Position numbers and translations under genes: made by a program. The notes beneath the pieces were generated by a model. The model saw only the letters and a program-made list of their open reading frames with translations. It had not been told where the DNA came from and searched no databases. Shown piece by piece: positions 1 through 64,000 of a DNA stretch of 64,000 nt. The DNA comes from Fimbriimonadales bacterium. Lineage in GTDB: Bacteria; Armatimonadota; Fimbriimonadia; Fimbriimonadales; GBS-DC. How positions within the stretch are numbered: the stretch's first letter is position 1; every line of letters begins with the position of its first letter. The stretch spans positions 1,639,221 to 1,703,220 of the forward strand of contig AP024673.1 in NCBI GenBank assembly GCA_025998675.1, in the 5' to 3' direction.

Positions 1-1066
1 TGCGCTTGCGCTGCAGGTCGCCGTTATACATCGCCCGAATCTGCGGGATGGTCTGGTGCGACTCGTCGATGAACAGCAGGTAGTCTTCGGGGAAGTAGTC
101 CAGCAGGGTGTAGGGCGGCTCGCCGGGGTGGCGCCCGTCAAAATAGCGCGAGTAGTTCTCGATGCCGTTGCAGTAGCCCAGCTCGCGCATCATCTCCAGA
201 TCCATCTCGACGCGCTGGCGGATGCGCTGCGCCTCAATCAGGCGTCCCTGCGACTCGAAGTAGGCGACCTGCGCCTCCAGCTCCTCGCGAATCTGGGCGG
301 TGATGGCGTCCATCCGATCCCAGGGCGTCACATAATGCGTCGCAGGGAAGAAGGTCGCCCGCTCCAGCTCGCCCAGCGTCTCGCCTTTGAGGGGGTCGTA
401 CTCGGTGATGCGCTCCACCTCGTCGCCGAACAGCTCGATGCGCGTGATATACTCCTCATCGGCGGGCTGCACATCGATCACATCGCCGCGAATGCGGAAC
501 GTGCCGCGCCCCAGCACCATGTCAGAACGCACATACTGCAACTCCACGAGACGCATTGCCAGTTCGCGCGGGTCGAGGCGGTCGCCGCGCCGTACGGTGA
601 CGATGCTGCGCAGGTACTCCTGAGGCGACCCCAGTCCGTAGATGCTGGAGACGCTGGCGACCACAATCACATCGCGCCGCTCCAGCACGGCTTGCGTCGC
701 CGCATGGCGCAGGCGGTCAATCTCGTCGTTGATGGAGGCGGTCTTTTCGATGTAGGTGTCCGACTGGGGCACATAGGCTTCGGGCTGGTAGTAGTCGTAG
801 TAGCTGATGAAAAAATGCACGGCGTTGTCGGGGAAAAACGCGCGGAACTCCTGACACAGTTGCGCCGCCAGCGTCTTGTTGTGCGCAATCACCAGCGCGG
901 GACGCTGCACGGCGGCAATCACCGACGCCATCGTGAAGGTCTTGCCCGTGCCCGTCGCCCCCAAAAGCGTTTGGAACTCGTATCCGCGCTGGAGACCCTC
1001 GACCAGTTTCGCGATTGCCTGGGGCTGGTCGCCGCGCGGTTCGAAGGCTGCACTCAGCTGGAACAT
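1..1066 (-). CDS. uvrB: Excinuclease ABC subunit B (partial, N-terminal half)
   Basis: Reading leftward from the ATG at 1066 gives about 355 residues of UvrB, the damage-verifying helicase-like subunit of nucleotide excision repair; the C-terminal half lies beyond the left edge. The protein begins [18 protein letters not shown] and has the Walker A motif GATGTGKT at residues 36-43, the [10 protein letters not shown] beta-hairpin segment that clamps DNA, and the motif-II region [13 protein letters not shown] near the window edge. UvrB is usually about 670 residues. A TATAAT box (1074-1079, complement) lies only 8 nt before the ATG, so the mRNA is probably almost leaderless. The gene is divergent from the GGDEF gene at 1121. 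Confidence 0.96.
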
Positions 1067-1073
1067 GCGCGTG

Positions 1074-1079
1074 AATTAT
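1074..1079 (-). promoter_or_regulatory. uvrB -10 box, near-leaderless
   Basis: On the minus strand the sequence GGGTATAAT is followed by 8 nt and then the uvrB ATG at 1066. With transcription starting about 7 nt after the -10 box, the message would carry a leader of a few nucleotides at most. No convincing -35 hexamer is visible, but the GGG before TATAAT recurs at other starts in this window. Confidence 0.6.
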
Positions 1080-1120
1080 ACCCGTGTGAAGCGCAGGCTC
1101 GGATATGGCATAAATTCCCC

Positions 1121-2797
1121 GTGCGCACAGGGCGGCTCTGGCGAGGGCGATTGTGGGCGCAGTTTCTCCTGTGGAAGCTGCGCGAGGGTTGGGCGCGTCT
1201 ACCGATAGGCGTGCGCTTCCTGTGGATTCTGATTGGCGTGATGCTGGCGCTGATGACGCCGCTGCTTGGCATGGGCTATCTCCTTCTGCGGCAATCGCTC
1301 GCGGCGCATCAGCAACTGGTGCAGCGCCAGCGACTTGTCGCCGCGGTCAGCGCACTGGACCGCCAGATGGCAACCACGCTGCGCCAACTGGAAGATTATA
1401 CGGTCTGGAACGATGCTTATGAGGCTGTTCAAAGGCGCGATCTCGCGTGGTTGCACGACAACATCGTGGACTGGCTCCCGCAACATTTCTACTACGACTT
1501 CGTGGCAATCACAGACGCGAGGGGGGCGTTGGCAGCGCACAGTGGGGGCGATATGGCGTGGCTGCGTCAGACCGCGCCGTTTCAGCGGGCGCTGCGCGGC
1601 GTGGGCGACGCGGGGCTGTGGCGGCATGGCGACGCGATTTATGTCGTCGCCGCCGCGCCCATCGTCGACGAGGACTGGAGTCGCCCCCCTGCAGGCGTGC
1701 TGATTCTCGGCAGGGCAGTCGATGCGCAGTTCCTGCAGCGTGTGCGCGAGTCGGCAGGGCATACCGGCGCGCTGCAGGTGCGAACCGTCGGAATCGACGA
1801 GGCGCGCGCGGGGGAACAGGCGCATGGAGGGGGCGGCATAGAGGCGTCCCAACTACTCTTCGATAGCGCAGGGCGACCTGTTGCCGCGCTGGAGGTTGAG
1901 CCGCCTCGCGTGGAGCAATCGTGGCTTGTGGACGCATTGCGCCTCGCCAGGCAACATCTCCTCATCTTCGGCGGCGCGCTCGCGCTGATTGCCAGCCTGA
2001 CGATGGTGCTGCTGTTGCAGAGCCATTTGCGACGGTTCGCGGTCGTGATTCAGCGGCTGGCTTCAGGCGACTGGAATGCGCGGGTCGCCTACGCCGCGCG
2101 CGACGAGTTCGGCTACCTCGCGCGCGCCTTCAATCAGATGGCGCAACAGTTGCAAACAGCATTCGAAACGCAGGAACAGCAGCATGAGGAAATCCTGGCG
2201 CAAAAGGAGGAGCTGGAGCAACTGTACCAACAGCTGCAGCAGGCGCATCAGGAGCTGGCGACGCTGAACGCCGAGCTGACAGAGGCGAATCGTGCGCTGG
2301 CGCAGGCTGCCGTCACGGACGGACTCACAGGCTTGAAAAACCATCGCGCGTTTCAGGAAGCGCTCCACAGCGCGGTGCAGATGGCGGAACGATTCCAGCA
2401 GCCCCTGGCGCTCATCATGCTCGACCTGGATCATTTCAAACAGTTCAATGACACTTTCGGACACCCCGCTGGGGACGAGTTGCTGCGTCAGGCGGCGCAG
2501 GTGTTGCGCGAGTCGGCGCGCATCTACGATGTGGCGGCGCGCTACGGCGGCGAGGAGTTCGCCCTGCTCTTGCCGAACACGACCCTGGCGCAGGCGATTC
2601 AGGTCGCCGAACGCTTGCGCCAGCAAATACGCGCCATTGAGAACCCCCATGCTTCCATCTCGGCGAGTCTGGGCGTGGCGACTTATCGGCATGGGTCGCC
2701 GCCTGCGACGCTGGTCTACGAGGCGGACGCCGCGCTCTACCGCGCTAAGCGCAACGGGCGCAATCAGGTGTGCGTCTACCAGCCCGAAGCCGCATAA
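1121..2797 (+). CDS. Membrane diguanylate cyclase, CHASE4-HAMP-GGDEF
   Basis: A predicted c-di-GMP synthase of 558 residues. A first membrane segment (about residues 31-56) is followed by an extracytoplasmic CHASE4-like sensor (around 60-250, with the LEDYTVWNDAYEAV segment), a second membrane segment (about 278-300), a HAMP linker, a Gln/Glu-rich coiled coil (about 350-405) and a GGDEF domain. The active-site motif reads GGEEF at 476-480, which is catalytically competent in this family. The open frame continues far upstream into antisense of uvrB, so I start at GTG 1121; TTG 1151 and GTG 1211 are alternatives. It stands alone downstream of divergent uvrB. The signal sensed is unknown. Confidence 0.9.
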   Translation: MRTGRLWRGRLWAQFLLWKLREGWARLPIGVRFLWILIGVMLALMTPLLGMGYLLLRQSLAAHQQLVQRQRLVAAVSALDRQMATTLRQLEDYTVWNDAYEAVQRRDLAWLHDNIVDWLPQHFYYDFVAITDARGALAAHSGGDMAWLRQTAPFQRALRGVGDAGLWRHGDAIYVVAAAPIVDEDWSRPPAGVLILGRAVDAQFLQRVRESAGHTGALQVRTVGIDEARAGEQAHGGGGIEASQLLFDSAGRPVAALEVEPPRVEQSWLVDALRLARQHLLIFGGALALIASLTMVLLLQSHLRRFAVVIQRLASGDWNARVAYAARDEFGYLARAFNQMAQQLQTAFETQEQQHEEILAQKEELEQLYQQLQQAHQELATLNAELTEANRALAQAAVTDGLTGLKNHRAFQEALHSAVQMAERFQQPLALIMLDLDHFKQFNDTFGHPAGDELLRQAAQVLRESARIYDVAARYGGEEFALLLPNTTLAQAIQVAERLRQQIRAIENPHASISASLGVATYRHGSPPATLVYEADAALYRAKRNGRNQVCVYQPEAA

Positions 2798-2832
2798 GTA
2801 TCGTTGCAGTAAGTTTTCAGCAGCCGCTCTGC

Positions 2833-2960
2833 CTATGCGTGCGCGAGGCGCGTCCTTTGGAGTGCTGAAGCGGGAGCTTCAGCGAACGCGGAAGCTCCGC
2901 TTCCGCACTCCATACAGACGGCGATTCGCGCAAATGTTGCAAACTTAGCGCACAGGCACA
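2833..2960. repeat. Dispersed palindromic repeat, family 2, copy 1
   Basis: The core at 2859-2911 runs from GGAGTG to CACTCC and contains two nested hairpins: GCTGAAGC...GCTTCAGC and GCGGAAGC..GCTTCCGC. Similarity to the copy at 14035-14170, in inverted orientation, extends beyond the core on both sides. It fills most of the 200-nt gap between the GGDEF gene and the VanW gene. No coding content is seen. Confidence 0.75.
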
Positions 2961-2997
2961 TAGCAGGAACCCCCACGCGCGCGTCTAATTCGATGCT

Positions 2998-3756
2998 GTG
3001 CGCGGAAGTATCGTATGGCTGGGGCTGGCAGCGGCGTGTGTGAGTGGGTGTCAGTCGTCGGGCGCGCCGACGCATTCGAGGCAGTGGACGCCGCTGGTGG
3101 AGTTTGCGACTGCGCTGGAGGGACGCACGCAGGGGCAACGCCACAACGCCACGCTCGCCGCACGGCGCATTCACGGCGCGACGCTCGCTCCCGGCGCGAC
3201 CTGGTCGCTCAATCAGGCGATAGGGCAGTGGGTGCGCTCGGAGGGCTATGTGCGTGCGCCGGTGAGCTATGGCGGCGTGCTGGTACCCGCATGGGGCGGC
3301 GGCGTGTGCCAGACCGCCACCACGCTCTACAACGCCGCGCTGCTGGCAGGGCTGGAGGTGATTGAACGCCACCCGCACACGATTGCGCCCAGCTACATCG
3401 CGCCCGGGCGAGACGCCGCCGTCGCGCAGGGCATCGCCGACCTGAAACTGCGCAACCCCTACCCGTTCCCGTGCCGTATCGAGTGCTTCGTGCGCGGGGA
3501 CACGCTGGTGTGTCGGCTCAGCGCGGGCGCATCGCCCCCGCAGGTACGCCCGCATCGGCGCGTCTGCACGCTGGAAACGGAGATTGTCGCCCACGCGCCC
3601 GCGCCTGTTGTGGCAGGCTTTCGCAAGCAACCCGGACGCTCAGGCATGCGCGTGCGCCTGTGGCGAATCTGCACACAGAACGGCGACACGCGACGCGAAC
3701 TGTGCCACGAAACGCAGTACGCGCCGCTGCCCCGCGGCGAAAAAGCATCCCTGTAG
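2998..3756 (+). CDS. VanW-family lipoprotein
   Basis: A 252-residue protein matching the VanW domain throughout: the stretch GGGVCQTATTLYNAALLAGL and the following ERHPHTIAPSYIAPGRDA are hallmark segments of the family. VanW proteins occur near glycopeptide-resistance clusters and in many envelope contexts, but their biochemical role is not established. The start is the GTG at 2998; the N-terminus has a hydrophobic stretch ending in the lipobox VSGC (Cys18), so I infer a lipoprotein anchored outside the cytoplasm. No vanA-type resistance genes are nearby, so a resistance role should not be assumed. Confidence 0.85.
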   Translation: MRGSIVWLGLAAACVSGCQSSGAPTHSRQWTPLVEFATALEGRTQGQRHNATLAARRIHGATLAPGATWSLNQAIGQWVRSEGYVRAPVSYGGVLVPAWGGGVCQTATTLYNAALLAGLEVIERHPHTIAPSYIAPGRDAAVAQGIADLKLRNPYPFPCRIECFVRGDTLVCRLSAGASPPQVRPHRRVCTLETEIVAHAPAPVVAGFRKQPGRSGMRVRLWRICTQNGDTRRELCHETQYAPLPRGEKASL

Positions 3757-3786
3757 GGTATACTTCCTGCTCACAGGGAGGTCGGT

Positions 3787-4380
3787 TTGACACGCGACCA
3801 GCTGACACGGATGGAGAACGATGTGGCGCGGGCGCTGGTACGCGCGCTGGAGATGGCGCACCCGCACCTTACGGGGCATAGCGAGCGCGTCGCCTCTTAC
3901 GCAGTCGCGATTGGCTGCGAGCTGGGCTTGAGTAAAGCGACTCTGCGCGGCTTGCGACTCGCCGCCGCCCTGCACGACATCGGCATGCTGGGACTGCCCA
4001 ACGAGCTGCTCACTGTCGCGCCCCTCAGCCCCGACCAACGCGCCCAGATTCAGGAGCATCCCCGCTTGAGCGTGCAGCTGGTGAGCCGAATCCATCGATT
4101 CCGCGAACTCGCGCTCTGGATTGAGTGCCATCACGAACGCTGGGACGGGTCGGGCTACCCCCACGGCTGGCGCGGCGAGCAAATCCCCCTGCCCGCGCGG
4201 GTGTTAGCTGTCGCGGAGGCGTTCGACGGCATGCGCACCGAGACCCCCTACCGCCCCGCGCTCTCGGAACAGGACGCCCTCGCGCAGATTCAACAGGGCG
4301 CAGGCGCGCAGTTCGACCCGCGCGTCGTGGCGGCGCTGCTCAAAGTGCAACCCATCCTCCAGCCCGTCGGACGCGAATAA
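3787..4380 (+). CDS. HD-GYP domain protein
   Basis: A 197-residue protein made almost only of an HD-GYP domain, the c-di-GMP phosphodiesterase fold. Visible motifs are HSERVA near residue 31, the metal-binding HD pair at 63-64 (LHDIG), and HHERWDGSGYP at 114-124 with the GYP signature. There is no receiver or membrane segment, so it is either a soluble enzyme or a partner for another sensor. The start is TTG 3787, supported by AGGGAGGT five bases upstream; a -10-like GGGTATACTT lies at about 3757-3766. With the GGDEF gene at 1121 it gives this region both synthesis and breakdown of c-di-GMP. Confidence 0.87.
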   Translation: MTRDQLTRMENDVARALVRALEMAHPHLTGHSERVASYAVAIGCELGLSKATLRGLRLAAALHDIGMLGLPNELLTVAPLSPDQRAQIQEHPRLSVQLVSRIHRFRELALWIECHHERWDGSGYPHGWRGEQIPLPARVLAVAEAFDGMRTETPYRPALSEQDALAQIQQGAGAQFDPRVVAALLKVQPILQPVGRE

Positions 4381-4506
4381 TTCAGGAACCTTTCGGGGCG
4401 TTTCGGGGTATACTCATGCACAGAATCGTTTGCAAGGCTCTCGCGTATCTGCCTGCAAACGCCGAGAATCGTCTATACTAACGGGTAGTATTGCAGGAGG
4501 CGACTA
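4381..4506 (+). promoter_or_regulatory. Upstream region of ftsH with two -10-like boxes
   Basis: Two sigma-70-like -10 boxes are visible: GGGGTATACTC near 4405-4415 and CTATACT near 4475-4481. The second lies about 26 nt before the ftsH start, and AGGAGG at about 4495-4500 is its ribosome binding site. No coding sequence is seen. Two promoters would fit a protease gene with basal and stress expression, but that is inference. Confidence 0.45.
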
Positions 4507-6441
4507 TTGAGTAAGAACGCACGCACTTTTTTGACCGTCGTGGGGTTTGTGCTGGTACTGCTGCTCCTGATGCAATACCTGCGTCAACTGCAGCCGATGG
4601 GCGCACGGGAGCTGACCTACACAGCCCTCGTGAACGCGGTCGATCAGCGCACGATTTCGGAAGCCACCGTGCAGGGCAATCGACTGGTGGGCACGCTGCG
4701 GGATGGGACGCCGTTCCACGCCGCGCTGCCGCCCGAAGGCTCCGCCCGCGACTCGCTCTACAAGCGAATGACCGAAGCGGGCATCAACCTCAAGTTCACC
4801 GAAGATAGCCGCGTGCCCGACTACCTCAGCCAGATGCTGGGGATGTTTCTGGTGATTCTGCTGATTGGCGGACTGTTCTGGTTCTTGCTGATGCGCTCGG
4901 CGCAGGCAGGCAACAATCAGGCGTTCTCGTTCGGCAAGGCGCGCGCCCGCCGCTACAACGAGAACATCCCGCGCGTGACCTTCGACGATGTCGCGGGCGT
5001 GGAAGAGGCGAAGCAGGAACTCGCGGAGGTCGTCGACTACCTCAAAAACACCCAGAAGTACCAGAAGCTCGGCGCGAAGATTCCCAAAGGCGTGCTGCTG
5101 CTGGGACCGCCGGGCTGCGGCAAGACGCTGCTGGCGCGCGCCGTCGCAGGCGAGGCGGGCGTGCCGTTTTTCCATATCAGCGGCTCCGATTTCGTGGAGA
5201 TGTTCGTGGGCGTCGGCGCGGCGCGCGTGCGCGACCTGTTCGAAACCGCCAAAGCGAACCGCCCCGCGCTTATCTTTATCGACGAAATCGACGCCGTCGG
5301 ACGCCAGCGGGGCACAGGGCTGGGCGGCGGACACGACGAGCGCGAGCAGACGCTCAACCAGCTGCTGGTGGAGATGGACGGCTTCGACCCGAATCTGGGG
5401 ATTATCGTTATCGCCGCCACCAACCGCGCCGATATTCTCGACCCTGCGTTGCTGCGTCCGGGACGATTTGACCGCCATATCGTGGTGGACCCGCCCGATG
5501 TGGACGGGCGCAAAAAGATTCTGGAGGTTCACACGAAGGGCAAACCGCTTGCGCCCGATGTGGATCTGGAGGTGCTTGCCAAGCGCACGCCGGGCTTCAC
5601 CGGCGCGGATCTGGCGAACCTGGTGAACGAAGCCGCGCTGATTGCCGCCCGCCGCAACAAAACGCGCATCACGATGGACGAGTTCGAAGAAGCCGTCGAC
5701 CGCGTGATTGCCGGTCCCCAGCGGCGCAACCGCGTGGTGGACAAGCGCGAGCGCGAGGTCATCGCCTACCACGAAGTCGGGCACGCGATTGTCGGCGAGC
5801 TGCTGCCCGAAGCGGAGCCTGTACATAAAATCTCGATTCTGCCGCGCGGGATGGCGCTGGGCTACACCATCCAGATGCCTGAACGCGACCGCTACCTCTA
5901 CACGCGCCAGTCGCTGCTGGATCGCATCACCACGATGCTGGGCGGGCGCGTCGCAGAGGAGCTGGTGTTCGGCGAGGTGGGCACAGGCGCACACGACGAC
6001 CTCAAACGCGCCACCGAAATCGCCCGCGCGATGGTCACCGAGTACGGCATGAGCGAGAAGCTCGGACCGCTCACCTTCGGCAGGCGGCACGGCAACCCGT
6101 TCCTGGGACGCGACATCATGGAAGACCGCAACTACAGCGAGCAGGTCGCCTACGAAATCGACCAGGAGGTGCGCCGCATTATCGAGGAGTGCTACCAGCG
6201 CGCCCGCGAGATTCTCACGCGCCACCGCGACACGATGGATCGCGTGGTGCAGGCGCTGCTGGAACGCGAGAACCTCAGTCGCGAGGAGTTTCTGGCGCTG
6301 ATGCGCGATGAGGACGGCGACCAGCCTGCGCAGACGCTGGAGCCTGCGCCTGTCGAGCCGCCGCCTGCCACGCCCGAAGCCGCCGACGAGAGCGGCGCGC
6401 CCGCCAAACGCCTGCGCCCACGCGCCGCGCCCAGCAGCTAA
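4507..6441 (+). CDS. ftsH: ATP-dependent zinc metalloprotease FtsH
   Basis: The 644-residue FtsH is a membrane AAA+ protease that degrades misassembled membrane proteins and short-lived regulators. Two membrane segments (about 8-24 and 108-128) bracket a periplasmic domain. The AAA module has Walker A GPPGCGKT (200-207), Walker B LIFIDEID (about 255-262) and the second region of homology with [17 protein letters not shown] (304-320). The zinc motif reads HEVGH at 422-426, a conservative change from the usual HEAGH. The C-terminal tail is rich in Pro and Glu. The start is TTG 4507 behind AGGAGG. Length is normal for the family. Confidence 0.97.
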
Positions 6442-6449
6442 GCGCAAAT

Positions 6450-6484
6450 GCGCCCCAGGGGGAGGGACAACCTGGGGCGCTTTG
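6450..6484 (+). terminator. Hairpin after ftsH
   Basis: A 10-bp perfect stem, GCGCCCCAGG (6450-6459) pairing with CCTGGGGCGC (6471-6480), with an 11-nt purine-rich loop and a short TTT afterwards. Placed 9 nt after the ftsH stop, it is likely a terminator, although the T-run is weak. Confidence 0.6.
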
Positions 6485-6529
6485 GAGAGGGAGGGACAAG
6501 ATGCTATGACCGCACTCACGAAAGGTTAT

Positions 6530-6545
6530 AGCAACTTTTGTGCCA
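6530..6545 (-). promoter_or_regulatory. Sigma-54-like promoter motif (minus strand)
   Basis: The complement reads TGGCACAAAAGTTGCT, which fits the -24/-12 consensus TGGCAC-N5-TTGCW. It points leftward into the end of ftsH, where no minus-strand gene is apparent. The same 16-mer, with one change, occurs at 8313-8328 before a sigma factor gene. Confidence 0.4.
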
Positions 6546-6596
6546 TTCGCCCCATGCAAGCGTTCGCGCCCATGCTATAATTTTGTGGAGGTTGCT

Positions 6597-7382
6597 ATGC
6601 CGCTCGATCTACGCAGTCGTGAGGACGATGGGTTTTCGGTGAAGCGGTTCCTGAAGACGGTCGGCGCTGGGGTCGCTGTGTTCCTGCTATTTATGGCGAT
6701 TGGCTATTACGGGCTGGGACCGCGCATCACCCTCTCGGAAGAGGGGCGCATCCAGCTGCGCGTGGCGAACCCGCCTGCGAACGCGCCCGAGTCACAGTCG
6801 GCGACGCCTGAGGCAAAGCCAATGCCCAAAGTGGCGGTTCAGGAGAAGCTGCCGCCCGATGTGACGGCGGGCACAGGCGTGATTATCGGCTCGCGCGAGG
6901 TCGCGCCGTTCGATTACGAGCGGTATCAGCAGAAACGGCGCGAACGCCCGCCCAAGCCCGCCGCCCCTGTGAACGAAGCGCCTGTTGAAGAGCCGCCGAT
7001 CGACGACGAATATTTCGTGCCTGATGAAACGGCGGAATCGCCCGAGCCGTCGGAGCCGCCTGCGCCAGAACCTGCGCCTGCGCCCGCCGAGCCAAAACCG
7101 CAACAGGAGCCTGCCGCGCCCCAGAACTCCGGAGCCGAGACGAGCGAAAACGCCCTGTATCGCGTGCAGGTGGGCGTTTACGAGAGCCGCGAAAACGCCA
7201 ATCAGGTCGCCCAGCAACTGCTTGCCAGCGGGTTCGAAGCGAGCATCGTGCCCTTCCAGCGCGACGGCAAGACGCTCTACCGAGTCCAGACCCTGGCGAC
7301 GCGCGACCGCGCCAAAGCCGAAGCAGTCAAGAGCCAGCTGGAAAGCAAGGGCTTCGCTGCCGTTGTGTCGAAAGCGCCGTAG
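6597..7382 (+). CDS. SPOR-domain membrane protein
   Basis: A 261-residue protein with one N-terminal membrane segment (about residues 20-40), a long Pro/Glu/Ala-rich linker (about 60-180) and a C-terminal SPOR domain (about 185-260) with the repeat pair YRVQVGVYESRENANQVA and YRVQTLATRDRAKAEA. SPOR domains bind denuded peptidoglycan glycans at division sites, so an envelope or division role is likely. The start is ATG 6597, preceded by GGAGG and by a TATAAT box at about 6575-6580; an open extension upstream of this is not supported. It is convergent with the sigma factor gene, with only 3 nt between the stops. Confidence 0.85.
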   Translation: MPLDLRSREDDGFSVKRFLKTVGAGVAVFLLFMAIGYYGLGPRITLSEEGRIQLRVANPPANAPESQSATPEAKPMPKVAVQEKLPPDVTAGTGVIIGSREVAPFDYERYQQKRRERPPKPAAPVNEAPVEEPPIDDEYFVPDETAESPEPSEPPAPEPAPAPAEPKPQQEPAAPQNSGAETSENALYRVQVGVYESRENANQVAQQLLASGFEASIVPFQRDGKTLYRVQTLATRDRAKAEAVKSQLESKGFAAVVSKAP

Positions 7383-7385
7383 CGA

Positions 7386-8273
7386 TTACTTCTCGGCGAA
7401 ATGTTCCCGCACCAGCGTGCGCAGTTTCGTCAGCGCCTGCTTCTCTAACTGACGGATGCGTTCGCGCGAGGGACGCTTGAGGTGCCCCGGCGGGATTTCG
7501 CTCACATCCATCCCCAGATGCCGATAGAGCGCCCATCGCTCGCCCGGCGTCAGGCAGCGCTCCACAATCGCCAGAATCTCCGAAATCCAGACGCGCTCGA
7601 TGGCGACTGCCTCCGGGTCTGCCTCTTCGGGACTGGCGAGCAGCCCCCCCAGAGGGGTACTCTGGTCTTCATGCGCTTTATGCTCCAGCGAGTAGTTCGC
7701 GCGGGCATAACGCGACAGGCGCGCCACTTTGCTTACGGGAATCTGCAGTTGCTCGGCAATCTCCTCGTTCGTCGGCTCCTTGCCCAGCGCCACGCGCAGC
7801 TCGTTGCGCGTGCGCTCAATCTTACGCAGGGAATCGACCGCGTGGTTCGGCAGACGAATCATATTGGTCTGTGCATCGGCGGCGCGACCCACGCTCTGGC
7901 GAATCCAGTGAACCGCATAGGTGCTAAACCGCAGCCCCCGATCGAGGTCGAAGTTGCGAATCGCCTTAATCAGCCCAATGGCGCCTTCCTGCACGAGGTC
8001 TTCGAGAGGCAATCCGGGACGCACATAGCGGCGCGCCACGCTAATCACCAGACGCAGATTCGACTCGATCAGGCGGTTTTGCGCCTCCTCATCGCCTTGC
8101 TGCGCCCGCTGGAGCAGTTCCAGTTCCTCATCGGGTTGCAAAAGCGGGCGACGCAGAATCTCGCCGAACATCGCATCCAGAGCTGTGCCACCCAGCCCTT
8201 GCTCCTGCTCCAACTCCAGAGTGTCGCTGCTCCAGTACTCCGACTCCGAATAATAATCCACAGAATAGTGCAT
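7386..8273 (-). CDS. RNA polymerase sigma-70 family factor (RpoD/SigA-like)
   Basis: A 295-residue group 1/2-type sigma factor. Region 1.2-2 includes DEEAQNRLIESNLRLVISVA and DLVQEGAIGLIKAI, region 2.3-2.4 has RFSTYAVHWIRQSVGRA, and region 3 follows. There is no long acidic region 1.1, so it is probably an alternative sigma rather than the housekeeping one. Region 4.2 is odd: between YRHLGMD and SRERIRQLEKQAL the usual helix (TLEEVG-like, then the FGVT turn) is replaced by a shorter EIPPGHLKRP segment, so -35 recognition may differ. The upstream region has a sigma-54-like motif at 8313-8328 on the same strand. Confidence 0.9.
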   Translation of the reverse strand: MHYSVDYYSESEYWSSDTLELEQEQGLGGTALDAMFGEILRRPLLQPDEELELLQRAQQGDEEAQNRLIESNLRLVISVARRYVRPGLPLEDLVQEGAIGLIKAIRNFDLDRGLRFSTYAVHWIRQSVGRAADAQTNMIRLPNHAVDSLRKIERTRNELRVALGKEPTNEEIAEQLQIPVSKVARLSRYARANYSLEHKAHEDQSTPLGGLLASPEEADPEAVAIERVWISEILAIVERCLTPGERWALYRHLGMDVSEIPPGHLKRPSRERIRQLEKQALTKLRTLVREHFAEK

Positions 8274-8312
8274 CGCTCAAAAACCCCCGCTGTGTACCGC
8301 ATGAGGGCTTAC

Positions 8313-8328
8313 AGCAACTTTCGTGCCA
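8313..8328 (-). promoter_or_regulatory. Sigma-54-like promoter before the sigma factor gene
   Basis: The complement reads TGGCACGAAAGTTGCT, a full match to the RpoN -24/-12 consensus (TGGCACG-N4-TTGCW). The predicted start of transcription would be near 8302, giving a leader of about 29 nt before the ATG at 8273. No enhancer-binding protein site was identified. This is a motif match only. Confidence 0.5.
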
Positions 8329-8340
8329 AACGGGACAGGG

Positions 8341-8369
8341 TTGCTTTAACCAGAGCAGTCAGGTATACT
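8341..8369 (+). promoter_or_regulatory. Promoter of the lysine riboswitch-dapBA transcript
   Basis: TTGCTT (8341-8346) and TATACT (8364-8369) are separated by exactly 17 nt, a good sigma-70 arrangement. Transcription would begin near 8376, just before the riboswitch aptamer. Confidence 0.75.
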
Positions 8370-8390
8370 CTCTGCAGAAGGGAATTTGCC

Positions 8391-8640
8391 GAGTAGAGGC
8401 GCGGGCAAGCATCAGTAGGTCGCGGGAGGCGCGCCGACGCCAGCGAACGCTTCCGAAAGGGCTGCCCGCCGAAGCTGTGCGCCCCATCGGCAACCGCACG
8501 GCTGGGCTGCAGGAGAACATCCTGCAGACTGTCGCTTTGCCCTGCGCAAAGCGGAGCGCTACTCGATCAGGCAGACGCCTGCTCGACTCACGCTTGCCTC
8601 GCTCGTTGCGTTCCCCATGATGCCCGGCGTTTCAGGGCGA
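8391..8640 (+). ncRNA. Lysine riboswitch (L box) controlling dapB-dapA
   Basis: The aptamer spans about 8393-8562. It carries the family's conserved blocks in order: TAGAGGCGCGG, ATCAGTAG, GAAAGGGCTGCCCGCCGAAG, GGCTGGGCTG, ACTGTC and GGAGCGCTAC, with GTAG (8393-8396) closing on CTAC (8559-8562) as P1. Downstream are a CAGGC/GCCTG hairpin (8568-8581) and a GCCC/GGGC hairpin (about 8622-8638) just before the dapB ribosome binding site. No long U-run is visible, so control may act on translation. Lysine binding would lower production of the lysine/diaminopimelate enzymes DapB and DapA. Confidence 0.93.
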
Positions 8641-8653
8641 CTCGGAGACGACG

Positions 8654-9406
8654 ATGCGGATCGGACTCATCGGCTACGGACGGATGGGGCAGGCGGTCGA
8701 GCGGGTAGCGACCGCCCGTGGGCACGCGATTGCGGGCGTGATACGGCGCGACACGCCGCCCGACCAGCGCGTGCAGATTGCCCGGCAGAGCGACGCGCTG
8801 ATTGACTTCTCATTGGCGGACGCCGTGCCCGCGAATGTCGCGCTCGCGCTACAGACCCGCACGCCGCTGGTGATTGGCGCGACGGGCTGGGACGCCCAGC
8901 GCGAGGCGATTGCCCAGCAGGTGCGTGCGGCAGGCGGCAGTGCGCTGTACGCGCCGAACTTCTCCATCGCAGTGCAGGCGTTCCTGCAGCACGCGGTCAG
9001 CCTCGCGGCGCAGCTGCTCGCGCTGGAGGGCTGGGATGTCGCGATTGAGGAGATTCACCATCGCGGCAAGGCGGACGCGCCCAGCGGCACCGCCCGCGCG
9101 CTGGCGACCCGCCTGCAGGATGCCCTCAATCACACGCGCACTGCCCAGTACCCTGCGCCCGCCGACCATCGCCTGCCCGACGCGCAATTCTCCATCGGCG
9201 TGGTGCGTCTGGGCAGCGAGTTCGGCGCCCACCGCCTGATGCTCGACGGTCCCTACGACTGGATCGAAGTCGCCCATCGCGCCAAAAGCCGCGACGGGTT
9301 CGCCTACGGCGCGGTGCGCGCCGCCGAGTGGCTCGTCGGACGCACGGGCTTCTTCGCGTTTGCGGAGGTACTTTCGGACATTCTGACACCCAAGGAGGAA
9401 CGCTGA
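8654..9406 (+). CDS. dapB: 4-hydroxy-tetrahydrodipicolinate reductase
   Basis: DapB (250 residues) reduces 4-hydroxy-tetrahydrodipicolinate with NAD(P)H in the diaminopimelate/lysine pathway. The N-terminus MRIGLIGYGRMGQAV is the Rossmann dinucleotide site; the substrate motif EIHHRGKADAPSGTA holds the catalytic His pair and Lys. Length is near the family norm. The start is ATG 8654 behind GGAG. It is the first gene after the lysine riboswitch, and its TGA shares one base with the dapA ATG, which suggests translational coupling. Confidence 0.96.
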   Translation: MRIGLIGYGRMGQAVERVATARGHAIAGVIRRDTPPDQRVQIARQSDALIDFSLADAVPANVALALQTRTPLVIGATGWDAQREAIAQQVRAAGGSALYAPNFSIAVQAFLQHAVSLAAQLLALEGWDVAIEEIHHRGKADAPSGTARALATRLQDALNHTRTAQYPAPADHRLPDAQFSIGVVRLGSEFGAHRLMLDGPYDWIEVAHRAKSRDGFAYGAVRAAEWLVGRTGFFAFAEVLSDILTPKEER

Positions 9407-10299
9407 TGCGAACACCGCCATTTCGAGGGCTGGGCGTGGCGATGGTCACGCCGTTTACACGCGACGGGGCTGTGGACGAACCCCGTCTGCGCGCACTGGT
9501 CGACTGGCTGATTGAATCGGGAGTCGATGCGCTGTTGCCTGCCGGCTCCACAGGCGAGGGCGCGACGCTCACCCACGAGGAACACCGCCGCGTGATGGAC
9601 ATCGTGCTGGAGCAGGCGAACGGGCGCGTGCCCGTGTGCCCCGGCGCGGGCAGCAACGCCACTCACGAAGCCGTCGGGCTGGCGCAGCACGCCAGACGCG
9701 CGGGCGCGACGGCAATCCTGTCCGTAACGCCCTACTATAACAAGCCCGAACCCGAAGGCTTGCTGCGCCACTACGCCACAATCGCCGAACACGCCGACAT
9801 CCCCATCATCCTGTATAATGTGCCCTCCCGCACGGGGCGCAACTACCCCGCGGAGGTCATTCTGCGGATTGCGCACGAAGTGCCCCATCTGGTGGGCGTC
9901 AAGGAGTCGAGCGGCAACATCACGCAGGCGCTGGAGATCCTGGGCAGCCGTCCGCCGGGCTTTGCGGTCTACGCGGGCGACGACATCTTCGCCGCGCCCA
10001 CGATGCTGATGGGCGGCGACGGGGTGATTTCGGTGATTGGCAACGAGCTGCCCGAATGGACGGCGAAGCTGACCCGCGCCGCGCTGCAGGGCGACGCCGA
10101 GACCGCCCGCATGTGGCACTATCGGCTCCAGCCGCTGATGCAGGCGAACTTCTGGGAGACGAACCCCGCGCCCGTCAAGTGCGTGCTGGCGATGCTGGGG
10201 CGCATCGAGGAGAGCCTGCGCCTGCCGCTCGTGCCCGTGAGCGAGCGCACGCGCGAGCGACTGCGCGCGCTGCTGCGGGAGATGGGCGTACTGGAGTAA
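9406..10299 (+). CDS. dapA: 4-hydroxy-tetrahydrodipicolinate synthase
   Basis: DapA (298 residues) condenses pyruvate with aspartate semialdehyde, the first committed step to diaminopimelate and lysine. The TIM-barrel motifs are present: GSTGEGATLTHEE, the tyrosines of SVTPYYNKP (110-111), Tyr137 in LYNVPSRTG, and the Schiff-base Lys166 in VGVKESSGN. The start is ATG 9406, overlapping the dapB stop, with AAGGAGG upstream. It shares the riboswitch with dapB, so the pathway entry is probably under lysine control. Confidence 0.97.
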   Translation: MRTPPFRGLGVAMVTPFTRDGAVDEPRLRALVDWLIESGVDALLPAGSTGEGATLTHEEHRRVMDIVLEQANGRVPVCPGAGSNATHEAVGLAQHARRAGATAILSVTPYYNKPEPEGLLRHYATIAEHADIPIILYNVPSRTGRNYPAEVILRIAHEVPHLVGVKESSGNITQALEILGSRPPGFAVYAGDDIFAAPTMLMGGDGVISVIGNELPEWTAKLTRAALQGDAETARMWHYRLQPLMQANFWETNPAPVKCVLAMLGRIEESLRLPLVPVSERTRERLRALLREMGVLE

Positions 10300-10305
10300 A
10301 CGCAC

Positions 10306-10382
10306 TGGTCGGGGCGGGCAGATTCGAACTGCCGACCTCTCCCACCCGAAAGGAGCGCTCTACCATGCTGAGCTACGCCCCG
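10306..10382 (-). tRNA. tRNA-Pro (anticodon CGG)
   Basis: On the minus strand a full cloverleaf starts CGGGGCG at 10382 and closes with CGCCCCG at 10316-10310, followed by an encoded ACCA end. The D arm reads GCTCAGCATGGTAGAGC, the anticodon loop TTCGGGT gives CGG (reads CCG), and the T loop is GTTCGAATC. A -10-like GGGGTACAAT lies just upstream on the same strand (about 10390-10399). Confidence 0.95.
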
Positions 10383-10429
10383 ACCGCTTGTGAATTGTAC
10401 CCCAACGCGCCCACAGGCGTCAAGGGGTC

Positions 10430-10900
10430 TCAGTGGAACTCCCGATCGCCGTACAGCAGCTGGATGTAGGCAATCTGCCCCAGATGGTAGGTCAGGTTCC
10501 AGTGGTGGAGCATGCAGCCCTCGGCGAGCGTGTAGGTCTTGCCCCACGGCGCGACGGCGGTCTGGTTCAGGTCGGCTTCCGAGAGGCTCTCGACGACCTG
10601 CAGCAGTTGCTGAGTGTTCTCGCGCAGGGCGTGTTCGCAGGCGTCCAGCGTGGCAAGCGTCGCCGCCTGCGCCCAGTAGGGCGCGTAGTGTTCCATGCTG
10701 GGCGGCGACTGCGGGCGTTCCTGCAGCCACGCCGTTAGCGCCGCCGGCAGCGTCGCGCACTCCTGCAGAATTTCCAGCACGGAGCGCGCATGCTCGGCGG
10801 GGCGCCAATTTAGTTTGTCTTCGGGAACCGCCTTCGCGTAGCGCATCAGCTCGTCTATCGCGTCCATTGTGAACTTCGCAACCAGTTGTGAATAGCGCAT
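10430..10900 (-). CDS. DinB-like four-helix-bundle protein
   Basis: A 156-residue protein of the DinB/DUF664 superfamily, small four-helix bundles that often bind a metal through three histidines. Candidate ligands lie in AEHARS and LHHWNLTYHLGQ. Many family members are thiol-dependent transferases or of unknown role; no reaction can be assigned here. I start at ATG 10900 because GGAGG sits at the right distance before it; an in-frame ATG seven codons earlier lacks this. Confidence 0.75.
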   Translation of the reverse strand: MRYSQLVAKFTMDAIDELMRYAKAVPEDKLNWRPAEHARSVLEILQECATLPAALTAWLQERPQSPPSMEHYAPYWAQAATLATLDACEHALRENTQQLLQVVESLSEADLNQTAVAPWGKTYTLAEGCMLHHWNLTYHLGQIAYIQLLYGDREFH

Positions 10901-10963
10901 ACCAACCTCCGTCTCCCTCATTCGCGGGGTGGGCGCGGTCTCCTGCAGGGGTACACTACGGGC

Positions 10964-11395
10964 GTGCCGTTTCTGCGGTATCAGGCGCGGATGATGACGC
11001 AGCTGCTCTTCTGGGCGGGGCTGAGTTTCGGCGCGGGCGCGCCGATGATGCTCTCCACGCGCGAGTGGGCGCGCGCGTTCGGCGGGATGACCGTCGCGTG
11101 GGCGGTGATAAACGCGCTGATTGCGCTGTTCGCGCTGCGCGGCGTGCGGCGTAAAGCGCAGCAGAACGCCGACGCCGCAACCCAGCGCCAGTGGATGCGC
11201 CAGCTGGTGCGCCTGCTATGGATTAATGCCGCGCTGGATGTCGGCTACATTCTCGTTGGGGCGGGGCTAACGCTGTGGGATCCCTCCAATCGCATGCTGC
11301 ACGGCTTCGGCTGGGCGGTGATCGTGCAGGGGGCGTTCCTGCTGCTGTTCGACGCATGGCATGGGTATCAATTACCGCGCAAAGTGCGCCTGTAG
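10964..11395 (+). CDS. Small polytopic membrane protein, unknown function
   Basis: A 143-residue protein with about four membrane segments (roughly 12-30, 37-55, 83-102 and 112-130) and a basic loop between the second and third (RGVRRKAQQN). I do not recognise a characterised family; it resembles the small DUF6992-type membrane proteins, but this is uncertain. The start is GTG 10964. A TACACT box preceded by GGGG ends 6 nt before it, so the message is probably leaderless. Confidence 0.65.
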   Translation: MPFLRYQARMMTQLLFWAGLSFGAGAPMMLSTREWARAFGGMTVAWAVINALIALFALRGVRRKAQQNADAATQRQWMRQLVRLLWINAALDVGYILVGAGLTLWDPSNRMLHGFGWAVIVQGAFLLLFDAWHGYQLPRKVRL

Positions 11396-11456
11396 CGGGC
11401 AGGAAATTCGGCTCATAAACCGTAGTAGGTACTTCGTGCGTTCCTCAGGTGTTCGA

Positions 11457-12419
11457 ATGCGCTTTGACGCTGGCTGGAAACACGCAGTGCGCACATTCCT
11501 GCCAGAATGCCTGCAACTGCTGTTTCCCGACCTGCACGCGCAGATTGATTGGTCTCGCGGCTATCAGGTGCTACACTCCGAGCTATTGCGCCCTGTGCCA
11601 TTTCATGGCGCGGCGCGTCGTTTCGTGGATGTGCTGGTGCGAGTCTACTTTCAGGACGGTCGCGAGCGATTCGTCCTATTGCACATAGAGATTCAGGCGC
11701 AGCGCACGCGCGACTTTCCGCTTCAAATGTTTATCTATCACTATCGTATTTTTGATGCTTATGATTGTCCCGATCTGATTAGCCTTGCAATACTGGCGGA
11801 TAATAACCCAAACTGGCGTCCTGATACCTACGAGCGCGCGCTGGGAGGCTGTGAGGTGCGGTTTCGCTTTCCTATTGTCAAGCTTATCGATTTCGACGAG
11901 GCAGAGCTGGAGAGTTCGGACAACCCATTTGCACTCATTGTGCTGGCACATCTGCGGGCACTCAAGGCGCGGGGCAACCCGGAACTCCTCTTGCGCGAAA
12001 AGTTTGCCCTTATACGGGAGATTGCTCGCAGAGGGTATACTACACGACAGGTCATCGACCTATTCAGGGTGGTGGATTATCTTATGAACCTGACAAAAAT
12101 GCGCAATCAGGTGGTTCGCGACTTGATTCGTCGCCTGGAGGCAGAGAGCGATCTGCCGCTTACCAGCCTTGAGGAACTCGCTCTCGAGGAGGGCGTAGAA
12201 AAAGGCTTGCGTCAGGGTCTGCAACAGGGTCTGCAACAGGGACAACGACAGGGACTTGTGCGCGCCATCGTGCGGGTGTTGCAGGCGCGGTTTGGCGAGG
12301 ATGCCCGCCGCCTGCAGGAGCGTATAGAACAGATCGAATCCCTTGAACTGCTGGAGTCGCTCAACGCCGAAGCCGCACTGGCGCCCAGCATCGAAGCGTT
12401 CGAACAGAAGCTCGATTGA
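11457..12419 (+). CDS. Rpn/PD-(D/E)XK nuclease-like protein
   Basis: A 320-residue protein of the type annotated as Rpn family or putative transposase-associated nuclease. The N-terminal region has FVDVLVRVYFQDGRERFVLLHIEIQ, which fits the D...E-x-Q core of this PD-(D/E)XK group. The middle is helical, and a Gln/Gly-rich repeat (LRQGLQQGLQQGQRQGLV) joins a C-terminal helical segment typical of the family. Such genes are common in multicopy in cyanobacteria and hot-spring bacteria. AT content is higher in 11680-12100 than in neighbours, which could mean recent transfer. The start is ATG 11457; GTG 11436 is possible. Confidence 0.7.
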   Translation: MRFDAGWKHAVRTFLPECLQLLFPDLHAQIDWSRGYQVLHSELLRPVPFHGAARRFVDVLVRVYFQDGRERFVLLHIEIQAQRTRDFPLQMFIYHYRIFDAYDCPDLISLAILADNNPNWRPDTYERALGGCEVRFRFPIVKLIDFDEAELESSDNPFALIVLAHLRALKARGNPELLLREKFALIREIARRGYTTRQVIDLFRVVDYLMNLTKMRNQVVRDLIRRLEAESDLPLTSLEELALEEGVEKGLRQGLQQGLQQGQRQGLVRAIVRVLQARFGEDARRLQERIEQIESLELLESLNAEAALAPSIEAFEQKLD

Positions 12420-12456
12420 CCCAACCGACAGGAATCGCTGCCCGCGCGTCGAAACA

Positions 12457-12473
12457 CGCCTCTTCGGGAGGCG
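12457..12473 (+). promoter_or_regulatory. Hairpin enclosing the ribosome binding site of the acyl-CoA ligase gene
   Basis: CGCCTC (12457-12462) pairs with GAGGCG (12468-12473) around a TTCGG loop; the Shine-Dalgarno GGGAGG is in the 3' arm, 7-10 nt before the ATG at 12481. The stable UUCG-type loop suggests that translation could depend on melting of this stem. Confidence 0.45.
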
Positions 12474-12480
12474 AACGAAG

Positions 12481-14016
12481 ATGCTACTGTACGAAATTAT
12501 CGAGCGCGGCGCGGCGCGACATCCCGAAAAGCCCGCGCTGATTTTCCGAGAGCATACGATTCCCTACGCGCAACTGTGGGGCGCGGTGAACGCCTTCGCG
12601 CGTGGGCTGAAAGAGGAATTAGGCATTCAGGCAGGCGATCGCGTGGGCATCATGCTGCCGAACCTGCCCCAGTTTGTGATTGCCTACCATGCGCTGGGCA
12701 GGCTGGGCGCAATCGCCGTGCCCGTGAACCCCTTGCTGAAAGCGCCCGAAATCGCCTACATCTGGCGCGACGCAGGCGTGAAGGCATCCATCACCTTCCC
12801 CATGGCGCTGGAGACGGTGCTGCAAGCCAAGCCCGAAGTCCCCAGCATGCAGACCGTGCTGGTGGTCGGCGCGGAGGGCGAGTTGCCCGACGGCGTGCGC
12901 CCGTTCGATAGCCTCATGAAGCCTGCAGGCGAGCCGCTGTCCCCCGCGCCCGTCGGCGTTCACGACCCCGTGGTGTTCATCTACACCTCAGGCACGACAG
13001 GGTTCCCCAAAGGCGTCATGCTCTCCAGCGACAACATCCTGTTCGACATCGAGGCGTGTCAGGGACTGCTGGAGCTAAGCCCCGACGAGCGTTTTCTGAC
13101 CGTGCTGCCCCTGTTCCATTCGTTTGGGCAGACGGTGTGTATGAACTTCTGCCTGTGGCTGGGCGGAACGAGCGTGCTGATGGAGCGGTTCATGCCCCAG
13201 CAGGCGCTGGAGGCAATGGAGCGGCATCGCATCACCCTCTTTCCGGGCGTGCCCGCGATGTACGCGGCGATTCTGCATGTGCCTACCGAGCGCGAGTACG
13301 ACCTGAGCGCGCTCCGATACTGCGTGTCGGGCGGCGCGCCGATGCCCGAACCCGTGCAACGCGCCTTCGAATCGCGGTTCGGCTGCGCCATTCTGGAAGG
13401 CGACGGTCCGACCGAGTGCGCCCCCGTTACCAGCGTGAACCCGCCGCCGCACAAAGGCGCGCGCAAAATCGGCTCCGTGGGCGTACCCCTGCCCGGCGTG
13501 GAAATCAAAATCTTCGACGACAACGATCAGGAACTGCCCACGGGCGAGATTGGCGAAATCGTGGTGCGCGGGCGCAATGTGATGCTGGGCTACTACAACA
13601 ACCCCGAAGCGACCGCCGAGGCGATGCGCAACGGCTGGTATCACACAGGCGATATGGGCATGTTTGACGCGGAGGGCTACCTCTATATCGTCGACCGCAA
13701 AAAGGACATGATTATCGTCGGCGGCATCAATGTGTACCCCAGCGAGGTGGAACGCGTGCTGATGGAGCATCCTGCGGTGGCGATGTGCGCGGTGATTGGC
13801 AAGCCCGACCCGGAGCGCGGCGAAGTGCCCGTCGCCGTGATTGTGCCCAAGCCCGACGCGCAGCCCGACCCGCGCGAGATAATCCGCTTCGCCCGCGAGC
13901 GGCTGGCAAACTTCAAAGTGCCCCGCGAGGTCATCTTCCGCAGCGAGCTGCCGGTCTCCAACACGGGCAAGGTGCTGAAGCGTCTTCTTAAGAAGGAGCT
14001 GGAGATGGAGAACTAA
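12481..14016 (+). CDS. Long-chain acyl-CoA ligase (AMP-forming)
   Basis: A 511-residue ANL-superfamily enzyme that activates a carboxylate as acyl-AMP and then acyl-CoA; overall pattern is that of FadD-like fatty acid ligases. Motifs: the P-loop YTSGTTGFPKGVMLS, the A5 region as EGDGPTE (usually EGYGLTE/EGYGMTE), YHTGDMG, DRKKDMIIVGGINVYP and the catalytic lysine region SNTGKVLKR. Substrate chain length cannot be told from sequence. It starts at ATG 12481 and follows the Rpn-like gene by 61 nt. It ends just before a long repeat-filled gap. Confidence 0.9.
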   Translation: MLLYEIIERGAARHPEKPALIFREHTIPYAQLWGAVNAFARGLKEELGIQAGDRVGIMLPNLPQFVIAYHALGRLGAIAVPVNPLLKAPEIAYIWRDAGVKASITFPMALETVLQAKPEVPSMQTVLVVGAEGELPDGVRPFDSLMKPAGEPLSPAPVGVHDPVVFIYTSGTTGFPKGVMLSSDNILFDIEACQGLLELSPDERFLTVLPLFHSFGQTVCMNFCLWLGGTSVLMERFMPQQALEAMERHRITLFPGVPAMYAAILHVPTEREYDLSALRYCVSGGAPMPEPVQRAFESRFGCAILEGDGPTECAPVTSVNPPPHKGARKIGSVGVPLPGVEIKIFDDNDQELPTGEIGEIVVRGRNVMLGYYNNPEATAEAMRNGWYHTGDMGMFDAEGYLYIVDRKKDMIIVGGINVYPSEVERVLMEHPAVAMCAVIGKPDPERGEVPVAVIVPKPDAQPDPREIIRFARERLANFKVPREVIFRSELPVSNTGKVLKRLLKKELEMEN

Positions 14017-14034
14017 TGCGGCAAGTGCGAGAGC

Positions 14035-14170
14035 GTCTAAGTGCCCTTGTGCGATATTTGCACCGTGCGCGCGAAGCGCCGTCTGTATGGAGTGTGGAAG
14101 CTTCGCTTCCGCATGCTGAAGCTGACGCTTCAGCACTCCAAAGGGCGCGCAGGCGCGCACATACAGAGGG
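14035..14170. repeat. Dispersed palindromic repeat, family 2, copy 2
   Basis: The core 14099-14139 again runs from GGAGTG to CACTCC with the two stems GGAAGC/GCTTCC and GCTGAAGC/GCTTCAGC. Relative to the copy at 2833 it is inverted, and similarity continues outside the core (GCGCGAAGCGCCGTCTGTAT matches GACGGCGATTCGCGC in complement). Confidence 0.75.
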
Positions 14171-14180
14171 GATCCGACTC

Positions 14181-14629
14181 ATACCAGTTCGCGCGGCAGA
14201 CCTCGTAAAATATGAGCGCATGGACAGCCCTCACCCCCTGTGTCCCCCTCTCCCAACGGGTTGGGAGAGGGGGATAGCGCGTCGCACGAGGCTCGAGCGA
14301 CTCCCCTCTCCCGCTTGCGGGAGAGGGGCTGGGGGTGAGGGCGATCAAGCGCACGCCTCTCAATCTCAACAGGTTGAGTGGGGGATAGCGCGTCGCACGA
14401 GGCTCGAGCGACTCCCCTCTCCCGCTTGCGGGAGAGGGGCTGGGGGTGAGGGCGATCAAGCGCACGCCTCTCAATCTCAACAGGTTGAGTGGGGGATAGC
14501 GCGTCGCACGAGGCTCGAGCGACTCCCCTCTCCCGCTTGCGGGAGAGGGGCTGGGGGTGAGGGCGATCAAGCGCGCGGCTGTCGCGGCATACCCAGAATA
14601 TTTACGAAACCTAACGCGCCGATTGGTAT
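14181..14629. mobile_element. MITE-like element, 227-bp family, expanded by two 111-bp units
   Basis: Left end ATACCAGTTCGCGCGG (14181) and right end CGCGCCGATTGGTAT (to 14629) are imperfect inverted repeats. Inside is the CCCTCACCCCC...GGGGGTGAGGG core with CCCCTCTCCCGC hairpins. Three tandem units of 111 bp (for example GATAGCGCGTCGCACGAGG starting 14273, 14384, 14495) are present instead of one. Total length 449 is exactly 227 + 2 x 111, the length of the complete copy at 49734-49960 plus two units. No gene is seen; open frames across it are an artefact of the multiple-of-three unit. Confidence 0.85.
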
Positions 14630-14642
14630 TATTCCAAACGCG

Positions 14643-17000
14643 CTGCAGCCGTTCCTGACGGCGTGTGTCGCGGGATGGCTGGCGATGGCGGGTACGGCGT
14701 ATGCCCAAGGCGAGTCGCCCGACTCTGGCGTTCTGCCGAAACAGGAGCCCCATACGCTGGGCGTCGCCGTGGACTATCGCGCGGACGGCTTCGCGGAGCG
14801 GCTCCGCCAGCTGAAGGCGCAGGGCGTCGGCGAGGTTGTGATTCAGCTTCCGTCGCTGCCCAGCCGTGAGGAGTGGCGCGGGCTGGTCGAAGCGGCGGAG
14901 CAGTCGGGGCTGGGGTGGCGCCTGTGGCTGACCAACCTGCCGCGCACGGAGGGCTGGACAGTCGCTCCCGAACGCTATCGGCTGATGGGCAACGCCGATG
15001 GGGTCTACACGCTTGCCCTGCCCGATGCGACGCGCGTGCTGCTGACCGTCTCCCCGCGCGAGACGCCGTTCCTGCGGCTGAATACTGTGCTGGAACTGAG
15101 CAACGGGCGCGCCATTACCGCCATCGGCGACACCGCCGAGAGTGTGCTGCTGCTGTATCCCCTGCGTCGGGACGCCCTGCCCGACCTGTGGGACGGCTGG
15201 GACGCCTACCGCGACGGGCTGCTTGCTCTGCTGCACGAACGCGCTCCCAAACAGGGCTTTCGCGGCTGGCTGCTGCAAAGCGACTGGGACATCCTGAGCC
15301 TCAGCACGCTGCCAACCAGCCCGCTGGCGCAGGCAGAGTGGCGGGCGTACCTCCAGACGCGCTACCCCGACCTGACCGAACTGGAACGCGCATGGGACGC
15401 CAGCACGAAACTGGAGCAACATGAGCAGGCGACGCGGCTGACGCCCCTCTGGCGCGAGGGACGGGGACTGCCCTACCTGATTGCCCTCGACGACTCGATT
15501 AAACCGCAGGAGCTGGACCCCAACCGTAGCCGCTTCTGGGACGACTGGCGGGCGTTCCTGCTGGAGCGGTGGCGCGCGCTGGTGAGCGGGTTGCGTCAGA
15601 CTCTCACGCGCCATACGCCCGACGCCGATTTCACCGTCATTCAATCCGCGCCCGACCCCGCCGAATTGCCCATTCCCGACGCCTTCGCCGACCCGCAGAC
15701 GCCCGTCGGCTGGCAAATGCCCGCCGCCGCGCGCGACGGGTGGCGTACCCAGCTACTGCTGGAGACCCTGCGCCGCGAGCGCACGCTGGAACCCCTCACA
15801 ATGCTGATTCTGGAGTGGGCGGGCGAGGACGCTGAGCGCGCCAGCCTGTTCCAGACCTTCGCGCGGGAGATGGGCGTCGAGCGCGTCTACTGGCGCGGGA
15901 ACCTGCCCGAAACGACCTGGCGCGCCTTGCAGCAGACCGACGCCCCGCCCGACACACCCGCCCTGCAGCCGTTCCCTATAACCCTGTGGGGACTGACCGA
16001 AACCCGACGCTACCGCAGCGGCTGGTGGGTTCCCAGCGCGCAGCCCGACCTGCAGCCGCTGCTGTGGGGCTTCGAGATACACGGCTTCCAGCGCGCCACC
16101 GAAGTGCGCACGCTGGACGCGCAGGGCAAGATGGAAATCACGCGCCAGCTGGAGCTGTGCCTGTGGGTGGACGAGGGCGAGCGCGAGATTACCCTGCGCC
16201 GTTTTGACCGCGCGCCGCTAACCGCCTTCGACCTGAACGGGCAGGCGGTTCCGCTGGAGGCGCGGGGCGAGCGCGTGCGCCTGCGCGTGGGCGCGACGCC
16301 CGTGCGCATCCGAGGCTTCCAGAGCGAGCCCATCTGCGAGACCAGCGTCGAGGGGTGGATTGCGCGGGTGGGCGAGCTGTTCAAGCAGGGCAACCCAACG
16401 GGTCAGGACGCGCAGGTGCTGAAGTTCAACTTCGACAACGCGCTGAGCGTCTATCGGCGCAACCCGTCGCAGGGATTCCCGCTGATACGCACGAACTGGT
16501 TCGAGTTCGAGCGCGCCTTTCAGCCCTACCGCTGGCTGGAGGCGGAGAGCGCGCGCCTGCACGAGTTTGGTACGGTGCGCCGCGAGAGCGCTGCCAGCGG
16601 CGGCGCGACGCTGTGGCTGAACACGCCGCTGCCCATCGAAAGCGCGTCAGCGACCTACACTTTCGCTGTGCGCGAGACGCAGGCGTACACGCTGTGGCTG
16701 GCGGTGCGCGGCGCGCCCGCGGGCAGCGTGGAATGGCAGGCGATTCCCGCCGACTCGCCCGAGGCGACCCCTGTTGCGGAAGGCGCGGCGACATTGAGCG
16801 CCGAGCGCGCCGTCGCCCGCTACGCCGACCAGTACTACTGGCTGCCGCTGGGCAATGCGCCCCTCAAAGCAGGCGAGTACCGCTTGACCCTGCGCTGGAA
16901 GCCGAGCGCGCCCCAACCGCCCCATGCAACCGAGTGGGACGCTCTCTTGATTGCCCCGCCCGGTATCCAGCCGAAACACTTCCTGCCGCCCGCCTACTGA
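14643..17000 (+). CDS. Secreted glycosidase-like protein (GH42-like N-terminal features)
   Basis: About 785 residues. It begins with a signal-peptide-like stretch (LTACVAGWLAMAGTAYA|QG), followed by a TIM-barrel-like region. The segment LQTRYPDLTELERAWDAS resembles the region after strand 4 in GH42-type beta-galactosidases, and LLQSDWDIL and WQMPAAARDGW fit a barrel enzyme, but the acid/base residues cannot be named with confidence. The C-terminal part (about 480-785) looks like beta-rich accessory domains. No ATG, GTG or TTG lies in frame at the signal peptide; the best guess is CTG 14643, ten nt after a TATTAT box made by the end of the upstream MITE. ATG 14685 would cut the signal peptide. 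Confidence 0.6.
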   Translation: MQPFLTACVAGWLAMAGTAYAQGESPDSGVLPKQEPHTLGVAVDYRADGFAERLRQLKAQGVGEVVIQLPSLPSREEWRGLVEAAEQSGLGWRLWLTNLPRTEGWTVAPERYRLMGNADGVYTLALPDATRVLLTVSPRETPFLRLNTVLELSNGRAITAIGDTAESVLLLYPLRRDALPDLWDGWDAYRDGLLALLHERAPKQGFRGWLLQSDWDILSLSTLPTSPLAQAEWRAYLQTRYPDLTELERAWDASTKLEQHEQATRLTPLWREGRGLPYLIALDDSIKPQELDPNRSRFWDDWRAFLLERWRALVSGLRQTLTRHTPDADFTVIQSAPDPAELPIPDAFADPQTPVGWQMPAAARDGWRTQLLLETLRRERTLEPLTMLILEWAGEDAERASLFQTFAREMGVERVYWRGNLPETTWRALQQTDAPPDTPALQPFPITLWGLTETRRYRSGWWVPSAQPDLQPLLWGFEIHGFQRATEVRTLDAQGKMEITRQLELCLWVDEGEREITLRRFDRAPLTAFDLNGQAVPLEARGERVRLRVGATPVRIRGFQSEPICETSVEGWIARVGELFKQGNPTGQDAQVLKFNFDNALSVYRRNPSQGFPLIRTNWFEFERAFQPYRWLEAESARLHEFGTVRRESAASGGATLWLNTPLPIESASATYTFAVRETQAYTLWLAVRGAPAGSVEWQAIPADSPEATPVAEGAATLSAERAVARYADQYYWLPLGNAPLKAGEYRLTLRWKPSAPQPPHATEWDALLIAPPGIQPKHFLPPAY

Positions 17001-17044
17001 ACAGGGTACACTAACGCCAGCAGTCCAAAGGCAGGTGACGCGCT

Positions 17045-17593
17045 ATGCCGCGCTACGAGGGAATGACCGGGCTAATCATGCTGGGGCTGGCGATGATGCT
17101 CATCGGTGGGCTGGTCGCGGGACTGTGTACGCTGGGCGGCGTCGCCAACTTCGCACGGTGGGGCGACTCGTCGCTGCTGGCGATTGCCATCACGGGCTAT
17201 GTGATCCTATTCAGCGGGATGGCGATTGTCGGCGGCGTGTCCGCGTATGGCTTATATAAACACCGCAACCGCTTTCGGGGCGAGCCGCGTACAATTGAGG
17301 ACGCCTATGTCGTCGCTTGCACCGCCGTCGATAAACAGACGGGCGAAACCATCTACTACTGGCGCGACTATCCCGAACCGATGGTCTACTATGTGCGCCT
17401 GCGGGAACCCAGCGGCAGAGAGAACGAATACGAAACCGAGCGCGCCGTGTTCGAGACGGTAGCGGAGGGCGCGCGGGGCACAGCCGTCTGTCAGGGGCAG
17501 TGGCTGAGCCAGTTCAGTGCCAATCGCAGCGCTGCGACGCCCCATGTGGCGCGCGGCGGCGAGATCGAGCCGTCCGAACGCGCCAGCGGGTAA
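17045..17593 (+). CDS. Two-TM membrane protein, unknown function
   Basis: A 182-residue protein with two membrane segments (about 8-32 and 45-68) followed by a soluble region with a beta-rich pattern (EETIYYWRDYPEPMVYYVRLREP-like, residues about 95-150). Family not recognised; it has the outline of DUF3592-type proteins but I see no decisive motif. The start is ATG 17045 behind CAGGTGA; a GGGTACACT box lies about 28 nt upstream. It is followed after 10 nt by the cobalamin-binding gene. Confidence 0.65.
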   Translation: MPRYEGMTGLIMLGLAMMLIGGLVAGLCTLGGVANFARWGDSSLLAIAITGYVILFSGMAIVGGVSAYGLYKHRNRFRGEPRTIEDAYVVACTAVDKQTGETIYYWRDYPEPMVYYVRLREPSGRENEYETERAVFETVAEGARGTAVCQGQWLSQFSANRSAATPHVARGGEIEPSERASG

Positions 17594-17603
17594 AATTGCG
17601 CCG

Positions 17604-18020
17604 ATGGACAAAATCCCGCGCATCGTGGTCGCCAAAGTGGGCTTGGATGGGCACGACCGGGGCGCCAAAGTGGTCGCCCGCGCCCTGCGCGACGCCGGCT
17701 TCGAGGTCATCTACACGGGACTGCGCCGCACGCCCGAAGATGTCGTGCAAATCGCCATTCAGGAAGACGCCGACATCATCGCCATCAGCATCCTCTCCGG
17801 CGCGCACATGACGCTTGTGCCCAAAGTGCTGGACATCCTGAAACAGCGCAACGCGGACGATATTCTGGTGATTGCGGGCGGCACCATCCCCGACGACGAC
17901 GCCGACGCGCTCAAGCAGATGGGCGTTCGGGGCGTCTACCCGCCGGGCACGCTGATTGAGGAATTCGTCGCCGACATTCGCCGCATCCTGACAGAGCGCG
18001 TGCAGCCGACTGCTCCCTGA
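17604..18020 (+). CDS. Stand-alone cobalamin-binding subunit (methylmalonyl-CoA mutase small/C-terminal domain)
   Basis: A 138-residue B12-binding domain like the C-terminal part of methylmalonyl-CoA mutase. The base-off cobalamin motif DxHxxG is present as D15-G-H17-D-R-G20, followed by SILSGAH and GGTIPDDD, which line the nucleotide loop. Proteins of this size act as separate small subunits for acyl-CoA mutases; the catalytic large subunit is not in this window, so the substrate is unknown. The start is ATG 17604; a TAAAAT box with preceding GGG ends 7 nt before it, so the message may be leaderless. Confidence 0.88.
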   Translation: MDKIPRIVVAKVGLDGHDRGAKVVARALRDAGFEVIYTGLRRTPEDVVQIAIQEDADIIAISILSGAHMTLVPKVLDILKQRNADDILVIAGGTIPDDDADALKQMGVRGVYPPGTLIEEFVADIRRILTERVQPTAP

Positions 18021-18091
18021 CCCGTCGCCGCACCGCGTCGGCAGGAATCTTGCGGGGGATGGGGTACAATCAGGGGGTGGAGGCGAAATAG

Positions 18092-19477
18092 ATGATGAAG
18101 CGTGCAGCGATTGGACTGCTAATGCTCTGGGGCGCGGCGGCGATTGCCCAGGCGCCGTTTACCATTGTGCGCCCGCAGGATGGCGCGCGCGTGCGCGAGG
18201 TGGTGCAGATTCGAGTCCCCATCCGCAGTATCCCGCAGGGCGGGTTCATCGGCGTGAGCATCAACGGCAAGTTTGTGGAGGCGGTTGCGCCCGCCGCGCT
18301 GGACACCGACCGCGAGCGCGGGCACTACATCTACCGCTGGGACACCAAACGGCTCAATGTGCCCGACGGCGAACACACCATCGAACTCACCCTCTACAGC
18401 AATCCTGAGGGCGGCAGCGGCGCGCGCGTGCTGGGACGCAGCTCGGTGCGCCTGCAGGTCGAAAACGAAATCAAAGCGCCCGCCGAGGGCATCTTCCTGC
18501 GCTACCGATGGACGCCCGGCAAAACCTATCGCTATGACCTCAAGGCAACCATCAAGGAAATCAACGAGATTCAATACTCTGGGCTAACCCCTGAAGAGAC
18601 CATTCTGGGCGATTTCAGCTTCAAGGGCGATCTGCAGGTGCTGGACTTCCGCAGTAATCTGGGGCTTATCTCGTGGACGCCGGTGCCGCCTGCCATCGAA
18701 ATCATGGGCGGGCAGGTGAACGCGATTACCTCCGACCGCATGGCGCCTGTCTATCAGGAGGTGGAGACAACGGGGCGCGTGCGCTATCAGGTGTCGCGCG
18801 TCGCCGACTCGGCGCAGGCAGAGGTATATTACTACTGGGTGGAAGACCTGCCCCTGCTGCCCCCGCGCCGCTACAAGCCCGGCGACCGCTGGAGCGCGAC
18901 CATCGCGCTCAACAACCCGCTGCGCTCCGGGCAAGCCTCCGAAGTGGGCGACCTGATACCCGTCGCTGCGCGCCTGGAACGATTCGAGTGGGAGCAGGGC
19001 TACAAGTGCGCGAAAATCATCTACGAATTCACGGGCAACATCCCCACCACGCTCAATCTGGGCGGAGTGCAGCTGGAGAAGCCCAAGAGTATCATCCGCC
19101 GCGAGGTCTACTTCGCCTATGACCTGGGTCAGGTGATCCGCGTCAAGACAACGACTCAGCTGGAGGGGCGCGTGCGTCAGGAGCAGTTCGGCGGCGGGTT
19201 TGGCGGGCCGGGCGGCTTCGGCGGACCGCCGGGCTTCGGACGCGGGCAGGGCGGTTTCGGCGCGGACGATGAAGGCGGCATGATGGGCTCCCGCGGCGGT
19301 GGGCGGGGCGCGCCGCGCGGCGGTCCGGGCGCACTTGGCGCGCCGGGCGCCGGCGGATTGGGCGCGCCCGGGGGACAACCCGGCGGCTTCGCGGGCGGCG
19401 GCGCACAAACCGGCGCACGCAACATTATCAACCGATTCAGCTTCGAAGTCGATATGAAGCTCTTCCGAATCCTTTGA
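18092..19477 (+). CDS. Secreted protein with Ig-like start and Gly-rich tail, unknown function
   Basis: A 461-residue protein with a signal peptide (MMKRAAIGLLMLWGAAAIAQA), an N-terminal Ig-like segment (residues about 20-115, PFTIVRPQDGARVREVV), a beta-rich middle domain with YRYDLKATIKEI and YYYWVEDLPLLPPRRYKPGDRW, and a Gly/Pro/Arg-rich low-complexity stretch (about 365-440). The end, INRFSFEVDMKLFRIL, is again ordered. I do not recognise the family. A GGGTACAAT box and GGTGGAGG precede the start. The stop is one base before the tatC start, so the two genes are probably co-transcribed. Confidence 0.75.
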   Translation: MMKRAAIGLLMLWGAAAIAQAPFTIVRPQDGARVREVVQIRVPIRSIPQGGFIGVSINGKFVEAVAPAALDTDRERGHYIYRWDTKRLNVPDGEHTIELTLYSNPEGGSGARVLGRSSVRLQVENEIKAPAEGIFLRYRWTPGKTYRYDLKATIKEINEIQYSGLTPEETILGDFSFKGDLQVLDFRSNLGLISWTPVPPAIEIMGGQVNAITSDRMAPVYQEVETTGRVRYQVSRVADSAQAEVYYYWVEDLPLLPPRRYKPGDRWSATIALNNPLRSGQASEVGDLIPVAARLERFEWEQGYKCAKIIYEFTGNIPTTLNLGGVQLEKPKSIIRREVYFAYDLGQVIRVKTTTQLEGRVRQEQFGGGFGGPGGFGGPPGFGRGQGGFGADDEGGMMGSRGGGRGAPRGGPGALGAPGAGGLGAPGGQPGGFAGGGAQTGARNIINRFSFEVDMKLFRIL

Positions 19478-19478
19478 A

Positions 19479-20285
19479 ATGACTCGCCCAGCCGATCTGG
19501 AACCGCCGCGTGAGCGCACGGAAGAGGAGCCGAAGGCAACCTTCATGGAGCATCTGGAGGAGCTTCGAAAGCGCATCTTCCGCGCGCTCCTCTACATCAT
19601 GGTCGGCTGGGTGGTCGCCTTCGCCATCACGCCCTATGTGTACGACTTTCTGGCGGGACCGCTGCTGCGCACCAAGCCCGAAGGCGCCAAGTTCGTCTTC
19701 ACCCATGCAACGGAACCCTTCTTCCTGAAGTTCAAGCTGTCGCTGATTATGGGGCTGATTCTCGTGATGCCCCTCATTATGCGGGAGGTGTGGGGTTTCC
19801 TGTCGCCCGGCTTGACCCGTCAGGAGAAGCGCGCGGTCAAACTCATCGCGCCGTTCAGCGCATTTCTGTTCTTTTCGGGCGTCGCGCTGGGCTACTATGT
19901 CCTGCCTGCCGCATTCAACTTCTTTCTGGGCTACCTCGACGACTATCCCGAAGCGCAACTGTTTCAGAACCCCGCGCAATACATCATGTTCGTGGTGAAG
20001 ATGATGTTCGCGTTCGGGCTGGGCTTCCAGATGCCCGTGGTGCTGATGTTCCTGGCGCAGATTGGGCTGGCGACGCCCGAAGCGATGTGGAAATACTGGC
20101 GTCAGGCGATTGTGGGCATCGGGCTGCTGGCGGCGCTGCTGACCCCATCGGGCGACGCCTTCTCGATGTTCGCCATCGGGCTGCCGATGGTGTTCCTCTA
20201 CTTTCTGAGTATTCTGCTCGTCGGACGCATCGTTAAAAAGAAGCGCCGACAACAGGCGCTCCGCGTGGAGACGAAACAGAGTTAA
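19479..20285 (+). CDS. tatC: Twin-arginine translocase subunit TatC
   Basis: TatC (268 residues) is the six-helix membrane receptor of the Tat pathway, which exports folded proteins with RR signal peptides. The hallmark N-terminal segment FMEHLEELRKRIFRAL, the loop FLSPGLTRQEKRAV and the later TPSGDAFSMFAIGLPMVFLY are all present. The C-terminus is basic (KKKRRQQALR). It begins one base after the previous stop. tatA/B homologues are not in the window. Confidence 0.95.
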   Translation: MTRPADLEPPRERTEEEPKATFMEHLEELRKRIFRALLYIMVGWVVAFAITPYVYDFLAGPLLRTKPEGAKFVFTHATEPFFLKFKLSLIMGLILVMPLIMREVWGFLSPGLTRQEKRAVKLIAPFSAFLFFSGVALGYYVLPAAFNFFLGYLDDYPEAQLFQNPAQYIMFVVKMMFAFGLGFQMPVVLMFLAQIGLATPEAMWKYWRQAIVGIGLLAALLTPSGDAFSMFAIGLPMVFLYFLSILLVGRIVKKKRRQQALRVETKQS

Positions 20286-20300
20286 CAGGAGAGAACGGGT

Positions 20301-21431
20301 ATGGGCACAGCATATACACCGGGACTGACCGTCAGCGCGAACACGGTGATACTGAAGACGCGCCGCCTCCCCATCAAGGGCGAGGTGCTGGTGCAGGAAG
20401 GCGAGGTAGTGCAACCCGACACGGTGGTCGCTCGCGCGCTGCTGCCTGGCATCCTGCAGACGGTGCGCGTCGCGCAAACGCTGGGCATCGAACCGAAGCA
20501 GATTCATAGCGCGCTCAAGGTCAAAGAGGGCGACACGGTCGAAAAAGACCAGGTCATCGCCGAGACGAAAGGCTTTCTGGGACTGTTTCGCGGCGTCGCC
20601 AAATCGCCCGTGACGGGCACAGTGGAACTCATCTCCGAGGTCACGGGGCATGTGGGCGTGCGCCAGCCGCCGACGGTCATCGATGTGAACGCCTATGTGC
20701 AGGGGCGCGTGGTGAAGGTGTTGCCCCAGGAGGGCGCGGTCATCGAGACGCAGGGCGCGCTGATTCAGGGCATTTTCGGCGTGGGCGGCGAGCGGCGTGG
20801 GCAACTGCGCGTGCTGGTGAACGACCCCAGCGAGACGCTGACGGCGCAGCATATCCCCAGCGATGTGCAGGGACAAATCCTGGTCGGCGGCGCGGCGGTC
20901 GAAGCGGGCGCGATTGAACGCGCCGCCCAGCAAGGCGCGGTCGGAATCGTGGCGGGAGGCATTCGCGACACCGACCTCATCCGCTACCTGGGGCGCGACA
21001 TCGGCGTCGCCATCACAGGGTCGGAAGACATCCCGCTCTCCATCATCATCACCGAAGGCTTCGGCGCAATTCAGATGGCGAACCGCACCTTCCGCCTGCT
21101 CAAGAGCCTGGAGGGCAAAACCGCCTCCATCAACGGCGCAACGCAGATTCGCGCGGGGGTCATCCGTCCCGAAATCATCGTGCCGCTGGAAGACCCGTCC
21201 CACCTGCCCGAATCGCCGCCCGCGCGCGAGGCGCAACTGCTCGACATCGGCAGCCCCGTGCGCATCATCCGCGAACCCTACTTCGGGCGACTCGGCACGG
21301 TCGTGGAGCTGCCGCCCGAGCTGATGGAGATTGAATCGGGCACGCACGCCCGCGTGCTGAAAGCCCGACTGGACGATGGAACTATCGCCGTCGTGCCTCG
21401 CGCGAATGTCGAAATCATCGTGGAGGAGTGA
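20301..21431 (+). CDS. Conserved protein with barrel-sandwich domain and KOW-like C-terminus
   Basis: A 376-residue soluble protein. The first 130 residues look like a biotinyl/lipoyl-type barrel-sandwich hybrid (VKEGDTVEKDQVIAETKG, then VTGTVELISEVTGHVGV). A central region, about 165-270, contains GIVAGGIRDTDLIRYLGRDI and ends in ITEGFG. The C-terminal part has GSPVRIIREPYFGRLGTVVEL, which resembles a KOW motif seen in proteins that contact RNA or nucleic-acid machinery. Function unknown. It lies between tatC (15 nt) and the response regulator gene (4 nt), so it probably belongs to one operon with both. Confidence 0.75.
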   Translation: MGTAYTPGLTVSANTVILKTRRLPIKGEVLVQEGEVVQPDTVVARALLPGILQTVRVAQTLGIEPKQIHSALKVKEGDTVEKDQVIAETKGFLGLFRGVAKSPVTGTVELISEVTGHVGVRQPPTVIDVNAYVQGRVVKVLPQEGAVIETQGALIQGIFGVGGERRGQLRVLVNDPSETLTAQHIPSDVQGQILVGGAAVEAGAIERAAQQGAVGIVAGGIRDTDLIRYLGRDIGVAITGSEDIPLSIIITEGFGAIQMANRTFRLLKSLEGKTASINGATQIRAGVIRPEIIVPLEDPSHLPESPPAREAQLLDIGSPVRIIREPYFGRLGTVVELPPELMEIESGTHARVLKARLDDGTIAVVPRANVEIIVEE

Positions 21432-21435
21432 TCCG

Positions 21436-22158
21436 ATGCACACGCCTGCCGAATCGGAACGCCCCGACGCGCCCGAAACGCAAAAACCTGTGCGCGTGCT
21501 GCTGGTGGAGGATGACCCCATCCTCTGCGAAACGCTCCAATACAACCTGCAGCGCGAGCGGCTGCAGGTCTTCGTCACCGACAACGCGGAAGACGCCCTG
21601 CAACTGTTCCATCAGCACCAGCCGCACCTGGTGATTCTGGATGTGATGTTGCCCAGCCGCAGCGGGTTCGACCTGTGTCGGATTATCCGCCAGCACAGCC
21701 AGACGCCTGTGCTGTTTCTGACGGCGCGCGCGGCGGAGGAGGATAAAATCCGCGGGTTCGAACTCGGCGCGGACGACTATATCGTCAAACCGTTCAGCGT
21801 GGCGGAGCTGATTGCCCGCGTGCGTTCGATTCTGCGCCGCGCCCAGCCGCCTGCGCCGCCCCGCATCCGCTTCGGCGCGGTCGAAATCGACCTCGACGCC
21901 AAACGCGTCTACCGCAACGGCGAGGAACTCCCCATGACCCCCAAAGAGTACGCCCTGCTGACCTTGCTGGCGACTCACCCGGGCAAGGTCTTCACACGCG
22001 ACCAGCTGCTGGACCATGTGTGGGGGCTGGGCACTTATGTGAACCCGCGCACCGTCGATGTGCATGTGCGCTGGCTCCGTGCGAAGGTAGAGCCAGACCC
22101 CCAGAATCCGCGCTATATCCAGACTGTACGGGGGAGCGGGTATCGTTTCGAGGGATGA
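21436..22158 (+). CDS. OmpR/PhoB-family response regulator
   Basis: A 240-residue two-component regulator. The receiver domain has the acidic pair VEDD, the phosphorylation site Asp69 in VILDVMLP, the switch LTARA and the conserved Lys in YIVKPF. The C-terminal winged helix carries LTPKEYALLTLLA-like (here MTPKEYALLTLLATHPGK), PRTVDVHVRWLRAK and YIQTVRGSGYRF, typical of PhoB. An acidic, Pro-rich 15-residue extension precedes the receiver. The start is ATG 21436. Its stop overlaps the kinase start as ATGA, so the pair is translationally coupled. Confidence 0.94.
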   Translation: MHTPAESERPDAPETQKPVRVLLVEDDPILCETLQYNLQRERLQVFVTDNAEDALQLFHQHQPHLVILDVMLPSRSGFDLCRIIRQHSQTPVLFLTARAAEEDKIRGFELGADDYIVKPFSVAELIARVRSILRRAQPPAPPRIRFGAVEIDLDAKRVYRNGEELPMTPKEYALLTLLATHPGKVFTRDQLLDHVWGLGTYVNPRTVDVHVRWLRAKVEPDPQNPRYIQTVRGSGYRFEG

Positions 22159-23432
22159 ATTTTCGCTGGCTACCCGCGTTGCTCTGGCTGAGTGCGGGGT
22201 TGCTGCTCCTGACCGCGCTGGTGGACTTCTCGCCCGCGTGGCGCGAGGCGCTGATCGCGGCGGCGGTGGGTTGTATCCTGCTCGCGCTCTATTTCACGCG
22301 GCGGCTCTACGCCCGCTTCGCGACGCTCCGCGAGCAACTCGCCTCGCGCACCACCGAGATCGAATCGCTGCAACTGGAGCTGACCCGCCAGCAGCGCAGG
22401 CGGCTCGCGCTCATCGACGGGATGCCCATCCCGCTACTCATCTGCGATTCGGACGCGATGTTGCGCCATGCGAATCGGTTGGCGCTGGAGTGGTTCGGCT
22501 TTCGCCATATGACGGGCAAATCGCTACTGGCGCTGACTTTTAGCTATGACCTGTACCTGCTGATGCTCAAAGCGGCGCGGCGCGAATCGGCGGTCTCCAG
22601 CGAGATTACCTTCAGCTTTCCCAAAGAGCGGCACACGGAGGCGCACATCTGGTATCTCGGCGAGGCGGATTCGCAGAAACTGTTCGCGATTGCGCTGATT
22701 GACAAAAGCGAGCTGCTGCGTCTGGAGCAGGTACGGCGCGATTTTGTGGCGAATGTCTCGCACGAGTTCCGTACCCCGCTGGCGTCCATCCGCTCGCTCG
22801 CCGAGACCATCCATGACGACCCGCAGATGCCCGCCGAAACGCGCCAGCGGTTCCTGAACCTGATTATTCAGGAGGCGGATCGGCTCACGCGCATCGCGGA
22901 CGACCTGCTCACGCTCACACGCGCCGAGTCGATGCAGCCCGTGCGCGAGGTGTTCGAACTCGCGCCCGTGATTCAGCAGGCGGTTCAGGAGGTGGAGTCG
23001 GAAGCGCATCGCGCGCAGGTCGCCATCACCGCCGAGCTGACGCCGAATCTGCGCCTGCTCGCCAACCGCGACCAGATTCTGCAGGTGGCGTTGAACCTGC
23101 TGAGCAACGCGATTCGCTACAACAAGCCGCAGGGGAGCATTACGGTGCGCGTCTATCCCGAAGGGCATCTCGCCGTGCTGGAGGTCGCCGACACGGGCAT
23201 CGGCATTCCCAGCGAGGCGTTGCCCCGAATCTTCGAGCGATTCTATCGCGTGGACAAGACCCGCTCGCGCGCGGGCGGCGGCACGGGGCTGGGGTTGGCG
23301 ATTGTGAAGCACATCGTGGAGTCGCACGGCGGGCAGGTGGAAGTGGAGAGCGAGTATCGCGTGGGGAGCGTGTTTCGGGTGCGGCTGCCGCTGTACGAGG
23401 CGGCGGAGTCTGCTGATACCGAGCCTTCTTAA
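22155..23432 (+). CDS. Sensor histidine kinase (PhoR-like)
   Basis: A 425-residue kinase with two membrane segments close to the N-terminus (about 5-22 and 28-46) and almost no periplasmic loop, a PAS-like domain (about 80-185), and a HisKA/HATPase module. The phospho-acceptor is His203 in FVANVSHEFRTPLASI; the N box reads NLLSNAIRYN; the G boxes are DTGIGIP and GGGTGLGLAI. The architecture is that of PhoR, but the absence of phosphate genes here leaves the signal open. It overlaps the regulator gene by 4 nt and ends before a strong hairpin. Confidence 0.94.
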   Translation: MNFRWLPALLWLSAGLLLLTALVDFSPAWREALIAAAVGCILLALYFTRRLYARFATLREQLASRTTEIESLQLELTRQQRRRLALIDGMPIPLLICDSDAMLRHANRLALEWFGFRHMTGKSLLALTFSYDLYLLMLKAARRESAVSSEITFSFPKERHTEAHIWYLGEADSQKLFAIALIDKSELLRLEQVRRDFVANVSHEFRTPLASIRSLAETIHDDPQMPAETRQRFLNLIIQEADRLTRIADDLLTLTRAESMQPVREVFELAPVIQQAVQEVESEAHRAQVAITAELTPNLRLLANRDQILQVALNLLSNAIRYNKPQGSITVRVYPEGHLAVLEVADTGIGIPSEALPRIFERFYRVDKTRSRAGGGTGLGLAIVKHIVESHGGQVEVESEYRVGSVFRVRLPLYEAAESADTEPS

Positions 23433-23440
23433 ACAGAGCC

Positions 23441-23460
23441 GCCCTCCTTTTCAGGAGGGC
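23441..23460 (+). terminator. Hairpin between the kinase gene and the Spy-like gene
   Basis: GCCCTCCT (23441-23448) pairs with AGGAGGGC (23453-23460) across a TTTC loop. It lies 9 nt after the kinase stop and between convergent genes, so it may serve both strands, though neither side has a long T-run. Confidence 0.55.
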
Positions 23461-23497
23461 GTACTCTGCCGGTGTTCGCTTGAGGAGGTAAGTTGTC

Positions 23498-24247
23498 TTA
23501 GTTGCCGAAGCCGCGTCCGCCGCCGAAGCCACCGCCGCCGCGCGGCGCACCCTGCTGGCGACCAAAGCCGCCCATACCGCCCCAGAACATCGGGCGACCG
23601 CCTTCAAACGCGAACGGCTTGCCCTGCATCTGCTGCCACTGCTGGCGCTGCGCGGGGGTCAGCACTTCGAGCATCTGCTTCTCCATCTGCTCGCGGATCT
23701 GCTGCAGGTTCTGTGCGCCCTGTCCCTGCCCGAAGCCGCCGCCCTGGAACTGCTCGCGCAGCTGTTGCATCTGCTGCATCACGATGCCCTGCAGGCGTGA
23801 ACGCTGCTCCTGAGTCAGCTTCAGCTCGTCGGCGACCTCTGGCGTCATAAACGCGCTCGGTCCCATCGCCTGCAGCTCGATCTCGCGCAGGCGCTTCTTC
23901 TGAGTCTCGTTCAACACGCTGGTCGGGTCGTTCTTCTGGCGCAGCTCCTCCATCTTCTGGCGTCGCTCTTGCGGGGGCATATTGCGCATCTCCTGCATGG
24001 CGGTGCGCATATTCTGCTGCATCTGTCGAATCTGGTTCTTCTGCTGCTCGGTCAGGTTCAGTTCGCGCTGCACATCCGCGCGCTCCAGCAGCATGCCTGC
24101 CATTCCCGCGCCCATCATTCTGCCGAAGCCCTGTCCGCCGCGCGGTCCCGGGCCGCCCTGTCGGGGCTGACCGAACCCGCTCTGCGCAAGCGCGGCGCAC
24201 ATCAGGCTCACGGCAAGTGCGCCCACTGCAAAGGTTTTCACTCGCAT
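23498..24247 (-). CDS. Secreted Spy/CpxP-like Gln-Met-rich protein
   Basis: A 249-residue exported protein: signal peptide MRVKTFAVGALAVSLMCAALA, then a helical region rich in Gln, Met, Arg and Glu (ERADVQRELNLTEQQKNQI; EMRNMPPQERRQKMEELRQK). The repeated LTxxQ-type motif (LTEQQKNQI, LTQEQRSRL, LTPAQRQQW) is what the Spy/CpxP family uses in its helical cradle, suggesting a periplasmic chaperone or stress sensor. Both ends are Gly/Phe-rich. The start is ATG 24247, spaced well from GGAGG; the ATG at 24256 touches the GGAGG directly. Confidence 0.75.
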   Translation of the reverse strand: MRVKTFAVGALAVSLMCAALAQSGFGQPRQGGPGPRGGQGFGRMMGAGMAGMLLERADVQRELNLTEQQKNQIRQMQQNMRTAMQEMRNMPPQERRQKMEELRQKNDPTSVLNETQKKRLREIELQAMGPSAFMTPEVADELKLTQEQRSRLQGIVMQQMQQLREQFQGGGFGQGQGAQNLQQIREQMEKQMLEVLTPAQRQQWQQMQGKPFAFEGGRPMFWGGMGGFGRQQGAPRGGGGFGGGRGFGN

Positions 24248-24364
24248 GGTTTGCATCCTCCGTCAGCTATAGACGCCCCTCGCTTGGGAATGTTCACTGC
24301 CCCAACGCCCGATTTCCATGAAACCCCGCGCAGCGTCGTGGTGTATACCGTTATGGAGACTATC

Positions 24365-25417
24365 ATGCGACACTGGACGGTGTTGGGGCTGTTAACGCTT
24401 GCGGGCGCGCTCTGGGCGCAGGAGCCGAAATCGGTCATCGGTTTCGAAGACGCCAAACATGGCTGGATTGTGTTGCCCGGCGCGGGGGGTAAGGTGGAGT
24501 TGACCGAGAACCCGAACGATGTCAAGTCGGGTAAACGCGCGCTGCGCTACACCTACACGGCGGCGGCAGGCAAATTCAACGCGATTGTTTACCTGGAGCC
24601 TGAACTGTGGGCGCAGGGGTTCCGTTTCTGGATCAAAGCGGACCGCCCCGCCCTGTTCGCGCTGAGCATGCAGGAAGAGAGCGGCGAACGCTGGCACGCG
24701 CCCTTCTGGGTCAGCGGCAACGAATGGCAACTCGTCACCATCGCCGCGAGCGATTTCACCCTCGCGGAGGACACCAAACCCATCAACAACAGGCTCGACA
24801 TAGACGCTGTTGAAGGTCTGGGGCTAATCGATGTGAGCGCGCTGCTTCTGGCGACGCCCGAAGCCGCCCTGCTCTTCGGGGAGCAAACGGGCACGCGCAT
24901 GCTGTGGCTGGACGACTTCGAGTTCCTTGCCAAAGCCCCCGCGCGCCGCGCCAACCCCGACGCCCTCGACGATTTCCAGCGCGATTATCTGCTGTGGATG
25001 GCGACCGCCTACACGACCCTCAAACGCGAGGCGGGCGGCATGCGCGTCCAGTATGACGCGCCGTTTCCCTACATCTTCGGCGCGTTGCGCATCCTCGAAC
25101 CGAACGCCCTGCGCGACACGAAGGGCGTGGAAGTGGTGATTCAGGTGCAGACTCCGACGACGCTGGCGGTGTTTGTGGAAGAGCCAGACGGCGAGCGGTG
25201 GTCGGCGACCTTCGAGGCTGGCGGCGAGCGCAACCCCGAACCGAAGCGCCTGCTCTGGAGCCAATTCACCATCACCGACGATACCAGAGGCAAAGGCGAC
25301 GGTAAGTTGGACCCCGCGAAAATCAAGATGCTCTCGTTGGCGGATTGGGGCGCGCTTACAGAGGGCGGACCGACCAGCAACCGCTGGCTGGTACAATCGG
25401 TGCGGAAGGTGAAGTAG
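24365..25417 (+). CDS. Secreted protein with two jelly-roll-like (CBM/CIA30-like) domains
   Basis: A 350-residue exported protein with signal peptide MRHWTVLGLLTLAGALWA. Two similar halves follow. Each has a pattern like carbohydrate-binding or CIA30-type beta sandwiches: residues about 20-180 (GFEDAKHGWIV...FRFWIKADRPALFALSMQEESGERWHAPF) and about 215-345 (MRVQYDAPFPYIFGALRI...TLAVFVEEPDGERWSATF). A ligand cannot be named. ATG 24365 is chosen for the GGAG upstream; ATG 24353 is possible. Its last codons contain a GGTACAAT box that may serve the ECF sigma gene, which starts 2 nt after the stop. Confidence 0.65.
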   Translation: MRHWTVLGLLTLAGALWAQEPKSVIGFEDAKHGWIVLPGAGGKVELTENPNDVKSGKRALRYTYTAAAGKFNAIVYLEPELWAQGFRFWIKADRPALFALSMQEESGERWHAPFWVSGNEWQLVTIAASDFTLAEDTKPINNRLDIDAVEGLGLIDVSALLLATPEAALLFGEQTGTRMLWLDDFEFLAKAPARRANPDALDDFQRDYLLWMATAYTTLKREAGGMRVQYDAPFPYIFGALRILEPNALRDTKGVEVVIQVQTPTTLAVFVEEPDGERWSATFEAGGERNPEPKRLLWSQFTITDDTRGKGDGKLDPAKIKMLSLADWGALTEGGPTSNRWLVQSVRKVK

Positions 25418-25419
25418 CG

Positions 25420-25959
25420 ATGTTCGACGACGCGATGCTGGTGGAGCGGTGCCTGCAGGGCGACACGGGCGCGTTCGATACGCTGGCAGCGCGCTACCGC
25501 GACCGCGTGTTCTCGCTGGCGTTTCGGATGCTGGGCGAGGCAAGCGCAGCGGAAGACGCAATGCAGGAGGCGTTCCTGCGCGCCTACACCCGCCTGCCGC
25601 TGTATAACCCTGCGCAGCCGTTTTCGACATGGCTGCTGTGCCTGACGGCGCGGGTGTGTTTGAACGCGCGGCGCGATCGGGCGACGGAGCAGCGCCATCT
25701 GGAGCGCGCGGCGAAGGCGGCGCCGCCCCCGCCGACGCTGGAAGAACGCCTCTACGAGCGCGAGCAGCGGCGCACCCTGCAGCGATTGCTCTTGCGCCTG
25801 CCCGCGCCCCAGCGCGCGGCGATTCTGCTCTACTACTACGAGGAGTTGCCCGTCGCAGAGGTCGCGCGCGCCCTGAACGCGCCCGAAGGTACGGTCAAAA
25901 CATGGCTCTATCGCGGGCGCGAGAGCCTGCGACGCTGGCTGGAGGAAGAACTGGGATGA
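25420..25959 (+). CDS. ECF-type RNA polymerase sigma factor
   Basis: A 179-residue ECF sigma factor. Region 2 contains DTLAARYRDRVFSLAFRMLG and AEDAMQEAFLRAYTRLPLY; region 4 has LPAPQRAAILLYYYEELPVAEVARALNAPEGTVKTWLYRGRESLRRWL, here spanning about 120-172. The start is ATG 25420. It is followed by an overlapping gene (ATGA) for a zinc-finger anti-sigma-like protein, the usual ECF arrangement. A GGTACAAT box at about 25391 lies within the preceding gene and may start this operon. Confidence 0.93.
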   Translation: MFDDAMLVERCLQGDTGAFDTLAARYRDRVFSLAFRMLGEASAAEDAMQEAFLRAYTRLPLYNPAQPFSTWLLCLTARVCLNARRDRATEQRHLERAAKAAPPPPTLEERLYEREQRRTLQRLLLRLPAPQRAAILLYYYEELPVAEVARALNAPEGTVKTWLYRGRESLRRWLEEELG

Positions 25960-26372
25960 AAAACGAATGCGAACACTGGGAGCCCCTCCTGCACGAGTGG
26001 CTGGAGGACTGGCTCGCCGAGTCGGAACACGCGGCGGTGGAGGCGCACCTGAAGGCGTGCCCTGCCTGCTGTGCGAAAGTCGCGGGTTGGCAGGCGGTGG
26101 GGCGTGCGCTGCGCGAGTTGCCCCGCGTGGCTGCGCCTGCGCGCCGCTCGCCGCACACCGCTCCGGAGCCGCGCGGCGCGCTGCGCCTCGCGCTCGCGCT
26201 CTGTCTGCCGACTGCGCTGCTGGTGGTCGCGTTCCGCACTTCGTTCAGCCCGCCACTGACGCCCGTCTCTCCTGACGCAGTGGCGCAGACGATTGCACGC
26301 CCGTTCACCGCGCCCGTGCAGACGCTCTGGAACCGACTACAGGAGGTGATTTCGAGTTGGACGGCTTCGTAG
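25956..26372 (+). CDS. Anti-sigma factor-like membrane protein with zinc-finger start
   Basis: A 138-residue protein. The N-terminus carries the ZAS-type pattern C-EHWEPLLHEWLEDWLAESEH-aavEAHLKACPACC, with the HxxxCxxC ligands that bind zinc and the ECF sigma. One hydrophobic segment follows (about 68-88, ALRLALALCLPTALLVVAF), so the protein probably tethers the sigma factor to the membrane. It overlaps the sigma gene by 4 nt. The periplasmic tail is short. Confidence 0.85.
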   Translation: MKNECEHWEPLLHEWLEDWLAESEHAAVEAHLKACPACCAKVAGWQAVGRALRELPRVAAPARRSPHTAPEPRGALRLALALCLPTALLVVAFRTSFSPPLTPVSPDAVAQTIARPFTAPVQTLWNRLQEVISSWTAS

Positions 26373-26890
26373 GCTTGCTCATGGTGGGCATTGCCCTGAC
26401 GGCGGTCGGGCTGGTGGATGTCGCGCTCTTTCGCGGGCTGACGGCGGACTATCTGGCGCAGTTTCGTCAGGGCGAGCGCAGTGCGCTTGTGCGCGGCGCG
26501 TTGCTCCTCTTTCTGGTGCTGCTGCTGGGGTTCGTACTGGGCGCGGCGGCGCAGAACTACCCCGAAGGCGCGCCTGCGCAGGGTGGGTTGATGCTTCTAA
26601 TTGCGCTCTTCTTGATCCTGCTGGGGCTGGCGTTTCTGGTGGGCTACGGCGCGACGGCGTGGCTGCTCGGCGAGCGCGTGCTGCGCCTGTTCGGCGCAGC
26701 GGAGCCGCATCCGGGCTGGTGCGTGGTCGCCGCCAGCCTGCTCATCCCCAGCGTGGTATGGATTCCCGTCTTCGGATGGGCGCTGGGGCTCTACTGGCTG
26801 GCGATGACGCTGGGCGCAGTCGTGCAACGGCTGCTGGAGGGCGGGCAGGCTGCAGAATCGTCTCCGCAACAGGGGGGCGAATACCAGTAG
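26357..26890 (+). CDS. Four-TM membrane protein, unknown function
   Basis: A 177-residue protein with about four membrane segments (roughly 2-24, 45-66, 78-103 and 118-148) and a hydrophilic C-terminus. No family recognised. It starts at TTG 26357 behind AGGAGGTGAT, 16 nt inside the anti-sigma gene, so it is the third gene of the ECF operon and may take part in the same envelope response. Confidence 0.7.
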   Translation: MDGFVGLLMVGIALTAVGLVDVALFRGLTADYLAQFRQGERSALVRGALLLFLVLLLGFVLGAAAQNYPEGAPAQGGLMLLIALFLILLGLAFLVGYGATAWLLGERVLRLFGAAEPHPGWCVVAASLLIPSVVWIPVFGWALGLYWLAMTLGAVVQRLLEGGQAAESSPQQGGEYQ

Positions 26891-26970
26891 TGTACTCTCG
26901 ATTGGCGTGTCAAACTTCGTGAATGACTCGCGCACTCGTGCAGAGTCGTGCTGTTGCCCGCAGACTGCCG

Positions 26971-27000
26971 CTTTGGAGTGCTGAAGCGGGAGCTTCCGCA
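26971..27000. repeat. Dispersed palindromic repeat, family 2, truncated copy 4
   Basis: CTTTGGAGTGCTGAAGCGGG is identical to part of copy 1, then AGCTTCCGCA follows without the second hairpin arm. It seems to be a fragment left by deletion. It lies in the 184-nt gap after the ECF operon; the rest of the gap, apart from the terminator at 27047-27068, shows nothing recognisable. Confidence 0.65.
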
Positions 27001-27046
27001 TTTACGAACTATGACCAGCCGATAGGAACGGCTTGGTAAATGTAGA

Positions 27047-27068
27047 GGGGCGCACCGCCATGCGCCCC
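27047..27068 (-). terminator. Terminator hairpin of the dockerin-like gene
   Basis: GGGGCGCA (27047-27054) pairs with TGCGCCCC (27061-27068). On the minus strand it begins 6 nt after the stop codon of the gene at 27075 and is followed by TCTACATTT. Confidence 0.6.
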
Positions 27069-27074
27069 TGCTTC

Positions 27075-27476
27075 CTAACAGCCGCTGCCGAAGTTAAACA
27101 GCACGGTCAGCAGGTCAGCGTCGTCCACCGTACCGTCGCAGTTCAGGTCGGCGGGGTTCAACCCCGTCGCGCCGAAGGCGAACAGCACCTGCAAGAGGTC
27201 CGCGTCGTCCACACAGCCGTTGCCGTCCACATCGCCGTTGGAAACGATGCACGGCGTGAACCAGAAGCCGCCCGTGAGGCTGAAACTGCCCCCCGTGAGC
27301 GCACTGCTGGCGTCGGGTTGACCCACTGTGCCGCCGAGGTTGAAGCTGCCCCCCGTGGCGAAGGTAATCCCGCCGCCGTCAATCGTCCACCAGCTCAGGT
27401 CGTAGCCGCCGCCCGACTGGGCGCACGCGACGCCGATCAGCATCGCAACAAACGCACTCATCATCAGTGTTCTCAT
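27075..27476 (-). CDS. Small secreted protein with dockerin-like C-terminus
   Basis: A 133-residue exported protein. Signal peptide (MRTLMMSAFVAMLIGVACA), then a Gly-rich beta segment (FATGGSFNLGGTVGQPDA), then a pair of EF-hand-like calcium loops DVDGNGCVDDADLL and DLNCDGTVDDADLL as in type I dockerins. It ends VLFNFGSGC, nearly the same as the last residues of the HAF protein at 61846. Dockerin-like ends without cellulosomes are common in Armatimonadota and Planctomycetes; here they may serve as sorting or anchoring modules. The start is ATG 27476; an upstream extension would read through repeat DNA. Confidence 0.8.
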   Translation of the reverse strand: MRTLMMSAFVAMLIGVACAQSGGGYDLSWWTIDGGGITFATGGSFNLGGTVGQPDASSALTGGSFSLTGGFWFTPCIVSNGDVDGNGCVDDADLLQVLFAFGATGLNPADLNCDGTVDDADLLTVLFNFGSGC

Positions 27477-27507
27477 CGTTGTTGACCTCCATCGTTTTGT
27501 TGTTGTC

Positions 27508-27533
27508 CCCCTCTCCCGCGGGCGGGAGAGGGG
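27508..27533 (-). terminator. Hairpin made of a MITE-core fragment
   Basis: CCCCTCTCCCG (27508-27518) pairs with CGGGAGAGGGG (27523-27533). It is a fragment of the core of the 227-bp repeat family and sits between two leftward genes, where it can act as a terminator for the protease gene. Confidence 0.55.
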
Positions 27534-27541
27534 CAAAGGCG

Positions 27542-29122
27542 TTAGGGCGCGCCGATGCGCACGACGCCCGCGGCGCCTTCGCGTTCCAGTCGCATCGGGC
27601 GCCACAAGCGGAACCGCTCGTTGTAGTTGCCGGGCACGATGCGTACCGTGCCGTTGCTGGGCACGCAGAAGGCGCCTTCATACACGGTGTTGAACGGGTT
27701 CGCCGAAGTGCCGCGTTCAGTGCTCCCGTCGTTGCCCGGATCGCCCGCAACAGCGCGGTTCACAAAGGTCGGGTTCGCCATCTCAAAGATGTACCAGCGC
27801 AGCTCGGGAAACCCAATATCGAGGCGACCGTACCATCCATCTGTGGCGCATGGACCGCCGAACCCATCGCCATCCGTATCCGTGGCGCACGACATCGTCC
27901 CACGCACACGCCGATTGGAATCATACACAGGCGACCCAGACGCGCCTGCTGAGGTGCGAAATGAGCCCCAGTTCATGTAAAACGAGGACGCGCCTAAACA
28001 GCCCGAGTCCGCTGTTTTGGTTCCGAACTGGATGCGCTTTGGCAACAGGGCAGGATGGTTGACGCTGGTAGCCCCTCCGCCATTCGCCCAATAGTTTGGG
28101 TCCCAACCCACGAAATTGCCTGAACCTGCGGGGGCATAAAGCCCCATCAGGGTCCATTCGGAGCTGACATCGGTCTTGAGCAGAAGCGCGCCGTCGTTGC
28201 GCGGCAGAGTATTGAGATTGGGCGGGTTCTTGCCGTTGCAGGTCTGGCTCTCATAAAACCAGATGACCACCACGCCGTTTGCCTGCGCCTGAGTCGAGAT
28301 ACAGTGGCGGGCGGTCAGCATAATGGGGCAAAAATCCGACCCAGTGCGGTTCATAAGCGCGCCTGTGCAACCTGTAGTGCCAGTCAGTCGCCCGATGGCG
28401 CGCCCCTCGATAGAGTTCGCCCAGCTCGGATGACAGGTCAGGTCGGTATGACAGTCGCCTGATTGGGGATAGAAGTCCGAACTGTAGAAGTCGGCGTAGC
28501 AGTAGAACGCGCCCACAATGCGCGGGAGGGTCTCCGGCGGCGTTGTGTAGCCCGGCGGGAGATAGAACTCCAGCCCGATGGTGTCGCCGAAGATAATGGT
28601 CGACCACCATGTGCCGTCCTCGTTCAGGATGGGCGATCTGTAGGGTCCGAAGGCGGACATCGTGACCGGGTCGTACACGCGCAACTCTACGGGGCCGGGG
28701 TCGGTCATAATCACACGCAGGGCGGTGGCGTTGCGAGAGTGGAGTTCGATGCGCTTGATGCGACTGCCGTCGGGCTGTTTATGCCAGGGCGCGCGTTCGA
28801 AAATTCCCTGCGGCACATCGCCCATATATCCGATGGGCATCGTCGCTGGGGCGGGAGCGCCCACGCGGTGCGGCTGTCGGTCGTCAGGCGGCGCGAAGGT
28901 TTCAGGGAGCGCAATCTTGGTCACTGGCGTTTTGGGGGAGAGGATAGTCGTTGGCAGCGTGTGCATGCGCATCCTCTGGAAGAGTTCCGCAGGCATTTCC
29001 ATGCCATCCAGGAAGGGGCGCTCTTCGAGGTCGCCCTCGTCGTTCTGGGAGAACCCAGTAGCGACGCACCCTGCCATCAGCGCGATGAGCGCCCAGCGAG
29101 TCCATACACTGTTCAGGTTCAT
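27542..29122 (-). CDS. Secreted trypsin-like serine endopeptidase (lysyl-endopeptidase type)
   Basis: A 526-residue exported protein. After the signal peptide and a propeptide-like region to about residue 200, the protease domain shows IMLTARHC (His273), RNDGALLLKTD (likely Asp310) and SAGASGSPVYD (Ser395), in the order and spacing of Achromobacter lysyl endopeptidase-type S1 enzymes. Multiple Cys pairs (for example C208, C224, C230, C252, C265, C274) fit disulphides outside the cell. The C-terminal 100 residues resemble a right-handed repeat start. ATG 29122 is preferred to GTG 29125 for spacing from AAGGAGG. It lies 11 nt downstream of the tail-fibre-like gene. Confidence 0.85.
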   Translation of the reverse strand: MNLNSVWTRWALIALMAGCVATGFSQNDEGDLEERPFLDGMEMPAELFQRMRMHTLPTTILSPKTPVTKIALPETFAPPDDRQPHRVGAPAPATMPIGYMGDVPQGIFERAPWHKQPDGSRIKRIELHSRNATALRVIMTDPGPVELRVYDPVTMSAFGPYRSPILNEDGTWWSTIIFGDTIGLEFYLPPGYTTPPETLPRIVGAFYCYADFYSSDFYPQSGDCHTDLTCHPSWANSIEGRAIGRLTGTTGCTGALMNRTGSDFCPIMLTARHCISTQAQANGVVVIWFYESQTCNGKNPPNLNTLPRNDGALLLKTDVSSEWTLMGLYAPAGSGNFVGWDPNYWANGGGATSVNHPALLPKRIQFGTKTADSGCLGASSFYMNWGSFRTSAGASGSPVYDSNRRVRGTMSCATDTDGDGFGGPCATDGWYGRLDIGFPELRWYIFEMANPTFVNRAVAGDPGNDGSTERGTSANPFNTVYEGAFCVPSNGTVRIVPGNYNERFRLWRPMRLEREGAAGVVRIGAP

Positions 29123-29133
29123 CACGCGCCTCC

Positions 29134-30771
29134 TTATTGCAAGTTCACAAGCACAAGTACCATGCCTGTCTTGCCCTTTTCGAGCGAGGTCATCGCCTTG
29201 CCGATAACGGTTCCGTGCGCGCGGCTGGGGTCGCTTGCTTTCATCGCGTGTCCGGGCAGGTCAGAAGTGGTCAGCAGGTCGCCCTGTTCGATGGCTTCGT
29301 GTGTGGCGTCGGCGTAGACCCACACGCGCCCGCTCATCGCGATGGGGATGTGGTCGCAGCTGCCCTCCAGGTTGCCCAGCACGATGCCCTTGGACAATCC
29401 ATTCGCGCCCGCCACAACGCCTGCAACGCGCTTGTTGTACGCGCCCTGTGCCTTGCGCAGGTGTCCCGGAACCTTCGGGTCAATCTCCACCACCATGCCC
29501 GGTTCCAGCGCTTCGGTGGCGGGGAACTTCTCGGCGAGGTCGGCGCCCGTGATTTCCAGCACCTTCACCGCAACCGTGCCGTCGCCCCGAATGCTCATAA
29601 TGTCACCCGCCGTGCTGTTCCAGAAGTTGAGGCGGTCATCTGCCAGCGTAGAGCCAATCAGACCTGCGATGTGCCACTTGCGCGCGGTGTTCGTGTTGGT
29701 GAACTCCAGGCGGGCGAAGTCGGCTTGAGTCTCATGCAGGCGCAGAGTCGCGTTCGCAGTGCTGTTGCTGTTAAATTCCAGATGCAACCGAGCTGTGGGC
29801 GCGTTTGTGCCGATGCCCACGCGCCCGTTGCCCCGGACGCGCATGGTCTCGGTGAAGCTGTCGCTGCTGCCATACCCGAAGGCGATATCTGAAGCGCTCT
29901 GGTCGGCGTAGATTTGCAACAGGTTCGACTGTATCCCGAACCCGTAGTGTGCGCTGGCGTTGGAACCCCACAGGCTAATCTTGTTGCCCAGTGTGCTGGG
30001 AAAAGAGAGCGGTGTGATAGGGGAGGCGTTGTTAATCCCGATGTTGGAGCCGCTCTGAGTAATCACAGAGTCGCCCAGTGTGTTCGCGGCGGTGAACCGC
30101 GCAATACGGTTCGCCGTGCCTGAGCCGCCCAAAAAGCTCGGCGCGCCCGTGATACGCGCCCACGGCACGGAACCGCCCTGCAAAACGCCGCTCCAGCGCA
30201 CATCGCCCGACACATCCAGCGCGTAAGTAGGGGCTGCTACACCGACGCCTAGACGTCCATCGCTCAAGCCAATCCGCATACGCGAGGCGCCTGCGCCCAG
30301 AAAGTGGAAGCTATCATCGGTATCGCGGTATTGCAACCCCCAATCGGTGAACGGGGGCGAATGCGTAATCACCATGCGATTGGGGTTATCTATGCCCGAC
30401 TGGAACATGTTCAGCTGGGTTGCCGTGTTCGCATACGGGGTCGCACGAATCAGTACGCGCGGAGTGAGCGTCGTCGCGCCCACCTGAATCTCAAGATAGC
30501 AATCCGCGCCTGTCCAGATGGACGCAGGCGGGTTAAGCTGCACGGTAAACAGCCCGTTGGACACATTCACATTCAGTGTGCCCGAATCCCAGAGCGCGGT
30601 ACCGCCTGCGCTGACATCGAAGATGCGGAATCGCATCGATTGCGAGGGGTTATTCAGGGGCGCGCCGCCCTGACGCAGGTAGCCCTGATAGGTGAACGAT
30701 TGCGTTACGCCCTGCGTCCACGCGGACACAAGTAAACCACATAAACCAAGGCACCACAAAATAGTTCGCAT
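29134..30771 (-). CDS. Secreted tail-fibre-like beta-structured protein
   Basis: A 545-residue protein with signal peptide (MRTILWCLGLCGLLVSAWTQG). An N-terminal segment, FTYQGYLRQGGAPLNNPSQS, is typical of secreted proteins of environmental bacteria. The middle carries phage-tail-fibre motifs such as LGVGVAAPTYALDVSGDV and VGIGTNAPTARLHLEF. The C-terminal 130 residues, from ADLAEKFPATEALEPGMVVEIDP, resemble the terminal domain of tail-spike-type proteins (Peptidase G2/chaperone-like); self-cleavage is possible but not shown. No phage structural genes are nearby, so this is probably a cell-surface trimeric fibre. A TATAAT box lies on this strand at 30886-30891. Confidence 0.75.
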   Translation of the reverse strand: MRTILWCLGLCGLLVSAWTQGVTQSFTYQGYLRQGGAPLNNPSQSMRFRIFDVSAGGTALWDSGTLNVNVSNGLFTVQLNPPASIWTGADCYLEIQVGATTLTPRVLIRATPYANTATQLNMFQSGIDNPNRMVITHSPPFTDWGLQYRDTDDSFHFLGAGASRMRIGLSDGRLGVGVAAPTYALDVSGDVRWSGVLQGGSVPWARITGAPSFLGGSGTANRIARFTAANTLGDSVITQSGSNIGINNASPITPLSFPSTLGNKISLWGSNASAHYGFGIQSNLLQIYADQSASDIAFGYGSSDSFTETMRVRGNGRVGIGTNAPTARLHLEFNSNSTANATLRLHETQADFARLEFTNTNTARKWHIAGLIGSTLADDRLNFWNSTAGDIMSIRGDGTVAVKVLEITGADLAEKFPATEALEPGMVVEIDPKVPGHLRKAQGAYNKRVAGVVAGANGLSKGIVLGNLEGSCDHIPIAMSGRVWVYADATHEAIEQGDLLTTSDLPGHAMKASDPSRAHGTVIGKAMTSLEKGKTGMVLVLVNLQ

Positions 30772-30997
30772 GTAAGCCTCCTTCAGTAAAGTGTTAAGCG
30801 GATCTCTTGTTATGAGGGAAGGTCTGAGGATGGGTGCGGCTTGGTTTATCAGCCCCCGTCATGCGTGATCGTCGCTTATGCACCTATTATACCACAGGTT
30901 TTGGGCGAGGAAGGGGACTTAAGTTTTTCAGGAGTTAAAAGCTGGGGGCTTTGCCTGTGCGAACGCCGCAGCGCGTATCGGGTACAATTCCATCGCT
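30772..30997. other. Divergent intergenic region
   Basis: It holds a leftward TATAAT box (30886-30891, complement), about 115 nt before the tail-fibre-like gene, and a rightward GGGTACAAT box ending 9 nt before the ccmC ATG. Neither has a clear -35. The long leftward leader shows no strong hairpin I could identify. Confidence 0.4.
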
Positions 30998-31768
30998 ATG
31001 CGAATCGCCCTGTGGCTTGCGGGGGTCGGAATGCTTGCCCTGACGGCGCTTGCGTTCACCTGGGTGCCGCCAGCGCAAGATTTCCGCGATCCCGGTTCGG
31101 CGCGGATTATCCTGTTCCATGTGCCCGCCGCGATTACCTGCACGCTCTGTTTTCTGGCGGGCGGCTTTTTCGGCTGGCGCTACTTGCGGCGACGCGACCC
31201 GATGGACGATTCCCGCGCCGCCGCCGCCAACGAGGTCGGGCTGACCTTCGGAATCATCACCCTGCTGACGGGCATGGTGTTCGCGAGCATGCAGTGGGGC
31301 AAGCCGTGGCACTGGGACCCGCGCCAGACGAGCTTTCTGTTGCAGATGATGATTTACGCGGCGTATTTCGCCCTGCGCAGTTCGGTGGAGGACGATCGGC
31401 GCCGCGCCGCCGTGAGTTCGGGCTACACCGTGTTCGCCGCGCTGACCGTGCCGCTGCTGGTGTTTATCCTGCCGCGCTTGCCGATGTTTCAGGAGGTCTC
31501 GCTGCACCCCAGCAATGTGATGGCGAGCCGGCAGGGGCTGGACTGGTTCTACCGCACGGGCGTCTATCTGGGCTTCGCGACCTACTGGCTGCTGGCGTTC
31601 GGACTGTACCGACTGCGGATGGCGACCTTCGCGCTGGAGGCAAGAATCTATGAGTTGGCAGACCGCCTTGAGCATCAGCATTCTCATCGTGTGGGCTGGA
31701 ATCTTCGCGTACCTGCTGTGGCTGCAGGCGCGGATGGCGAAACTTCAGAAACGCCTGCGCGACCTTGA
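30998..31768 (+). CDS. ccmC: Heme exporter protein CcmC
   Basis: A 256-residue six-helix membrane protein of cytochrome c maturation (system I), which holds heme for transfer to CcmE. The heme-handling tryptophan-rich motif reads WGKPWHWDPRQTS, with conserved His nearby (LFHVPAA and SLHPSN). After the last helix the frame runs on as a 40-residue tail that coincides with the ccmD gene in another frame; the tail may have no function. The -10 box GGGTACAAT ends 9 nt before the ATG, so the leader is very short. Other ccm genes are not in the window. Confidence 0.93.
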   Translation: MRIALWLAGVGMLALTALAFTWVPPAQDFRDPGSARIILFHVPAAITCTLCFLAGGFFGWRYLRRRDPMDDSRAAAANEVGLTFGIITLLTGMVFASMQWGKPWHWDPRQTSFLLQMMIYAAYFALRSSVEDDRRRAAVSSGYTVFAALTVPLLVFILPRLPMFQEVSLHPSNVMASRQGLDWFYRTGVYLGFATYWLLAFGLYRLRMATFALEARIYELADRLEHQHSHRVGWNLRVPAVAAGADGETSETPARP

Positions 31769-31796
31769 GCAGGCAGGCGATCAGACGCGCGTGTAA
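31650..31796 (+). CDS. ccmD: CcmD-like small membrane protein
   Basis: A 48-residue gene overlapping the 3' end of ccmC by 119 nt in a different frame. The product starts MSWQTALSISILIVWAGIFA, a single membrane helix, followed by an amphipathic basic segment (QARMAKLQKRLRDLEQAG). Size, topology and position after ccmC are those of CcmD, which assists release of holo-CcmE. Its 3' end also overlaps the convergent gene at 31781 by 16 nt. Confidence 0.8.
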   Translation: MSWQTALSISILIVWAGIFAYLLWLQARMAKLQKRLRDLEQAGDQTRV

Positions 31797-32824
31797 AGCT
31801 CCCACTTGATTCGCGCCAGCAGGTAGCTGAGGATCGACTCGGCGCCGCGGTTCAGGTTCGCGCCCAGCGGCGTCAGTCCATCATAGACCACGCCCATCTC
31901 CGGGTCGTAGAGGGCGGTCTGGTGGATGTTGTCGCCGTGATACCACATCAGGGCGCGCGCGGCGTATTGCAGAAACGGCTTGTAGCCGTCCAGCGCCTGC
32001 CATGCGTCCAGAAACGCCTCGACGGTCGCTCCCGCGCACACGGGCTGCTGGTCGAACAGCGCACGGCTCTTGCCCCGCACATACCACCCATCCGTGCCCA
32101 CCGCGCTGAAGTAGCCCGTCTCGGCGAAGGTGGTCTCCGCTAAAAACTCGAACGCCTCCCGCGCCAGTTTGACCCACTGGGGAGTGCGTGTGCGCACGCC
32201 GCAGAGCAAAAGCGCCTGCGGCAGGCGCGGGTTCTCGTAGGTAAGGTAGTCCTCGAACCAGCGCCATTCGGGCGCGCGCGTCGCTTCGTACAGCTCCGCC
32301 AGCTCGCGTCCCCAGTGCAACAGCCGCGTATGGTTGTTGTCTGCCAGCGCCAGAAACGCCATCGCGCGCGGCGAGCGGACGGCGCGCGCATGCGTCAGGG
32401 CGCGTTCCAGAATCGGCTGCGCCCGCCGCGCCCACTCCGTGTCGGGCAACAGCTGCACGAGCATCTGCAACCCCCACACCGTGCGCCCGTGCGAGTCCTC
32501 GCTGCCCACTTCGTCGAGCCAGTTGCCCTCGGCGTCGCGGAAGTTGTGGAATCGCCCGTTCTCCAGCTGCGCCGCTTCGATGTAGGCAAGGCATATCTCG
32601 ATGAGTTCCTGCGGCAACGAGGCGTCGTCCAGCGCAAGCCAGTCGGGACGCTGCGGCGCCAGCCGGGCGAGCCACGCGCCGACAATCAAGCCGCGCGCCT
32701 GATCATCGATGGAGAAGCCATGCTCCACCCACGGCTCGGCATAGCGCGTATGTTGCCAGATTCCGAGCGGCGTGAGCAGATGGCGCAGGTGTTCCAGCCT
32801 GACCTTTGGCAACGACAGACGCAT
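31781..32824 (-). CDS. Alpha/alpha-toroid protein, companion domain of GT4 glycosyltransferases
   Basis: A 347-residue mostly helical protein. The start HLRHLLTPLGIWQHTRYAEP, then EHGFSIDDQARGLIVGAWLA, matches the helical domain often fused to or encoded with GT4 glycosyltransferases and mannoside phosphorylases (usual form: LTDDTGIxQHA...HGYxTDDNARAL). Later motifs: GWYVRGKSRALFDQQPVCAG and LNRGAESILSYLLA. It is likely to act on an oligosaccharide; the reaction is not known to me. The start is ATG 32824, 9 nt after a TACAAT box, so it is near-leaderless. A GT4 enzyme lacking this domain is encoded at 57966. Confidence 0.7.
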   Translation of the reverse strand: MRLSLPKVRLEHLRHLLTPLGIWQHTRYAEPWVEHGFSIDDQARGLIVGAWLARLAPQRPDWLALDDASLPQELIEICLAYIEAAQLENGRFHNFRDAEGNWLDEVGSEDSHGRTVWGLQMLVQLLPDTEWARRAQPILERALTHARAVRSPRAMAFLALADNNHTRLLHWGRELAELYEATRAPEWRWFEDYLTYENPRLPQALLLCGVRTRTPQWVKLAREAFEFLAETTFAETGYFSAVGTDGWYVRGKSRALFDQQPVCAGATVEAFLDAWQALDGYKPFLQYAARALMWYHGDNIHQTALYDPEMGVVYDGLTPLGANLNRGAESILSYLLARIKWELYTRV

Positions 32825-32931
32825 ACGAGCGCAATTGTACCCCCGTCGCCCGCCTGCCCGTAACGAATTTGGCAGGAGAGCAGTCTAACGGGTAGAATTA
32901 CAGCGGCGATTAGAGGAGGCGTTTTCAGCGA

Positions 32932-33510
32932 ATGAGACGGATATCGATAGCTTTTGGACTGACGGCGCTTGCTGTGCTGCTGCATGGATGCGGCGGGGGC
33001 GGCGCAGGCGATGGAGCGGGTATCGTGGCGACCGAGCGCGTCGCCTATGTGCGCGTGATTGATCCTGCAACGGGCAACCCCGTTGCAGGCGCAGAGGTCT
33101 ACTTCGTCACCGACACGGGTAACCTCCCGCTGCGGCGCGTGGTCGCAACCGCAACCTCCAACCCGAACGAAATCCCCCTGAGCGTGGCGCGTGCGATTAA
33201 GAGCAACGCGCGTGAAGGCGATTTCCTCCTGCGCAATGTCGGCGACGACCTCGTGTTCCGTGGGCTGTGGGTGCGCCGACCCGCAGGCTACACGGCGGTG
33301 GTGCGCCACACGACCCCCGACAACATCAAGCGCGTCATCCAGACGCCCGACTCGCCCACCACGCTGGCGGCATGTCTGATTGCTTCGAATCAGGCAGGCG
33401 TGGTGCGCACAGTGTTCGGCGCGCCGCGGGTGATCGATTTCGGCACGCTCGAACTCTTCCCCAACAACCCGCAGGTTCCCCCGCCGCCTGTGGACGATGT
33501 CTGTCCCTGA
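32932..33510 (+). CDS. Lipoprotein of unknown function
   Basis: A 192-residue protein with a lipoprotein signal (MRRISIAFGLTALAVLLHGC, lipobox LHGC) followed by a Gly-rich linker. The body begins VAYVRVIDPATGNPVAGAEVYFV, a carboxypeptidase-regulatory-like beta fold, and ends in a Pro-rich tail (PQVPPPPVDD). It is the first gene before the lipid A operon, and its end overlaps a possible earlier start of the next gene. GGGTAGAATT (about 32889-32898) and GAGGAGG precede it. Confidence 0.7.
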   Translation: MRRISIAFGLTALAVLLHGCGGGGAGDGAGIVATERVAYVRVIDPATGNPVAGAEVYFVTDTGNLPLRRVVATATSNPNEIPLSVARAIKSNAREGDFLLRNVGDDLVFRGLWVRRPAGYTAVVRHTTPDNIKRVIQTPDSPTTLAACLIASNQAGVVRTVFGAPRVIDFGTLELFPNNPQVPPPPVDDVCP

Positions 33511-33538
33511 GACGGCGCGGCGTGTGAGGGCGCGCGGC

Positions 33539-34798
33539 ATGCGCCCTCTGCTTCAATTCAGCCTGCTGGCGCTAACGAGCCTGACTCTGGTATGGGGCGT
33601 GGAACTGTTGCGGCGTCAGGACCCCTTCCTGCGCGTAGCACGCAACATTCCCCCCGACCAGCAGCAGCTGGAGCTTCTGCTGGAACGCCCGACACTGACC
33701 CTGCGCGACGGCGCACGCCCGCTGGCGACCCTGCACATCGACGCGCTTGCCATCGAGCGCAACCGTATTCACTGGCGCGCGACGCGGCTGCGTCAGGCGA
33801 TTTTGTATGACGAGCAGGGCAAGCCGATTGGCTCGGCGCGCGCGAACGAACTCATCTACAACTTCCCCGCGAAGCGTCTCCATATCGCAGGCGACCCGAC
33901 GCTGACCATCCGCCGCCACCCGCTGGGCGATTTCCCGCTCACCGTGCGCGCCGCACAGCTGCAATGGGATCTGCGCACGCAGCAAATTCGCGCCGACCTG
34001 CCGACGCGCCTGACCTGGCAGGACGGACAGGGCGCCATCGAACGCATGCGCTGGGACCTCGCATCGGGCGTGCTGGCGCTGGAGCGCGGCGCGTTTCGGG
34101 TGAGCAGCGCGCTGATTCAGGAACGCGCCCAGCCCAAACGCGAAATCGACATCCAGTGGGACACCGCGAAACTGCGCAGCGACTACTCGGAGGTGCGTGG
34201 GCTGCGTCTGCGCGACGGCGACACCCTCGCAACCGCCGAACGCGCCGATGTGTACGATCGCAAACGCTACGCCCTCGCCACAGGCGCGCTGCGCCTCGAA
34301 GACCCGCGCATCGACATCGAGGGCAAGCAGCTCGAAATCTGGTACGGCGAGAACCAGAAACGCGCACGCCTGCAAAACAGTGTGCGCATGCGCATCAAGC
34401 CGCGCGAGCCCCAGCCGCCCCCTAACGGCGAGGAGCCGAGCGAAATCGATCAGGCGAAACGCTTCCCCGTCGACGCGACCTGCGACGACCTCGAATACTT
34501 CTACCGACGCAAAGTCGCCCACCTGCGCGGAAACATCAAGGCGGTACAGCAACTGCCCGAAGGACGCACGCGCACCCTCTACGCCGACGAAGCCGAGTAT
34601 GACCAGAATAAAGAGACCCTCACTTTGAAAGGCAAAGTCATTCTGGACGAACCCGACCGCCTGCGCCTCGAAACCGAACTCGCAATCGTCTCCCTCAAGG
34701 AGGGGGAGGAGACCGTCGAGCTGCCGCGCGGCGCGAAGGGCGTGTTCTACTACACCGAAGAGGACGAGGAGGCAACCCCACCGAATGGCAATCGCTGA
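33539..34798 (+). CDS. LptC/LptA-like lipopolysaccharide transport protein
   Basis: A 419-residue protein with one N-terminal membrane anchor (MRPLLQFSLLALTSLTLVWG) and a long beta-rich body with OstA/LptA-like strands (ALAIERNRIHWRATRLRQAI; ERADVYDRKRYALATGALRL; EAEYDQNKETLTLKGKVIL). I infer a periplasmic LPS bridge component, with LptC-type anchor and LptA-type jelly roll in one chain. ATG 33539 has a better ribosome site than ATG 33497. Its 3' end overlaps lpxC by 14 nt, tying LPS transport to lipid A synthesis. Confidence 0.72.
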   Translation: MRPLLQFSLLALTSLTLVWGVELLRRQDPFLRVARNIPPDQQQLELLLERPTLTLRDGARPLATLHIDALAIERNRIHWRATRLRQAILYDEQGKPIGSARANELIYNFPAKRLHIAGDPTLTIRRHPLGDFPLTVRAAQLQWDLRTQQIRADLPTRLTWQDGQGAIERMRWDLASGVLALERGAFRVSSALIQERAQPKREIDIQWDTAKLRSDYSEVRGLRLRDGDTLATAERADVYDRKRYALATGALRLEDPRIDIEGKQLEIWYGENQKRARLQNSVRMRIKPREPQPPPNGEEPSEIDQAKRFPVDATCDDLEYFYRRKVAHLRGNIKAVQQLPEGRTRTLYADEAEYDQNKETLTLKGKVILDEPDRLRLETELAIVSLKEGEETVELPRGAKGVFYYTEEDEEATPPNGNR

Positions 34799-35720
34799 AG
34801 GCGGCGCGACCCTGCGCGAAACGGTCTTTTTTGAGGGCGTCGGACTGCACACGGGGCAACTCTGCCGCGTGGCGGTGCATCCTGTGTCGGAGGTAAGCAC
34901 GCCATGCGCGATTACCATCCGAAAGGGCAACAGCGTCTTCCCCGCACGCTGGGACTATGTGGTGGACACGACGCGCGCGACCGTGCTGGGCGACGGCGGC
35001 GTGCGCGTCAGCACCGTCGAACATCTGATGGCGGCGCTCTGGATGACAGGCGTCACGCACGGCGTGATTGAACTCCTGCAGGGCGAGGAGATCCCCATCC
35101 TCGATGGCAGCGCACAGCCGTTTGTGGAGGCGTTGCGTGCCGCCCTCACCCCCTTGCCCCCTCTCCCAACGAGTGCGGAGGAACCGCGTGCTGCCCTCAC
35201 CCCCTTGCCCCCTCTCCCAACGGGTTGGGAGAGGGGGAACCCGCAACTCCCCTCTCCCGCCTGCGGGAGAGGGGCTGGGGGTGAGGGCGCGCTCGTTCAG
35301 GCGCGTCATGCGGATCGCTATCTGGGTCTGTCGTTCGGCGGCGACGCGCTGTTTGGCTACATCGATTTTCCCGCGCCGCTGGGCGTGCAGGCGGGCGCGT
35401 TTGCCCTGAGCGACGCCCTCCAGCAGATTGCCCCCGCGCGCACCTTCGGCTTCCTGCGCGAGGTGGAGGCGCTCCGCCAGCAGGGACTCGCGCTGGGCGG
35501 CGCCCTCGAAAACGCGCTCGTCATCGACGAAACTGGGTATCATAATCCTGCGCGTTTCGAGGACGAACCGCTGCGCCACAAACTGCTGGATGTGCTGGGC
35601 GATCTGTACCTGTGCGGCGTGCGACTGACAGGGTTCACGCTGGTTGCAGTCAAGCCCGGACACGCGCTGAATGTGCAGCTGGCGCGGCAGATAGCGCAGG
35701 CATGGTTCACGGAGGACTGA
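34785..35720 (+). CDS. lpxC: UDP-3-O-acyl-N-acetylglucosamine deacetylase with repeat-encoded insertion
   Basis: LpxC catalyses the committed, zinc-dependent step of lipid A synthesis. The expected zinc ligands are His80 ([10 protein letters not shown]), His265 and Asp269 ([11 protein letters not shown]), with the catalytic His293 (PGHALN) and FEGVGLHTG at the start. Residues 121-168 do not belong to the family: they are encoded by a palindromic repeat core (35143-35287) and read LTPLPPLPT... and [12 protein letters not shown]. The insertion is in frame and lies at the join between the two domains, so the enzyme may stay active. Total 311 residues. The next gene, fabZ, starts 2 nt after the stop. 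Confidence 0.93.
35143..35287. repeat. MITE-core palindrome inserted in lpxC
   Basis: The stretch starts CCCTCACCCCCTTGCCCC and ends GGGGCTGGGGGTGAGGG. It holds a partial unit (35143-35193) and then a full core with CCCAACGGGTTGGG and CTCCCGCCTGCGGGAG hairpins. It matches the centre of the 227-bp elements at 49734 and 14181 but lacks their ATACCAA ends. Confidence 0.85.
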
Positions 35721-35722
35721 GC

Positions 35723-36214
35723 ATGGCGGAGTTCACGCTGGATATAGAACAGATACGGCAGATTATCCCGCACCGATATCCGTTCCTGCTGGTGGATCGG
35801 ATTCTGGAGCTGGAGCCGGGCAAGCGCGCCGTCGGGCTGAAAAATGTGACCATCAACGAGAGCTTTTTTCAAGGGCACTTCCCCGTGAAGGCGATTATGC
35901 CCGGCGTGCTGATTCTGGAAGCGCTGGCGCAGGTGGGCGGCGTGATGGTGATGCTGCAGCCAAATATGCGCGACCGCGTGGCGCTGCTGGGTGGAATTGA
36001 TAATGCCCGATTCCGACGCCCTGTCGTGCCCGGCGACACGCTGATCATGGAAGTGGAGATGCTCTGGATGCGTCGGGAGGTTGGGCGCGTGAAGGCGGTT
36101 GCCCGCGTGAACGGCGAACTCGCCGCCGAAGCCGAAATCACTTTCGCCCTGCCCGATCCCGAACGATTCGCCAGCCCACCCCCCGACGCGCTGCTGCAAT
36201 CCATCACCCCGTGA
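35723..36214 (+). CDS. fabZ: 3-hydroxyacyl-ACP dehydratase FabZ
   Basis: A 163-residue hot-dog-fold enzyme that dehydrates 3-hydroxyacyl-ACP in fatty acid elongation. Catalytic His52 lies in [14 protein letters not shown] and Glu66 in [10 protein letters not shown]. The N-terminus [17 protein letters not shown] is typical. It starts at ATG 35723 between lpxC and lpxA, the usual place, where it balances hydroxyacyl-ACP use between lipid A and phospholipids. Confidence 0.96.
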
Positions 36215-36226
36215 GGCAAGACTCCC

Positions 36227-37027
36227 ATGACGACGATACACCCAACCGCTGTGGTGCATCCCACTGCCGAGCTGGACGACGATGTGGCGGTCGGTCCCTA
36301 CAGTATCATCGGCGCGCATGTGCAGATTGGGGCGGGCACAACCATCGGCGCGCATGTGATTATTGAGGAAAACACCCACATCGGGCGCAACAATATCATC
36401 TATCACGGCGCGGTGCTGGGCGCGCCCCCGCAAGACCGAAAGTTCAAGTACGAACGCAGCTACCTCAAAATCGGCGACAATAACTGGATTCGCGAGTATG
36501 TCACCATCCATCGCGCCAGTGGAGCGGAGCAGGAGACCCGTATCGGCAGCAACGGCTTCCTGATGGCGTATGTGCATATCGGGCACAACTGCACGGTGGG
36601 CGACGGCGTGGTGATGGCGAACTCGGTGGGCGTCAGCGGGCACTGCGAAATCGGCGACGGCGCGAACCTGGGTGGGATGGCGGGCATTCACCAGTTCACG
36701 CGGATTGGCAAACTGGCGATGGTGGGCGGGATGTCGCGGGTGGTGCGCGATGTGCCCCCCTTTATGATTGTGGAGGGCAGCCCCGCCGAAGTGCGCGGGG
36801 TGAACATTGTGGGGCTGCGCCGCGCGGGCGTGCCCGAACACTCACGCGACGCCCTGCGCAAAGCCTGTCGGTATATGTTTTTCTCTGAGATGAACATGGC
36901 GCAGGCGATTGAGAGGATCCGAGCGGAGGTCGAAATGACAGCGGAGCTGGAGCACCTGCTGGAGTTTATGGAGCAGATTCGACACGGGCGCAACGGACGC
37001 GCGCTGGACCAGCCCGCACGCAAATGA
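36227..37027 (+). CDS. lpxA: UDP-N-acetylglucosamine acyltransferase
   Basis: LpxA (266 residues) transfers a 3-hydroxyacyl chain to UDP-GlcNAc, the first lipid A step. The N-terminal two thirds are hexapeptide repeats of a left-handed beta helix (IHPTAVVHPTAEL, IGAHVQIGAGTTIGAH). The catalytic His is in YVHIGHNC, and GGMAGIHQFTRIG and the C-terminal helices (from RRAGVPEHSRDAL) match the family. Its stop overlaps the lpxB start by 4 nt (ATGA). Confidence 0.96.
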   Translation: MTTIHPTAVVHPTAELDDDVAVGPYSIIGAHVQIGAGTTIGAHVIIEENTHIGRNNIIYHGAVLGAPPQDRKFKYERSYLKIGDNNWIREYVTIHRASGAEQETRIGSNGFLMAYVHIGHNCTVGDGVVMANSVGVSGHCEIGDGANLGGMAGIHQFTRIGKLAMVGGMSRVVRDVPPFMIVEGSPAEVRGVNIVGLRRAGVPEHSRDALRKACRYMFFSEMNMAQAIERIRAEVEMTAELEHLLEFMEQIRHGRNGRALDQPARK

Positions 37028-38175
37028 GCCGCGCCGTTGCGATTTTGACGGGCGAGGCGTCGGGCGACCTGTACGGCGCAGACCTCGCGCAGGCATTAAG
37101 GGCGCGTTTCCCAGAGATTGCGATTCACGGCGTTGGCGGCGCGCGGATGCAGGCGGCGGGCGTGTCGCTCATCGCCGATAGTCGCGCATGGGGCGCAATC
37201 GGCGTGATCGAGTCGCTCAAGGTCGCCCCGAAGGTACTGCTGGCGTTCCAGAGGGTGAAGCGGTTCCTGCGACGCGCGCGCCCGGACTTAGTAATCCCGA
37301 TTGACTTCGGCGCGTTCAATGTGCCGCTGTGTCGCTGGGCGAAGGCGCAGGGGCTGCGAGTGGCGTACTACATTCCGCCCGGTAGCTGGCGGCGCGAGCG
37401 TCAGGGCGCCGACCTGCCCCGCTGCACCGACTGGATCTTCACCCCGTTCGAGTGGTCGGCGGCGCAACTGCAGGCGATGGGCGCACAGGCATACTGGACG
37501 CCGCATCCGCTGCTGCGGCTTGCGCGCCCCTCCGAAACGAAAGAGGCGTTCTGCGAGCGGCTGGGGCTGGACCCTTATCGCCCGATTATCGCGCTGCTGC
37601 CCGGCAGTCGCCGCCACGAGGTCAGCGCCCTGACGCCCCTATACGCCCGCGTCGCCGAACAGCTCTACAGCGTGCATCCTGAGGCGCAGTTCGTCATCTC
37701 CGTCGCCGCGCATTTCAACCCCGACTGGATCCACGCCCTCTGGTCCGAAGGCTCGCGGCAGTGGGTTCCTACCGAAACGCGCTCGGTGTGGAACCTGCTG
37801 GCGCACGCGGACGCGGCGATTGTCTGTTCAGGCACGGCGACGCTGGAAGCCGCGCTGCTGCATACGCCGATGCTGATTGTCTATCGGGGCGACTGGCTGA
37901 TGAATCTGGAGTATCGCCTGCGCCGTCGACGGATGAACCTGCGCTGGATTGGTTTACCGAATCTGATACTTCAGCGCGATGTGTGCCCGGAGTTCATTCA
38001 GGAGTCGGCGTCGCCTGAGCGGCTGGCGCGCGCGCTGCTGCCCCTGCTGCGCGACGAGTCGGCGCGTGCGGCTCAACGGGAGGCGTTTATGGAGGTTCGC
38101 CGCGCGCTCGGCGAGGGACGCAACCTCCGCGACGCGCACGAGTGGATCGCTGAGCTGATAGCGGGCGATGGTTAA
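37024..38175 (+). CDS. lpxB: Lipid A disaccharide synthase
   Basis: LpxB (383 residues), a GT19 glycosyltransferase that joins UDP-diacylglucosamine and lipid X. Motifs: LTGEASGDLYGADL at the N-terminus, IPIDFGAFNVPL, LLPGSRRHEV and CSGTATLEAALLHTPMLIVYR. It ends the operon. lpxD and lpxH are not present here, so they must lie elsewhere if the pathway is complete. Confidence 0.94.
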   Translation: MSRAVAILTGEASGDLYGADLAQALRARFPEIAIHGVGGARMQAAGVSLIADSRAWGAIGVIESLKVAPKVLLAFQRVKRFLRRARPDLVIPIDFGAFNVPLCRWAKAQGLRVAYYIPPGSWRRERQGADLPRCTDWIFTPFEWSAAQLQAMGAQAYWTPHPLLRLARPSETKEAFCERLGLDPYRPIIALLPGSRRHEVSALTPLYARVAEQLYSVHPEAQFVISVAAHFNPDWIHALWSEGSRQWVPTETRSVWNLLAHADAAIVCSGTATLEAALLHTPMLIVYRGDWLMNLEYRLRRRRMNLRWIGLPNLILQRDVCPEFIQESASPERLARALLPLLRDESARAAQREAFMEVRRALGEGRNLRDAHEWIAELIAGDG

Positions 38176-38208
38176 GCGCGTTTGTGCTTCAATTGTAGCA
38201 TAGCCAGC

Positions 38209-38961
38209 CTATCGGCGCTCCAGCACCCCGTCGGCGCGCTGGAGCCACAGCGCCGCCCGCTCCGCCTCTTCTCGCGTGCGAAAAAGAGCCACCGACTGCT
38301 CCAGAACGCCCGCCTCGGTGTAGCTGTGGTGTTGATACAGCGCACCCTCAAAAAAGCCCCATACATATTGCTCCTGCGGCTTATGTCGCACGCGCGCGCG
38401 GTACACGGTCTCCAGACTTAGCACGGGACGCTGCAAGGTTTCCGAAAGACGCGCGTCGCCCAGTTCCCGATTGGTGAGGAACTGGCTACCGAAACCGTAG
38501 ATACCCCACACCCTCTGGGTGCGCCCCCCGATGGAGAGCGTGCGCTCAAGGCGCCGTGCCCACCATCGAAGCGCGCTCGCTTGACATTCTATCTCTGCCA
38601 GATAATCGCCCTCGCCAACGAACGCGTTCAGAGTGTAGACCCAAACTGCACGCACTGTCCAGTCTGGCGGAAACTCAGGGCGCGTGCGCAGTTCTGCGTT
38701 GTTGAGCCGCACCAGCGTCAGACGCGCGTAGCGCTCTTTAGGGATTTGTGGCGAGGAAAGCAGGGGCGACTCGGCGCTTTCGCGGAGCAAGGTTTCGGGG
38801 AGACTGGCTAAGAACCGCTCTTGTGCGCTGCCTATGGCTTCCGTGACAAGGCGATCATATGTAGTTGCCACGCGCCACGACAGGAAGGCGTCAACCAGTA
38901 GCGCCAGAGCCGCTATCAGAAAGCCCCACTGTAGCCATTTCGGGAACGGCTTGACCCGCAT
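38209..38961 (-). CDS. Single-TM protein, unknown function, next to RHS remnant
   Basis: A 250-residue protein with one N-terminal membrane helix (about 11-30, [18 protein letters not shown]), then a soluble domain with no motif that I recognise ([44 protein letters not shown]). It starts 6 nt after the stop that ends the RHS-type remnant on the same strand, so the two were probably co-transcribed. A role as partner of the former RHS protein is only an inference. Confidence 0.65.
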
Positions 38962-38967
38962 CGTTGT

Positions 38968-39293
38968 TCACCTCGACCAGTTATCCCACAGCCATTTCGT
39001 AATGTTCCACCCGCCGTGTGCGCCTCGTACCGATAGCCCCACGCGCCGTTCCACGCATACACATCAACGCTGCCGCTCACAAGGTCGCCAAACGCATCCA
39101 GCACAGGCGCAGGCTGCGCAGGCGCACTCACACCGTTCGTCGCCACAAGGTCGCCGCGCCAGCTCCAGTGCTGGCTCACATCGCCACGCTGCAGCAGGTC
39201 CAGCCCGTACACCATCGGTACCCACTCGTTGCCACGGCGTTCAGCAGAGGGTGTGCAGTCCGAGTGGCGCAGGGTTCTGAGCGTCAGCCTCAT
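38968..39293 (-). pseudogene. Remnant of an RHS-repeat protein gene
   Basis: From ATG 39293 the frame encodes [20 protein letters not shown] and then [28 protein letters not shown], the conserved lead-in to the RHS core (usually followed by GGLVKVGVRWYDP...GRF). The core is missing: after HTAGG the reading frame changes, and the neighbouring frame gives [13 protein letters not shown] and a stop at 38968, which looks like an RHS C-terminal tip. I infer an internal deletion with frameshift. A TATACT box (39339-39344, complement) and GGGAGG still precede the start. Confidence 0.65.
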
Positions 39294-39338
39294 CGTTGAA
39301 ACCTCCCATTCGGAGCATGTCCTGCGTCGGACGCCTAT

Positions 39339-39344
39339 AGTATA
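39339..39344 (-). promoter_or_regulatory. -10 box of the RHS remnant transcript
   Basis: On the minus strand TGTGCTATACTATAGG precedes GGGAGG and the ATG at 39293. It probably still drives the remnant and the gene at 38961. Confidence 0.5.
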
Positions 39345-39492
39345 GCACAGGTTCTGGGGTTTTGTCAGTGGGGGGGCGATTCAATCGAAGCTTAACCGTG
39401 CTTTTCAGCGAATGCGGAGTCTTATACCAAATGCGCAGTTAAAGTTCGCAAATCGCCGACGCCTGTAGCCCTCACCCCCTTTGTCCCCCTCT

Positions 39493-39500
39493 GGTATAAT
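39493..39500 (+). promoter_or_regulatory. Promoter at the IS110 left end
   Basis: GGTATAAT forms the very first bases of the element; transcription would start near 39507, at the 5' end of the predicted bridge RNA. In a circular intermediate the right end would supply upstream sequence, TTGACTTTTC, as a possible -35 (TTGACT at 40677-40682). Confidence 0.65.
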
Positions 39501-39504
39501 GCCA

Positions 39505-39700
39505 GCGAAAAAGCTTGGCGGGGTTCCCCGCCAAGCCGACGCGGGGCGGAGCGTCATCCCCTCTGGAACCATAAGTCCGCTGGGAGCCTACGCCCGCCCC
39601 GCCTGCGAACCGTAGCCCGAACCCTTGCACGGGCAACAAGCCCGCAACACCAGAACGGTGCAAAGGCACGGTTCACCATACAAGCATACCCTATCACAGG
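39505..39700 (+). ncRNA. Predicted IS110 bridge RNA
   Basis: Three hairpins in series. The first is an 11-bp perfect stem, GCTTGGCGGGG (39513-39523) with CCCCGCCAAGC (39526-39536). The second, GCGGGGCG (39541-39548) with CGCCCCGC (39595-39602), encloses a loop with CCCCTCT (39558-39564), equal to the left target flank plus CT core, and TGGGAG (39581-39586), complementary to CTCCCA at the right target. The third, GAACCGT (39607-39613) with ACGGTTC (39668-39674), encloses ACCCTTGC (39621-39628), equal to the element's right end, and ACCAG (39649-39653), complementary to CTGGT at its left end. This is the layout of target-binding and donor-binding loops in IS621-type bridge RNAs. Confidence 0.85.
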
Positions 39701-39712
39701 AGGCGAACAACG

Positions 39713-40663
39713 ATGACACACAACACACAACAGACGGCTCTGTATCTCGGCATCGATGTGGGCAAGTACACGCTTACGCTTGCCACCTATCCCACCCCCC
39801 AAGTGTGGGAAATCCCCAACACGCCCGAACAGCATCACGCCCTCGTGCAGCACCTGGCGCAACTACCCATCCAGCGCGTGCTTTTGGAAAGCTCAGGCGG
39901 CTATGAAAAAGGCGTCGTGAACGCCCTCCAGCAAGCAGGCATCCCTGTGGTCGTTGTGCCCGCCCAGCGCGCCCGCTACTTTGCCAAGAGCCTGCGGGGC
40001 AACCTCAAGACCGACCGCGTAGACGCCCAGTTGCTGGCGCACTTTGCCAGCTGCTATCCTGCGCCCGACACAACGGAACCTGCGCAAGTGCAGGCGGAGC
40101 TGAAAGAGTTGTGGGCGCGTCGGGAGCAGTTGGTAGGGCAGCTGGAGGCGGAGAAGAAGCGGCTGCAGGTGGTACACGCCCCAAGCGTGCGGGCGTCGTT
40201 GGCGCGGATGATTGCCGTGCTGCAGGAGGAGCTGGCGCAGATAGAGGCACAAGTCGCGGCGTTGGTGGCATCGGACGAGGCGTTGGCGCATCGGTTTGCG
40301 TTGCTGCAGACGGCGGTTGGGGTTGGAGCCATCGTGGCGTATGGGTTGCTTGCGGAGTTGCCTGAGTTAGGTCAAGTCTCGCGAGAGGCGATAGCGGCGT
40401 TGGCGGGTTTAGCGCCTGTGCGTCGGGAGAGCGGTCGCTGGCGTGGGTCTGCGCGGATAGGCGGGGGGCGTCGGCGGGTGCGTCGGTTGTTGTATCTGGC
40501 GGCGGTGGTTGCGGTGGCTCACGATGCGCGTTGGCGGGCGGTTTATGAGGGGTTAGTGGCGAAGGGGAAGGCAGTGAAGGTGGCGTATTGTGCGGTGGCT
40601 CGTCGTTTATTGGTGGTATTGAACGCGATGGTGCGTGATGGGAGGGCGTATGCGCGTGTGTAG
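39713..40663 (+). CDS. IS110-family transposase (bridge recombinase)
   Basis: A 316-residue IS110 transposase. The N-terminal RuvC-like DEDD domain has Asp15 (LGIDVGKYT), Glu59 (VLLESSGGYEK), Asp101 and Asp104 (KTDRVDAQLLAHF). A coiled coil (about 125-185) leads to the C-terminal Transposase_20 domain with GVGAIVAYGLLAELPELG and the region APVRRESGRWRGSARIGGG, where Ser240 is the likely nucleophile. It is full length and seems intact. Translation starts at ATG 39713 behind AGGAGG, just downstream of the predicted bridge RNA. Confidence 0.95.
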   Translation: MTHNTQQTALYLGIDVGKYTLTLATYPTPQVWEIPNTPEQHHALVQHLAQLPIQRVLLESSGGYEKGVVNALQQAGIPVVVVPAQRARYFAKSLRGNLKTDRVDAQLLAHFASCYPAPDTTEPAQVQAELKELWARREQLVGQLEAEKKRLQVVHAPSVRASLARMIAVLQEELAQIEAQVAALVASDEALAHRFALLQTAVGVGAIVAYGLLAELPELGQVSREAIAALAGLAPVRRESGRWRGSARIGGGRRRVRRLLYLAAVVAVAHDARWRAVYEGLVAKGKAVKVAYCAVARRLLVVLNAMVRDGRAYARV

Positions 40664-40921
40664 GGGAGCAAGGGACTTGACTTTTCAATACCCTTGCTCC
40701 CAACGGGTTGGGAGAGGGGGATAGCGCGTCGCGCGCTGCACACACGGCTCTCCCCTCTCCCGCCGCGCGGGAGAGGGGCTGGGGGTGAGGGCAAAACGCG
40801 CGTGGCTCTGGCTGTAGACGCACGGCAATTACGAACTCTGACAGCGCAGTTGGTATGATTACCGCGACGGCGCTTCGCTCTACAAGCAGGGATTCGTCCC
40901 CCGCTGTCGAATCGCCTGTGT

Positions 40922-41749
40922 ATGCTTGCAGACCTCGCGGAACGGATTGCGCACGCCTATTCGACAGGCGCAGCGGACGAGTCGCTGGTGCATGCGCTGA
41001 TCGACGCGCTGGAGTCGGGCGAGGCGCGCGCCGCCGAACCCGACCCCGATAGCCCCACAGGCTGGCGCGTGAACGCATGGGTCAAGCAGGGCATTCTACT
41101 TGGCTTTCGGCTGGGTCAGTTATCGCCGATGCGCTGGGGCGGGGTGGAGTTTCTGGATCGGCGTCTCTATCCACCGCGCGCGTTCACGCTCGCCGACGGG
41201 GTGCGCCTCGTACCGGGGGGCACGAGCATCCGCCGTGGGGCGTGTATCCGTTCGGGCGTGGTGGTGATGCCGCCGACCTATGTGAATGTGGGCGCGTATG
41301 TCGGCGAGAACACGATGCTCGACTCGCATGTGCTGGTCGGCTCGTGTGCGCAGATTGGCGCGCGGGTGCATCTGAGCGCGGGCTGTCAGATTGGCGGCGT
41401 GCTGGAGCCTGTCGGCGCGTCGCCTGTGATTGTGGAGGACGACGCCTTCATCGGCGGCTGCACGGGACTGTTTGAGGGCGTGGTGGTCAAGCGCGGGGCG
41501 GTGATTGGCGCGGGCGTGATGCTCACTCGCGCGACGCCCCTGTACGACCTGGTGAACGAGCGGATTCTGCGCGCGGAGGGCGATTTGCCGCTGATTGTGC
41601 CCGAAAACGCGGTGGTGGTGGCGGGCAGCCGTCCCAGCGCCGCGCCCTTCGCCCAGCAGCATGGGATTCACCTCTACGCGCCCGTGATTGTCAAGTATCG
41701 CGACGCCCGCACCGACGCGGCGACCGCGCTGGAGGCGACCCTACGCTGA
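40922..41749 (+). CDS. dapD: Tetrahydrodipicolinate N-succinyltransferase-like protein
   Basis: A 275-residue trimeric left-handed beta-helix enzyme of the DapD family, which acylates tetrahydrodipicolinate in lysine/diaminopimelate synthesis. Hexapeptide repeats run from about residue 95 to 205 (RRGACIRSGVVVMPPTYVNVGAYVGENTMLDSHVLVGSCA region), with IGGVLEPVGASPVIVEDDAFIGGC, a DapD hallmark. Succinyl versus acetyl donor cannot be decided from sequence. It starts at ATG 40922, 66 nt after the right end of the MITE, whose TATGAT could act as -10. It lies 31 kb from dapB-dapA and has no riboswitch in front. Confidence 0.88.
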   Translation: MLADLAERIAHAYSTGAADESLVHALIDALESGEARAAEPDPDSPTGWRVNAWVKQGILLGFRLGQLSPMRWGGVEFLDRRLYPPRAFTLADGVRLVPGGTSIRRGACIRSGVVVMPPTYVNVGAYVGENTMLDSHVLVGSCAQIGARVHLSAGCQIGGVLEPVGASPVIVEDDAFIGGCTGLFEGVVVKRGAVIGAGVMLTRATPLYDLVNERILRAEGDLPLIVPENAVVVAGSRPSAAPFAQQHGIHLYAPVIVKYRDARTDAATALEATLR

Positions 41750-41784
41750 CAGGAACCCGCGCCGCCGCGCCGAAATTACGCGCC

Positions 41785-42921
41785 ATGACCGAAATCGCCA
41801 TCCAGAACGACCGTCTGGTGGAGCTGTTTACGACGCTGTGCCGTATCAACTCGCCCCCGCGCGAGGAGCGCGCCGTCGTGGAGTATGTCAAGGGCTTCCT
41901 GCGCGGGCTGGGGCTGGAACTGCGCGAGGACAACGCGGCGCACGCTGTCGGCGGGAACGCCAATAACCTCGTCGCGACGCTGCCCGCCAACATCGCAGGC
42001 GCGCCCAGAATCTTCTTCAGCGCGCACTTCGACACCGTCGAGCCGAACCCCAACCTCAACATCATCATTCAGGACGGCGTCATCCGCACCGACGGAACGA
42101 GCATTCTCGGCGCGGACGACAAAGCGGGCATGAGCGCAATTCTGGAAGCCATCCGCATCGTGGTGGAGAACAATCTCCCGCACGGGCAGATTCAACTGCT
42201 GCTGACCGTGTGCGAGGAGATTGGGCTGCGCGGCGCGCGGGCGCTGGATTTGTCGCTGGTGGACAGCGACTTCGGCTTCGTGTACGACACGGGACCGCCC
42301 ATCGGCACGGTGATTACGCAGACGCCGACCCACGACACGATGCATGTGCGCCTGATTGGCAAGCCCGCGCACGCAGGCGTGGAGCCAGAGAAGGGCATCA
42401 GCGCCATCCAGATGGCGGCGCGCGCCATCAGCCAGATGAAACTGGGACGCATCGACGCCGAGACGACCGCCAACATCGGCAGCATTCGCGGCGGGCAGGC
42501 GACGAATGTGGTCTGCCCCGAAGTGGTCGTCGCCGCCGAAGCGCGCAGCCTGAACCGCCAGAAGGTGGAGGCGCAGGTCGCCCACATGACGCAGCTGTTC
42601 GAACAGGCGGCGCAAGAGTTCGGCGGGCAGGCAATCATCGAGATTGACCGCCACTACGAAGGCTACACGCTGACCGAGAATGACCTGCCCGTGCAGGTGG
42701 TGCGCCGCGCGCTCAGCCGAATCGGGCTGGACGCGCCCATGCGTCCCACGGGCGGCGGCTCCGACGCGAATATCTTCATCGCGCGAGGGCTGCCCTGCTG
42801 CGTCGTCGGCACAGCGCACCAGAAGATACACACGCACGAAGAGTTCGTGTTGATTGACGACCTCGCGCGGAGCGTTGACCTCACGCTGGCGATTATTCAG
42901 GAAGTGGCAGCGATGCGATGA
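41785..42921 (+). CDS. M20 family metallopeptidase (PepT-like)
   Basis: A 378-residue di-zinc peptidase of the tripeptidase T type. Zinc ligands are visible in order: HFDTV, GADDKAGM, CEEIGLRG, the Asp of VYDTG, and the final His in AHQKIHTHEEFV. The lid domain lies between about 185 and 300. Being next to dapD invites the idea of a succinyl-DAP desuccinylase (DapE), but the CEEIGLRGARAL and PTHDTM segments fit PepT-like enzymes better; I leave the substrate open. Its stop overlaps the next start (ATGA). Confidence 0.85.
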   Translation: MTEIAIQNDRLVELFTTLCRINSPPREERAVVEYVKGFLRGLGLELREDNAAHAVGGNANNLVATLPANIAGAPRIFFSAHFDTVEPNPNLNIIIQDGVIRTDGTSILGADDKAGMSAILEAIRIVVENNLPHGQIQLLLTVCEEIGLRGARALDLSLVDSDFGFVYDTGPPIGTVITQTPTHDTMHVRLIGKPAHAGVEPEKGISAIQMAARAISQMKLGRIDAETTANIGSIRGGQATNVVCPEVVVAAEARSLNRQKVEAQVAHMTQLFEQAAQEFGGQAIIEIDRHYEGYTLTENDLPVQVVRRALSRIGLDAPMRPTGGGSDANIFIARGLPCCVVGTAHQKIHTHEEFVLIDDLARSVDLTLAIIQEVAAMR

Positions 42922-43361
42922 TGCGCGTACAGGAGTTCGTGGACACGCACGCGCCGTACCTGCACGCAGACGCCACCCTGCAGGACGCGGTGGACAAGTT
43001 AGACCTGTATAAGGCGACGGCGCTGCCCGTGCTGGACGACGAGGGCGCGGTGGTCGGACTGATTACCGAGCGGCAGGTGTTCGACGCGCTGTTTGCGGAG
43101 TGGCGCGTCGCCAGCCAGCAGGTTCCCGCGCCGCAGCTGACGCCGTTCCGCGCCTACGCCGACGCCCGTCGACACGCGCCCGTCGCCCAGTGGATGACGC
43201 CCGACCCGCCCGTGCTGAACGAACATGCGCCTATCGAGGAAGCGGTCGCGCTGATGATTCAGCACGGGCTGGACACCCTGCCCGTGCAGGGCGAGGGCAA
43301 GTTCATCGGCGCAATCCGCATGGTGGATTGCTGTCAGGCGATGCTCGAATCGGGGTCATGA
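42918..43361 (+). CDS. Two-CBS-domain protein
   Basis: A 147-residue protein with a tandem pair of CBS motifs (about 10-65 and 90-145): ATALPVLDDEGAVVGLITERQVF and LDTLPVQGEGKFIGAIRMVD. Such stand-alone Bateman modules bind adenosyl ligands and regulate partners; the partner is not evident. Translationally coupled to the M20 gene by the 4-nt overlap. Confidence 0.85.
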   Translation: MMRVQEFVDTHAPYLHADATLQDAVDKLDLYKATALPVLDDEGAVVGLITERQVFDALFAEWRVASQQVPAPQLTPFRAYADARRHAPVAQWMTPDPPVLNEHAPIEEAVALMIQHGLDTLPVQGEGKFIGAIRMVDCCQAMLESGS

Positions 43362-43418
43362 GCCGACGAAGCGTCTGTACGCTACGATTACGCCATGAGC
43401 GCGAGGCGTGCGAGGTAT

Positions 43419-43470
43419 GGAGTGCGGAAGCGGAGCTTCCGCGCATGCTGAAGCTGCGCTTCAGCACTCC
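43419..43470. repeat. Dispersed palindromic repeat, family 2, copy 3
   Basis: GGAGTGCGGAAGCGGAGCTT starts and CTTCAGCACTCC ends this copy, with stems GCGGAAGC/GCTTCCGC and GCTGAAGC/GCTTCAGC. It lies in the 154-nt gap between the CBS and SAM-hydrolase genes; only the core is shared with the copies at 2833 and 14035. Confidence 0.75.
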
Positions 43471-43515
43471 AAATTGCGCCACAGGTCTGATGACTGCCTG
43501 CAGTAAAAGAGACGG

Positions 43516-44340
43516 ATGAATGGTATGCAACGACGCTTAATAGCGTTCCTCACGGACTACGGCTACGAAGACACCTATGTCGCGCAGGTGAAGGCGGTCT
43601 TGCTGGGGATGTGCCCGACCTGCGAGATACTGGATTTGACGCACGGCGCGCCGCCGCAGAATGTGCGCAGTGGGGCGTATCTGCTGGCGAGCGCGACGCC
43701 CTACCTGCCCGACGGCGCGATTGTGATTGCGGTGGTCGATCCGGGCGTGGGCACGGCGCGGCGCGCTATCGCCGTGCAGGGGCTGCGCCACATTTACCTT
43801 GCGCCCGACAACGGGCTGCTGTGCCTTGCGCTGCGCGACGACCCGCCCCAGCACGCCGTTGCGCTGGACAACCCGCGCTATCACCTGCCTGAAGTGAGCG
43901 CGACCTTTCACGGGCGCGATGTGTTCGCCCCATGCGCCGCACACCTCGCCAACGGCGTACCCCTTACGCAGCTGGGCGCAGTGATAGACCCCGCCACGCT
44001 GCAGCAGCTGCCCGATATAGAGCCTGCCTTCGAGGGCGACACAGTGCGCTGCCGCCCCCTGCACACCGACCATTTCGGGAATGTGGTGTTCACTCTGCGT
44101 CGGGAGGCGTTCGCGGCGTGGGCGGGCGATGTGTCTGTTCCTGTGCGCGTGCGACTGTTGCGCGAGGACGGGCGCACGCTGGAACTGCCGCTGGCGCGCA
44201 CTTTCGGCGAGGTCGGTTGGGGCGAGCCGCTGGCGTACTGGGGCAGCAACGGCTATCTGGAAGTGGCGATTAACGGCGGCGCCGCCGCGCAGACGCTGAA
44301 GATTGACGACGGAGCAACGCTGGTGGTCGCACGCGCTTAA
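43516..44340 (+). CDS. SAM hydroxide adenosyltransferase (DUF62 family)
   Basis: A 274-residue protein of the SAM-dependent fluorinase/chlorinase superfamily. The start LIAFLTDYGYEDTYVAQVK has the conserved Asp of the SAM site; VVDPGVGT and ATFHGRDVFAPCAAHLA are family hallmarks. The Asp-Arg-His set is that of duf-62 enzymes that hydrolyse SAM to adenosine and methionine. No halogenase-specific insertion is seen, so halogenation is unlikely. It ends in a 4-nt convergent overlap with mreB. Confidence 0.9.
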   Translation: MNGMQRRLIAFLTDYGYEDTYVAQVKAVLLGMCPTCEILDLTHGAPPQNVRSGAYLLASATPYLPDGAIVIAVVDPGVGTARRAIAVQGLRHIYLAPDNGLLCLALRDDPPQHAVALDNPRYHLPEVSATFHGRDVFAPCAAHLANGVPLTQLGAVIDPATLQQLPDIEPAFEGDTVRCRPLHTDHFGNVVFTLRREAFAAWAGDVSVPVRVRLLREDGRTLELPLARTFGEVGWGEPLAYWGSNGYLEVAINGGAAAQTLKIDDGATLVVARA

Positions 44341-45350
44341 ACCTGCGCCGCCTTGCTGATGGCGTCCATCTCCTCCAGCGCGCGCCCCGTGCCAATCGCC
44401 ACACAGGAGAGGGGGTCTTCGGCGATGTAGACGGGGATGCCCGTCGCCTGCTGGAGCAGTTTATCGAACCCGCGCAGCAGCGCGCCGCCGCCTGTTAACA
44501 CAATCCCGCGCTCGATGATGTCCGACGCCAGTTCGGGCGGCGTCTCTTCCAGCACCGAGCGCACCTTCTCCACAATCTGGTTCACAGGCTCGGTCAGCGC
44601 GTGGCGGATTTCGTCCGAATGCACCTCCACCGTGCGGGGCAGCCCCTCCACCAGCTCGCGCCCGCGCACCTCCATCGCCAGTTCCTGCTGAAGCGGATAG
44701 GCGGAGCCGATGCGTATCTTGATTTCCTCCGCCGTGCGCTCGCCAATCATCAGGTTGTAGCGCTGGCGCACATGGCGGGCGATGGCTTCGTCGAGCTTGT
44801 TGCCCGCCACGCGGATGCTGCGGCTAATCACAATCCCGCCCAGCGAGATGACGGCGATGTCGGTCGTGCCGCCGCCGATGTCCACCACCATATTGCCTCC
44901 GGGCTGGCTGATAGGCAATCCTGCGCCGATGGCAGCCGCCATCGGCTCTTCAATCAGATGCACTTCGCCTGCGCCCGCCTCTTTGGCGGCTTGAATCACG
45001 GCGCGACGCTCCACATCAGTCGCGCTGGAGGGCACGCACACCAGCATGCGCGGGGCAAACAGGCGGCGCTTGCCCAGAATCTTGTTGACCACATAGCGCA
45101 GCATCTCCAGCGTGATGGTGTAGTCGGCAATCACGCCGTTCACGAGGGGTTTGACGGCGGTGATGTTGCCGGGGGTGCGTCCGAGCATCAGGCGCGCCTC
45201 TTCGCCGACCGCCAGCACCTTGCCAGCGGGTTGCGAAATGGCGACGACTGACGGCTCGCGCAGCACGATGCCCCGCCCCCGCTGGTAGACCAGCAGGTTC
45301 GCCGTGCCCAGATCCACGCCCAGCTCTGCATGCAGTCGAAACATACTCAC
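44337..45350 (-). CDS. mreB: Rod-shape-determining protein MreB
   Basis: MreB (337 residues), the bacterial actin that organises lateral wall synthesis. Motifs: GVDLGTANLLVY (phosphate 1), VDIGGGTTDIAVISL (phosphate 2) and GIVLTGGGALLRGFD (adenosine). The start is GTG 45350, which overlaps the murA stop (GTGA) and implies coupling; ATG 45344 is the alternative. mreC and mreD do not follow; the next gene downstream is convergent. Linking murA to mreB puts precursor supply and elongasome scaffolding on one transcript. Confidence 0.95.
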   Translation of the reverse strand: MSMFRLHAELGVDLGTANLLVYQRGRGIVLREPSVVAISQPAGKVLAVGEEARLMLGRTPGNITAVKPLVNGVIADYTITLEMLRYVVNKILGKRRLFAPRMLVCVPSSATDVERRAVIQAAKEAGAGEVHLIEEPMAAAIGAGLPISQPGGNMVVDIGGGTTDIAVISLGGIVISRSIRVAGNKLDEAIARHVRQRYNLMIGERTAEEIKIRIGSAYPLQQELAMEVRGRELVEGLPRTVEVHSDEIRHALTEPVNQIVEKVRSVLEETPPELASDIIERGIVLTGGGALLRGFDKLLQQATGIPVYIAEDPLSCVAIGTGRALEEMDAISKAAQV

Positions 45351-46657
45351 GGAGTCTGTGGAACCTCCTCGTTGGTGTGCGCCGCAGCATAGGCATACGG
45401 CGTCATACGCTTGATATGCGCCCCCAGCAACTGAAGTTTACCCTCGAGCTGCTCGTAGCCGCGATCGATGTGGATAATCTCCTCGACGGTTGTCTCGCCG
45501 TGCGCGGCTAACGCCGCCAGCACGAGCGCCGCGCCGCCGCGCAGGTCGGTCGCCCGCACGCGCGCGCCCTTGAGTTGCTCCACCCCGCGAATGAGAATCG
45601 TGCGCCCCTCCGCACTGATGTCGGCGCCCATCTTCTGCAGTTCGGGCACATGCTGGATGCGGTTCTCGTAGATGGTTTCCTGCACTTTCGAGGCGCCGTC
45701 CGCCAGCGTCAGCAGCGCGCACATCGGCTGTTGCAGGTCGGTCGGGAAGCCCGGATAGGGCATCGTGCGGATGTCCAGCGACCTGGGGCGTTCGGCGGCG
45801 CGGACGGTAATCGTGTCTTCGGTCTCGTGTACCTGTACGCCCGCTTCGCGCAATTTCGCCAGCAGGGCATGCATGTGTTCGGGAATCACGCGCTGGAGTG
45901 TGACCTCGCCGCGCGTAATCGCCGCCGCCAGCGCGAAAGTGCCCGCCTCCAGCCGATCGGGGATGATGGAAAACTCCACCGTGCGCTTTAGCTCCGAGAC
46001 GCCGTGAATGTAGAGGGTGCTGGTACCGGCGCCCTCGATACGCGCGCCTGCCGCGTTCAGGAAGTCGGCGAGGTTGACCACCTCTGGCTCCATCGCGGCG
46101 TTTTCGATGATGGTGACGCCGCTGGCGTACACGGCGGCGGTCATCAGCTGCTGGGTTGCGCCTGCGCTGGGCATATCCAGATAGATACGCGCGCCCGTCA
46201 GCCCAAGCGTTTGCGCCGTGTAGGTGTGGCTCCCGTTCTCGGTGATGGTTGCGCCCAGCGCCCGCAGCCCATTGATGTGGAAGTTCACCGGGCGACTGCC
46301 AATCTGGCAGCCGCCGGGATGCGGCATTTTGGCATAGCCCAGCCGCGCCAGCAGCGGACCGAAAATGTAGAACGACGCACGCATCCGATTCACCAGTTGC
46401 GGGTTCGGCTCGGCGTGCGCAAGCGTGCGCGTGTTCAGGTGCAGGGTATGCGCGCCCTCCCAGCGTACCTGCACGCCCAGCCCCTCCAGCAGCGTCAGCA
46501 TAGTGAAAACATCTTCAATCTGGGGCGTGTTGCGCAGAATCACTTCCCCTTCAATCAGAAGCGCGCCTGCCATTAGCGCCAGCGCGGCGTTTTTACTCCC
46601 GCTAATCGTCAGTGTGCCCCTGAGGGGCGTCCCGCCAGTGATTACATAGCTCTCCAA
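45347..46657 (-). CDS. murA: UDP-N-acetylglucosamine 1-carboxyvinyltransferase
   Basis: MurA adds enolpyruvate to UDP-GlcNAc, the first step of peptidoglycan precursor synthesis and the target of fosfomycin. About 436 residues. The Lys22-Asn23 pair (SGSKNAAL) and the reactive Cys117 in HPGGCQIGSRP are present, so the enzyme should be fosfomycin-sensitive in principle. The start is TTG 46657 behind AAGGAGG; upstream codons in the same frame cross a terminator hairpin and are unlikely to be translated. It overlaps mreB by 4 nt. Confidence 0.95.
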   Translation of the reverse strand: MESYVITGGTPLRGTLTISGSKNAALALMAGALLIEGEVILRNTPQIEDVFTMLTLLEGLGVQVRWEGAHTLHLNTRTLAHAEPNPQLVNRMRASFYIFGPLLARLGYAKMPHPGGCQIGSRPVNFHINGLRALGATITENGSHTYTAQTLGLTGARIYLDMPSAGATQQLMTAAVYASGVTIIENAAMEPEVVNLADFLNAAGARIEGAGTSTLYIHGVSELKRTVEFSIIPDRLEAGTFALAAAITRGEVTLQRVIPEHMHALLAKLREAGVQVHETEDTITVRAAERPRSLDIRTMPYPGFPTDLQQPMCALLTLADGASKVQETIYENRIQHVPELQKMGADISAEGRTILIRGVEQLKGARVRATDLRGGAALVLAALAAHGETTVEEIIHIDRGYEQLEGKLQLLGAHIKRMTPYAYAAAHTNEEVPQTP

Positions 46658-46700
46658 AAGCGCCTGTCCTCCTTGCCGACTGAGTGCGTCCTGCAAGAAA

Positions 46701-46734
46701 AGTATACCCGCTCGATACTGCATCGAGCGGGTAT
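46701..46734 (-). terminator. Combined prepilin terminator and murA -10 box
   Basis: ATACCCGCTCGAT (46704-46716) pairs perfectly over 13 bp with ATCGAGCGGGTAT (46722-46734), loop ACTGC. On the minus strand it lies 27 nt after the prepilin stop and is followed by ACTTTTCTT. The same arm ends GGGTATACT, which is a good -10 box (46701-46706) for murA, 44 nt upstream of its TTG. Confidence 0.7.
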
Positions 46735-46761
46735 CGGCAAGCAACTACTCGAATCGTTGGT

Positions 46762-47592
46762 TTACCACTCGCGCGCCCAGTAGCGGTTGTCGGTCGCTTC
46801 GCCGCGCCATGAGCCGTCAATCGAGGCGTAGTTGCGGTGATACCAGCGCGTGGTGGGGGTGGTCTTCACATGCCCGTCGGCGTACAGCACATTCGTCAGT
46901 CGCCCGGTGATGAGCGTCTTGATGAACTGGTTGCTCGTGGCGGTGGTGTTTACATTGCCATTGCCGCGCTGGTGCGAACCCCACACCCCAACGAAATAGA
47001 TATCGCCGTTGAAGCCAATCGCGAACTGCGGCGGTCGGCTCAGCTGCGCCCCGTCGGAGAGCATAATCGTCTCGGCAGGATACTGAATCGACGCCTGGGG
47101 CGCGGGCGTGTTGTAGGCGGAGCTGGCGAACTGTGCAAACGCGCCCGGATCGCGCGTACACGCCGCCTGGTTCGGAATGCACATACATGTGCTGTAGCCG
47201 CCGAAGGTCCAGAAGTTGTAGGCGTAGGTGTTGCTGATTGCCGACAGCCCCGCTTTGGACGAGGGGCACGCCCACACATCCTTCAGCTCGCCCGTCTGCA
47301 CATTCGCGCCGTTTTTAATGTAGGGGTCCACCAGCCCGGGGAACATGTAGCGCACCTGCCAGCGCAGGTTCGCGTCGGCGCAGGCGCCCGTCCACGGCGT
47401 GTAGGTCTCATCATAGTCCTGCAGATACATCATAAACGCCGTGCCGATCTGTTTCAGATTGCTGGTACAGGTTGTCTGACGCGCTTTCTCACGCGCCTGA
47501 GCGAACACGGGGAACAAAATCGCCGCCAGGATGGCGATAATCGCGATTACCACCAGCAGTTCGATCAAGGTAAAGCCTCTTCGCTGTCGCAT
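46762..47592 (-). CDS. DUF1559-type prepilin-like secreted protein
   Basis: A 276-residue protein with a type IV prepilin leader ([20 protein letters not shown]; cleavage after Gly6, mature N-terminus FTLIE) and the segment [20 protein letters not shown] that is characteristic of these proteins in Armatimonadota. The C-terminal part holds [11 protein letters not shown], the H-X9-DG-like motif. It is probably exported and assembled by type II secretion or pilus machinery as a pseudopilin. Four Cys are clustered at [19 protein letters not shown] box (47610-47615, complement) and GGAGG precede the ATG. Confidence 0.92.
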
Positions 47593-47641
47593 AATGAGCC
47601 TCCGTCCATATTATAGCACACAGGCGTATGGTTTTGGCGTT

Positions 47642-49642
47642 TCACAGTTCCAGCGGGGTGATGATTTTGACCGCGAGTCGGTTTTGCGTACGGCTGGCGT
47701 TGGGCAATCCGTAGATGATGTAGAGGTCGAACCCGCGCCGCACGCGCTGCAGATAGGTCAGGTAGAAGTTGCGCGTGGTCTCCGTCTCGCCGCCGAACTC
47801 CAGCCGATTCAGCACGAGCCTGCCGCCAATCGCGCGTTCCGGGTCAATCTCGTAGTTGAGGGTGAAAATCAGCTGGCGAGCGCGATCGGTCGGGTCGCTG
47901 GGGTAATCGATGTCGAGGCTCTCCAGCTCCAGCCGTAGTCGGAATCGGGGCGCAAGTTCGTAGGCTTGCGTAAGCAGGGCGTACAGGCTGCGCCCCCCGT
48001 TCTGCTCCCCGAAGCGCAGGGTGAGCGCGCCTGAGCGGTAGAGGTCCAGCACATTCCATGCATACTCCACGCCCAGCGTGCGGTCGATATTCGGCGGGCG
48101 GTTCAGGTAGTCAGCGATGAGCGTCAGCCGATTCTGCGACGCGAATAGCCACTGTTGCGATACGGATATGCCCTCGTCGAGTCGGTCGCCGCCGTAGAGC
48201 GTGCGGCGGATCGCCTGCAGGCGCGTCTCGGTATACAACAGCCGCTCGCTATCGGGGCGGTCGAACCACAGCGCGCCGAATCGCCAGCCGCGATAGCCCG
48301 TTTCGGGCACATAGCCCAGTCGCGGACGGTAGCCTGGCTCGATGTCGGTGTATTCCAGCAGGTAGTTAGGGCGGCGTTCAGGCGCGTTGCTGTAGAGCGT
48401 GTATTCCTGATACGCGCCTTCGCGGTCGCCCGAAAGCTGATAATACTCCGCCCGCAGGCGCAGCTCGCCGTCGCCCGTGATGCGCCGCGCATCCAGGATC
48501 GCGCCGAGCGTATCTTCCTCCACATCGCCCTGTAAGCGTGCGCCCATCAGGTGCAGGAAGGACCGCTCGGCGAACTGGTAGCGCACGCGCCCGACCCCGA
48601 ACTGGCGCAGGCGTCCGTTCTGCTCGTACTCGCCGACCGTCGCGCCGTAGCGCCAGTCGCCCAGCGTGCCGAACGCCCGTAGCCCCGTGTTCAAATCCTG
48701 CACGCGCAGACTGTAAAACACAGCGCTTCCGGGCTGGAAGTCGCTGCCCTCCTGAAAGAAGGGGCGCGTTTCGGCAAGCACCTTCTCGGTGTATGAGAAG
48801 TCCACACGGGCGACATCGGCGGCGATGTTTCGAAAATCGGGCTTGAGGGTCAATACGGCGGTCAGCGGGTCGCCCGCGATATAGCGCACATCGATGCCAC
48901 TGCGCCCGCGCGTGCGCTCAGGGTCGCTGTCGCCCGTGAAATAGGGCAGCAGAATTACAGGGTAGCGCGGCGGGGGCAACTCCAGCCCCGTCCAGAGGCT
49001 CTGGCGCCGATCCGAATAGTACGCGCCCATGTTCGGAAAGGTGTAGAGTTCGTTCAGGCGGGGGATGAAACGCTCCAGAATCACGCCGAATCGCGTTTGT
49101 CGGGGCGGATAACGCAGGATGCGGAACGGGATGCGCACCTCCGCGCTCCAGCCGCTGGGGGTCATTTGCGCCGCCGCCTGCCAGTCGCCGCGCCAGCGGA
49201 TGTTCTCGGCGGCGCCGTCGGGGAACTCGTCCGCCTGCGCGCCGCGGGCGTTCACGGTGAAGCTGTACGGCTCCAGCCCGCGCGCCTGCGGCTCGAGTAG
49301 CACCAGCACCGTGTCGTCGTTCTCCAGATAGCCTCCGCGCTTGGTCTCCTGCGCGCGAATCTGGCTGGGGTCAGGATCGTCGCAGATGAAGGCGACATAG
49401 ATGGCTTCCGAGTCGTAGCCGATGTAGGCGCGTGTCGGGAACGCGCCCCACTGCTGACGCGACGGCGACCAGAACCGCTCTACAAGGTAGGCGTCTGCCC
49501 ACTCATCGGGATTCACGACTCCGTCTATCACGGGCGGGCGTGTCAGCTTCTGCGCGGGGAAACTGCGCGGCTCCACTGGCTGCGCGAACGCCGATACGCA
49601 AAGCCCTGCACTCAGGAGTGCGCTGTAAACATATGGTCGCAT
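47642..49642 (-). CDS. Secreted CBM9-like/DUF5916-type outer-membrane protein
   Basis: A 666-residue exported protein. The N-terminus has a signal peptide (MRPYVYSALLSAGLCVSAFA), then a CBM9-like domain (PPVIDGVVNPDEWADAYLV...AYIGYDSEAIYVAFICDD), then a long beta-strand region with alternating pattern that looks like an outer-membrane barrel (for example RFRLRLELESLDIDYPS and TRNFYLTYLQRVRRGFDLYI). This order is that of DUF5916 proteins, likely carbohydrate-related. The final residue is Leu after KIITPLE. The start is ATG 49642, behind GGGGAGG. The gene lies 49 nt from the prepilin promoter region. Confidence 0.8.
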   Translation of the reverse strand: MRPYVYSALLSAGLCVSAFAQPVEPRSFPAQKLTRPPVIDGVVNPDEWADAYLVERFWSPSRQQWGAFPTRAYIGYDSEAIYVAFICDDPDPSQIRAQETKRGGYLENDDTVLVLLEPQARGLEPYSFTVNARGAQADEFPDGAAENIRWRGDWQAAAQMTPSGWSAEVRIPFRILRYPPRQTRFGVILERFIPRLNELYTFPNMGAYYSDRRQSLWTGLELPPPRYPVILLPYFTGDSDPERTRGRSGIDVRYIAGDPLTAVLTLKPDFRNIAADVARVDFSYTEKVLAETRPFFQEGSDFQPGSAVFYSLRVQDLNTGLRAFGTLGDWRYGATVGEYEQNGRLRQFGVGRVRYQFAERSFLHLMGARLQGDVEEDTLGAILDARRITGDGELRLRAEYYQLSGDREGAYQEYTLYSNAPERRPNYLLEYTDIEPGYRPRLGYVPETGYRGWRFGALWFDRPDSERLLYTETRLQAIRRTLYGGDRLDEGISVSQQWLFASQNRLTLIADYLNRPPNIDRTLGVEYAWNVLDLYRSGALTLRFGEQNGGRSLYALLTQAYELAPRFRLRLELESLDIDYPSDPTDRARQLIFTLNYEIDPERAIGGRLVLNRLEFGGETETTRNFYLTYLQRVRRGFDLYIIYGLPNASRTQNRLAVKIITPLEL

Positions 49643-50019
49643 ACCAACCTCCCCTGTAAGGATGGGATTCGCCTGAACGCGCGTGGTTTCCTGCTGATGG
49701 GCGCGGCAGGAAAGCGGCGCTGAGAGGCGAATGATACCAACTGTGCGGTCATCGTTCGTAAATCGGCGCTGTATGATCGCCCTCACCCCCTTTGTCCCCC
49801 TCTCCCAACGGGTTGGGAGAGGGGGATAGCGTACTGCGCGACGCTCGCACAGCTCCCCTCTCCCGCCGTGCGGGAGAGGGGCTGGGGGTGAGGGCAAAAA
49901 AGCATGCGGCTCTGGCTGCAGGCACACGGCAATTGCGAACTCTGACGGCGCATTTGGTATAAGACAAAAGGCGCGGGGTCTCGCGCCGCAACGACATTGA
50001 GAGGGGGCGTTGCACGATT
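49643..50019. other. Intergenic region containing a complete MITE-like copy
   Basis: The 377-nt divergent gap holds the 227-bp element (49734-49960), the GGGGAGG site of the leftward gene, and a 59-nt stretch before lnt with AAGGCGCGGGGTCTCGCGCC, a small hairpin. No other gene is visible. Confidence 0.6.
49734..49960. mobile_element. 227-bp MITE-like element, complete copy
   Basis: Inverted ends: ATACCAACTGTGCGGTCATC at 49734 and, in complement from 49960, ATACCAAATGCGCCGTCAGA. Inside are CCCTCACCCCC...GGGGGTGAGGG and two hairpins, CTCTCCCAACGGGTTGGGAG and CCCCTCTCCCGCCGTGCGGG. There is no transposase inside, so it would depend on one elsewhere. Flanks do not show an obvious target duplication. 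Confidence 0.85.
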
Positions 50020-51588
50020 TTGACACGCCAGCGTGGTTTGCAAGTCGGGCTGCTGTGCGCCAGCGCGTTTCTGAGCGGGCTGGCGCATCCACCGGTGGGC
50101 GCGTGGATTCTCATCCTGAGTGCGCCTGCCGCGCTGGTCTGGCTCGTGCTGGCGCAGCGGGCGCGCGTGGGGTTCGTGTATGGTTGGCTGTGGAGCTTCA
50201 TCTACTACCTCACGCTGGGGCATCCGCTGCTGTACCTGATTGAGTTGCAGACGGGGAGCGTCGCGCTGAGCGTCGTGGGGCTGGCGCTCGCGGCAGGACT
50301 CTCCGCGCTGTTTGGGGGACTGTTCGGCGTGCTGGCGTCGCAGATGGGGCGCACCCTGCTGGGCGTGCTGGGCGCGGCGGGCGCATGGGCGTTCACGCAG
50401 TACCTGCGCGGGCTGGGACCGTTCGCGTTCGTGTGGGGACACTGGAGCGTCGCGCTTGCCCCTGCGCCGCTCCTGCTCCAGCCTGCCGAGCTAATCGGCG
50501 CGTGGGGCGTGGAGTACCTGATTGCGCTGTGGAACGGGCTGCTGGCGTATGGCGTGTGGCTCGTCAGGCAGGGGCGCGCCCGCGCCGCCGCAGGCGTGCT
50601 GGCGGCGACCGCGCTGGGGTTCGGTAGCGTGCTGGCGTGGAGCTACACACAATATGGCGCCTGGGCGCTTATCGATGCGCGTCGGAGCGAGCGCACGCGC
50701 ATCGTTGCACTTGTGCAGCCGAATGTGAACCTCGCGCGCGCCTACACGCCCGACGAGTGGACGCCCATCCGCGAGCGGATTGCCGATCAGGTGCGCCGCG
50801 CCAGCGCCCTCAGCGCCGACTGGCGCAAACCCTTCAACCTGCCCCCGCGCCCCGACCTGATTGTGCTGCCTGAAGTGATTGAGCCGTACCCGATGCCCGA
50901 AAACCGCCCTGCGCTGCGCTTCTGGCGCACGCTGGCGATGGAGACGCGCACGGCACTGCTGGTAGGCGGCTACGGCGCGACAAACGCCGACACGCGCCCA
51001 GCCAATACGATGTTTCTTTTCCTGCCCGGCGGCGCGTGGCAGTCTCATGACAAGGTACAGCTCGTGCCGCTGGGCGAGCATGTGCCCTATCGGGAGTGGC
51101 TGCCGTTTCTGCGCGTGTTCGGCGTGGTGGAGGGCGACCTGCGCGCAGGCGACACGCTCCAGCCCCTGCAGGCAGGCGATTTGCGCATTGGCGCGGTGAT
51201 TTGTATGGAGTCGACCTATCCGTGGATTGCGCGCGGGCTGGCGAACGCGGGCGCGAACCTGCTGGTGGTCGGCTCCAACGAGTCGTGGTTCGGGCGCACG
51301 GCGGCGCTGGAGCAGCATCTGGCGTTCTGTGTGTTGCGGGCGATTGAGACGCGCCGCTGGGTGGCGCGGTGCGCCCCCGAAGGCGTCAGCGCGTTCATCG
51401 CCCCGACAGGCGCAATCCACGCCCGCGCGCCCGCGTTCACCGAGTCAATCATCGATCACACCGTGCGCCCGCATACGACCCGAACGCTCTATCTGCGCTG
51501 GGGCGACTGGATGGTGGGGGTGGGGATTGCACTGACAGCGTTAGCCCTCGTGTGGAGACAGAAGGCTGGTGGGCAGGCAATCGGTTAA
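50020..51588 (+). CDS. lnt: Apolipoprotein N-acyltransferase
   Basis: Lnt (522 residues) adds the third acyl chain to lipoproteins in the inner membrane. Several membrane segments fill residues 1-210, followed by a nitrilase domain with the catalytic triad Glu285 (VLPEVIEPYP), Lys345 (SHDKVQLVPLGEHVPY) and Cys395 (GAVICMEST), then a last membrane helix (about 490-512). The start is TTG 50020. The MITE right end lies 59 nt upstream and its TATAAG could serve as -10. Presence of Lnt agrees with the diderm envelope and the lipoproteins seen at 2998 and 32932. Confidence 0.93.
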   Translation: MTRQRGLQVGLLCASAFLSGLAHPPVGAWILILSAPAALVWLVLAQRARVGFVYGWLWSFIYYLTLGHPLLYLIELQTGSVALSVVGLALAAGLSALFGGLFGVLASQMGRTLLGVLGAAGAWAFTQYLRGLGPFAFVWGHWSVALAPAPLLLQPAELIGAWGVEYLIALWNGLLAYGVWLVRQGRARAAAGVLAATALGFGSVLAWSYTQYGAWALIDARRSERTRIVALVQPNVNLARAYTPDEWTPIRERIADQVRRASALSADWRKPFNLPPRPDLIVLPEVIEPYPMPENRPALRFWRTLAMETRTALLVGGYGATNADTRPANTMFLFLPGGAWQSHDKVQLVPLGEHVPYREWLPFLRVFGVVEGDLRAGDTLQPLQAGDLRIGAVICMESTYPWIARGLANAGANLLVVGSNESWFGRTAALEQHLAFCVLRAIETRRWVARCAPEGVSAFIAPTGAIHARAPAFTESIIDHTVRPHTTRTLYLRWGDWMVGVGIALTALALVWRQKAGGQAIG

Positions 51589-51637
51589 AATCAGGCAAAA
51601 TCCCCCCAAATTACCCCCCTTTTTTTACCCTACCCCC

Positions 51638-51666
51638 TTGACATTGGGCAAAAAGTGTGCTATAAT
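51638..51666 (+). promoter_or_regulatory. Consensus sigma-70 promoter of the 1286-aa repeat protein
   Basis: TTGACA (51638-51643), a 17-nt spacer and TATAAT (51661-51666) form a perfect consensus. The spacer TTGGGCAAAAAGTGTGC differs at only four positions from that of the promoter at 61758-61786. Expression should be strong. Confidence 0.9.
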
Positions 51667-51858
51667 AGATGTGGAATGCCAGCAATTCAGCGGGTATCCC
51701 CGCTGAATGCTGGGCAGAGGAGAGGTCAGCACAGGCGAAGCTATTGGCGCCCCTCCTCTATTTCAAAGTGTTGTGCCAGAAAAAAGCGAAGCGGAGCCGT
51801 AAGTTAGCAGCGTCGATGCGCTAACTTTCCACAATCAAAACAGGAGGTATTACATACC
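51667..51858 (+). ncRNA. Structured 5' leader (about 190 nt) of the repeat-protein mRNA
   Basis: Three hairpins fill the leader: a 15-bp stem CCAGCAATTCAGCGGG (51679-51694) with CCCGCTGAATGCTGG (51699-51713), one bulge; AGAGGAG (51716-51722) with CTCCTCT (51753-51759); and AAGTTAGC (51801-51808) with GCTAACTT (51820-51827). AGGAGG follows at 51841-51846. I know no riboswitch class with this outline. It may protect the mRNA 5' end or regulate translation. Confidence 0.55.
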
Positions 51859-54800
51859 ATGCGGTATTGTAAACACTGGTACACCAGCTGGAGGTGTAGT
51901 CGCTTTGCTGGTGTCGGAGCCAAGATGTTCGTCGTTCTGAGCTTGCTGCTGTTCGTGATGGCAAGCTATGCCCAGTTCCAGCTGGGGAACGCGCGGGTCA
52001 CCAGCGTTGTCCCCGTGAGCAACCCTAACCTCGCCTGCGTCCGACAGGATACCCCGCCCCGCGGTACAGAACACTGGGATGTCCGACAGGACCATAACTA
52101 CCGCGTCCGCCTCGAAGGCGTCACAGAATGCAGCGGCGAAACCATCCAGGTCCATATCTTCAACCCATTCCGCCGTACAGATGACCCGGAAGACTGCTAC
52201 GAGCCCCAGTGCCTGACAGCGTATCGCGTTGGCGACGGGATTTACGAGTTCGAGGTATTCTTTAACAATACTTCCTCGAAAACCTACTATATTCGCTACT
52301 GCACCAACGGCGATTGCACTGCAGGAGGCTTCTTGGCGCGTCGTAGCGACGGCGGCAACGCGCCCTCGCTAATCCGAATGGCGCACTTCGACCCACGAAC
52401 CTGTGAGTTCATTCGCGAGGACAAGACTTGCTACCCGAAAGGATGCCCCACCATAGATAAACTGGAGCTCGGGTGCAATCCAGAGCGCATCCCTGACTGC
52501 AGTGAACTCTATAATCGACTGTACTCGCAGTGCGAGGATTGCCCGATTCTCGAGATTATCGCGTGCCGCAACGGCGAAGACGAACCTGATCCGGACCGCG
52601 GACCCTGCTGGAAGAAGCGCCGCATCGAGTTCGATGTGCTCGACTGCGAGTTCCGCTTCTATACTGTCGTCGGCTACATCAACTGGCAGGAGGACGAGGA
52701 ACCTCCCGTCTTCGAGCAATTCCCCAACGACACCAATCTCGGCTGCAATCCGTCCGAAGACCAGCTTCCCAGCTGCGAGAGCGTGCTGGCACAGGTGGTC
52801 GTCTCTGACGCGTGCGACAACCCCAACCGAAACGACGATGATGTCACGGTGGAATGCTTCGCAGGCGAGGTAGAGGCGCTTGAGAAGTGCCGCTATCGCC
52901 AGGTGTTCACGGTGCGGGCTACCGACAAGTGTGGGAATGTCGCGGAACGCTCCGTGACCTACACATGGAAGATTGACGCCGAGCCGCCTGTAGTGAACAA
53001 TGTGCCTGACCGCGTAGACCTAGGCTGCAACCCCAACGAGCTGCCCAGCTGCGACTGGCTGATTGCCACCTACAACATCGTGGCGAAGGACAACTGCGTG
53101 GAGGAAGGCAACGCGCCGACCCTCTACTGCGAGGCGGGTCCGATTGAGGAACTCTCCAAGTGTCGCTATCGCCAGACCTTCCGCTTCTGGGCGGTGGACA
53201 AGAGCGAGTGCGGCAACCGCTCGCAGGACTACTTCGCCACAGTGACCTGGAAGATTGACACTGAGCCGCCTGTAGTGAACAATGTGCCTGACCGCGTAGA
53301 CCTGGGCTGCAATCCTGCAGAGCTGCCCAGCTGCGACTGGCTGATTGCCACCTACAACATCGTGGCGAAGGACAACTGCGTGGAGGAAGGCAACGCGCCG
53401 ACCCTCTACTGCGAGGCGGGTCCGATTGAGGAACTCTCCAAGTGTCGCTATCGCCAGACCTTCCGCTTCTGGGCGGTGGACAAGAGCGAGTGCGGCAACC
53501 GCTCGCAGGACTACTTCGCCACAGTGACCTGGAAGATTGACACTGAGCCGCCTGTAGTGAACAATGTGCCTGACCGCGTGGATCTGGGCTGCAATCCTGC
53601 AGAGCTGCCCAGCTGCGACTGGCTGATTGCCACCTACAACATCGTGGCGAAGGACAACTGCGTGGAGGAAGGCAACGCGCCGACCCTCTACTGTGAGGCG
53701 GGTCCGATTGAGGAACTCTCCAAGTGCCGCTATCGCCAGACCTTCCGCTTCTGGGCGGTGGACAAGAGCGAGTGTGGCAACCGCTCGCAGGACTACTTCG
53801 CCACAGTGACCTGGAAGATTGACACTGAGCCGCCTGTAGTGAACAATGTGCCTGACCGCGTAGACCTGGGCTGCAACCCCAACGAGCTGCCCAGCTGCGA
53901 CTGGCTGATTGCCACCTACAACATCGTGGCGAAGGACAACTGCGTGGAGGAAGGCAACGCGCCGACCCTCTACTGCGAGGCGGGTCCGATTGAGGAACTC
54001 TCCAAGTGCCGCTATCGCCAGACCTTCCGCTTCTGGGCGGTGGACAAGAGCGAGTGTGGCAACCGCTCGCAGGACTACATCGCCACAGTGACCTGGAAGA
54101 TTGACGCCGAGCCGCCTGTAGTGAACAATGTGCCTGACCGCGTGGATCTGGGCTGCAACCCCAACGAGCTGCCCAGCTGCGACTGGCTGATTGCCACCTA
54201 CAACATCGAGGCGAAGGACAACTGCGTGGAGGAAGGCAACGCGCCGACCCTCTACTGCGAGGCGGGTCCGATTGAGGAACTCTCCAAGTGTCGCTATCGC
54301 CAGACCTTCCGCTTCTGGGCGGTGGACAAGAGCGAGTGCGGCAACCGCTCGCAGGACTACTTCGCCACAGTGACCTGGAAGATTGACGCCGAGCCGCCTG
54401 TAGTGAACAATGTGCCTGACCGCGTGGATCTGGGCTGCAACCCCAACGAGCTGCCCAGCTGCGACTGGCTGATTGCCACCTACAACATCGAGGCGAAGGA
54501 CAACTGCGTGGAGGAAGGCAACGCGCCGACCCTCTACTGCGAGGCGGGTCCGATTGAGGAACTCTCCAAGTGCCGCTATCGCCAGACCTTCCGCTTCTGG
54601 GCGGTGGACAAGAGCGAGTGTGGCAACCGCTCGCAGGACTACTTCGTCACGGTGACCTGGCAGATTGACACTGAGCCGCCCACCATCAACAACCTGCCGC
54701 GCGGTGGCAAGCTGCCATGCAACACGCGACCGTCCTGCGAATACCTGATCCAGCGGTACAACATCGAGGCGAAGGACAACTGCGACAAGGAGCCGCAGCT

Positions 54801-55719
54801 CTACTGTGAGGCGGGCGAACTGGAGCAGATCGAAGAGTGTCAATATCGCCAGACCTTCCGCTTCTGGGCAGTGGATAAGTGCGGCAACCGCACGCAAGAC
54901 TACTTCGTGACCTTCTTCTGGAAAGAGGACACGGAGCCTCCCGTGCTGCACAACCTGCCTGAGGGCGGCGATCTGGGGTGCAACCCGTCCGAGCTGCCGA
55001 CCTGCGAGACCGTTGGCGGAGGCGTCACAGCGACCGACAACTGCGACCCGAACCCGCGCGTGACCTGCTTCGCGAACGACCTGCAGATTGGCTGTCTGCG
55101 CATCCGCTCGTTCAACTTCGTTGCAGTGGACGAGTGCGGGAATGTGGCGACTGCGAAAGTGTTCTACTACTGGACCGTCGACACGACGCCGCCTGTGGTG
55201 CGCTGCCCTGACGACATCGTGGTTCAGGCGGATCCGAAGGAATGCTTCGTGGAAGTCACCTGGCGCGCGAAGGCAGACGATGACTGCGACCCGAATCCGC
55301 GTCTCGTGTGCAATCCGCCGTCTGGCTCGCTCTTCCCGCTCGGAACCACGATTGTGACCTGCACCGCCACCGATCGGTGTGGCAATACCGCCAGCTGCTC
55401 GTTCCGTGTGACCGTGCTGGGCTTCATCTGCGGAACCAAGTTCCACGATCTCGATGGAGATGGTGTCCGCGACGCCAACGAGCCCGGACTGGCAGGCTGG
55501 ACGATTGAGCTGGTGGATCCCGCGACGAATACTGTGCTGCAAACCGTTGTGACGGGACCCGACGGTCGATACTGCTTCCTGGGCCTGGCGCTGGGCGATT
55601 ACATCGTCCGCGAAGTCATGCAGCCTGGCTGGGTGAACACGACCCCGATCCAGCGCCGTATGAACCTGCCACGCGACTGCGGGAAGCAGGTTGACTTCGG
55701 CAACCGACGCAGCCAGTAA
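51859..55719 (+). CDS. Giant secreted Cys-rich repeat protein with HYR and SdrD-B-like domains
   Basis: 1286 residues. A signal peptide (KMFVVLSLLLFVMASYA, cleaved before Gln) leads to a unique Cys-rich domain (to about 275), one divergent repeat, six almost identical 94-residue repeats (DNA units of 282 bp from 52981 to 54672), two more divergent repeats, an HYR-type domain (VRCPDDIVVQADPKECFVEVTW...GTTIVTCTATDRCGN) and a C-terminal SdrD-B-like domain (GTKFHDLDGDGVRDANEPGL...PDGRYCFLGL). Each repeat contains EPPVVNNVPDRVDLGCNP and KCRYRQTFRFWAVDKSECGN, with six Cys that may pair. Probably a long surface stalk or S-layer-like filament. The start is ATG 51859; ATG 51925 would suit the signal peptide too. 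Confidence 0.85.
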   Translation: MRYCKHWYTSWRCSRFAGVGAKMFVVLSLLLFVMASYAQFQLGNARVTSVVPVSNPNLACVRQDTPPRGTEHWDVRQDHNYRVRLEGVTECSGETIQVHIFNPFRRTDDPEDCYEPQCLTAYRVGDGIYEFEVFFNNTSSKTYYIRYCTNGDCTAGGFLARRSDGGNAPSLIRMAHFDPRTCEFIREDKTCYPKGCPTIDKLELGCNPERIPDCSELYNRLYSQCEDCPILEIIACRNGEDEPDPDRGPCWKKRRIEFDVLDCEFRFYTVVGYINWQEDEEPPVFEQFPNDTNLGCNPSEDQLPSCESVLAQVVVSDACDNPNRNDDDVTVECFAGEVEALEKCRYRQVFTVRATDKCGNVAERSVTYTWKIDAEPPVVNNVPDRVDLGCNPNELPSCDWLIATYNIVAKDNCVEEGNAPTLYCEAGPIEELSKCRYRQTFRFWAVDKSECGNRSQDYFATVTWKIDTEPPVVNNVPDRVDLGCNPAELPSCDWLIATYNIVAKDNCVEEGNAPTLYCEAGPIEELSKCRYRQTFRFWAVDKSECGNRSQDYFATVTWKIDTEPPVVNNVPDRVDLGCNPAELPSCDWLIATYNIVAKDNCVEEGNAPTLYCEAGPIEELSKCRYRQTFRFWAVDKSECGNRSQDYFATVTWKIDTEPPVVNNVPDRVDLGCNPNELPSCDWLIATYNIVAKDNCVEEGNAPTLYCEAGPIEELSKCRYRQTFRFWAVDKSECGNRSQDYIATVTWKIDAEPPVVNNVPDRVDLGCNPNELPSCDWLIATYNIEAKDNCVEEGNAPTLYCEAGPIEELSKCRYRQTFRFWAVDKSECGNRSQDYFATVTWKIDAEPPVVNNVPDRVDLGCNPNELPSCDWLIATYNIEAKDNCVEEGNAPTLYCEAGPIEELSKCRYRQTFRFWAVDKSECGNRSQDYFVTVTWQIDTEPPTINNLPRGGKLPCNTRPSCEYLIQRYNIEAKDNCDKEPQLYCEAGELEQIEECQYRQTFRFWAVDKCGNRTQDYFVTFFWKEDTEPPVLHNLPEGGDLGCNPSELPTCETVGGGVTATDNCDPNPRVTCFANDLQIGCLRIRSFNFVAVDECGNVATAKVFYYWTVDTTPPVVRCPDDIVVQADPKECFVEVTWRAKADDDCDPNPRLVCNPPSGSLFPLGTTIVTCTATDRCGNTASCSFRVTVLGFICGTKFHDLDGDGVRDANEPGLAGWTIELVDPATNTVLQTVVTGPDGRYCFLGLALGDYIVREVMQPGWVNTTPIQRRMNLPRDCGKQVDFGNRRSQ
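52981..54672 (+). repeat. Six tandem 282-bp coding repeats
   Basis: Units start at 52981, 53263, 53545, 53827, 54109 and 54391 (GAGCCGCCTGTAGTGAACAA each time) and a divergent one follows at 54673. Unit length is constant and units differ by only a few bases, mostly silent (for example TGTCGC/TGCCGC) plus NPNE/NPAE and IVAK/IEAK. This points to recent duplication or gene conversion and makes copy-number change likely. Confidence 0.95.
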
Positions 55720-55748
55720 ACCTTCCTTAGCCTGAGCGTATGCTCTTT

Positions 55749-55779
55749 GGGGCGACCATTCACTGGTCGCCCCATTTTT
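55749..55779 (+). terminator. Rho-independent terminator of the repeat-protein gene
   Basis: GGGGCGACCA (55749-55758) pairs perfectly with TGGTCGCCCC (55764-55773) and is followed by ATTTTTG. It lies 30 nt after the stop codon. Confidence 0.85.
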
Positions 55780-55781
55780 GT

Positions 55782-57551
55782 TCAGGGTTTGTGAACAGTG
55801 ACGACCTGTGAGTAGCCCACACGCCCTGCCGCATCATAGGCGCGACACTGAAGCTGATAGGCTCCAGAAGCCCAGTTGCCTGTGCTGCCGCGCAGGGTGA
55901 ATGGGGGCGTCGTGGTACTCAGGTAGCGCGAGCCGTTCACATACAGCTCCACTCGCACCACGCCCACATCGTCCTGTGCATTGACACGCACTACCAAGCC
56001 GTCCCCCTGCAGAATGGTTCCATCCGCTGGCTCCGTGATGCTGATTGTCGGCGGGTGATGATCCTCCGGATTCTCGACCCGCACGGTTAGCGTCGCGCGC
56101 CCAATGTTGCCCGCGCCGTCCTGTGCCACCGCGGTGAGGGTGTTCAAGCCGTTGGGCGCAAAGCGTGCGTCCCACGAGAAAGTGTAGGGTGAGTTCATGC
56201 GCGTCCCCAGGAGTTGATCGCCGTGATACAGCTGGACTCGATACACGCCTGAACGATCCTGAACCGAGACGCGCACAGAAACGAGGTTTGAGACCGTGCT
56301 GTTCGCTGCGGGGGATTCAAAAGTAATCGATGGGGGCTGACGATCCATCGGCAGCCAGCGCGCCAGAGCGACTGCACGCGCGGCGTTCACGCATCCCCAT
56401 CCATGCTCCGCGTCCCATCCCGGCGCGCCCAGATCGTTCGCAGATTGAAACAGAATGCGCTGGAGCTGGTCGCCGCTCAGGGAAGGATTCGCAGAAAGCG
56501 CCAGCGCCGCCACGCCGGCGACGATAGGCGCGGAGTAAGAGGTGCCCATCGCGGGTGAGTAGGTTCCCCCCCGATTGGTGGTCAAAATCTGCTCCCCCGG
56601 CGCACACAGATCCACAGCATTTCCATAGGTCGACCACGAGGCGCGCTGTTCATCCACATTGGTGGCGCTCACTGTGATGACAAACGGGTTGTCTGAGCGC
56701 GGATCCATCGTGCCGCCGTTGCCCGCAGAGATGACCACGACGCCGCGCGCCCGCCGCATGAAGTATTGCGCGGCTTCGCGAACGGTTTGCGACTGGGTCA
56801 TTCCGTAAGTGAGCACCGCCACGCGCGCCCCGCGATTCGCCGCCCAGATCAGCGCGTTCGCGGCAACGCCTGTGGCAGCGCCCCCTTCCGGGTTGCTGAT
56901 GCGCAGAGGCATGATCCTGCAGTCCCACGCTACACCAGCAATGCCAATTCCATTCGAAGTGGCGGCTGCAATTACCCCCGCTGTGGCAGTGCCATGACCA
57001 AAGTGGTCGTTCGTATCTGTATTATTATCATAGAAGTTCCACCCCGGTACCAGTTTGCTTGCCAGATCCGGGTGACTCGCGTTCACGCCTGTGTCCAGGT
57101 GAGCAATAACGATGCGCGGATGCCCGCGTGTGTAGAACCACGCTGTTGGACAACCAATTCGCGCCAGATGCCAGCCTTTGAGCGCAGGAGGATTATATTC
57201 AGGGTCGTTGGGTTGTACCAACTGTGCAGGCTGGACGATATAATCGGGTTCCGCAAACTCGATGAAACTGTGTTGCGAGAGGGCTTCCGCATAGAGCTTC
57301 TCATCCACCTGGGGCGGTATCCGCAATATCAGCACGCCAATCTGCGGCAGGGCGTCCTCCACCCGCGCCCCAACAGAAGCGGCAATTTGATGGGCGCGCA
57401 GGTAAAGCAACGGGGCACGGAACTTAATCATCACCCGCTGCGGTACATACGCCTCGGCTTGCTCTAAACCCTCTTCTACCTGTGCATAACTCCCGCTTGC
57501 GAGGCTCCCCAACCCGCAAATAATGCACCATGTACGCATCAGTCGTCTCAT
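55782..57551 (-). CDS. Secreted subtilisin-like serine protease with two Ig-like domains
   Basis: A 589-residue exported S8 protease. Signal peptide (ending GSYA), inhibitor-type propeptide (about 35-110), then the catalytic domain with Asp153 (AHLDTGVN), His186 (HFGHGTATAG), the oxyanion Asn278 (SAGNGG) and Ser338 (GTSYSAPIVAG). Two Ig-like domains follow (PPSITFESPAANSTVSNLV; PPTISITEPADGTILQG), which often bind surfaces. The start is ATG 57551. It is convergent with the repeat-protein gene across a terminator; with the S1 protease at 27542 this gives two secreted proteases in the window. Confidence 0.93.
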   Translation of the reverse strand: MRRLMRTWCIICGLGSLASGSYAQVEEGLEQAEAYVPQRVMIKFRAPLLYLRAHQIAASVGARVEDALPQIGVLILRIPPQVDEKLYAEALSQHSFIEFAEPDYIVQPAQLVQPNDPEYNPPALKGWHLARIGCPTAWFYTRGHPRIVIAHLDTGVNASHPDLASKLVPGWNFYDNNTDTNDHFGHGTATAGVIAAATSNGIGIAGVAWDCRIMPLRISNPEGGAATGVAANALIWAANRGARVAVLTYGMTQSQTVREAAQYFMRRARGVVVISAGNGGTMDPRSDNPFVITVSATNVDEQRASWSTYGNAVDLCAPGEQILTTNRGGTYSPAMGTSYSAPIVAGVAALALSANPSLSGDQLQRILFQSANDLGAPGWDAEHGWGCVNAARAVALARWLPMDRQPPSITFESPAANSTVSNLVSVRVSVQDRSGVYRVQLYHGDQLLGTRMNSPYTFSWDARFAPNGLNTLTAVAQDGAGNIGRATLTVRVENPEDHHPPTISITEPADGTILQGDGLVVRVNAQDDVGVVRVELYVNGSRYLSTTTPPFTLRGSTGNWASGAYQLQCRAYDAAGRVGYSQVVTVHKP

Positions 57552-57720
57552 CGTCGCATTCCCCTTTAGAGATTTCCCATACCCTCGGCGCACAAGGACA
57601 GGTACATCTGGGGGGTTTGGCGCTTCGCCTCAGCAGCTCACGGGAGGGAGTCCCTGAAGAATTTCTCGCCCGATGCCGATAATTCCCTCGCATGCGCGGC
57701 GGCTGTGGTGTGGAAAGGAC
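57552..57720. other. Intergenic region upstream of the subtilase gene
   Basis: No gene recognised. The leftward subtilase has AAAGGGG before its start; no clear -10 for it was found. The stretch has a run GGGGGGTTTGGCGCTTCGCC with a weak GGCG/CGCC hairpin. Confidence 0.35.
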
Positions 57721-57750
57721 TTGACTCCGATAACCTTAATCGGGTATTAT
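57721..57750 (+). promoter_or_regulatory. Promoter of the GT4 gene
   Basis: TTGACT (57721-57726) and TATTAT (57745-57750) are 18 nt apart. The transcript would have a leader of about 210 nt before the glycosyltransferase start at 57966. The leader shows no known riboswitch but ends in a hairpin over the ribosome binding site. Confidence 0.6.
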
Positions 57751-57943
57751 TAAGTTGAGGAGAGGATTGGAGGAACCCCACACACCGCAGGCAAGGAAGC
57801 CAGCAGTATCGGATTGGTTTCGGGCATAGCCCGAGGCATCGACGACGAGCGTATTGGAGACCTGCTGGTTTTGCGAAGTTGCATCCACATACTGGCGCAC
57901 CTTGACGCGCCGCCAACGCTGACGCTTTCTCACAGAAGGCGCC

Positions 57944-57962
57944 TACACCACCTTGGGAGGTG
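57944..57962 (+). promoter_or_regulatory. Hairpin enclosing the ribosome binding site of the GT4 gene
   Basis: CACCACC and GGAGGTG are separated by only TTG and pair over seven positions with one A-A mismatch. The 3' arm is the Shine-Dalgarno GGGAGG itself, 5-8 nt before the candidate start codons. It is similar in design to the hairpin at 12457-12473. Confidence 0.45.
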
Positions 57963-57965
57963 ATG

Positions 57966-59198
57966 ATGATGAATTTACGAAATGGTTTGGATAAGAGCCG
58001 ACCGCAGGTCGCGTTCGTGAGTACCTATCCGCCCACGGAGTGCGGATTGGCGACCTTTACGCAGGATGTGTTGCAAGCGGTCGAGGCGCATGGCTGGGAT
58101 GGCGTGGTGGTCTCAGCAGACCACGAGTCGCGCATCGAGCATCCTGACCCGCGCGTGATTTACCAGCTGCGCCGTGAGGCGGCGGAGGACTACATCGAAG
58201 CGGCGCGCCTGCTGAACCGCTCCGATGTGCGCGTGGTGAGCCTGCAGCACGAGTATGGGATTTTTGGCGGTGAGCTGGGCGCCCATGTGCTGAAGTTTCT
58301 GGAGCATCTGCGCGTGCCTGTGGTGACGACCCTGCACACCGTTGTACCCCGCCCCAGCGAGCCGATGCGCGAGATTCTGCAGGCGATTGTGCGCGCCTCC
58401 GACGCGGTGGTGGTGATGGCGGGCACGGCTGTGCGCCTGCTCGACTCCGTGTACGACGCCCCCACGCGCCATGTGTATGTGATTCCGCACGGCGCGCCCG
58501 AACCGCTGCCCATCAGCCCGCAGGAGGCAAAGGCGCGGATCGGCATGAGCGGACGCACCGTCGTCAGCACCTTCGGACTGGTCAGCCGCGGCAAGGGCAT
58601 CGAGGATGTGATTCGCGCGCTGCCCGCCGTCGTGGAGCAGTTCCCGAACCTCGTCTACATGGTGCTGGGCGAGACGCACCCCAAAGTGCGCGCCCATGAA
58701 GGCGAGGCGTACCGCGAGTTCCTGATGCAGGAGGCGGCGCGACTGGGCGTGCAGGAGCATGTGGTCTTCGTGAACCGCTACCTGACGCTGGACGACATTC
58801 GCCTCTACCTGCGGGCGACGGACATCTACATCACGCCGTACCTCAACCCCGACCAGATTACCAGCGGTACGCTGGCGTATGCGATTGCGGCGGGCTGCGT
58901 GGTCATCTCCACGCCCTACCTGTATGCGCGCGAGGTGCTGGCGGACGGCGGCGGGATGCTGGCGCAGTTCCAGAACCCCGCGTCGATTGCCGACGCGATG
59001 CTCCAGCTGCTGTCGGACCCCGTGCTGATGCGCTACCATAAGCTGGTTGCCCAGCGCAAGGCGGCAGGACTGAGCTGGCACAAGGTCGGGCAGGCGTATG
59101 CGAATCTGTTCGACCGTGTCGGGCGCGATGTGGCGTTGCCGCTCGGAGTCGTGCAGCCTGCTGTCGCCAGCTACCTGGAGAGCCAGCGGGCAGGCTAA
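57966..59198 (+). CDS. GT4-family glycosyltransferase
   Basis: A 410-residue retaining glycosyltransferase of the GT-B fold. The N-terminus VAFVSTYPPTECGLATFTQDV is typical of a GT4 subgroup that carries a helical toroid domain at the C-terminus; here that domain is absent, but a stand-alone version is encoded at 31781. The nucleotide-sugar site shows STFGLVSRGKGIEDVIRAL and PYLNPDQITSGTLAYAIAAG. Sugar specificity is unknown. Several ATG codons lie in tandem (57963, 57966, 57969) after GGGAGG; I give 57966. It is followed by glmS after 60 nt. Confidence 0.85.
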   Translation: MMNLRNGLDKSRPQVAFVSTYPPTECGLATFTQDVLQAVEAHGWDGVVVSADHESRIEHPDPRVIYQLRREAAEDYIEAARLLNRSDVRVVSLQHEYGIFGGELGAHVLKFLEHLRVPVVTTLHTVVPRPSEPMREILQAIVRASDAVVVMAGTAVRLLDSVYDAPTRHVYVIPHGAPEPLPISPQEAKARIGMSGRTVVSTFGLVSRGKGIEDVIRALPAVVEQFPNLVYMVLGETHPKVRAHEGEAYREFLMQEAARLGVQEHVVFVNRYLTLDDIRLYLRATDIYITPYLNPDQITSGTLAYAIAAGCVVISTPYLYAREVLADGGGMLAQFQNPASIADAMLQLLSDPVLMRYHKLVAQRKAAGLSWHKVGQAYANLFDRVGRDVALPLGVVQPAVASYLESQRAG

Positions 59199-59258
59199 GC
59201 GGCGAATGGTATAATACCCTTGAGGGCGTCTTTTACAGGCGCTCGGAGAGGGAACGCC

Positions 59259-61091
59259 ATGTGCGGGATCACGGGATATATTGGCGCGCGTCCGCCGCTG
59301 GAGATTGCGCTGGATACGCTGAAACGGCTGGAGTATCGCGGCTACGATTCGGCGGGCGTCGCCTTCTGGGGCGGCGAAAAACTGCAGGTAATGAAGCGCG
59401 CGGGCAAAATCCAGCAGCTCAGCGACCTGCTCAACGGCGTGGAGGCGCACGGGCTGGCGGTCTCCCATACGCGCTGGGCGACGCACGGCATCCCCAACGA
59501 CCCCAACGCCCATCCCCATACCGACGAACAGGGGCGCGTCGCCGTCGTACATAACGGCATCATCGAAAACTATCTCGAACTCAAGCAGGAGCTGCTCGCG
59601 CGCGGGCATCAGTTCCGCTCGGAGACCGACACGGAGGTACTGGCGCACCTGATTGAGGAGCAGCTCGTGCAGGGCTATCCGCCCGAAGAAGCGGTGCGCC
59701 GCGCCCTGCAGCCCGTGCGCGGCTCGTATGCCATCGCCGTGCTGTTCACCGACTACCCCGACCGCGTGGTGGTCGCCCGCAACGACTCACCGCTGGTGAT
59801 AGGGCTGGGCGAGGGCGAGAATTTTATCGCGTCGGACATCCCCGCGCTGCTGCCCTACACACGGCGCGTCATCCTGCTCGAAAACGGCGATGTGGGCGTC
59901 GTGACGCGCGACTCCGTGCAGCTCAGCCGACTGGACGGCGCACCCGTGGAGCGCCCGCCTGTCGAGATTACATGGTCCGCCGAAGCCGCCGAAAAGGGCG
60001 GACACGAACACTTCATGATTAAGGAGATTCTGGAGCAGCCCGAAGCGGTGCGCGACACCCTGCGCGGCAGGCTCAAGCCCAACGGCGGCATCCAGTTCCC
60101 CGAACTGAAACTGGAGGTGGAAGACTGGCAGAAGTTCCGACGCATTCTGATTGTGGCGTGCGGCACGGCGTACCATGCGGGGCTGATTGGCAAGCATGCG
60201 CTGGAACGGTGGCTGCGCCGCCCTGTGGAGGTGTATTACTCGTCCGAATTCCGCTACGGCGACCCGATCCTGCAGCCCAACACGCTGGCGGTGTTCATCA
60301 GTCAGTCGGGCGAGACGGCGGACACGCTCGCCGCGCTGCGCCTGTGCCGTGAGGCGGGCTACACCACGCTGGGCATCGTGAATGTGGTGGGCAGCAGCAT
60401 CGCCCGCGAATGCGACCATGTGATTTACACGCAGGCGGGTCCCGAAATCTCCGTCGCCTCCACCAAAGCTTACAGTACGCAGATTGCCGTGCTGTACCTG
60501 CTGGGGCTGTACCTCGCCGCCGTCAACGGCACGCTGCCGATGCAGACCTACTCAGAGGGCGTCAAGGGGTTGATGCAAACCCCCTCGCTGATTGCCCGCA
60601 GTCTGGAGACCGAATCGCAGGTGCGCGCGATTGCCGAGGGGCTCTACCAGACGCCGCTGGCGTTCTATCTGGGGCGCGGGGTGGACGCCTATGTCGCGTT
60701 GGAGGGCGCGCTCAAGCTCAAGGAGATTGCCTATGTGCCCACGCAGGAGCCGCCCGCCGGCGAGATGAAACACGGACCGCTCGCGCTGGTGGAGCCGGGC
60801 GTGATCGCCGTGTTCATCGCCACGCAAGAGCGCACCCGCGAGAAACTGCTGGGCAACCTCAAGGAAATCAAGGCGCGACAGGGCACTGTGTTCCTTGTGA
60901 CGACTGAAGACGACCACCTGCTGCCGCAGGAAGCCGATTACACTGTGTTCGTGCCCAAGCCGCCGCTGGAGGAGCTGTCGCCGCTGGCGAGCATCCCCGT
61001 GCTGCAGCTGTTCGCATACCATGTCGCGCGCCTGCGCGGGTGCGAAATCGACCAGCCGCGTAACCTCGCCAAGAGCGTGACGGTCGAGTAG
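59259..61091 (+). CDS. glmS: Glutamine-fructose-6-phosphate aminotransferase
   Basis: GlmS (610 residues) makes glucosamine-6-phosphate, the entry to UDP-GlcNAc for peptidoglycan and lipid A. The glutaminase half starts MCGITGYIG with the N-terminal Cys nucleophile and has SHTRWATHG; two SIS domains follow with SQSGETADT and STKAYSTQIA. KLKE and KHGP (isomerase Lys, Glu, His) and the final DQPRNLAKSVTVE Lys are kept. The loop usually HAEAYAAGE reads PTQEPPAGE here. The 60-nt leader (GGTATAAT at about 59209) is too short for a glmS ribozyme. Confidence 0.95.
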   Translation: MCGITGYIGARPPLEIALDTLKRLEYRGYDSAGVAFWGGEKLQVMKRAGKIQQLSDLLNGVEAHGLAVSHTRWATHGIPNDPNAHPHTDEQGRVAVVHNGIIENYLELKQELLARGHQFRSETDTEVLAHLIEEQLVQGYPPEEAVRRALQPVRGSYAIAVLFTDYPDRVVVARNDSPLVIGLGEGENFIASDIPALLPYTRRVILLENGDVGVVTRDSVQLSRLDGAPVERPPVEITWSAEAAEKGGHEHFMIKEILEQPEAVRDTLRGRLKPNGGIQFPELKLEVEDWQKFRRILIVACGTAYHAGLIGKHALERWLRRPVEVYYSSEFRYGDPILQPNTLAVFISQSGETADTLAALRLCREAGYTTLGIVNVVGSSIARECDHVIYTQAGPEISVASTKAYSTQIAVLYLLGLYLAAVNGTLPMQTYSEGVKGLMQTPSLIARSLETESQVRAIAEGLYQTPLAFYLGRGVDAYVALEGALKLKEIAYVPTQEPPAGEMKHGPLALVEPGVIAVFIATQERTREKLLGNLKEIKARQGTVFLVTTEDDHLLPQEADYTVFVPKPPLEELSPLASIPVLQLFAYHVARLRGCEIDQPRNLAKSVTVE

Positions 61092-61117
61092 CGGGTATCC
61101 TGTAGGCGGGTGAGAAT

Positions 61118-61687
61118 ATGCCAGCGGTGGCGACACGGCGCGGACTGACCGCCGAAGAGTTCTGGGAGCAGTACGCGGGCAAGCCCTACGAACTCGTGCG
61201 CGGGGAGGTTAAACCGAGGATGCCAGCGGGACTGGTTCATGGGATTGTCGCGATGCGTCTGGGGCGGCGGCTGGACACGGCGGCGGCTCAGGGCGGACAC
61301 GGGATTACTGTGGCTGCTGAAACAGGCTTTCGGCTGCGCACTTCGGGAGGCGAGTCGGTGCGCGCGCCCGATGTGGCGTTCATCCGCGCCGAACGCCTGC
61401 CACGCCCCCTGCCCAAAACCTTCGCCGACCTCGCCCCAGACCTCGTGGTGGAAATCAGCTCCCCCAGCGACAGCTACTCGGAGTTGCGCGACAAGGTGGA
61501 CGAGTGGCTGCAGGCGGGCGTGCAGGTGGTGTGGGTGGTAGACCCGCAGCGGCGGGTGGTGGAGGTGTTTCAGCCCGACCAGCCGTTGCGCGTGCTGCGC
61601 GAAGGCGATACGCTCACCGCTGAACCCCTGCTGCCGGGCTTCACGATAAACATCAGCGAACTGTTCGCCGACCTCGCGGAAGAGTAG
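61118..61687 (+). CDS. Uma2-family (DUF820) PD-(D/E)XK nuclease-like protein
   Basis: A 189-residue protein of the Uma2 family: LTAEEFWEQYAGKPYELVRGEV at the start, then RAPDVAFIRAERL and DLVVEISSPSDSYSELRDKVDEWLQAGVQVVWVVDP, which holds the D...E-x(S/K) restriction-like core and the Lys. These genes exist in many copies in cyanobacteria, Chloroflexi and related hot-spring bacteria; the biological role is not known. A GGGTATCCT box lies about 19 nt before the ATG. Confidence 0.88.
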   Translation: MPAVATRRGLTAEEFWEQYAGKPYELVRGEVKPRMPAGLVHGIVAMRLGRRLDTAAAQGGHGITVAAETGFRLRTSGGESVRAPDVAFIRAERLPRPLPKTFADLAPDLVVEISSPSDSYSELRDKVDEWLQAGVQVVWVVDPQRRVVEVFQPDQPLRVLREGDTLTAEPLLPGFTINISELFADLAEE

Positions 61688-61757
61688 GCGCCGCCAGGCG
61701 CTGTAGACATCCACGCGCATGGGAGCGCTCGATAGCGCAAAAGCTGCCCATGCTCTC

Positions 61758-61786
61758 TTGACATTCGGCGAAAAGTACGCTATAAT
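61758..61786 (+). promoter_or_regulatory. Consensus sigma-70 promoter of the HAF protein
   Basis: TTGACA (61758-61763), a 17-nt spacer TTCGGCGAAAAGTACGC and TATAAT (61781-61786). Hexamers and most of the spacer equal those at 51638-51666. The leader is about 53 nt. Confidence 0.9.
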
Positions 61787-61845
61787 AGGGATAGCCGCTG
61801 CGCCTTCTGGTGTGGGGCGGAAAACTCAGTCAATGAGGTAAAACA

Positions 61846-63063
61846 ATGCGACGAGATAGTTGGAATCGTCTGTACGCGCTGATGGGCGCAAGTGTCCTCT
61901 GGTTAGCCGCGACTGCAGGCTGGTCGCAGAGGCTCATCTGGCTCGGCGCCCTCCCTGACGGCAGTTCCAGCACAGCTCTTGCCGTCTCGGCGGACGGGCG
62001 TGCAGTCGTCGGCTGGGGATACGACGCCAGCGGGCAGTGGCGCGCCTTCCGCTGGACACAGGAAACCGGCATGCAGCACCTTGGCACACTGGGCGGGGAT
62101 GGGAGCATGGCGTATGGCGTCTCGGCGGATGGCGCGGTCGTCGTGGGCTGGGCGTCCAACGCCAGCCAGGAGTGGCGCGCCTTTCGCTGGACCCAAGCAG
62201 GTGGCATGCAAGACCTCGGCGACCTCGGCGCTGGTGAGACCCGTGCGTATGGCGTCTCGGCAGACGGCGCGGTGGTCGTCGGTACCTCCAGCAACCGCGC
62301 CTTTCGCTGGACCCAAGCGGGTGGCATGCAAGACCTCGGCACACTTGGCGGTTCATGGAGTTCGGCTCATGGCGTTTCGCCCGACGGGAGCGTAGTCGTC
62401 GGCTGGGCATACACCAGCACAGGGCAGAGCCGCGCTTTTCGTTGGGTGGGCGCAGCAGAGATGCAAGACCTGGGCGCGCTTTCAGATGCCGATAATAGCT
62501 ATGCTCAAGGCGTTTCGGCGGACGGGAATGTAGTCGTCGGCTGGGCAACCAACGCCAGCAATCAATCGCTTGCCTTTCGCTGGACACAGGAAACCGGCAT
62601 GCAAAACCTCGGCGCGCTCGGCGGCTGTTGTAGCGAAGCGAGTAGCGTTTCGGCGGACGGCGCGGTCGTCGTGGGATGGGCGCGCAACGCCAACCAAGAG
62701 GTGCGCGCTTTTCGCTGGCGAGCGGATACCAGCGCGATGGAAGACCTGAACCATGCCTACGCTAGCCTGCTCCGGAGTGGCTCGTATCTGGAATACGCCA
62801 ACGCCATCAGTCCCGACGGGCGTTACATCGTCGGGCAGGGCTATAACTCGGCGCGGGGACGCTATGAGGCCTATTTGCTGGATACGGATTCATCGCGACC
62901 TGCGGGCGATGTGGATGGCGACGGCTGCGTGAACGATAGCGACCTGCTCGCCGTGCTGTTCGCGTTCGGCAGCGGCGACGGCGTGGAAGACCTCAACAAC
63001 GACGGCGCGGTAGATGACGCGGACCTGCTGACGGTGTTGTTCAACTTCGGCGGCGGGTGTTAG
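61846..63063 (+). CDS. Secreted HAF-repeat protein with dockerin-like C-terminus
   Basis: A 405-residue exported protein. A signal peptide (ending ATAGWS) is followed by about seven HAF-type repeats of about 45 residues, each like GVSADGAVVVGWASNASQEW with RAFRWTQAGGMQDLGTLGG, which should form a beta-propeller-like fold. From about residue 352 a dockerin-like pair of calcium loops appears (DVDGDGCVNDSDLL and DLNNDGAVDDADLL), ending VLFNFGGGC. The same end is found in the protein at 27075. Function unknown; surface display is likely. Confidence 0.88.
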   Translation: MRRDSWNRLYALMGASVLWLAATAGWSQRLIWLGALPDGSSSTALAVSADGRAVVGWGYDASGQWRAFRWTQETGMQHLGTLGGDGSMAYGVSADGAVVVGWASNASQEWRAFRWTQAGGMQDLGDLGAGETRAYGVSADGAVVVGTSSNRAFRWTQAGGMQDLGTLGGSWSSAHGVSPDGSVVVGWAYTSTGQSRAFRWVGAAEMQDLGALSDADNSYAQGVSADGNVVVGWATNASNQSLAFRWTQETGMQNLGALGGCCSEASSVSADGAVVVGWARNANQEVRAFRWRADTSAMEDLNHAYASLLRSGSYLEYANAISPDGRYIVGQGYNSARGRYEAYLLDTDSSRPAGDVDGDGCVNDSDLLAVLFAFGSGDGVEDLNNDGAVDDADLLTVLFNFGGGC

Positions 63064-63068
63064 TGGTA

Positions 63069-63092
63069 GGGGGCGCACTGCCGTGCGCCCCC
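63069..63092 (+). terminator. Hairpin after the HAF gene
   Basis: GGGGGCGCAC (63069-63078) pairs with GTGCGCCCCC (63083-63092), loop TGCC, 5 nt after the stop. It closely resembles the hairpin at 27047-27068 after the other dockerin-like gene. No long T-run follows. Confidence 0.6.
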
Positions 63093-63162
63093 TACAATTC
63101 TCCGAATGCGCAGCCGCCTCCCCATTCCGTTGTACGCCAGAAGGCGCCAGTCGCCGCCGCGC

Positions 63163-64000
63163 CTACACCTCAACCGCAATCGCCCGCAACGCCTGCGCCG
63201 TCTCTTCGGGCAGCGTGTCGTTGATGAACACTCCCGCGCCCGACTCGGAGCCTGCAAGGTACTTCAACTTGTCGCGTGTGCGGTAGGGTGGGTAGAACTC
63301 GATATGAAACTGCCAGTAGGGGTACGCCTCGCCGTCGGTCGGGCGTGGGTGCTGCGCCATGATATACGGCATCGAGAAGCCCCAGAGACGGTCGTAGCGC
63401 AGCAGGGTGTCCTTGAGGATGCAGGCAAGCCCCGCAATTTCGTCGTCCGTGAGGTCGGCGAGGTCGCGACGGGGCGATTCGGGCGCCAGATAGACCTCAT
63501 ACGGATACCGCGCGAAAAACGGCACGAACGAGACCCAGCCGCCCCTCTGCTGCACAATCCGCCTGCCGTCCTGCAGCTCGTGGCGCAAAATCTCCAGCAG
63601 CAGGTTGCCGCCCGTCGATTCGTAGTAGCGGCGCATGGCGTCCCGTTCGCGCTCCAGTTTCGGCGGCAGAAACGGATAGGCGTAGATTTGCCCGTGTGGG
63701 TGGCTCAGCGTGACGCCAATCTCGCGCCCCTTGTTCTCGAAGATGAACACATACTGCACTTCGGGGCGCGCGCCAAGTTCAAGATAACGGTCGCGCCAGA
63801 CCGCAATCAGCTGCTCGATGCGATCAAGGGGCAGCTCGGCGAGGGTAGCGTCGTGGTCAGGCGTATACAGCGCCACCTCACACACGCCTTGCGCGGGCAT
63901 CACGGGCGAGAAGGGCGTCGGCGCGACGGCGGGCGTGGGCGGCTCGCGCAGTAGCGATGGGAAGCGGTTCTCGAACACCACAATCTCATAGTCGGGTTCG
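63163..64000 (-). CDS. galT: Galactose-1-phosphate uridylyltransferase (partial, N-terminus outside window)
   Basis: Leftward gene cut by the right edge; about 279 C-terminal residues are seen, and the frame is open to position 64000 (PDYEIVVFENRFPSL at the edge). GalT swaps UMP between UDP-glucose and galactose-1-phosphate in the Leloir pathway. The nucleophile His is in SHPHGQIYAYPF; the second histidine motif is YWQFHIEFYPP. It ends AIAVEV at 63163. An internal GTG at 63981 is not the likely start. Confidence 0.94.
   Translation of the reverse strand, partial: EPDYEIVVFENRFPSLLREPPTPAVAPTPFSPVMPAQGVCEVALYTPDHDATLAELPLDRIEQLIAVWRDRYLELGARPEVQYVFIFENKGREIGVTLSHPHGQIYAYPFLPPKLERERDAMRRYYESTGGNLLLEILRHELQDGRRIVQQRGGWVSFVPFFARYPYEVYLAPESPRRDLADLTDDEIAGLACILKDTLLRYDRLWGFSMPYIMAQHPRPTDGEAYPYWQFHIEFYPPYRTRDKLKYLAGSESGAGVFINDTLPEETAQALRAIAVEV

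What the first reader, a model, noticed from the sequence alone, without database searches (positions are those of the whole stretch)
39424..40856. Clean IS insertion inside a MITE: 1433 - 1206 = 227 bp
Removing 39493-40698 restores a repeat of exactly 227 bp, equal in length and order to the intact copy at 49734-49960. This fixes both IS ends to the base and shows that there is no target duplication beyond the CT dinucleotide. The target word CCCCTCTCCCAACG occurs in every core copy of the repeat family (14247, 35157, 35207, 49797 regions), so the IS seems adapted to a multicopy, mostly harmless landing site.
Basis: seen in the sequence. Interest (0 to 1): 0.75.

Follow-up and report, generated by a model that had tools for sequence, protein, structure and literature searches.

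The report
Guide-RNA jumping gene inside a repeat
A small bacterial jumping gene of the IS110 family sits cleanly inside one copy of a repeat that its genome carries about fifty times, and it encodes a guide RNA whose two target-reading stretches match that repeat, which would explain why it and its close relatives land there.

Summary
Cutting out 39493-40698 leaves a 227-bp repeat that aligns end to end with 49734-49960, with CT at both junctions. The insert is an intact IS110-group element (PF01548 + PF02371; relative of IS621) with a 220-bp left end that folds as a two-loop bridge RNA (z = -5.1). Loop 1 carries left and right target guides for CCCCT-CT-CCCA; loop 2 carries donor guides for ACCCTTG-CT-GGTAT. 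Both loop rules were checked on distant relatives by permutation. Scanning the emptied window with these guides, all 21 top-scoring CT sites of 6,775, the used site among them, lie in the repeat's hairpins.

The host repeat is MITE-like: inverted ends and identical 3-bp TNA flanks in 18 of 21 copies. Its core is the 'TM' intrastrand-triplex motif (Holder 2015), previously reported without mobile-element links. All nine element ends or remnants found in four species of the genus sit in such repeats, and a 70%-identical relative carries a shifted guide that fits its own genome's repeat variant. More distant IS110s in four other lineages also hit TM-like motifs.

This is a new member of a known kind (IS110 into palindromic repeats), with a clear mechanism. 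RNA expression and activity are untested.

The parts
39493..40698 (+). IS110-group insertion sequence, 1206 bp, one full copy in the genome
39713..40663 (+). transposase/recombinase ORF, 316 aa, intact; DEDD domain (PF01548) and serine-bearing C-terminal domain (PF02371)
39491..39492 (+). core CT at the left junction
40697..40698 (+). core CT at the right junction
39495..39500 (+). TATAAT at the left end: -10 box of the promoter formed when the ends join in a circle
   Evidence: TTGACT-18-TATAAT across the right-end/left-end junction
40677..40682 (+). TTGACT at the right end: -35 box of the same split promoter
39513..39536 (+). 5' stem-loop of the predicted bridge RNA
39541..39602 (+). target-binding hairpin with internal loop of the predicted bridge RNA
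   Evidence: four pairs with changes on both sides against the G008 relative
39556..39564 (+). left target guide ATCCCCTCT (target TCCCCCT-CT: 7 of 9 including core)
39578..39586 (+). right target guide CGCTGGGAG (reads CT-CCCAGCG; target CT-CCCAACG, 8 of 9)
39607..39674 (+). donor-binding hairpin of the predicted bridge RNA
39621..39628 (+). left donor guide ACCCTTGC, matching the right end ACCCTTGCT
39647..39653 (+). right donor guide ACACCAG, matching rc(CT-GGTAT) at 6 of 7
40664..40701 (+). 11-bp perfect inverted repeat GGGAGCAAGGG/CCCTTGCTCCC at the right end, its last CCC being target DNA
39424..39492 (+). left part of the interrupted MITE-like repeat, with CCCTCACCCCC and the 5' arm of triplex motif 1
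40699..40856 (+). right part of the interrupted repeat, with the rest of triplex motif 1 and triplex motif 2 (40750-40791)
49734..49960 (+). uninterrupted copy of the same repeat

Best explanation
This is an IS110-group element that moves by bridge-RNA-guided recombination. When it excises as a circle, the joined ends build a promoter (TTGACT-18-TATAAT) that transcribes the left end as a bridge RNA. Loop 2 of that RNA holds the circle junction (donor ACCCTTG-CT-GGTAT). Loop 1 holds CCCCT-CT-CCC(A/G) in the hairpin arms of a repeat present about 50 times in the genome. The recombinase exchanges strands at the CT cores, leaving the element inside the repeat with no other duplication. Shown: family, ends, empty site, guide matches, and recurrence of the same target in relatives. 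Inferred: transcription, circle formation, present activity, and that the multicopy target was selected because it is plentiful and intergenic.
For: Pfam PF01548 + PF02371; closest solved relatives are the ISCro4 and IS621 transposases. Left end 220 bp, right end 35 bp, the IS110-group layout. RNA fold z = -5.07 with two hairpins; pairs changed on both sides in the relative. Left donor guide matches the element's own right end in distant relatives: summed score 139 against 114.8 expected, maximum 126 of 20,000 permutations. Target loop: mean 12.67 of 16 against 10.51 permuted, maximum 11.73 of 5,000, for 15 elements. Guide scan of the emptied window: all 21 top sites of 6,775 CT sites lie in the repeat hairpins, the used site among them. 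Nine of nine ends or remnants in four species in such repeats. Junction promoter with TTGACN and 17-19 spacing in 8 of 8 distant relatives checked.
Against: The two outer positions of the left target guide do not match the used site (AT against TC), although up to two mismatches are usual in natural IS110s (PMC11208160). The L102 remnant carries CA where its left guide should read the CT core; it lies at a contig end and may be decayed. The genome holds only one full copy, so the within-genome sample is one insertion plus one remnant. No transcript, circle or transposition was observed.
Confidence: 0.93

Rival explanations
1. The recombinase or the host prefers the unusual DNA shape of the repeat (hairpin, triplex or slipped DNA), and the RNA match is secondary.
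For: All hits in the genus are in palindromes that fit a known intrastrand-triplex motif (PMC4666352). Some elements of other families also choose REP palindromes (PMC1525189).
Against: Guides covary with targets across relatives that use unrelated, non-palindromic sites. In G008 the guide and the cut are shifted together by 2 bp inside the same hairpin.
Confidence: 0.05
2. The element did not insert into the repeat; repeat and element came together by homologous recombination or an assembly join.
For: The repeats are numerous and could recombine; many of the related genomes are fragmented.
Against: The window genome is a single contig. The empty site closes exactly at a CT core at the place the guides predict, and a decayed second copy shows the same junction elsewhere.
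Confidence: 0.02

Closest known systems
IS621 (IS110 group, E. coli; Durrant 2024 PMC11208160, companion structure paper PMC11208158)
   Same: Recombinase domains, long left end with a two-loop RNA, CT core, promoter rebuilt at the circle junction, landing in a palindromic intergenic repeat.
   Different: Different guides and a different repeat (triplex motif inside a MITE-like repeat rather than E. coli REP); protein only distantly related (E = 3e-26).
ISPpu9, ISPpu10, ISPa11 and other REP-recognising insertion sequences (Tobes and Pareja 2006, PMC1525189)
   Same: Every copy breaks a REP-type palindrome at one fixed point; ISPpu9 and ISPpu10 show 2-bp direct repeats.
   Different: Only one full copy here; the target repeat is about 227 bp with its own inverted ends and a different palindrome.
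TM intrastrand-triplex motif, TMECO (Holder 2015, PMC4666352)
   Same: The repeat core CCCTCTCCC-loop-GGGAGAGGGG-CTGGGGGTGAGGG has the same three-arm layout and nearly the same letters.
   Different: That study found no link to mobile elements in E. coli; here the motif is carried twice, in opposite orientation, inside a MITE-like repeat and is the target of an insertion sequence.
ISEc21 seekRNA (Siddiquee 2024, PMC11187229)
   Same: Upstream noncoding region gives a target-selecting RNA with matches to both strands of the target, and natural redirection between relatives.
   Different: Other target; tested by experiment there, only by sequence here.

Membership tests
IS110 family, IS110 group | DEDD RuvC-like domain plus C-terminal domain with conserved serine | tested here: met
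   PF01548 76 bits and PF02371 64 bits, both above cut-off; the D/E/D/D positions and the ESG serine align with the ISCro4 transposase
IS110 family, IS110 group | long left and short right noncoding end | tested here: met
   220 bp and 35 bp
IS110 family, IS110 group | insertion at a short core with no larger duplication | tested here: met
   CT at both junctions
IS110 family, IS110 group | bridge RNA with target and donor loops matching target and circle junction | tested here: met
   by sequence and predicted fold only:
IS110 family, IS110 group | promoter rebuilt at the joined ends | tested here: met
   TTGACT-18-TATAAT; activity not tested
IS110 family, IS110 group | circular intermediate and RNA-dependent recombination | not testable with these tools
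   needs PCR, RNA sequencing and a transposition assay
MITE (the host repeat) | terminal inverted repeats, flanking target duplications, many copies | tested here: met
   TACCAA...TTGGTA ends; identical 3-bp TNA flanks in 18 of 21 full copies, TNA on both sides in 21 of 21; about 50 copies
MITE (the host repeat) | autonomous parent with the same ends | tested here: inconclusive
   the two PF01609 transposases of the genome have no TACCAA ends nearby; other transposase families were not searched
TM intrastrand-triplex motif | pyrimidine arm, purine arm and antiparallel purine third arm in one strand | tested here: met
   by letters only, against Table 1 of PMC4666352; folding as a triplex not tested

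The most novel reading that the evidence does not exclude
The intrastrand-triplex (TM) repeats of many bacteria are a shared, convergent landing pad for IS110 elements: distant IS110 lineages have independently tuned their guide RNAs to it, and within one genus the guide follows each host's own version of the repeat, perhaps helped by easy strand opening of the triplex-prone DNA.
Probability: 0.35. Interest if true: 0.65.

Novelty: new member of a known kind. Interest (0 to 1): 0.45.

Why it matters
It gives a nearly complete natural set (guide RNA, filled site, empty sites, a retargeted sister in a related species) for a bridge-RNA element outside the usual model bacteria. It also links these elements to a widespread triplex-forming repeat for which no mobile-element connection had been reported. 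The guide and repeat changing together between species would make it testable how such guides follow a drifting multicopy target.

Tried and rejected
Rfam gave only chance-level hits; no family above threshold matched the left end. An autonomous parent for the MITE-like repeat was sought among PF01609 transposases: two copies, neither with matching ends. A first donor-guide script took the wrong motif in some loci and was replaced by a fairer version that treats own and swapped pairs alike. Relatives without a recognisable left end were dropped from the target-loop permutation test. The idea that the 11-bp inverted repeat at the right end is a second recombination site was considered but has no support.

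Full report
Observation. The insert 39493-40698 (1206 bp) interrupts a repeat; removing it gives 227 bp that align from end to end with 49734-49960. The only ambiguity is the 2-bp CT shared by both junctions, so the statement 'no duplication beyond CT' is right. The equal length is partly chance, because the two copies differ by compensating small indels and full copies elsewhere run 224-227 bp.

What the insert is. One ORF (39713-40663, 316 aa, no internal stop) matches both IS110 Pfam domains and, among solved structures, only the ISCro4 and IS621 transposases. The left noncoding end is 220 bp and the right 35 bp, the layout that characterises the IS110 group (PMC11208160). The genome (2.99 Mb, one contig) has one full copy and one right-end remnant, 79% identical.

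The guide RNA. The left end folds far better than shuffled sequence (z = -5.07) into a 5' stem-loop and two hairpins with internal loops. By the published rule the first loop reads the target and the second the donor. In loop 1 the left strand ATCCCCTCT matches the left target TCCCCCT-CT at 7 of 9 positions, and the right strand CGCTGGGAG reads CT-CCCAGCG against CT-CCCAACG. In loop 2 ACCCTTGC equals the element's right end, and ACACCAG reads CT-GGTAT with one mismatch. Since guides are easy to find after the fact, the rule was tested on distant relatives (about 35-43% protein identity, many phyla). The left donor guide fits the element's own right end far better than those of other elements (139 against 114.8; no permutation of 20,000 above 126). 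The target loop also fits its own flanks better than swapped flanks (mean 12.67 against 10.51; maximum of 5,000 permutations 11.73), with the two target guides most often 24-26 nt apart, as here (24). Scoring every CT site of the emptied window against the guides puts the used site in the top class with 20 others, all in hairpins of this repeat family, out of 6,775 sites.

The split promoter. Joining the ends as in a circle creates TTGACT-18-TATAAT; eight of eight distant relatives checked also join TTGACN to a TA-rich hexamer at 17-19 nt. In the inserted state the two boxes are 1.2 kb apart. That such a junction promoter is rebuilt in the circular form is published for IS110 elements; that it works here is inferred.

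The landing site. The repeat has inverted ends TACCAA...TTGGTA and is flanked by identical 3-bp TNA words in 18 of 21 full copies (TNA on both sides in all 21), so the name MITE is justified. A 3-bp TNA duplication is typical of some IS5-family groups (own knowledge, not tested). Inside, it carries two copies, in opposite orientation, of CCCTCTCCC-loop-GGGAGAGGGG-CTGGGGGTGAGGG. [quoted passage not shown] its authors found no mobile-element association around the E. coli copies (PMC4666352). The genome holds 287 copies of CCCCTCTCCCR against 2 for the reversed control pattern; at the window's density of CT sites that is roughly one CT site in a thousand.

Relatives in the genus. Every element end or remnant found sits in such a repeat: the full copy and the remnant here; in G012 three right ends and one left end; in G010 a mini-element of about 115 bp with both ends; in G008 the left end of a 70%-identical element and a short left-end remnant in another copy of the same repeat. 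That is nine of nine in four species. The G008 element is informative: its donor guides are unchanged, but loop 1 reads TCCCC-CT-CGCC, and the repeats of G008 that carry its site commonly run ATAATCCCC-CT-CGCCCGC (others run ...CT-CTCCCGC). Guide and cut have moved together by 2 bp within the same motif. Its right flank is lost, so the right half of this match rests on the other copies of the repeat.

Beyond the genus. Four loci of more distant IS110s lie in or beside TM-like motifs or close variants: L168 (same phylum, other family; judged by eye), L058 (Pirellulales), L088 (Rhodoplanes) and L053 (Devosia, a variant motif). In L053, L058 and L088 the right target guide reads the right flank at 7 of 7 positions. 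This was noticed while reading about 40 relatives and is not a systematic survey; most of the others use other targets.

Conclusion. The finding is real, and its interpretation is supported and explained by a known mechanism. The element is a new member of the IS110 group; targeting of palindromic repeats by IS110 elements is known (PMC1525189, PMC11208160). What appears new, within the open-access papers searched, is the tie to the triplex motif and the guide that follows each host's version of it.

Noticed in passing
L115 (G010:C20:37283-40305), reverse strand, near the right-end match at 1501-1523: An IS110 mini-element of about 115 bp: left end with the 5' stem-loop fused to the right end, transposase and both guide loops deleted, still flanked by a TM-like site on both sides.
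   Followed up: partly
L132 (G008:C80:4299-4629): A short left-end remnant (ATATTACTACCAGCGCA) in a second copy of the G008 repeat at the same point as the full element.
   Followed up: partly
window 40664-40701: The right end is an imperfect palindrome whose 11-bp arms GGGAGCAAGGG/CCCTTGCTCCC are completed by the CCC of the target, directly after the stop codon; possibly a terminator or chance similarity to the target.
   Followed up: no
L021 (G000:C1:2886177-2886402): One MITE copy is itself inserted in the triplex hairpin of another copy (CCCCCTCTC|ATACC...GGTAT|CACAACGGG, TCA on both sides): nesting of repeats.
   Followed up: no
G000:C1:1294672-1297016 and window 14245-14544: Regular arrays of the triplex motif, about 56 bp apart near 1.29 Mb and 111 bp apart in the window.
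   Followed up: no
L120, L124, L126 (G000) and L119, L121 (G008): A second palindromic repeat (TTTGGAGTGCTGAAGC...GCTTCCGCACTCCA), found many times in both species, in G008 joined to a triplex motif; in G000 some copies lie next to the same ATACCAACTGCGC ends as the MITE.
   Followed up: partly
L168 (G063:C25), L058, L088, L053: Distant IS110 elements in other lineages whose flanks are also triplex-type motifs, suggesting repeated independent targeting.
   Followed up: partly

Follow-up and report, generated by a model that had tools for sequence, protein, structure and literature searches.

In the IS621 element of Escherichia coli, a bridge RNA encoded in the left end folds into a 5' stem-loop followed by a target-binding and then a donor-binding loop, with guides arranged around a CT core (PMC11208160, PMC11208158). 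The IS621 recombinase carries the catalytic residues D11, E60, D102, D105 and S241, the base directly following each right guide pairs with position 7 in the other of the two DNAs, and a promoter is built at the junction of the joined element ends (PMC11208158). REP-like sites serve as insertion targets of IS621, and bridge RNAs have been predicted by Durrant et al. in 85.7% of the IS110-group elements (PMC11208160). The element described here, from a Fimbriimonadales bacterium, resembles IS621 in its left-end RNA with the same order of stem-loops, its CT core, the strands to which the guides correspond, its handshake bases, its DEDD and serine residues, its junction promoter and its insertion into a REP-type palindrome. 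It represents a clean new example of the IS621 type of bridge-RNA element, canonical in its features and not a new kind of system; a literature search found no paper that connects IS110 with Armatimonad.

The complete element spans 1204 bp (39493-40696) between two CT dinucleotides (39491-39492 and 40697-40698) of the window, that is, the whole stretch of 64,000 nucleotides analysed here, and all parts of the element and of its target given below lie on the + strand. When the flanks are joined, they restore the intact repeat ...CCCTCACCCCCTTTGTCCCCCTCT|CCCAACGGGTTGGGAGAGGGGGA... exactly as it is found in the empty sites of intact repeat copies, showing that the insertion is scarless between the cores; the shared CT, the exact overlap of both flanks and the intact copies, is the sole ambiguity in this joining and is thus identified as the core. 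The target sequence, TGTCCCCCTCTCCCAACG, lies within an arm of a perfect palindrome of 15 bp, and the repeat is therefore REP-like, its palindrome being different from that used by IS621. The left target half TCCCCCTCT, ending with the core (39484-39492), falls in the left arm, as read in the intact copy L007, and the rest of the interrupted repeat, right target half first, follows the element at 40699-40800. Many intact copies of this dispersed two-hairpin (two-palindrome) repeat are present in the genome (one contig, 2.99 Mb), and within the window it recurs at 14245-14272, 35158-35236 and 49797-49824. The right end of the element with the core reads ACCCTTGCT (40690-40698), of which ACCCTTG (40690-40696) is the left donor half, and the left end reads CTGGT (39491-39495). 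The donor is given as ACCCTTGCTGGTAT and AATACCCTTGCTGGTATAATG, and the predicted circle junction as ACCCTTGCTGGTATAATG. This donor, ACCCTTG-CT-GGTAT, differs from the ACAG...-CT-TGTAT ends that are usual among the relatives read.

The recombinase (316 aa, 39713-40663) contains the DEDD RuvC-like domain PF01548 (E-value 2.9e-21) and the Transposase_20 domain PF02371 (1.5e-17), and its residues D15, E59, D101, D104 and S240 align with the IS621 catalytic residues D11, E60, D102, D105 and S241, respectively. In phmmer searches against solved structures, the best PDB sequence match was ISCro4 (9t56, 2.4e-27), a likeness at the protein level alone, followed by IS621 (8wt6, 3.4e-26); both proteins are nevertheless distant from the window recombinase. 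The left end of 220 nt holds a structured RNA and the right end measures 33 nt, and no inverted repeat, terminal or subterminal, was found joining the two ends. These domains and catalytic residues, together with the left-end RNA, its guides, the handshake bases, the junction promoter and the absence of terminal inverted repeats, place the element in the IS110 group. Assignment to the IS1111 group, which is characterised by a bridge RNA in a long right end and by long subterminal inverted repeats, was considered and rejected, given the 33-nt right end, the location of the RNA in the left end and the absence of a subterminal inverted repeat between the ends.

The left-end RNA has a predicted folding energy of -93.3 kcal/mol (z -5.4) and comprises a 5' stem-loop (39513-39536), a long target-binding stem with an internal loop (39541-39602) and a second, donor-binding stem-loop (39607-39674). 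All four guide strings and both element-end strings named in the preliminary description were found at the positions it had given. The left target guide CCCCTCT (39558-39564) and the right target guide TGGGAG (39581-39586), which pairs with CTCCCA, had been placed there in two hairpin loops; the fold instead places them opposite each other in one internal loop of a single stem. Six bases, including the core, are matched by the right target guide, compared with four in the IS621 structure. In the donor loop, the left guide ACCCTTGC (39621-39628) ends at the first core base and the right guide ACCAG (39649-39653) pairs with CTGGT. An Rfam search yielded no match to the bridge RNA at the gathering score, its hits in the window being limited to one tRNA and a lysine riboswitch at 8386-8569 (RF00168, E-value 1.2e-25).

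With the ends fixed from the intact repeat copies, the ordered four-guide match amounts to 7+6+8+5 = 26 bases, a value reached by none of 5000 dinucleotide shuffles and by none of 2014 window stretches of 220 nt that are free of repeats (best score 21 in both cases). This genomic null was first run with repeats included, whereupon 12 of 3106 stretches reached 26, and was then rerun on the repeat-free stretches. When the ends were left free, a blind scan returned a chance placement with a GC core scoring 27, compared with 26 for the element, so that independently determined ends or conserved spacing are needed to single out the placement; once spacing limits were imposed, the scan returned exactly the placement in the element. 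The high scores of repeat-rich stretches and of the free-end placement are the observations that favour regarding the matches as fortuitous, that is, as arising in an IS110-like element whose loops and flanks both happen to consist of C- and G-rich repeat sequence. The fixed-end tests argue against such coincidence, and so do the donor guides, which fit element ends that are not repetitive and change along with them (ACCCTTG/GGTAT versus ACAGTTG/TGTAT).

Comparison with related elements bears on the same question. Across 13 elements whose ends had been set by end motifs, independently of the guides, the match of target loops to their own flanks reached a summed score of 167, whereas the maximum among permutations was 156 and none of 50,000 re-pairings did as well; an earlier permutation on 14 loci (0/20,000) had included two loci with no readable left flank as well as L056 and was repeated with the 13 clean elements. 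This fit to own rather than swapped flanks, together with the co-variation of the handshake bases described below, makes fortuitous matching exceedingly improbable. A covariance model built from just two same-genus RNAs, those of the window element and of its closest relative L012, located the RNA at the start of the transposase gene in 12 further, more distant relatives (E < 0.07, best 6.9e-6). Both expectations of the preliminary description, loops co-varying with their own flanks and a conserved RNA upstream of the transposase, were thereby borne out, and tests of the two refuting conditions it had named, the same loops at unrelated targets and missing RNA structure upstream of the transposase in relatives, did not go against it. 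The position of the hairpin-rich left end directly 5' of the ribosome-binding site would also suit a cis-regulatory leader of the transposase mRNA that does not act as a guide. Such a leader need not have loops that track flanks and element ends across relatives, and no Rfam family matches there; we regard this explanation, too, as having next to no chance of being correct, and retain the interpretation as a bridge RNA.

Individual relatives illustrate the correspondence between loops and flanks. In Thermomonas haemolytica, the unrelated sites of two copies of one element (L037 and L066) have no more in common than TG-CT in the left flank and CT-CAG in the right flank; the RNA carries CTCTGAG. 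A 36%-identical IS110 system from the same genus as the window element (L016) sits at AGATTC|CT|CGC, and its target loop carries AGATTCC and GCGAG and would specify the target AGATTCCTCGC. The site of this element, on contig 326 of genome G007, has the context AGATTC|CT|CGCTCCGC and looks like a different dispersed repeat. The closest relative, L012, is an IS110 element of a same-genus genome with 70% protein identity to the window element; it shares the RNA architecture (fold z -6.5), the donor guides and the guide spacings of 22 and 25 nt, and its left end is almost identical. Compensatory pair changes relative to the window element occur in its target stem, and its left target guide is changed to TCCCCCT, the sequence of its own left flank. 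The differing target loop of L012 predicts TCCCCCTCGCC, found at 24 sites in the L012 genome versus 2 for the reversed control. The right end of L012 has been lost, with unrelated sequence after the stop codon (downstream of 2457).

The handshake bases known from IS621 could likewise be read. In the target loop, C39587 complements donor G40696; in the donor loop, A39654 is complementary to target T39490, with L012 having G facing C at the latter position. Across the relatives, the target-loop pairs are Watson-Crick in all 12 testable cases and the donor-loop pairs in 12 of 13, the remaining one being G-U, with changes seen on both sides: the target-loop pair is A/T in L016, and the two pairs are T/A and C/G in L037 and L066. 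Counting the latter two loci as copies of one element leaves 12 distinct elements in this comparison, which omits L056, L032 and L077 for doubtful ends (L056) or for want of a readable left flank, and L030 and L041, in which the position of the right donor guide was uncertain. As read, L056 shows a handshake mismatch.

A further feature shared with IS621 is a predicted sigma-70-like promoter, TTGACT-N18-TATAAT, that is complete only in the circle, because its -35 box (40677-40682) lies at the right end and its -10 box (39495-39500) at the left end of the element. It agrees with the consensus at 11 of 12 bases, a match equalled by 5 of 5000 shuffles, and is also present in most relatives, where the stop codon TGA typically forms part of the -35 box. 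The window element has its stop codon 14 nt farther upstream and an added short hairpin. This hairpin, GGGAGCAAGGG...CCCTTGCTCCC, is found directly 3' of the stop codon (40664-40701), with one arm spanning the right end of the element and 3 bp of the target; it is common to the remnants L002 and L013 and absent from distant relatives. The original proposal, a bridge RNA of the IS621 type whose target and donor loops are arranged around a CT core, is supported by the predicted structure and the guides, by the related elements, by the handshake bases and the junction promoter, and by the homology of the recombinase to those of ISCro4 and IS621. The DEDD and serine residues, the handshake bases and the junction promoter are IS621 hallmarks on which the preliminary description had been silent.

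Taken with the observed sequence features, the likeness to IS621 makes it very probable that the element is an intact insertion sequence of the IS110 group and works in the same way, with RNA binding, cleavage and strand exchange extrapolated from IS621. Against this count the single full copy, the lost right end of L012, the left donor guide ending at the first core base, the handshake mismatch in L056 and the free-end scan, which by itself did not single out the placement. The element would leave as a circle, in which joining of the right end to the left end would create the promoter that transcribes the left-end RNA. The resulting bridge RNA would be bound by the DEDD/Ser recombinase, its first loop pairing with the two target strands (CCCCTCT at the left, CTCCCA at the right, with the common CT core) and its second loop with the junction ACCCTTG-CT-GGT of the element itself. 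By analogy with IS621, the serine would then cleave the top strand next to CT, followed by exchange and resolution, and strand exchange would place the element into one arm of the dispersed palindromic repeat of the host.

The 11-mer specified by the target loop, CCCCTCTCCCA, occurs at 106 sites in the genome, compared with none for the reversed control. The only traces of the element are one full copy and a single 3' remnant, 79% identical to it, so that recent activity is not evident despite the 106 fitting sites. The earlier view of a probably active recombinase is only partly upheld: all parts are intact, whereas the single copy gives no sign of movement. That an element with intact anatomy no longer moves in this host would agree with the occupation of one site among 106 and with the presence of remnants in its own and sister genomes; we consider it unlikely, though, since the open reading frame, catalytic residues, ends, cores, guides, handshake bases and junction promoter are all intact, and a low copy number is common among IS110 elements. 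The host is probably a thermophile, another difference from IS621: the 16S G+C content of 60.6% makes the thermophily assumed in the preliminary description plausible, if not proven. An active bridge recombinase from a thermophile, functioning at elevated temperature with every guide readable and with a natural set of 106 targets in one genome, in other words a thermostable programmable recombinase, is a tentative proposal to which we assign somewhat less than even confidence.

One insertion in a genome distant from that of E. coli thus suffices to read the IS621 code with its handshake positions, and it offers for testing an intact and possibly thermostable recombinase of the bridge-RNA type, whose target and donor are known and for which 106 natural sites exist; its practical interest stems from the probable thermophily of the host. 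The same-genus relatives with other loops, L012 and L016, represent natural reprogramming controls. Outside this genus, multi-copy IS110 elements of the Pirellulaceae KatS3mg111 (L038, L042 and L045-L047) have a common right flank, ATGGCAC, matching TGCCAT in their RNA, which suggests that these elements may use an AT core rather than CT.
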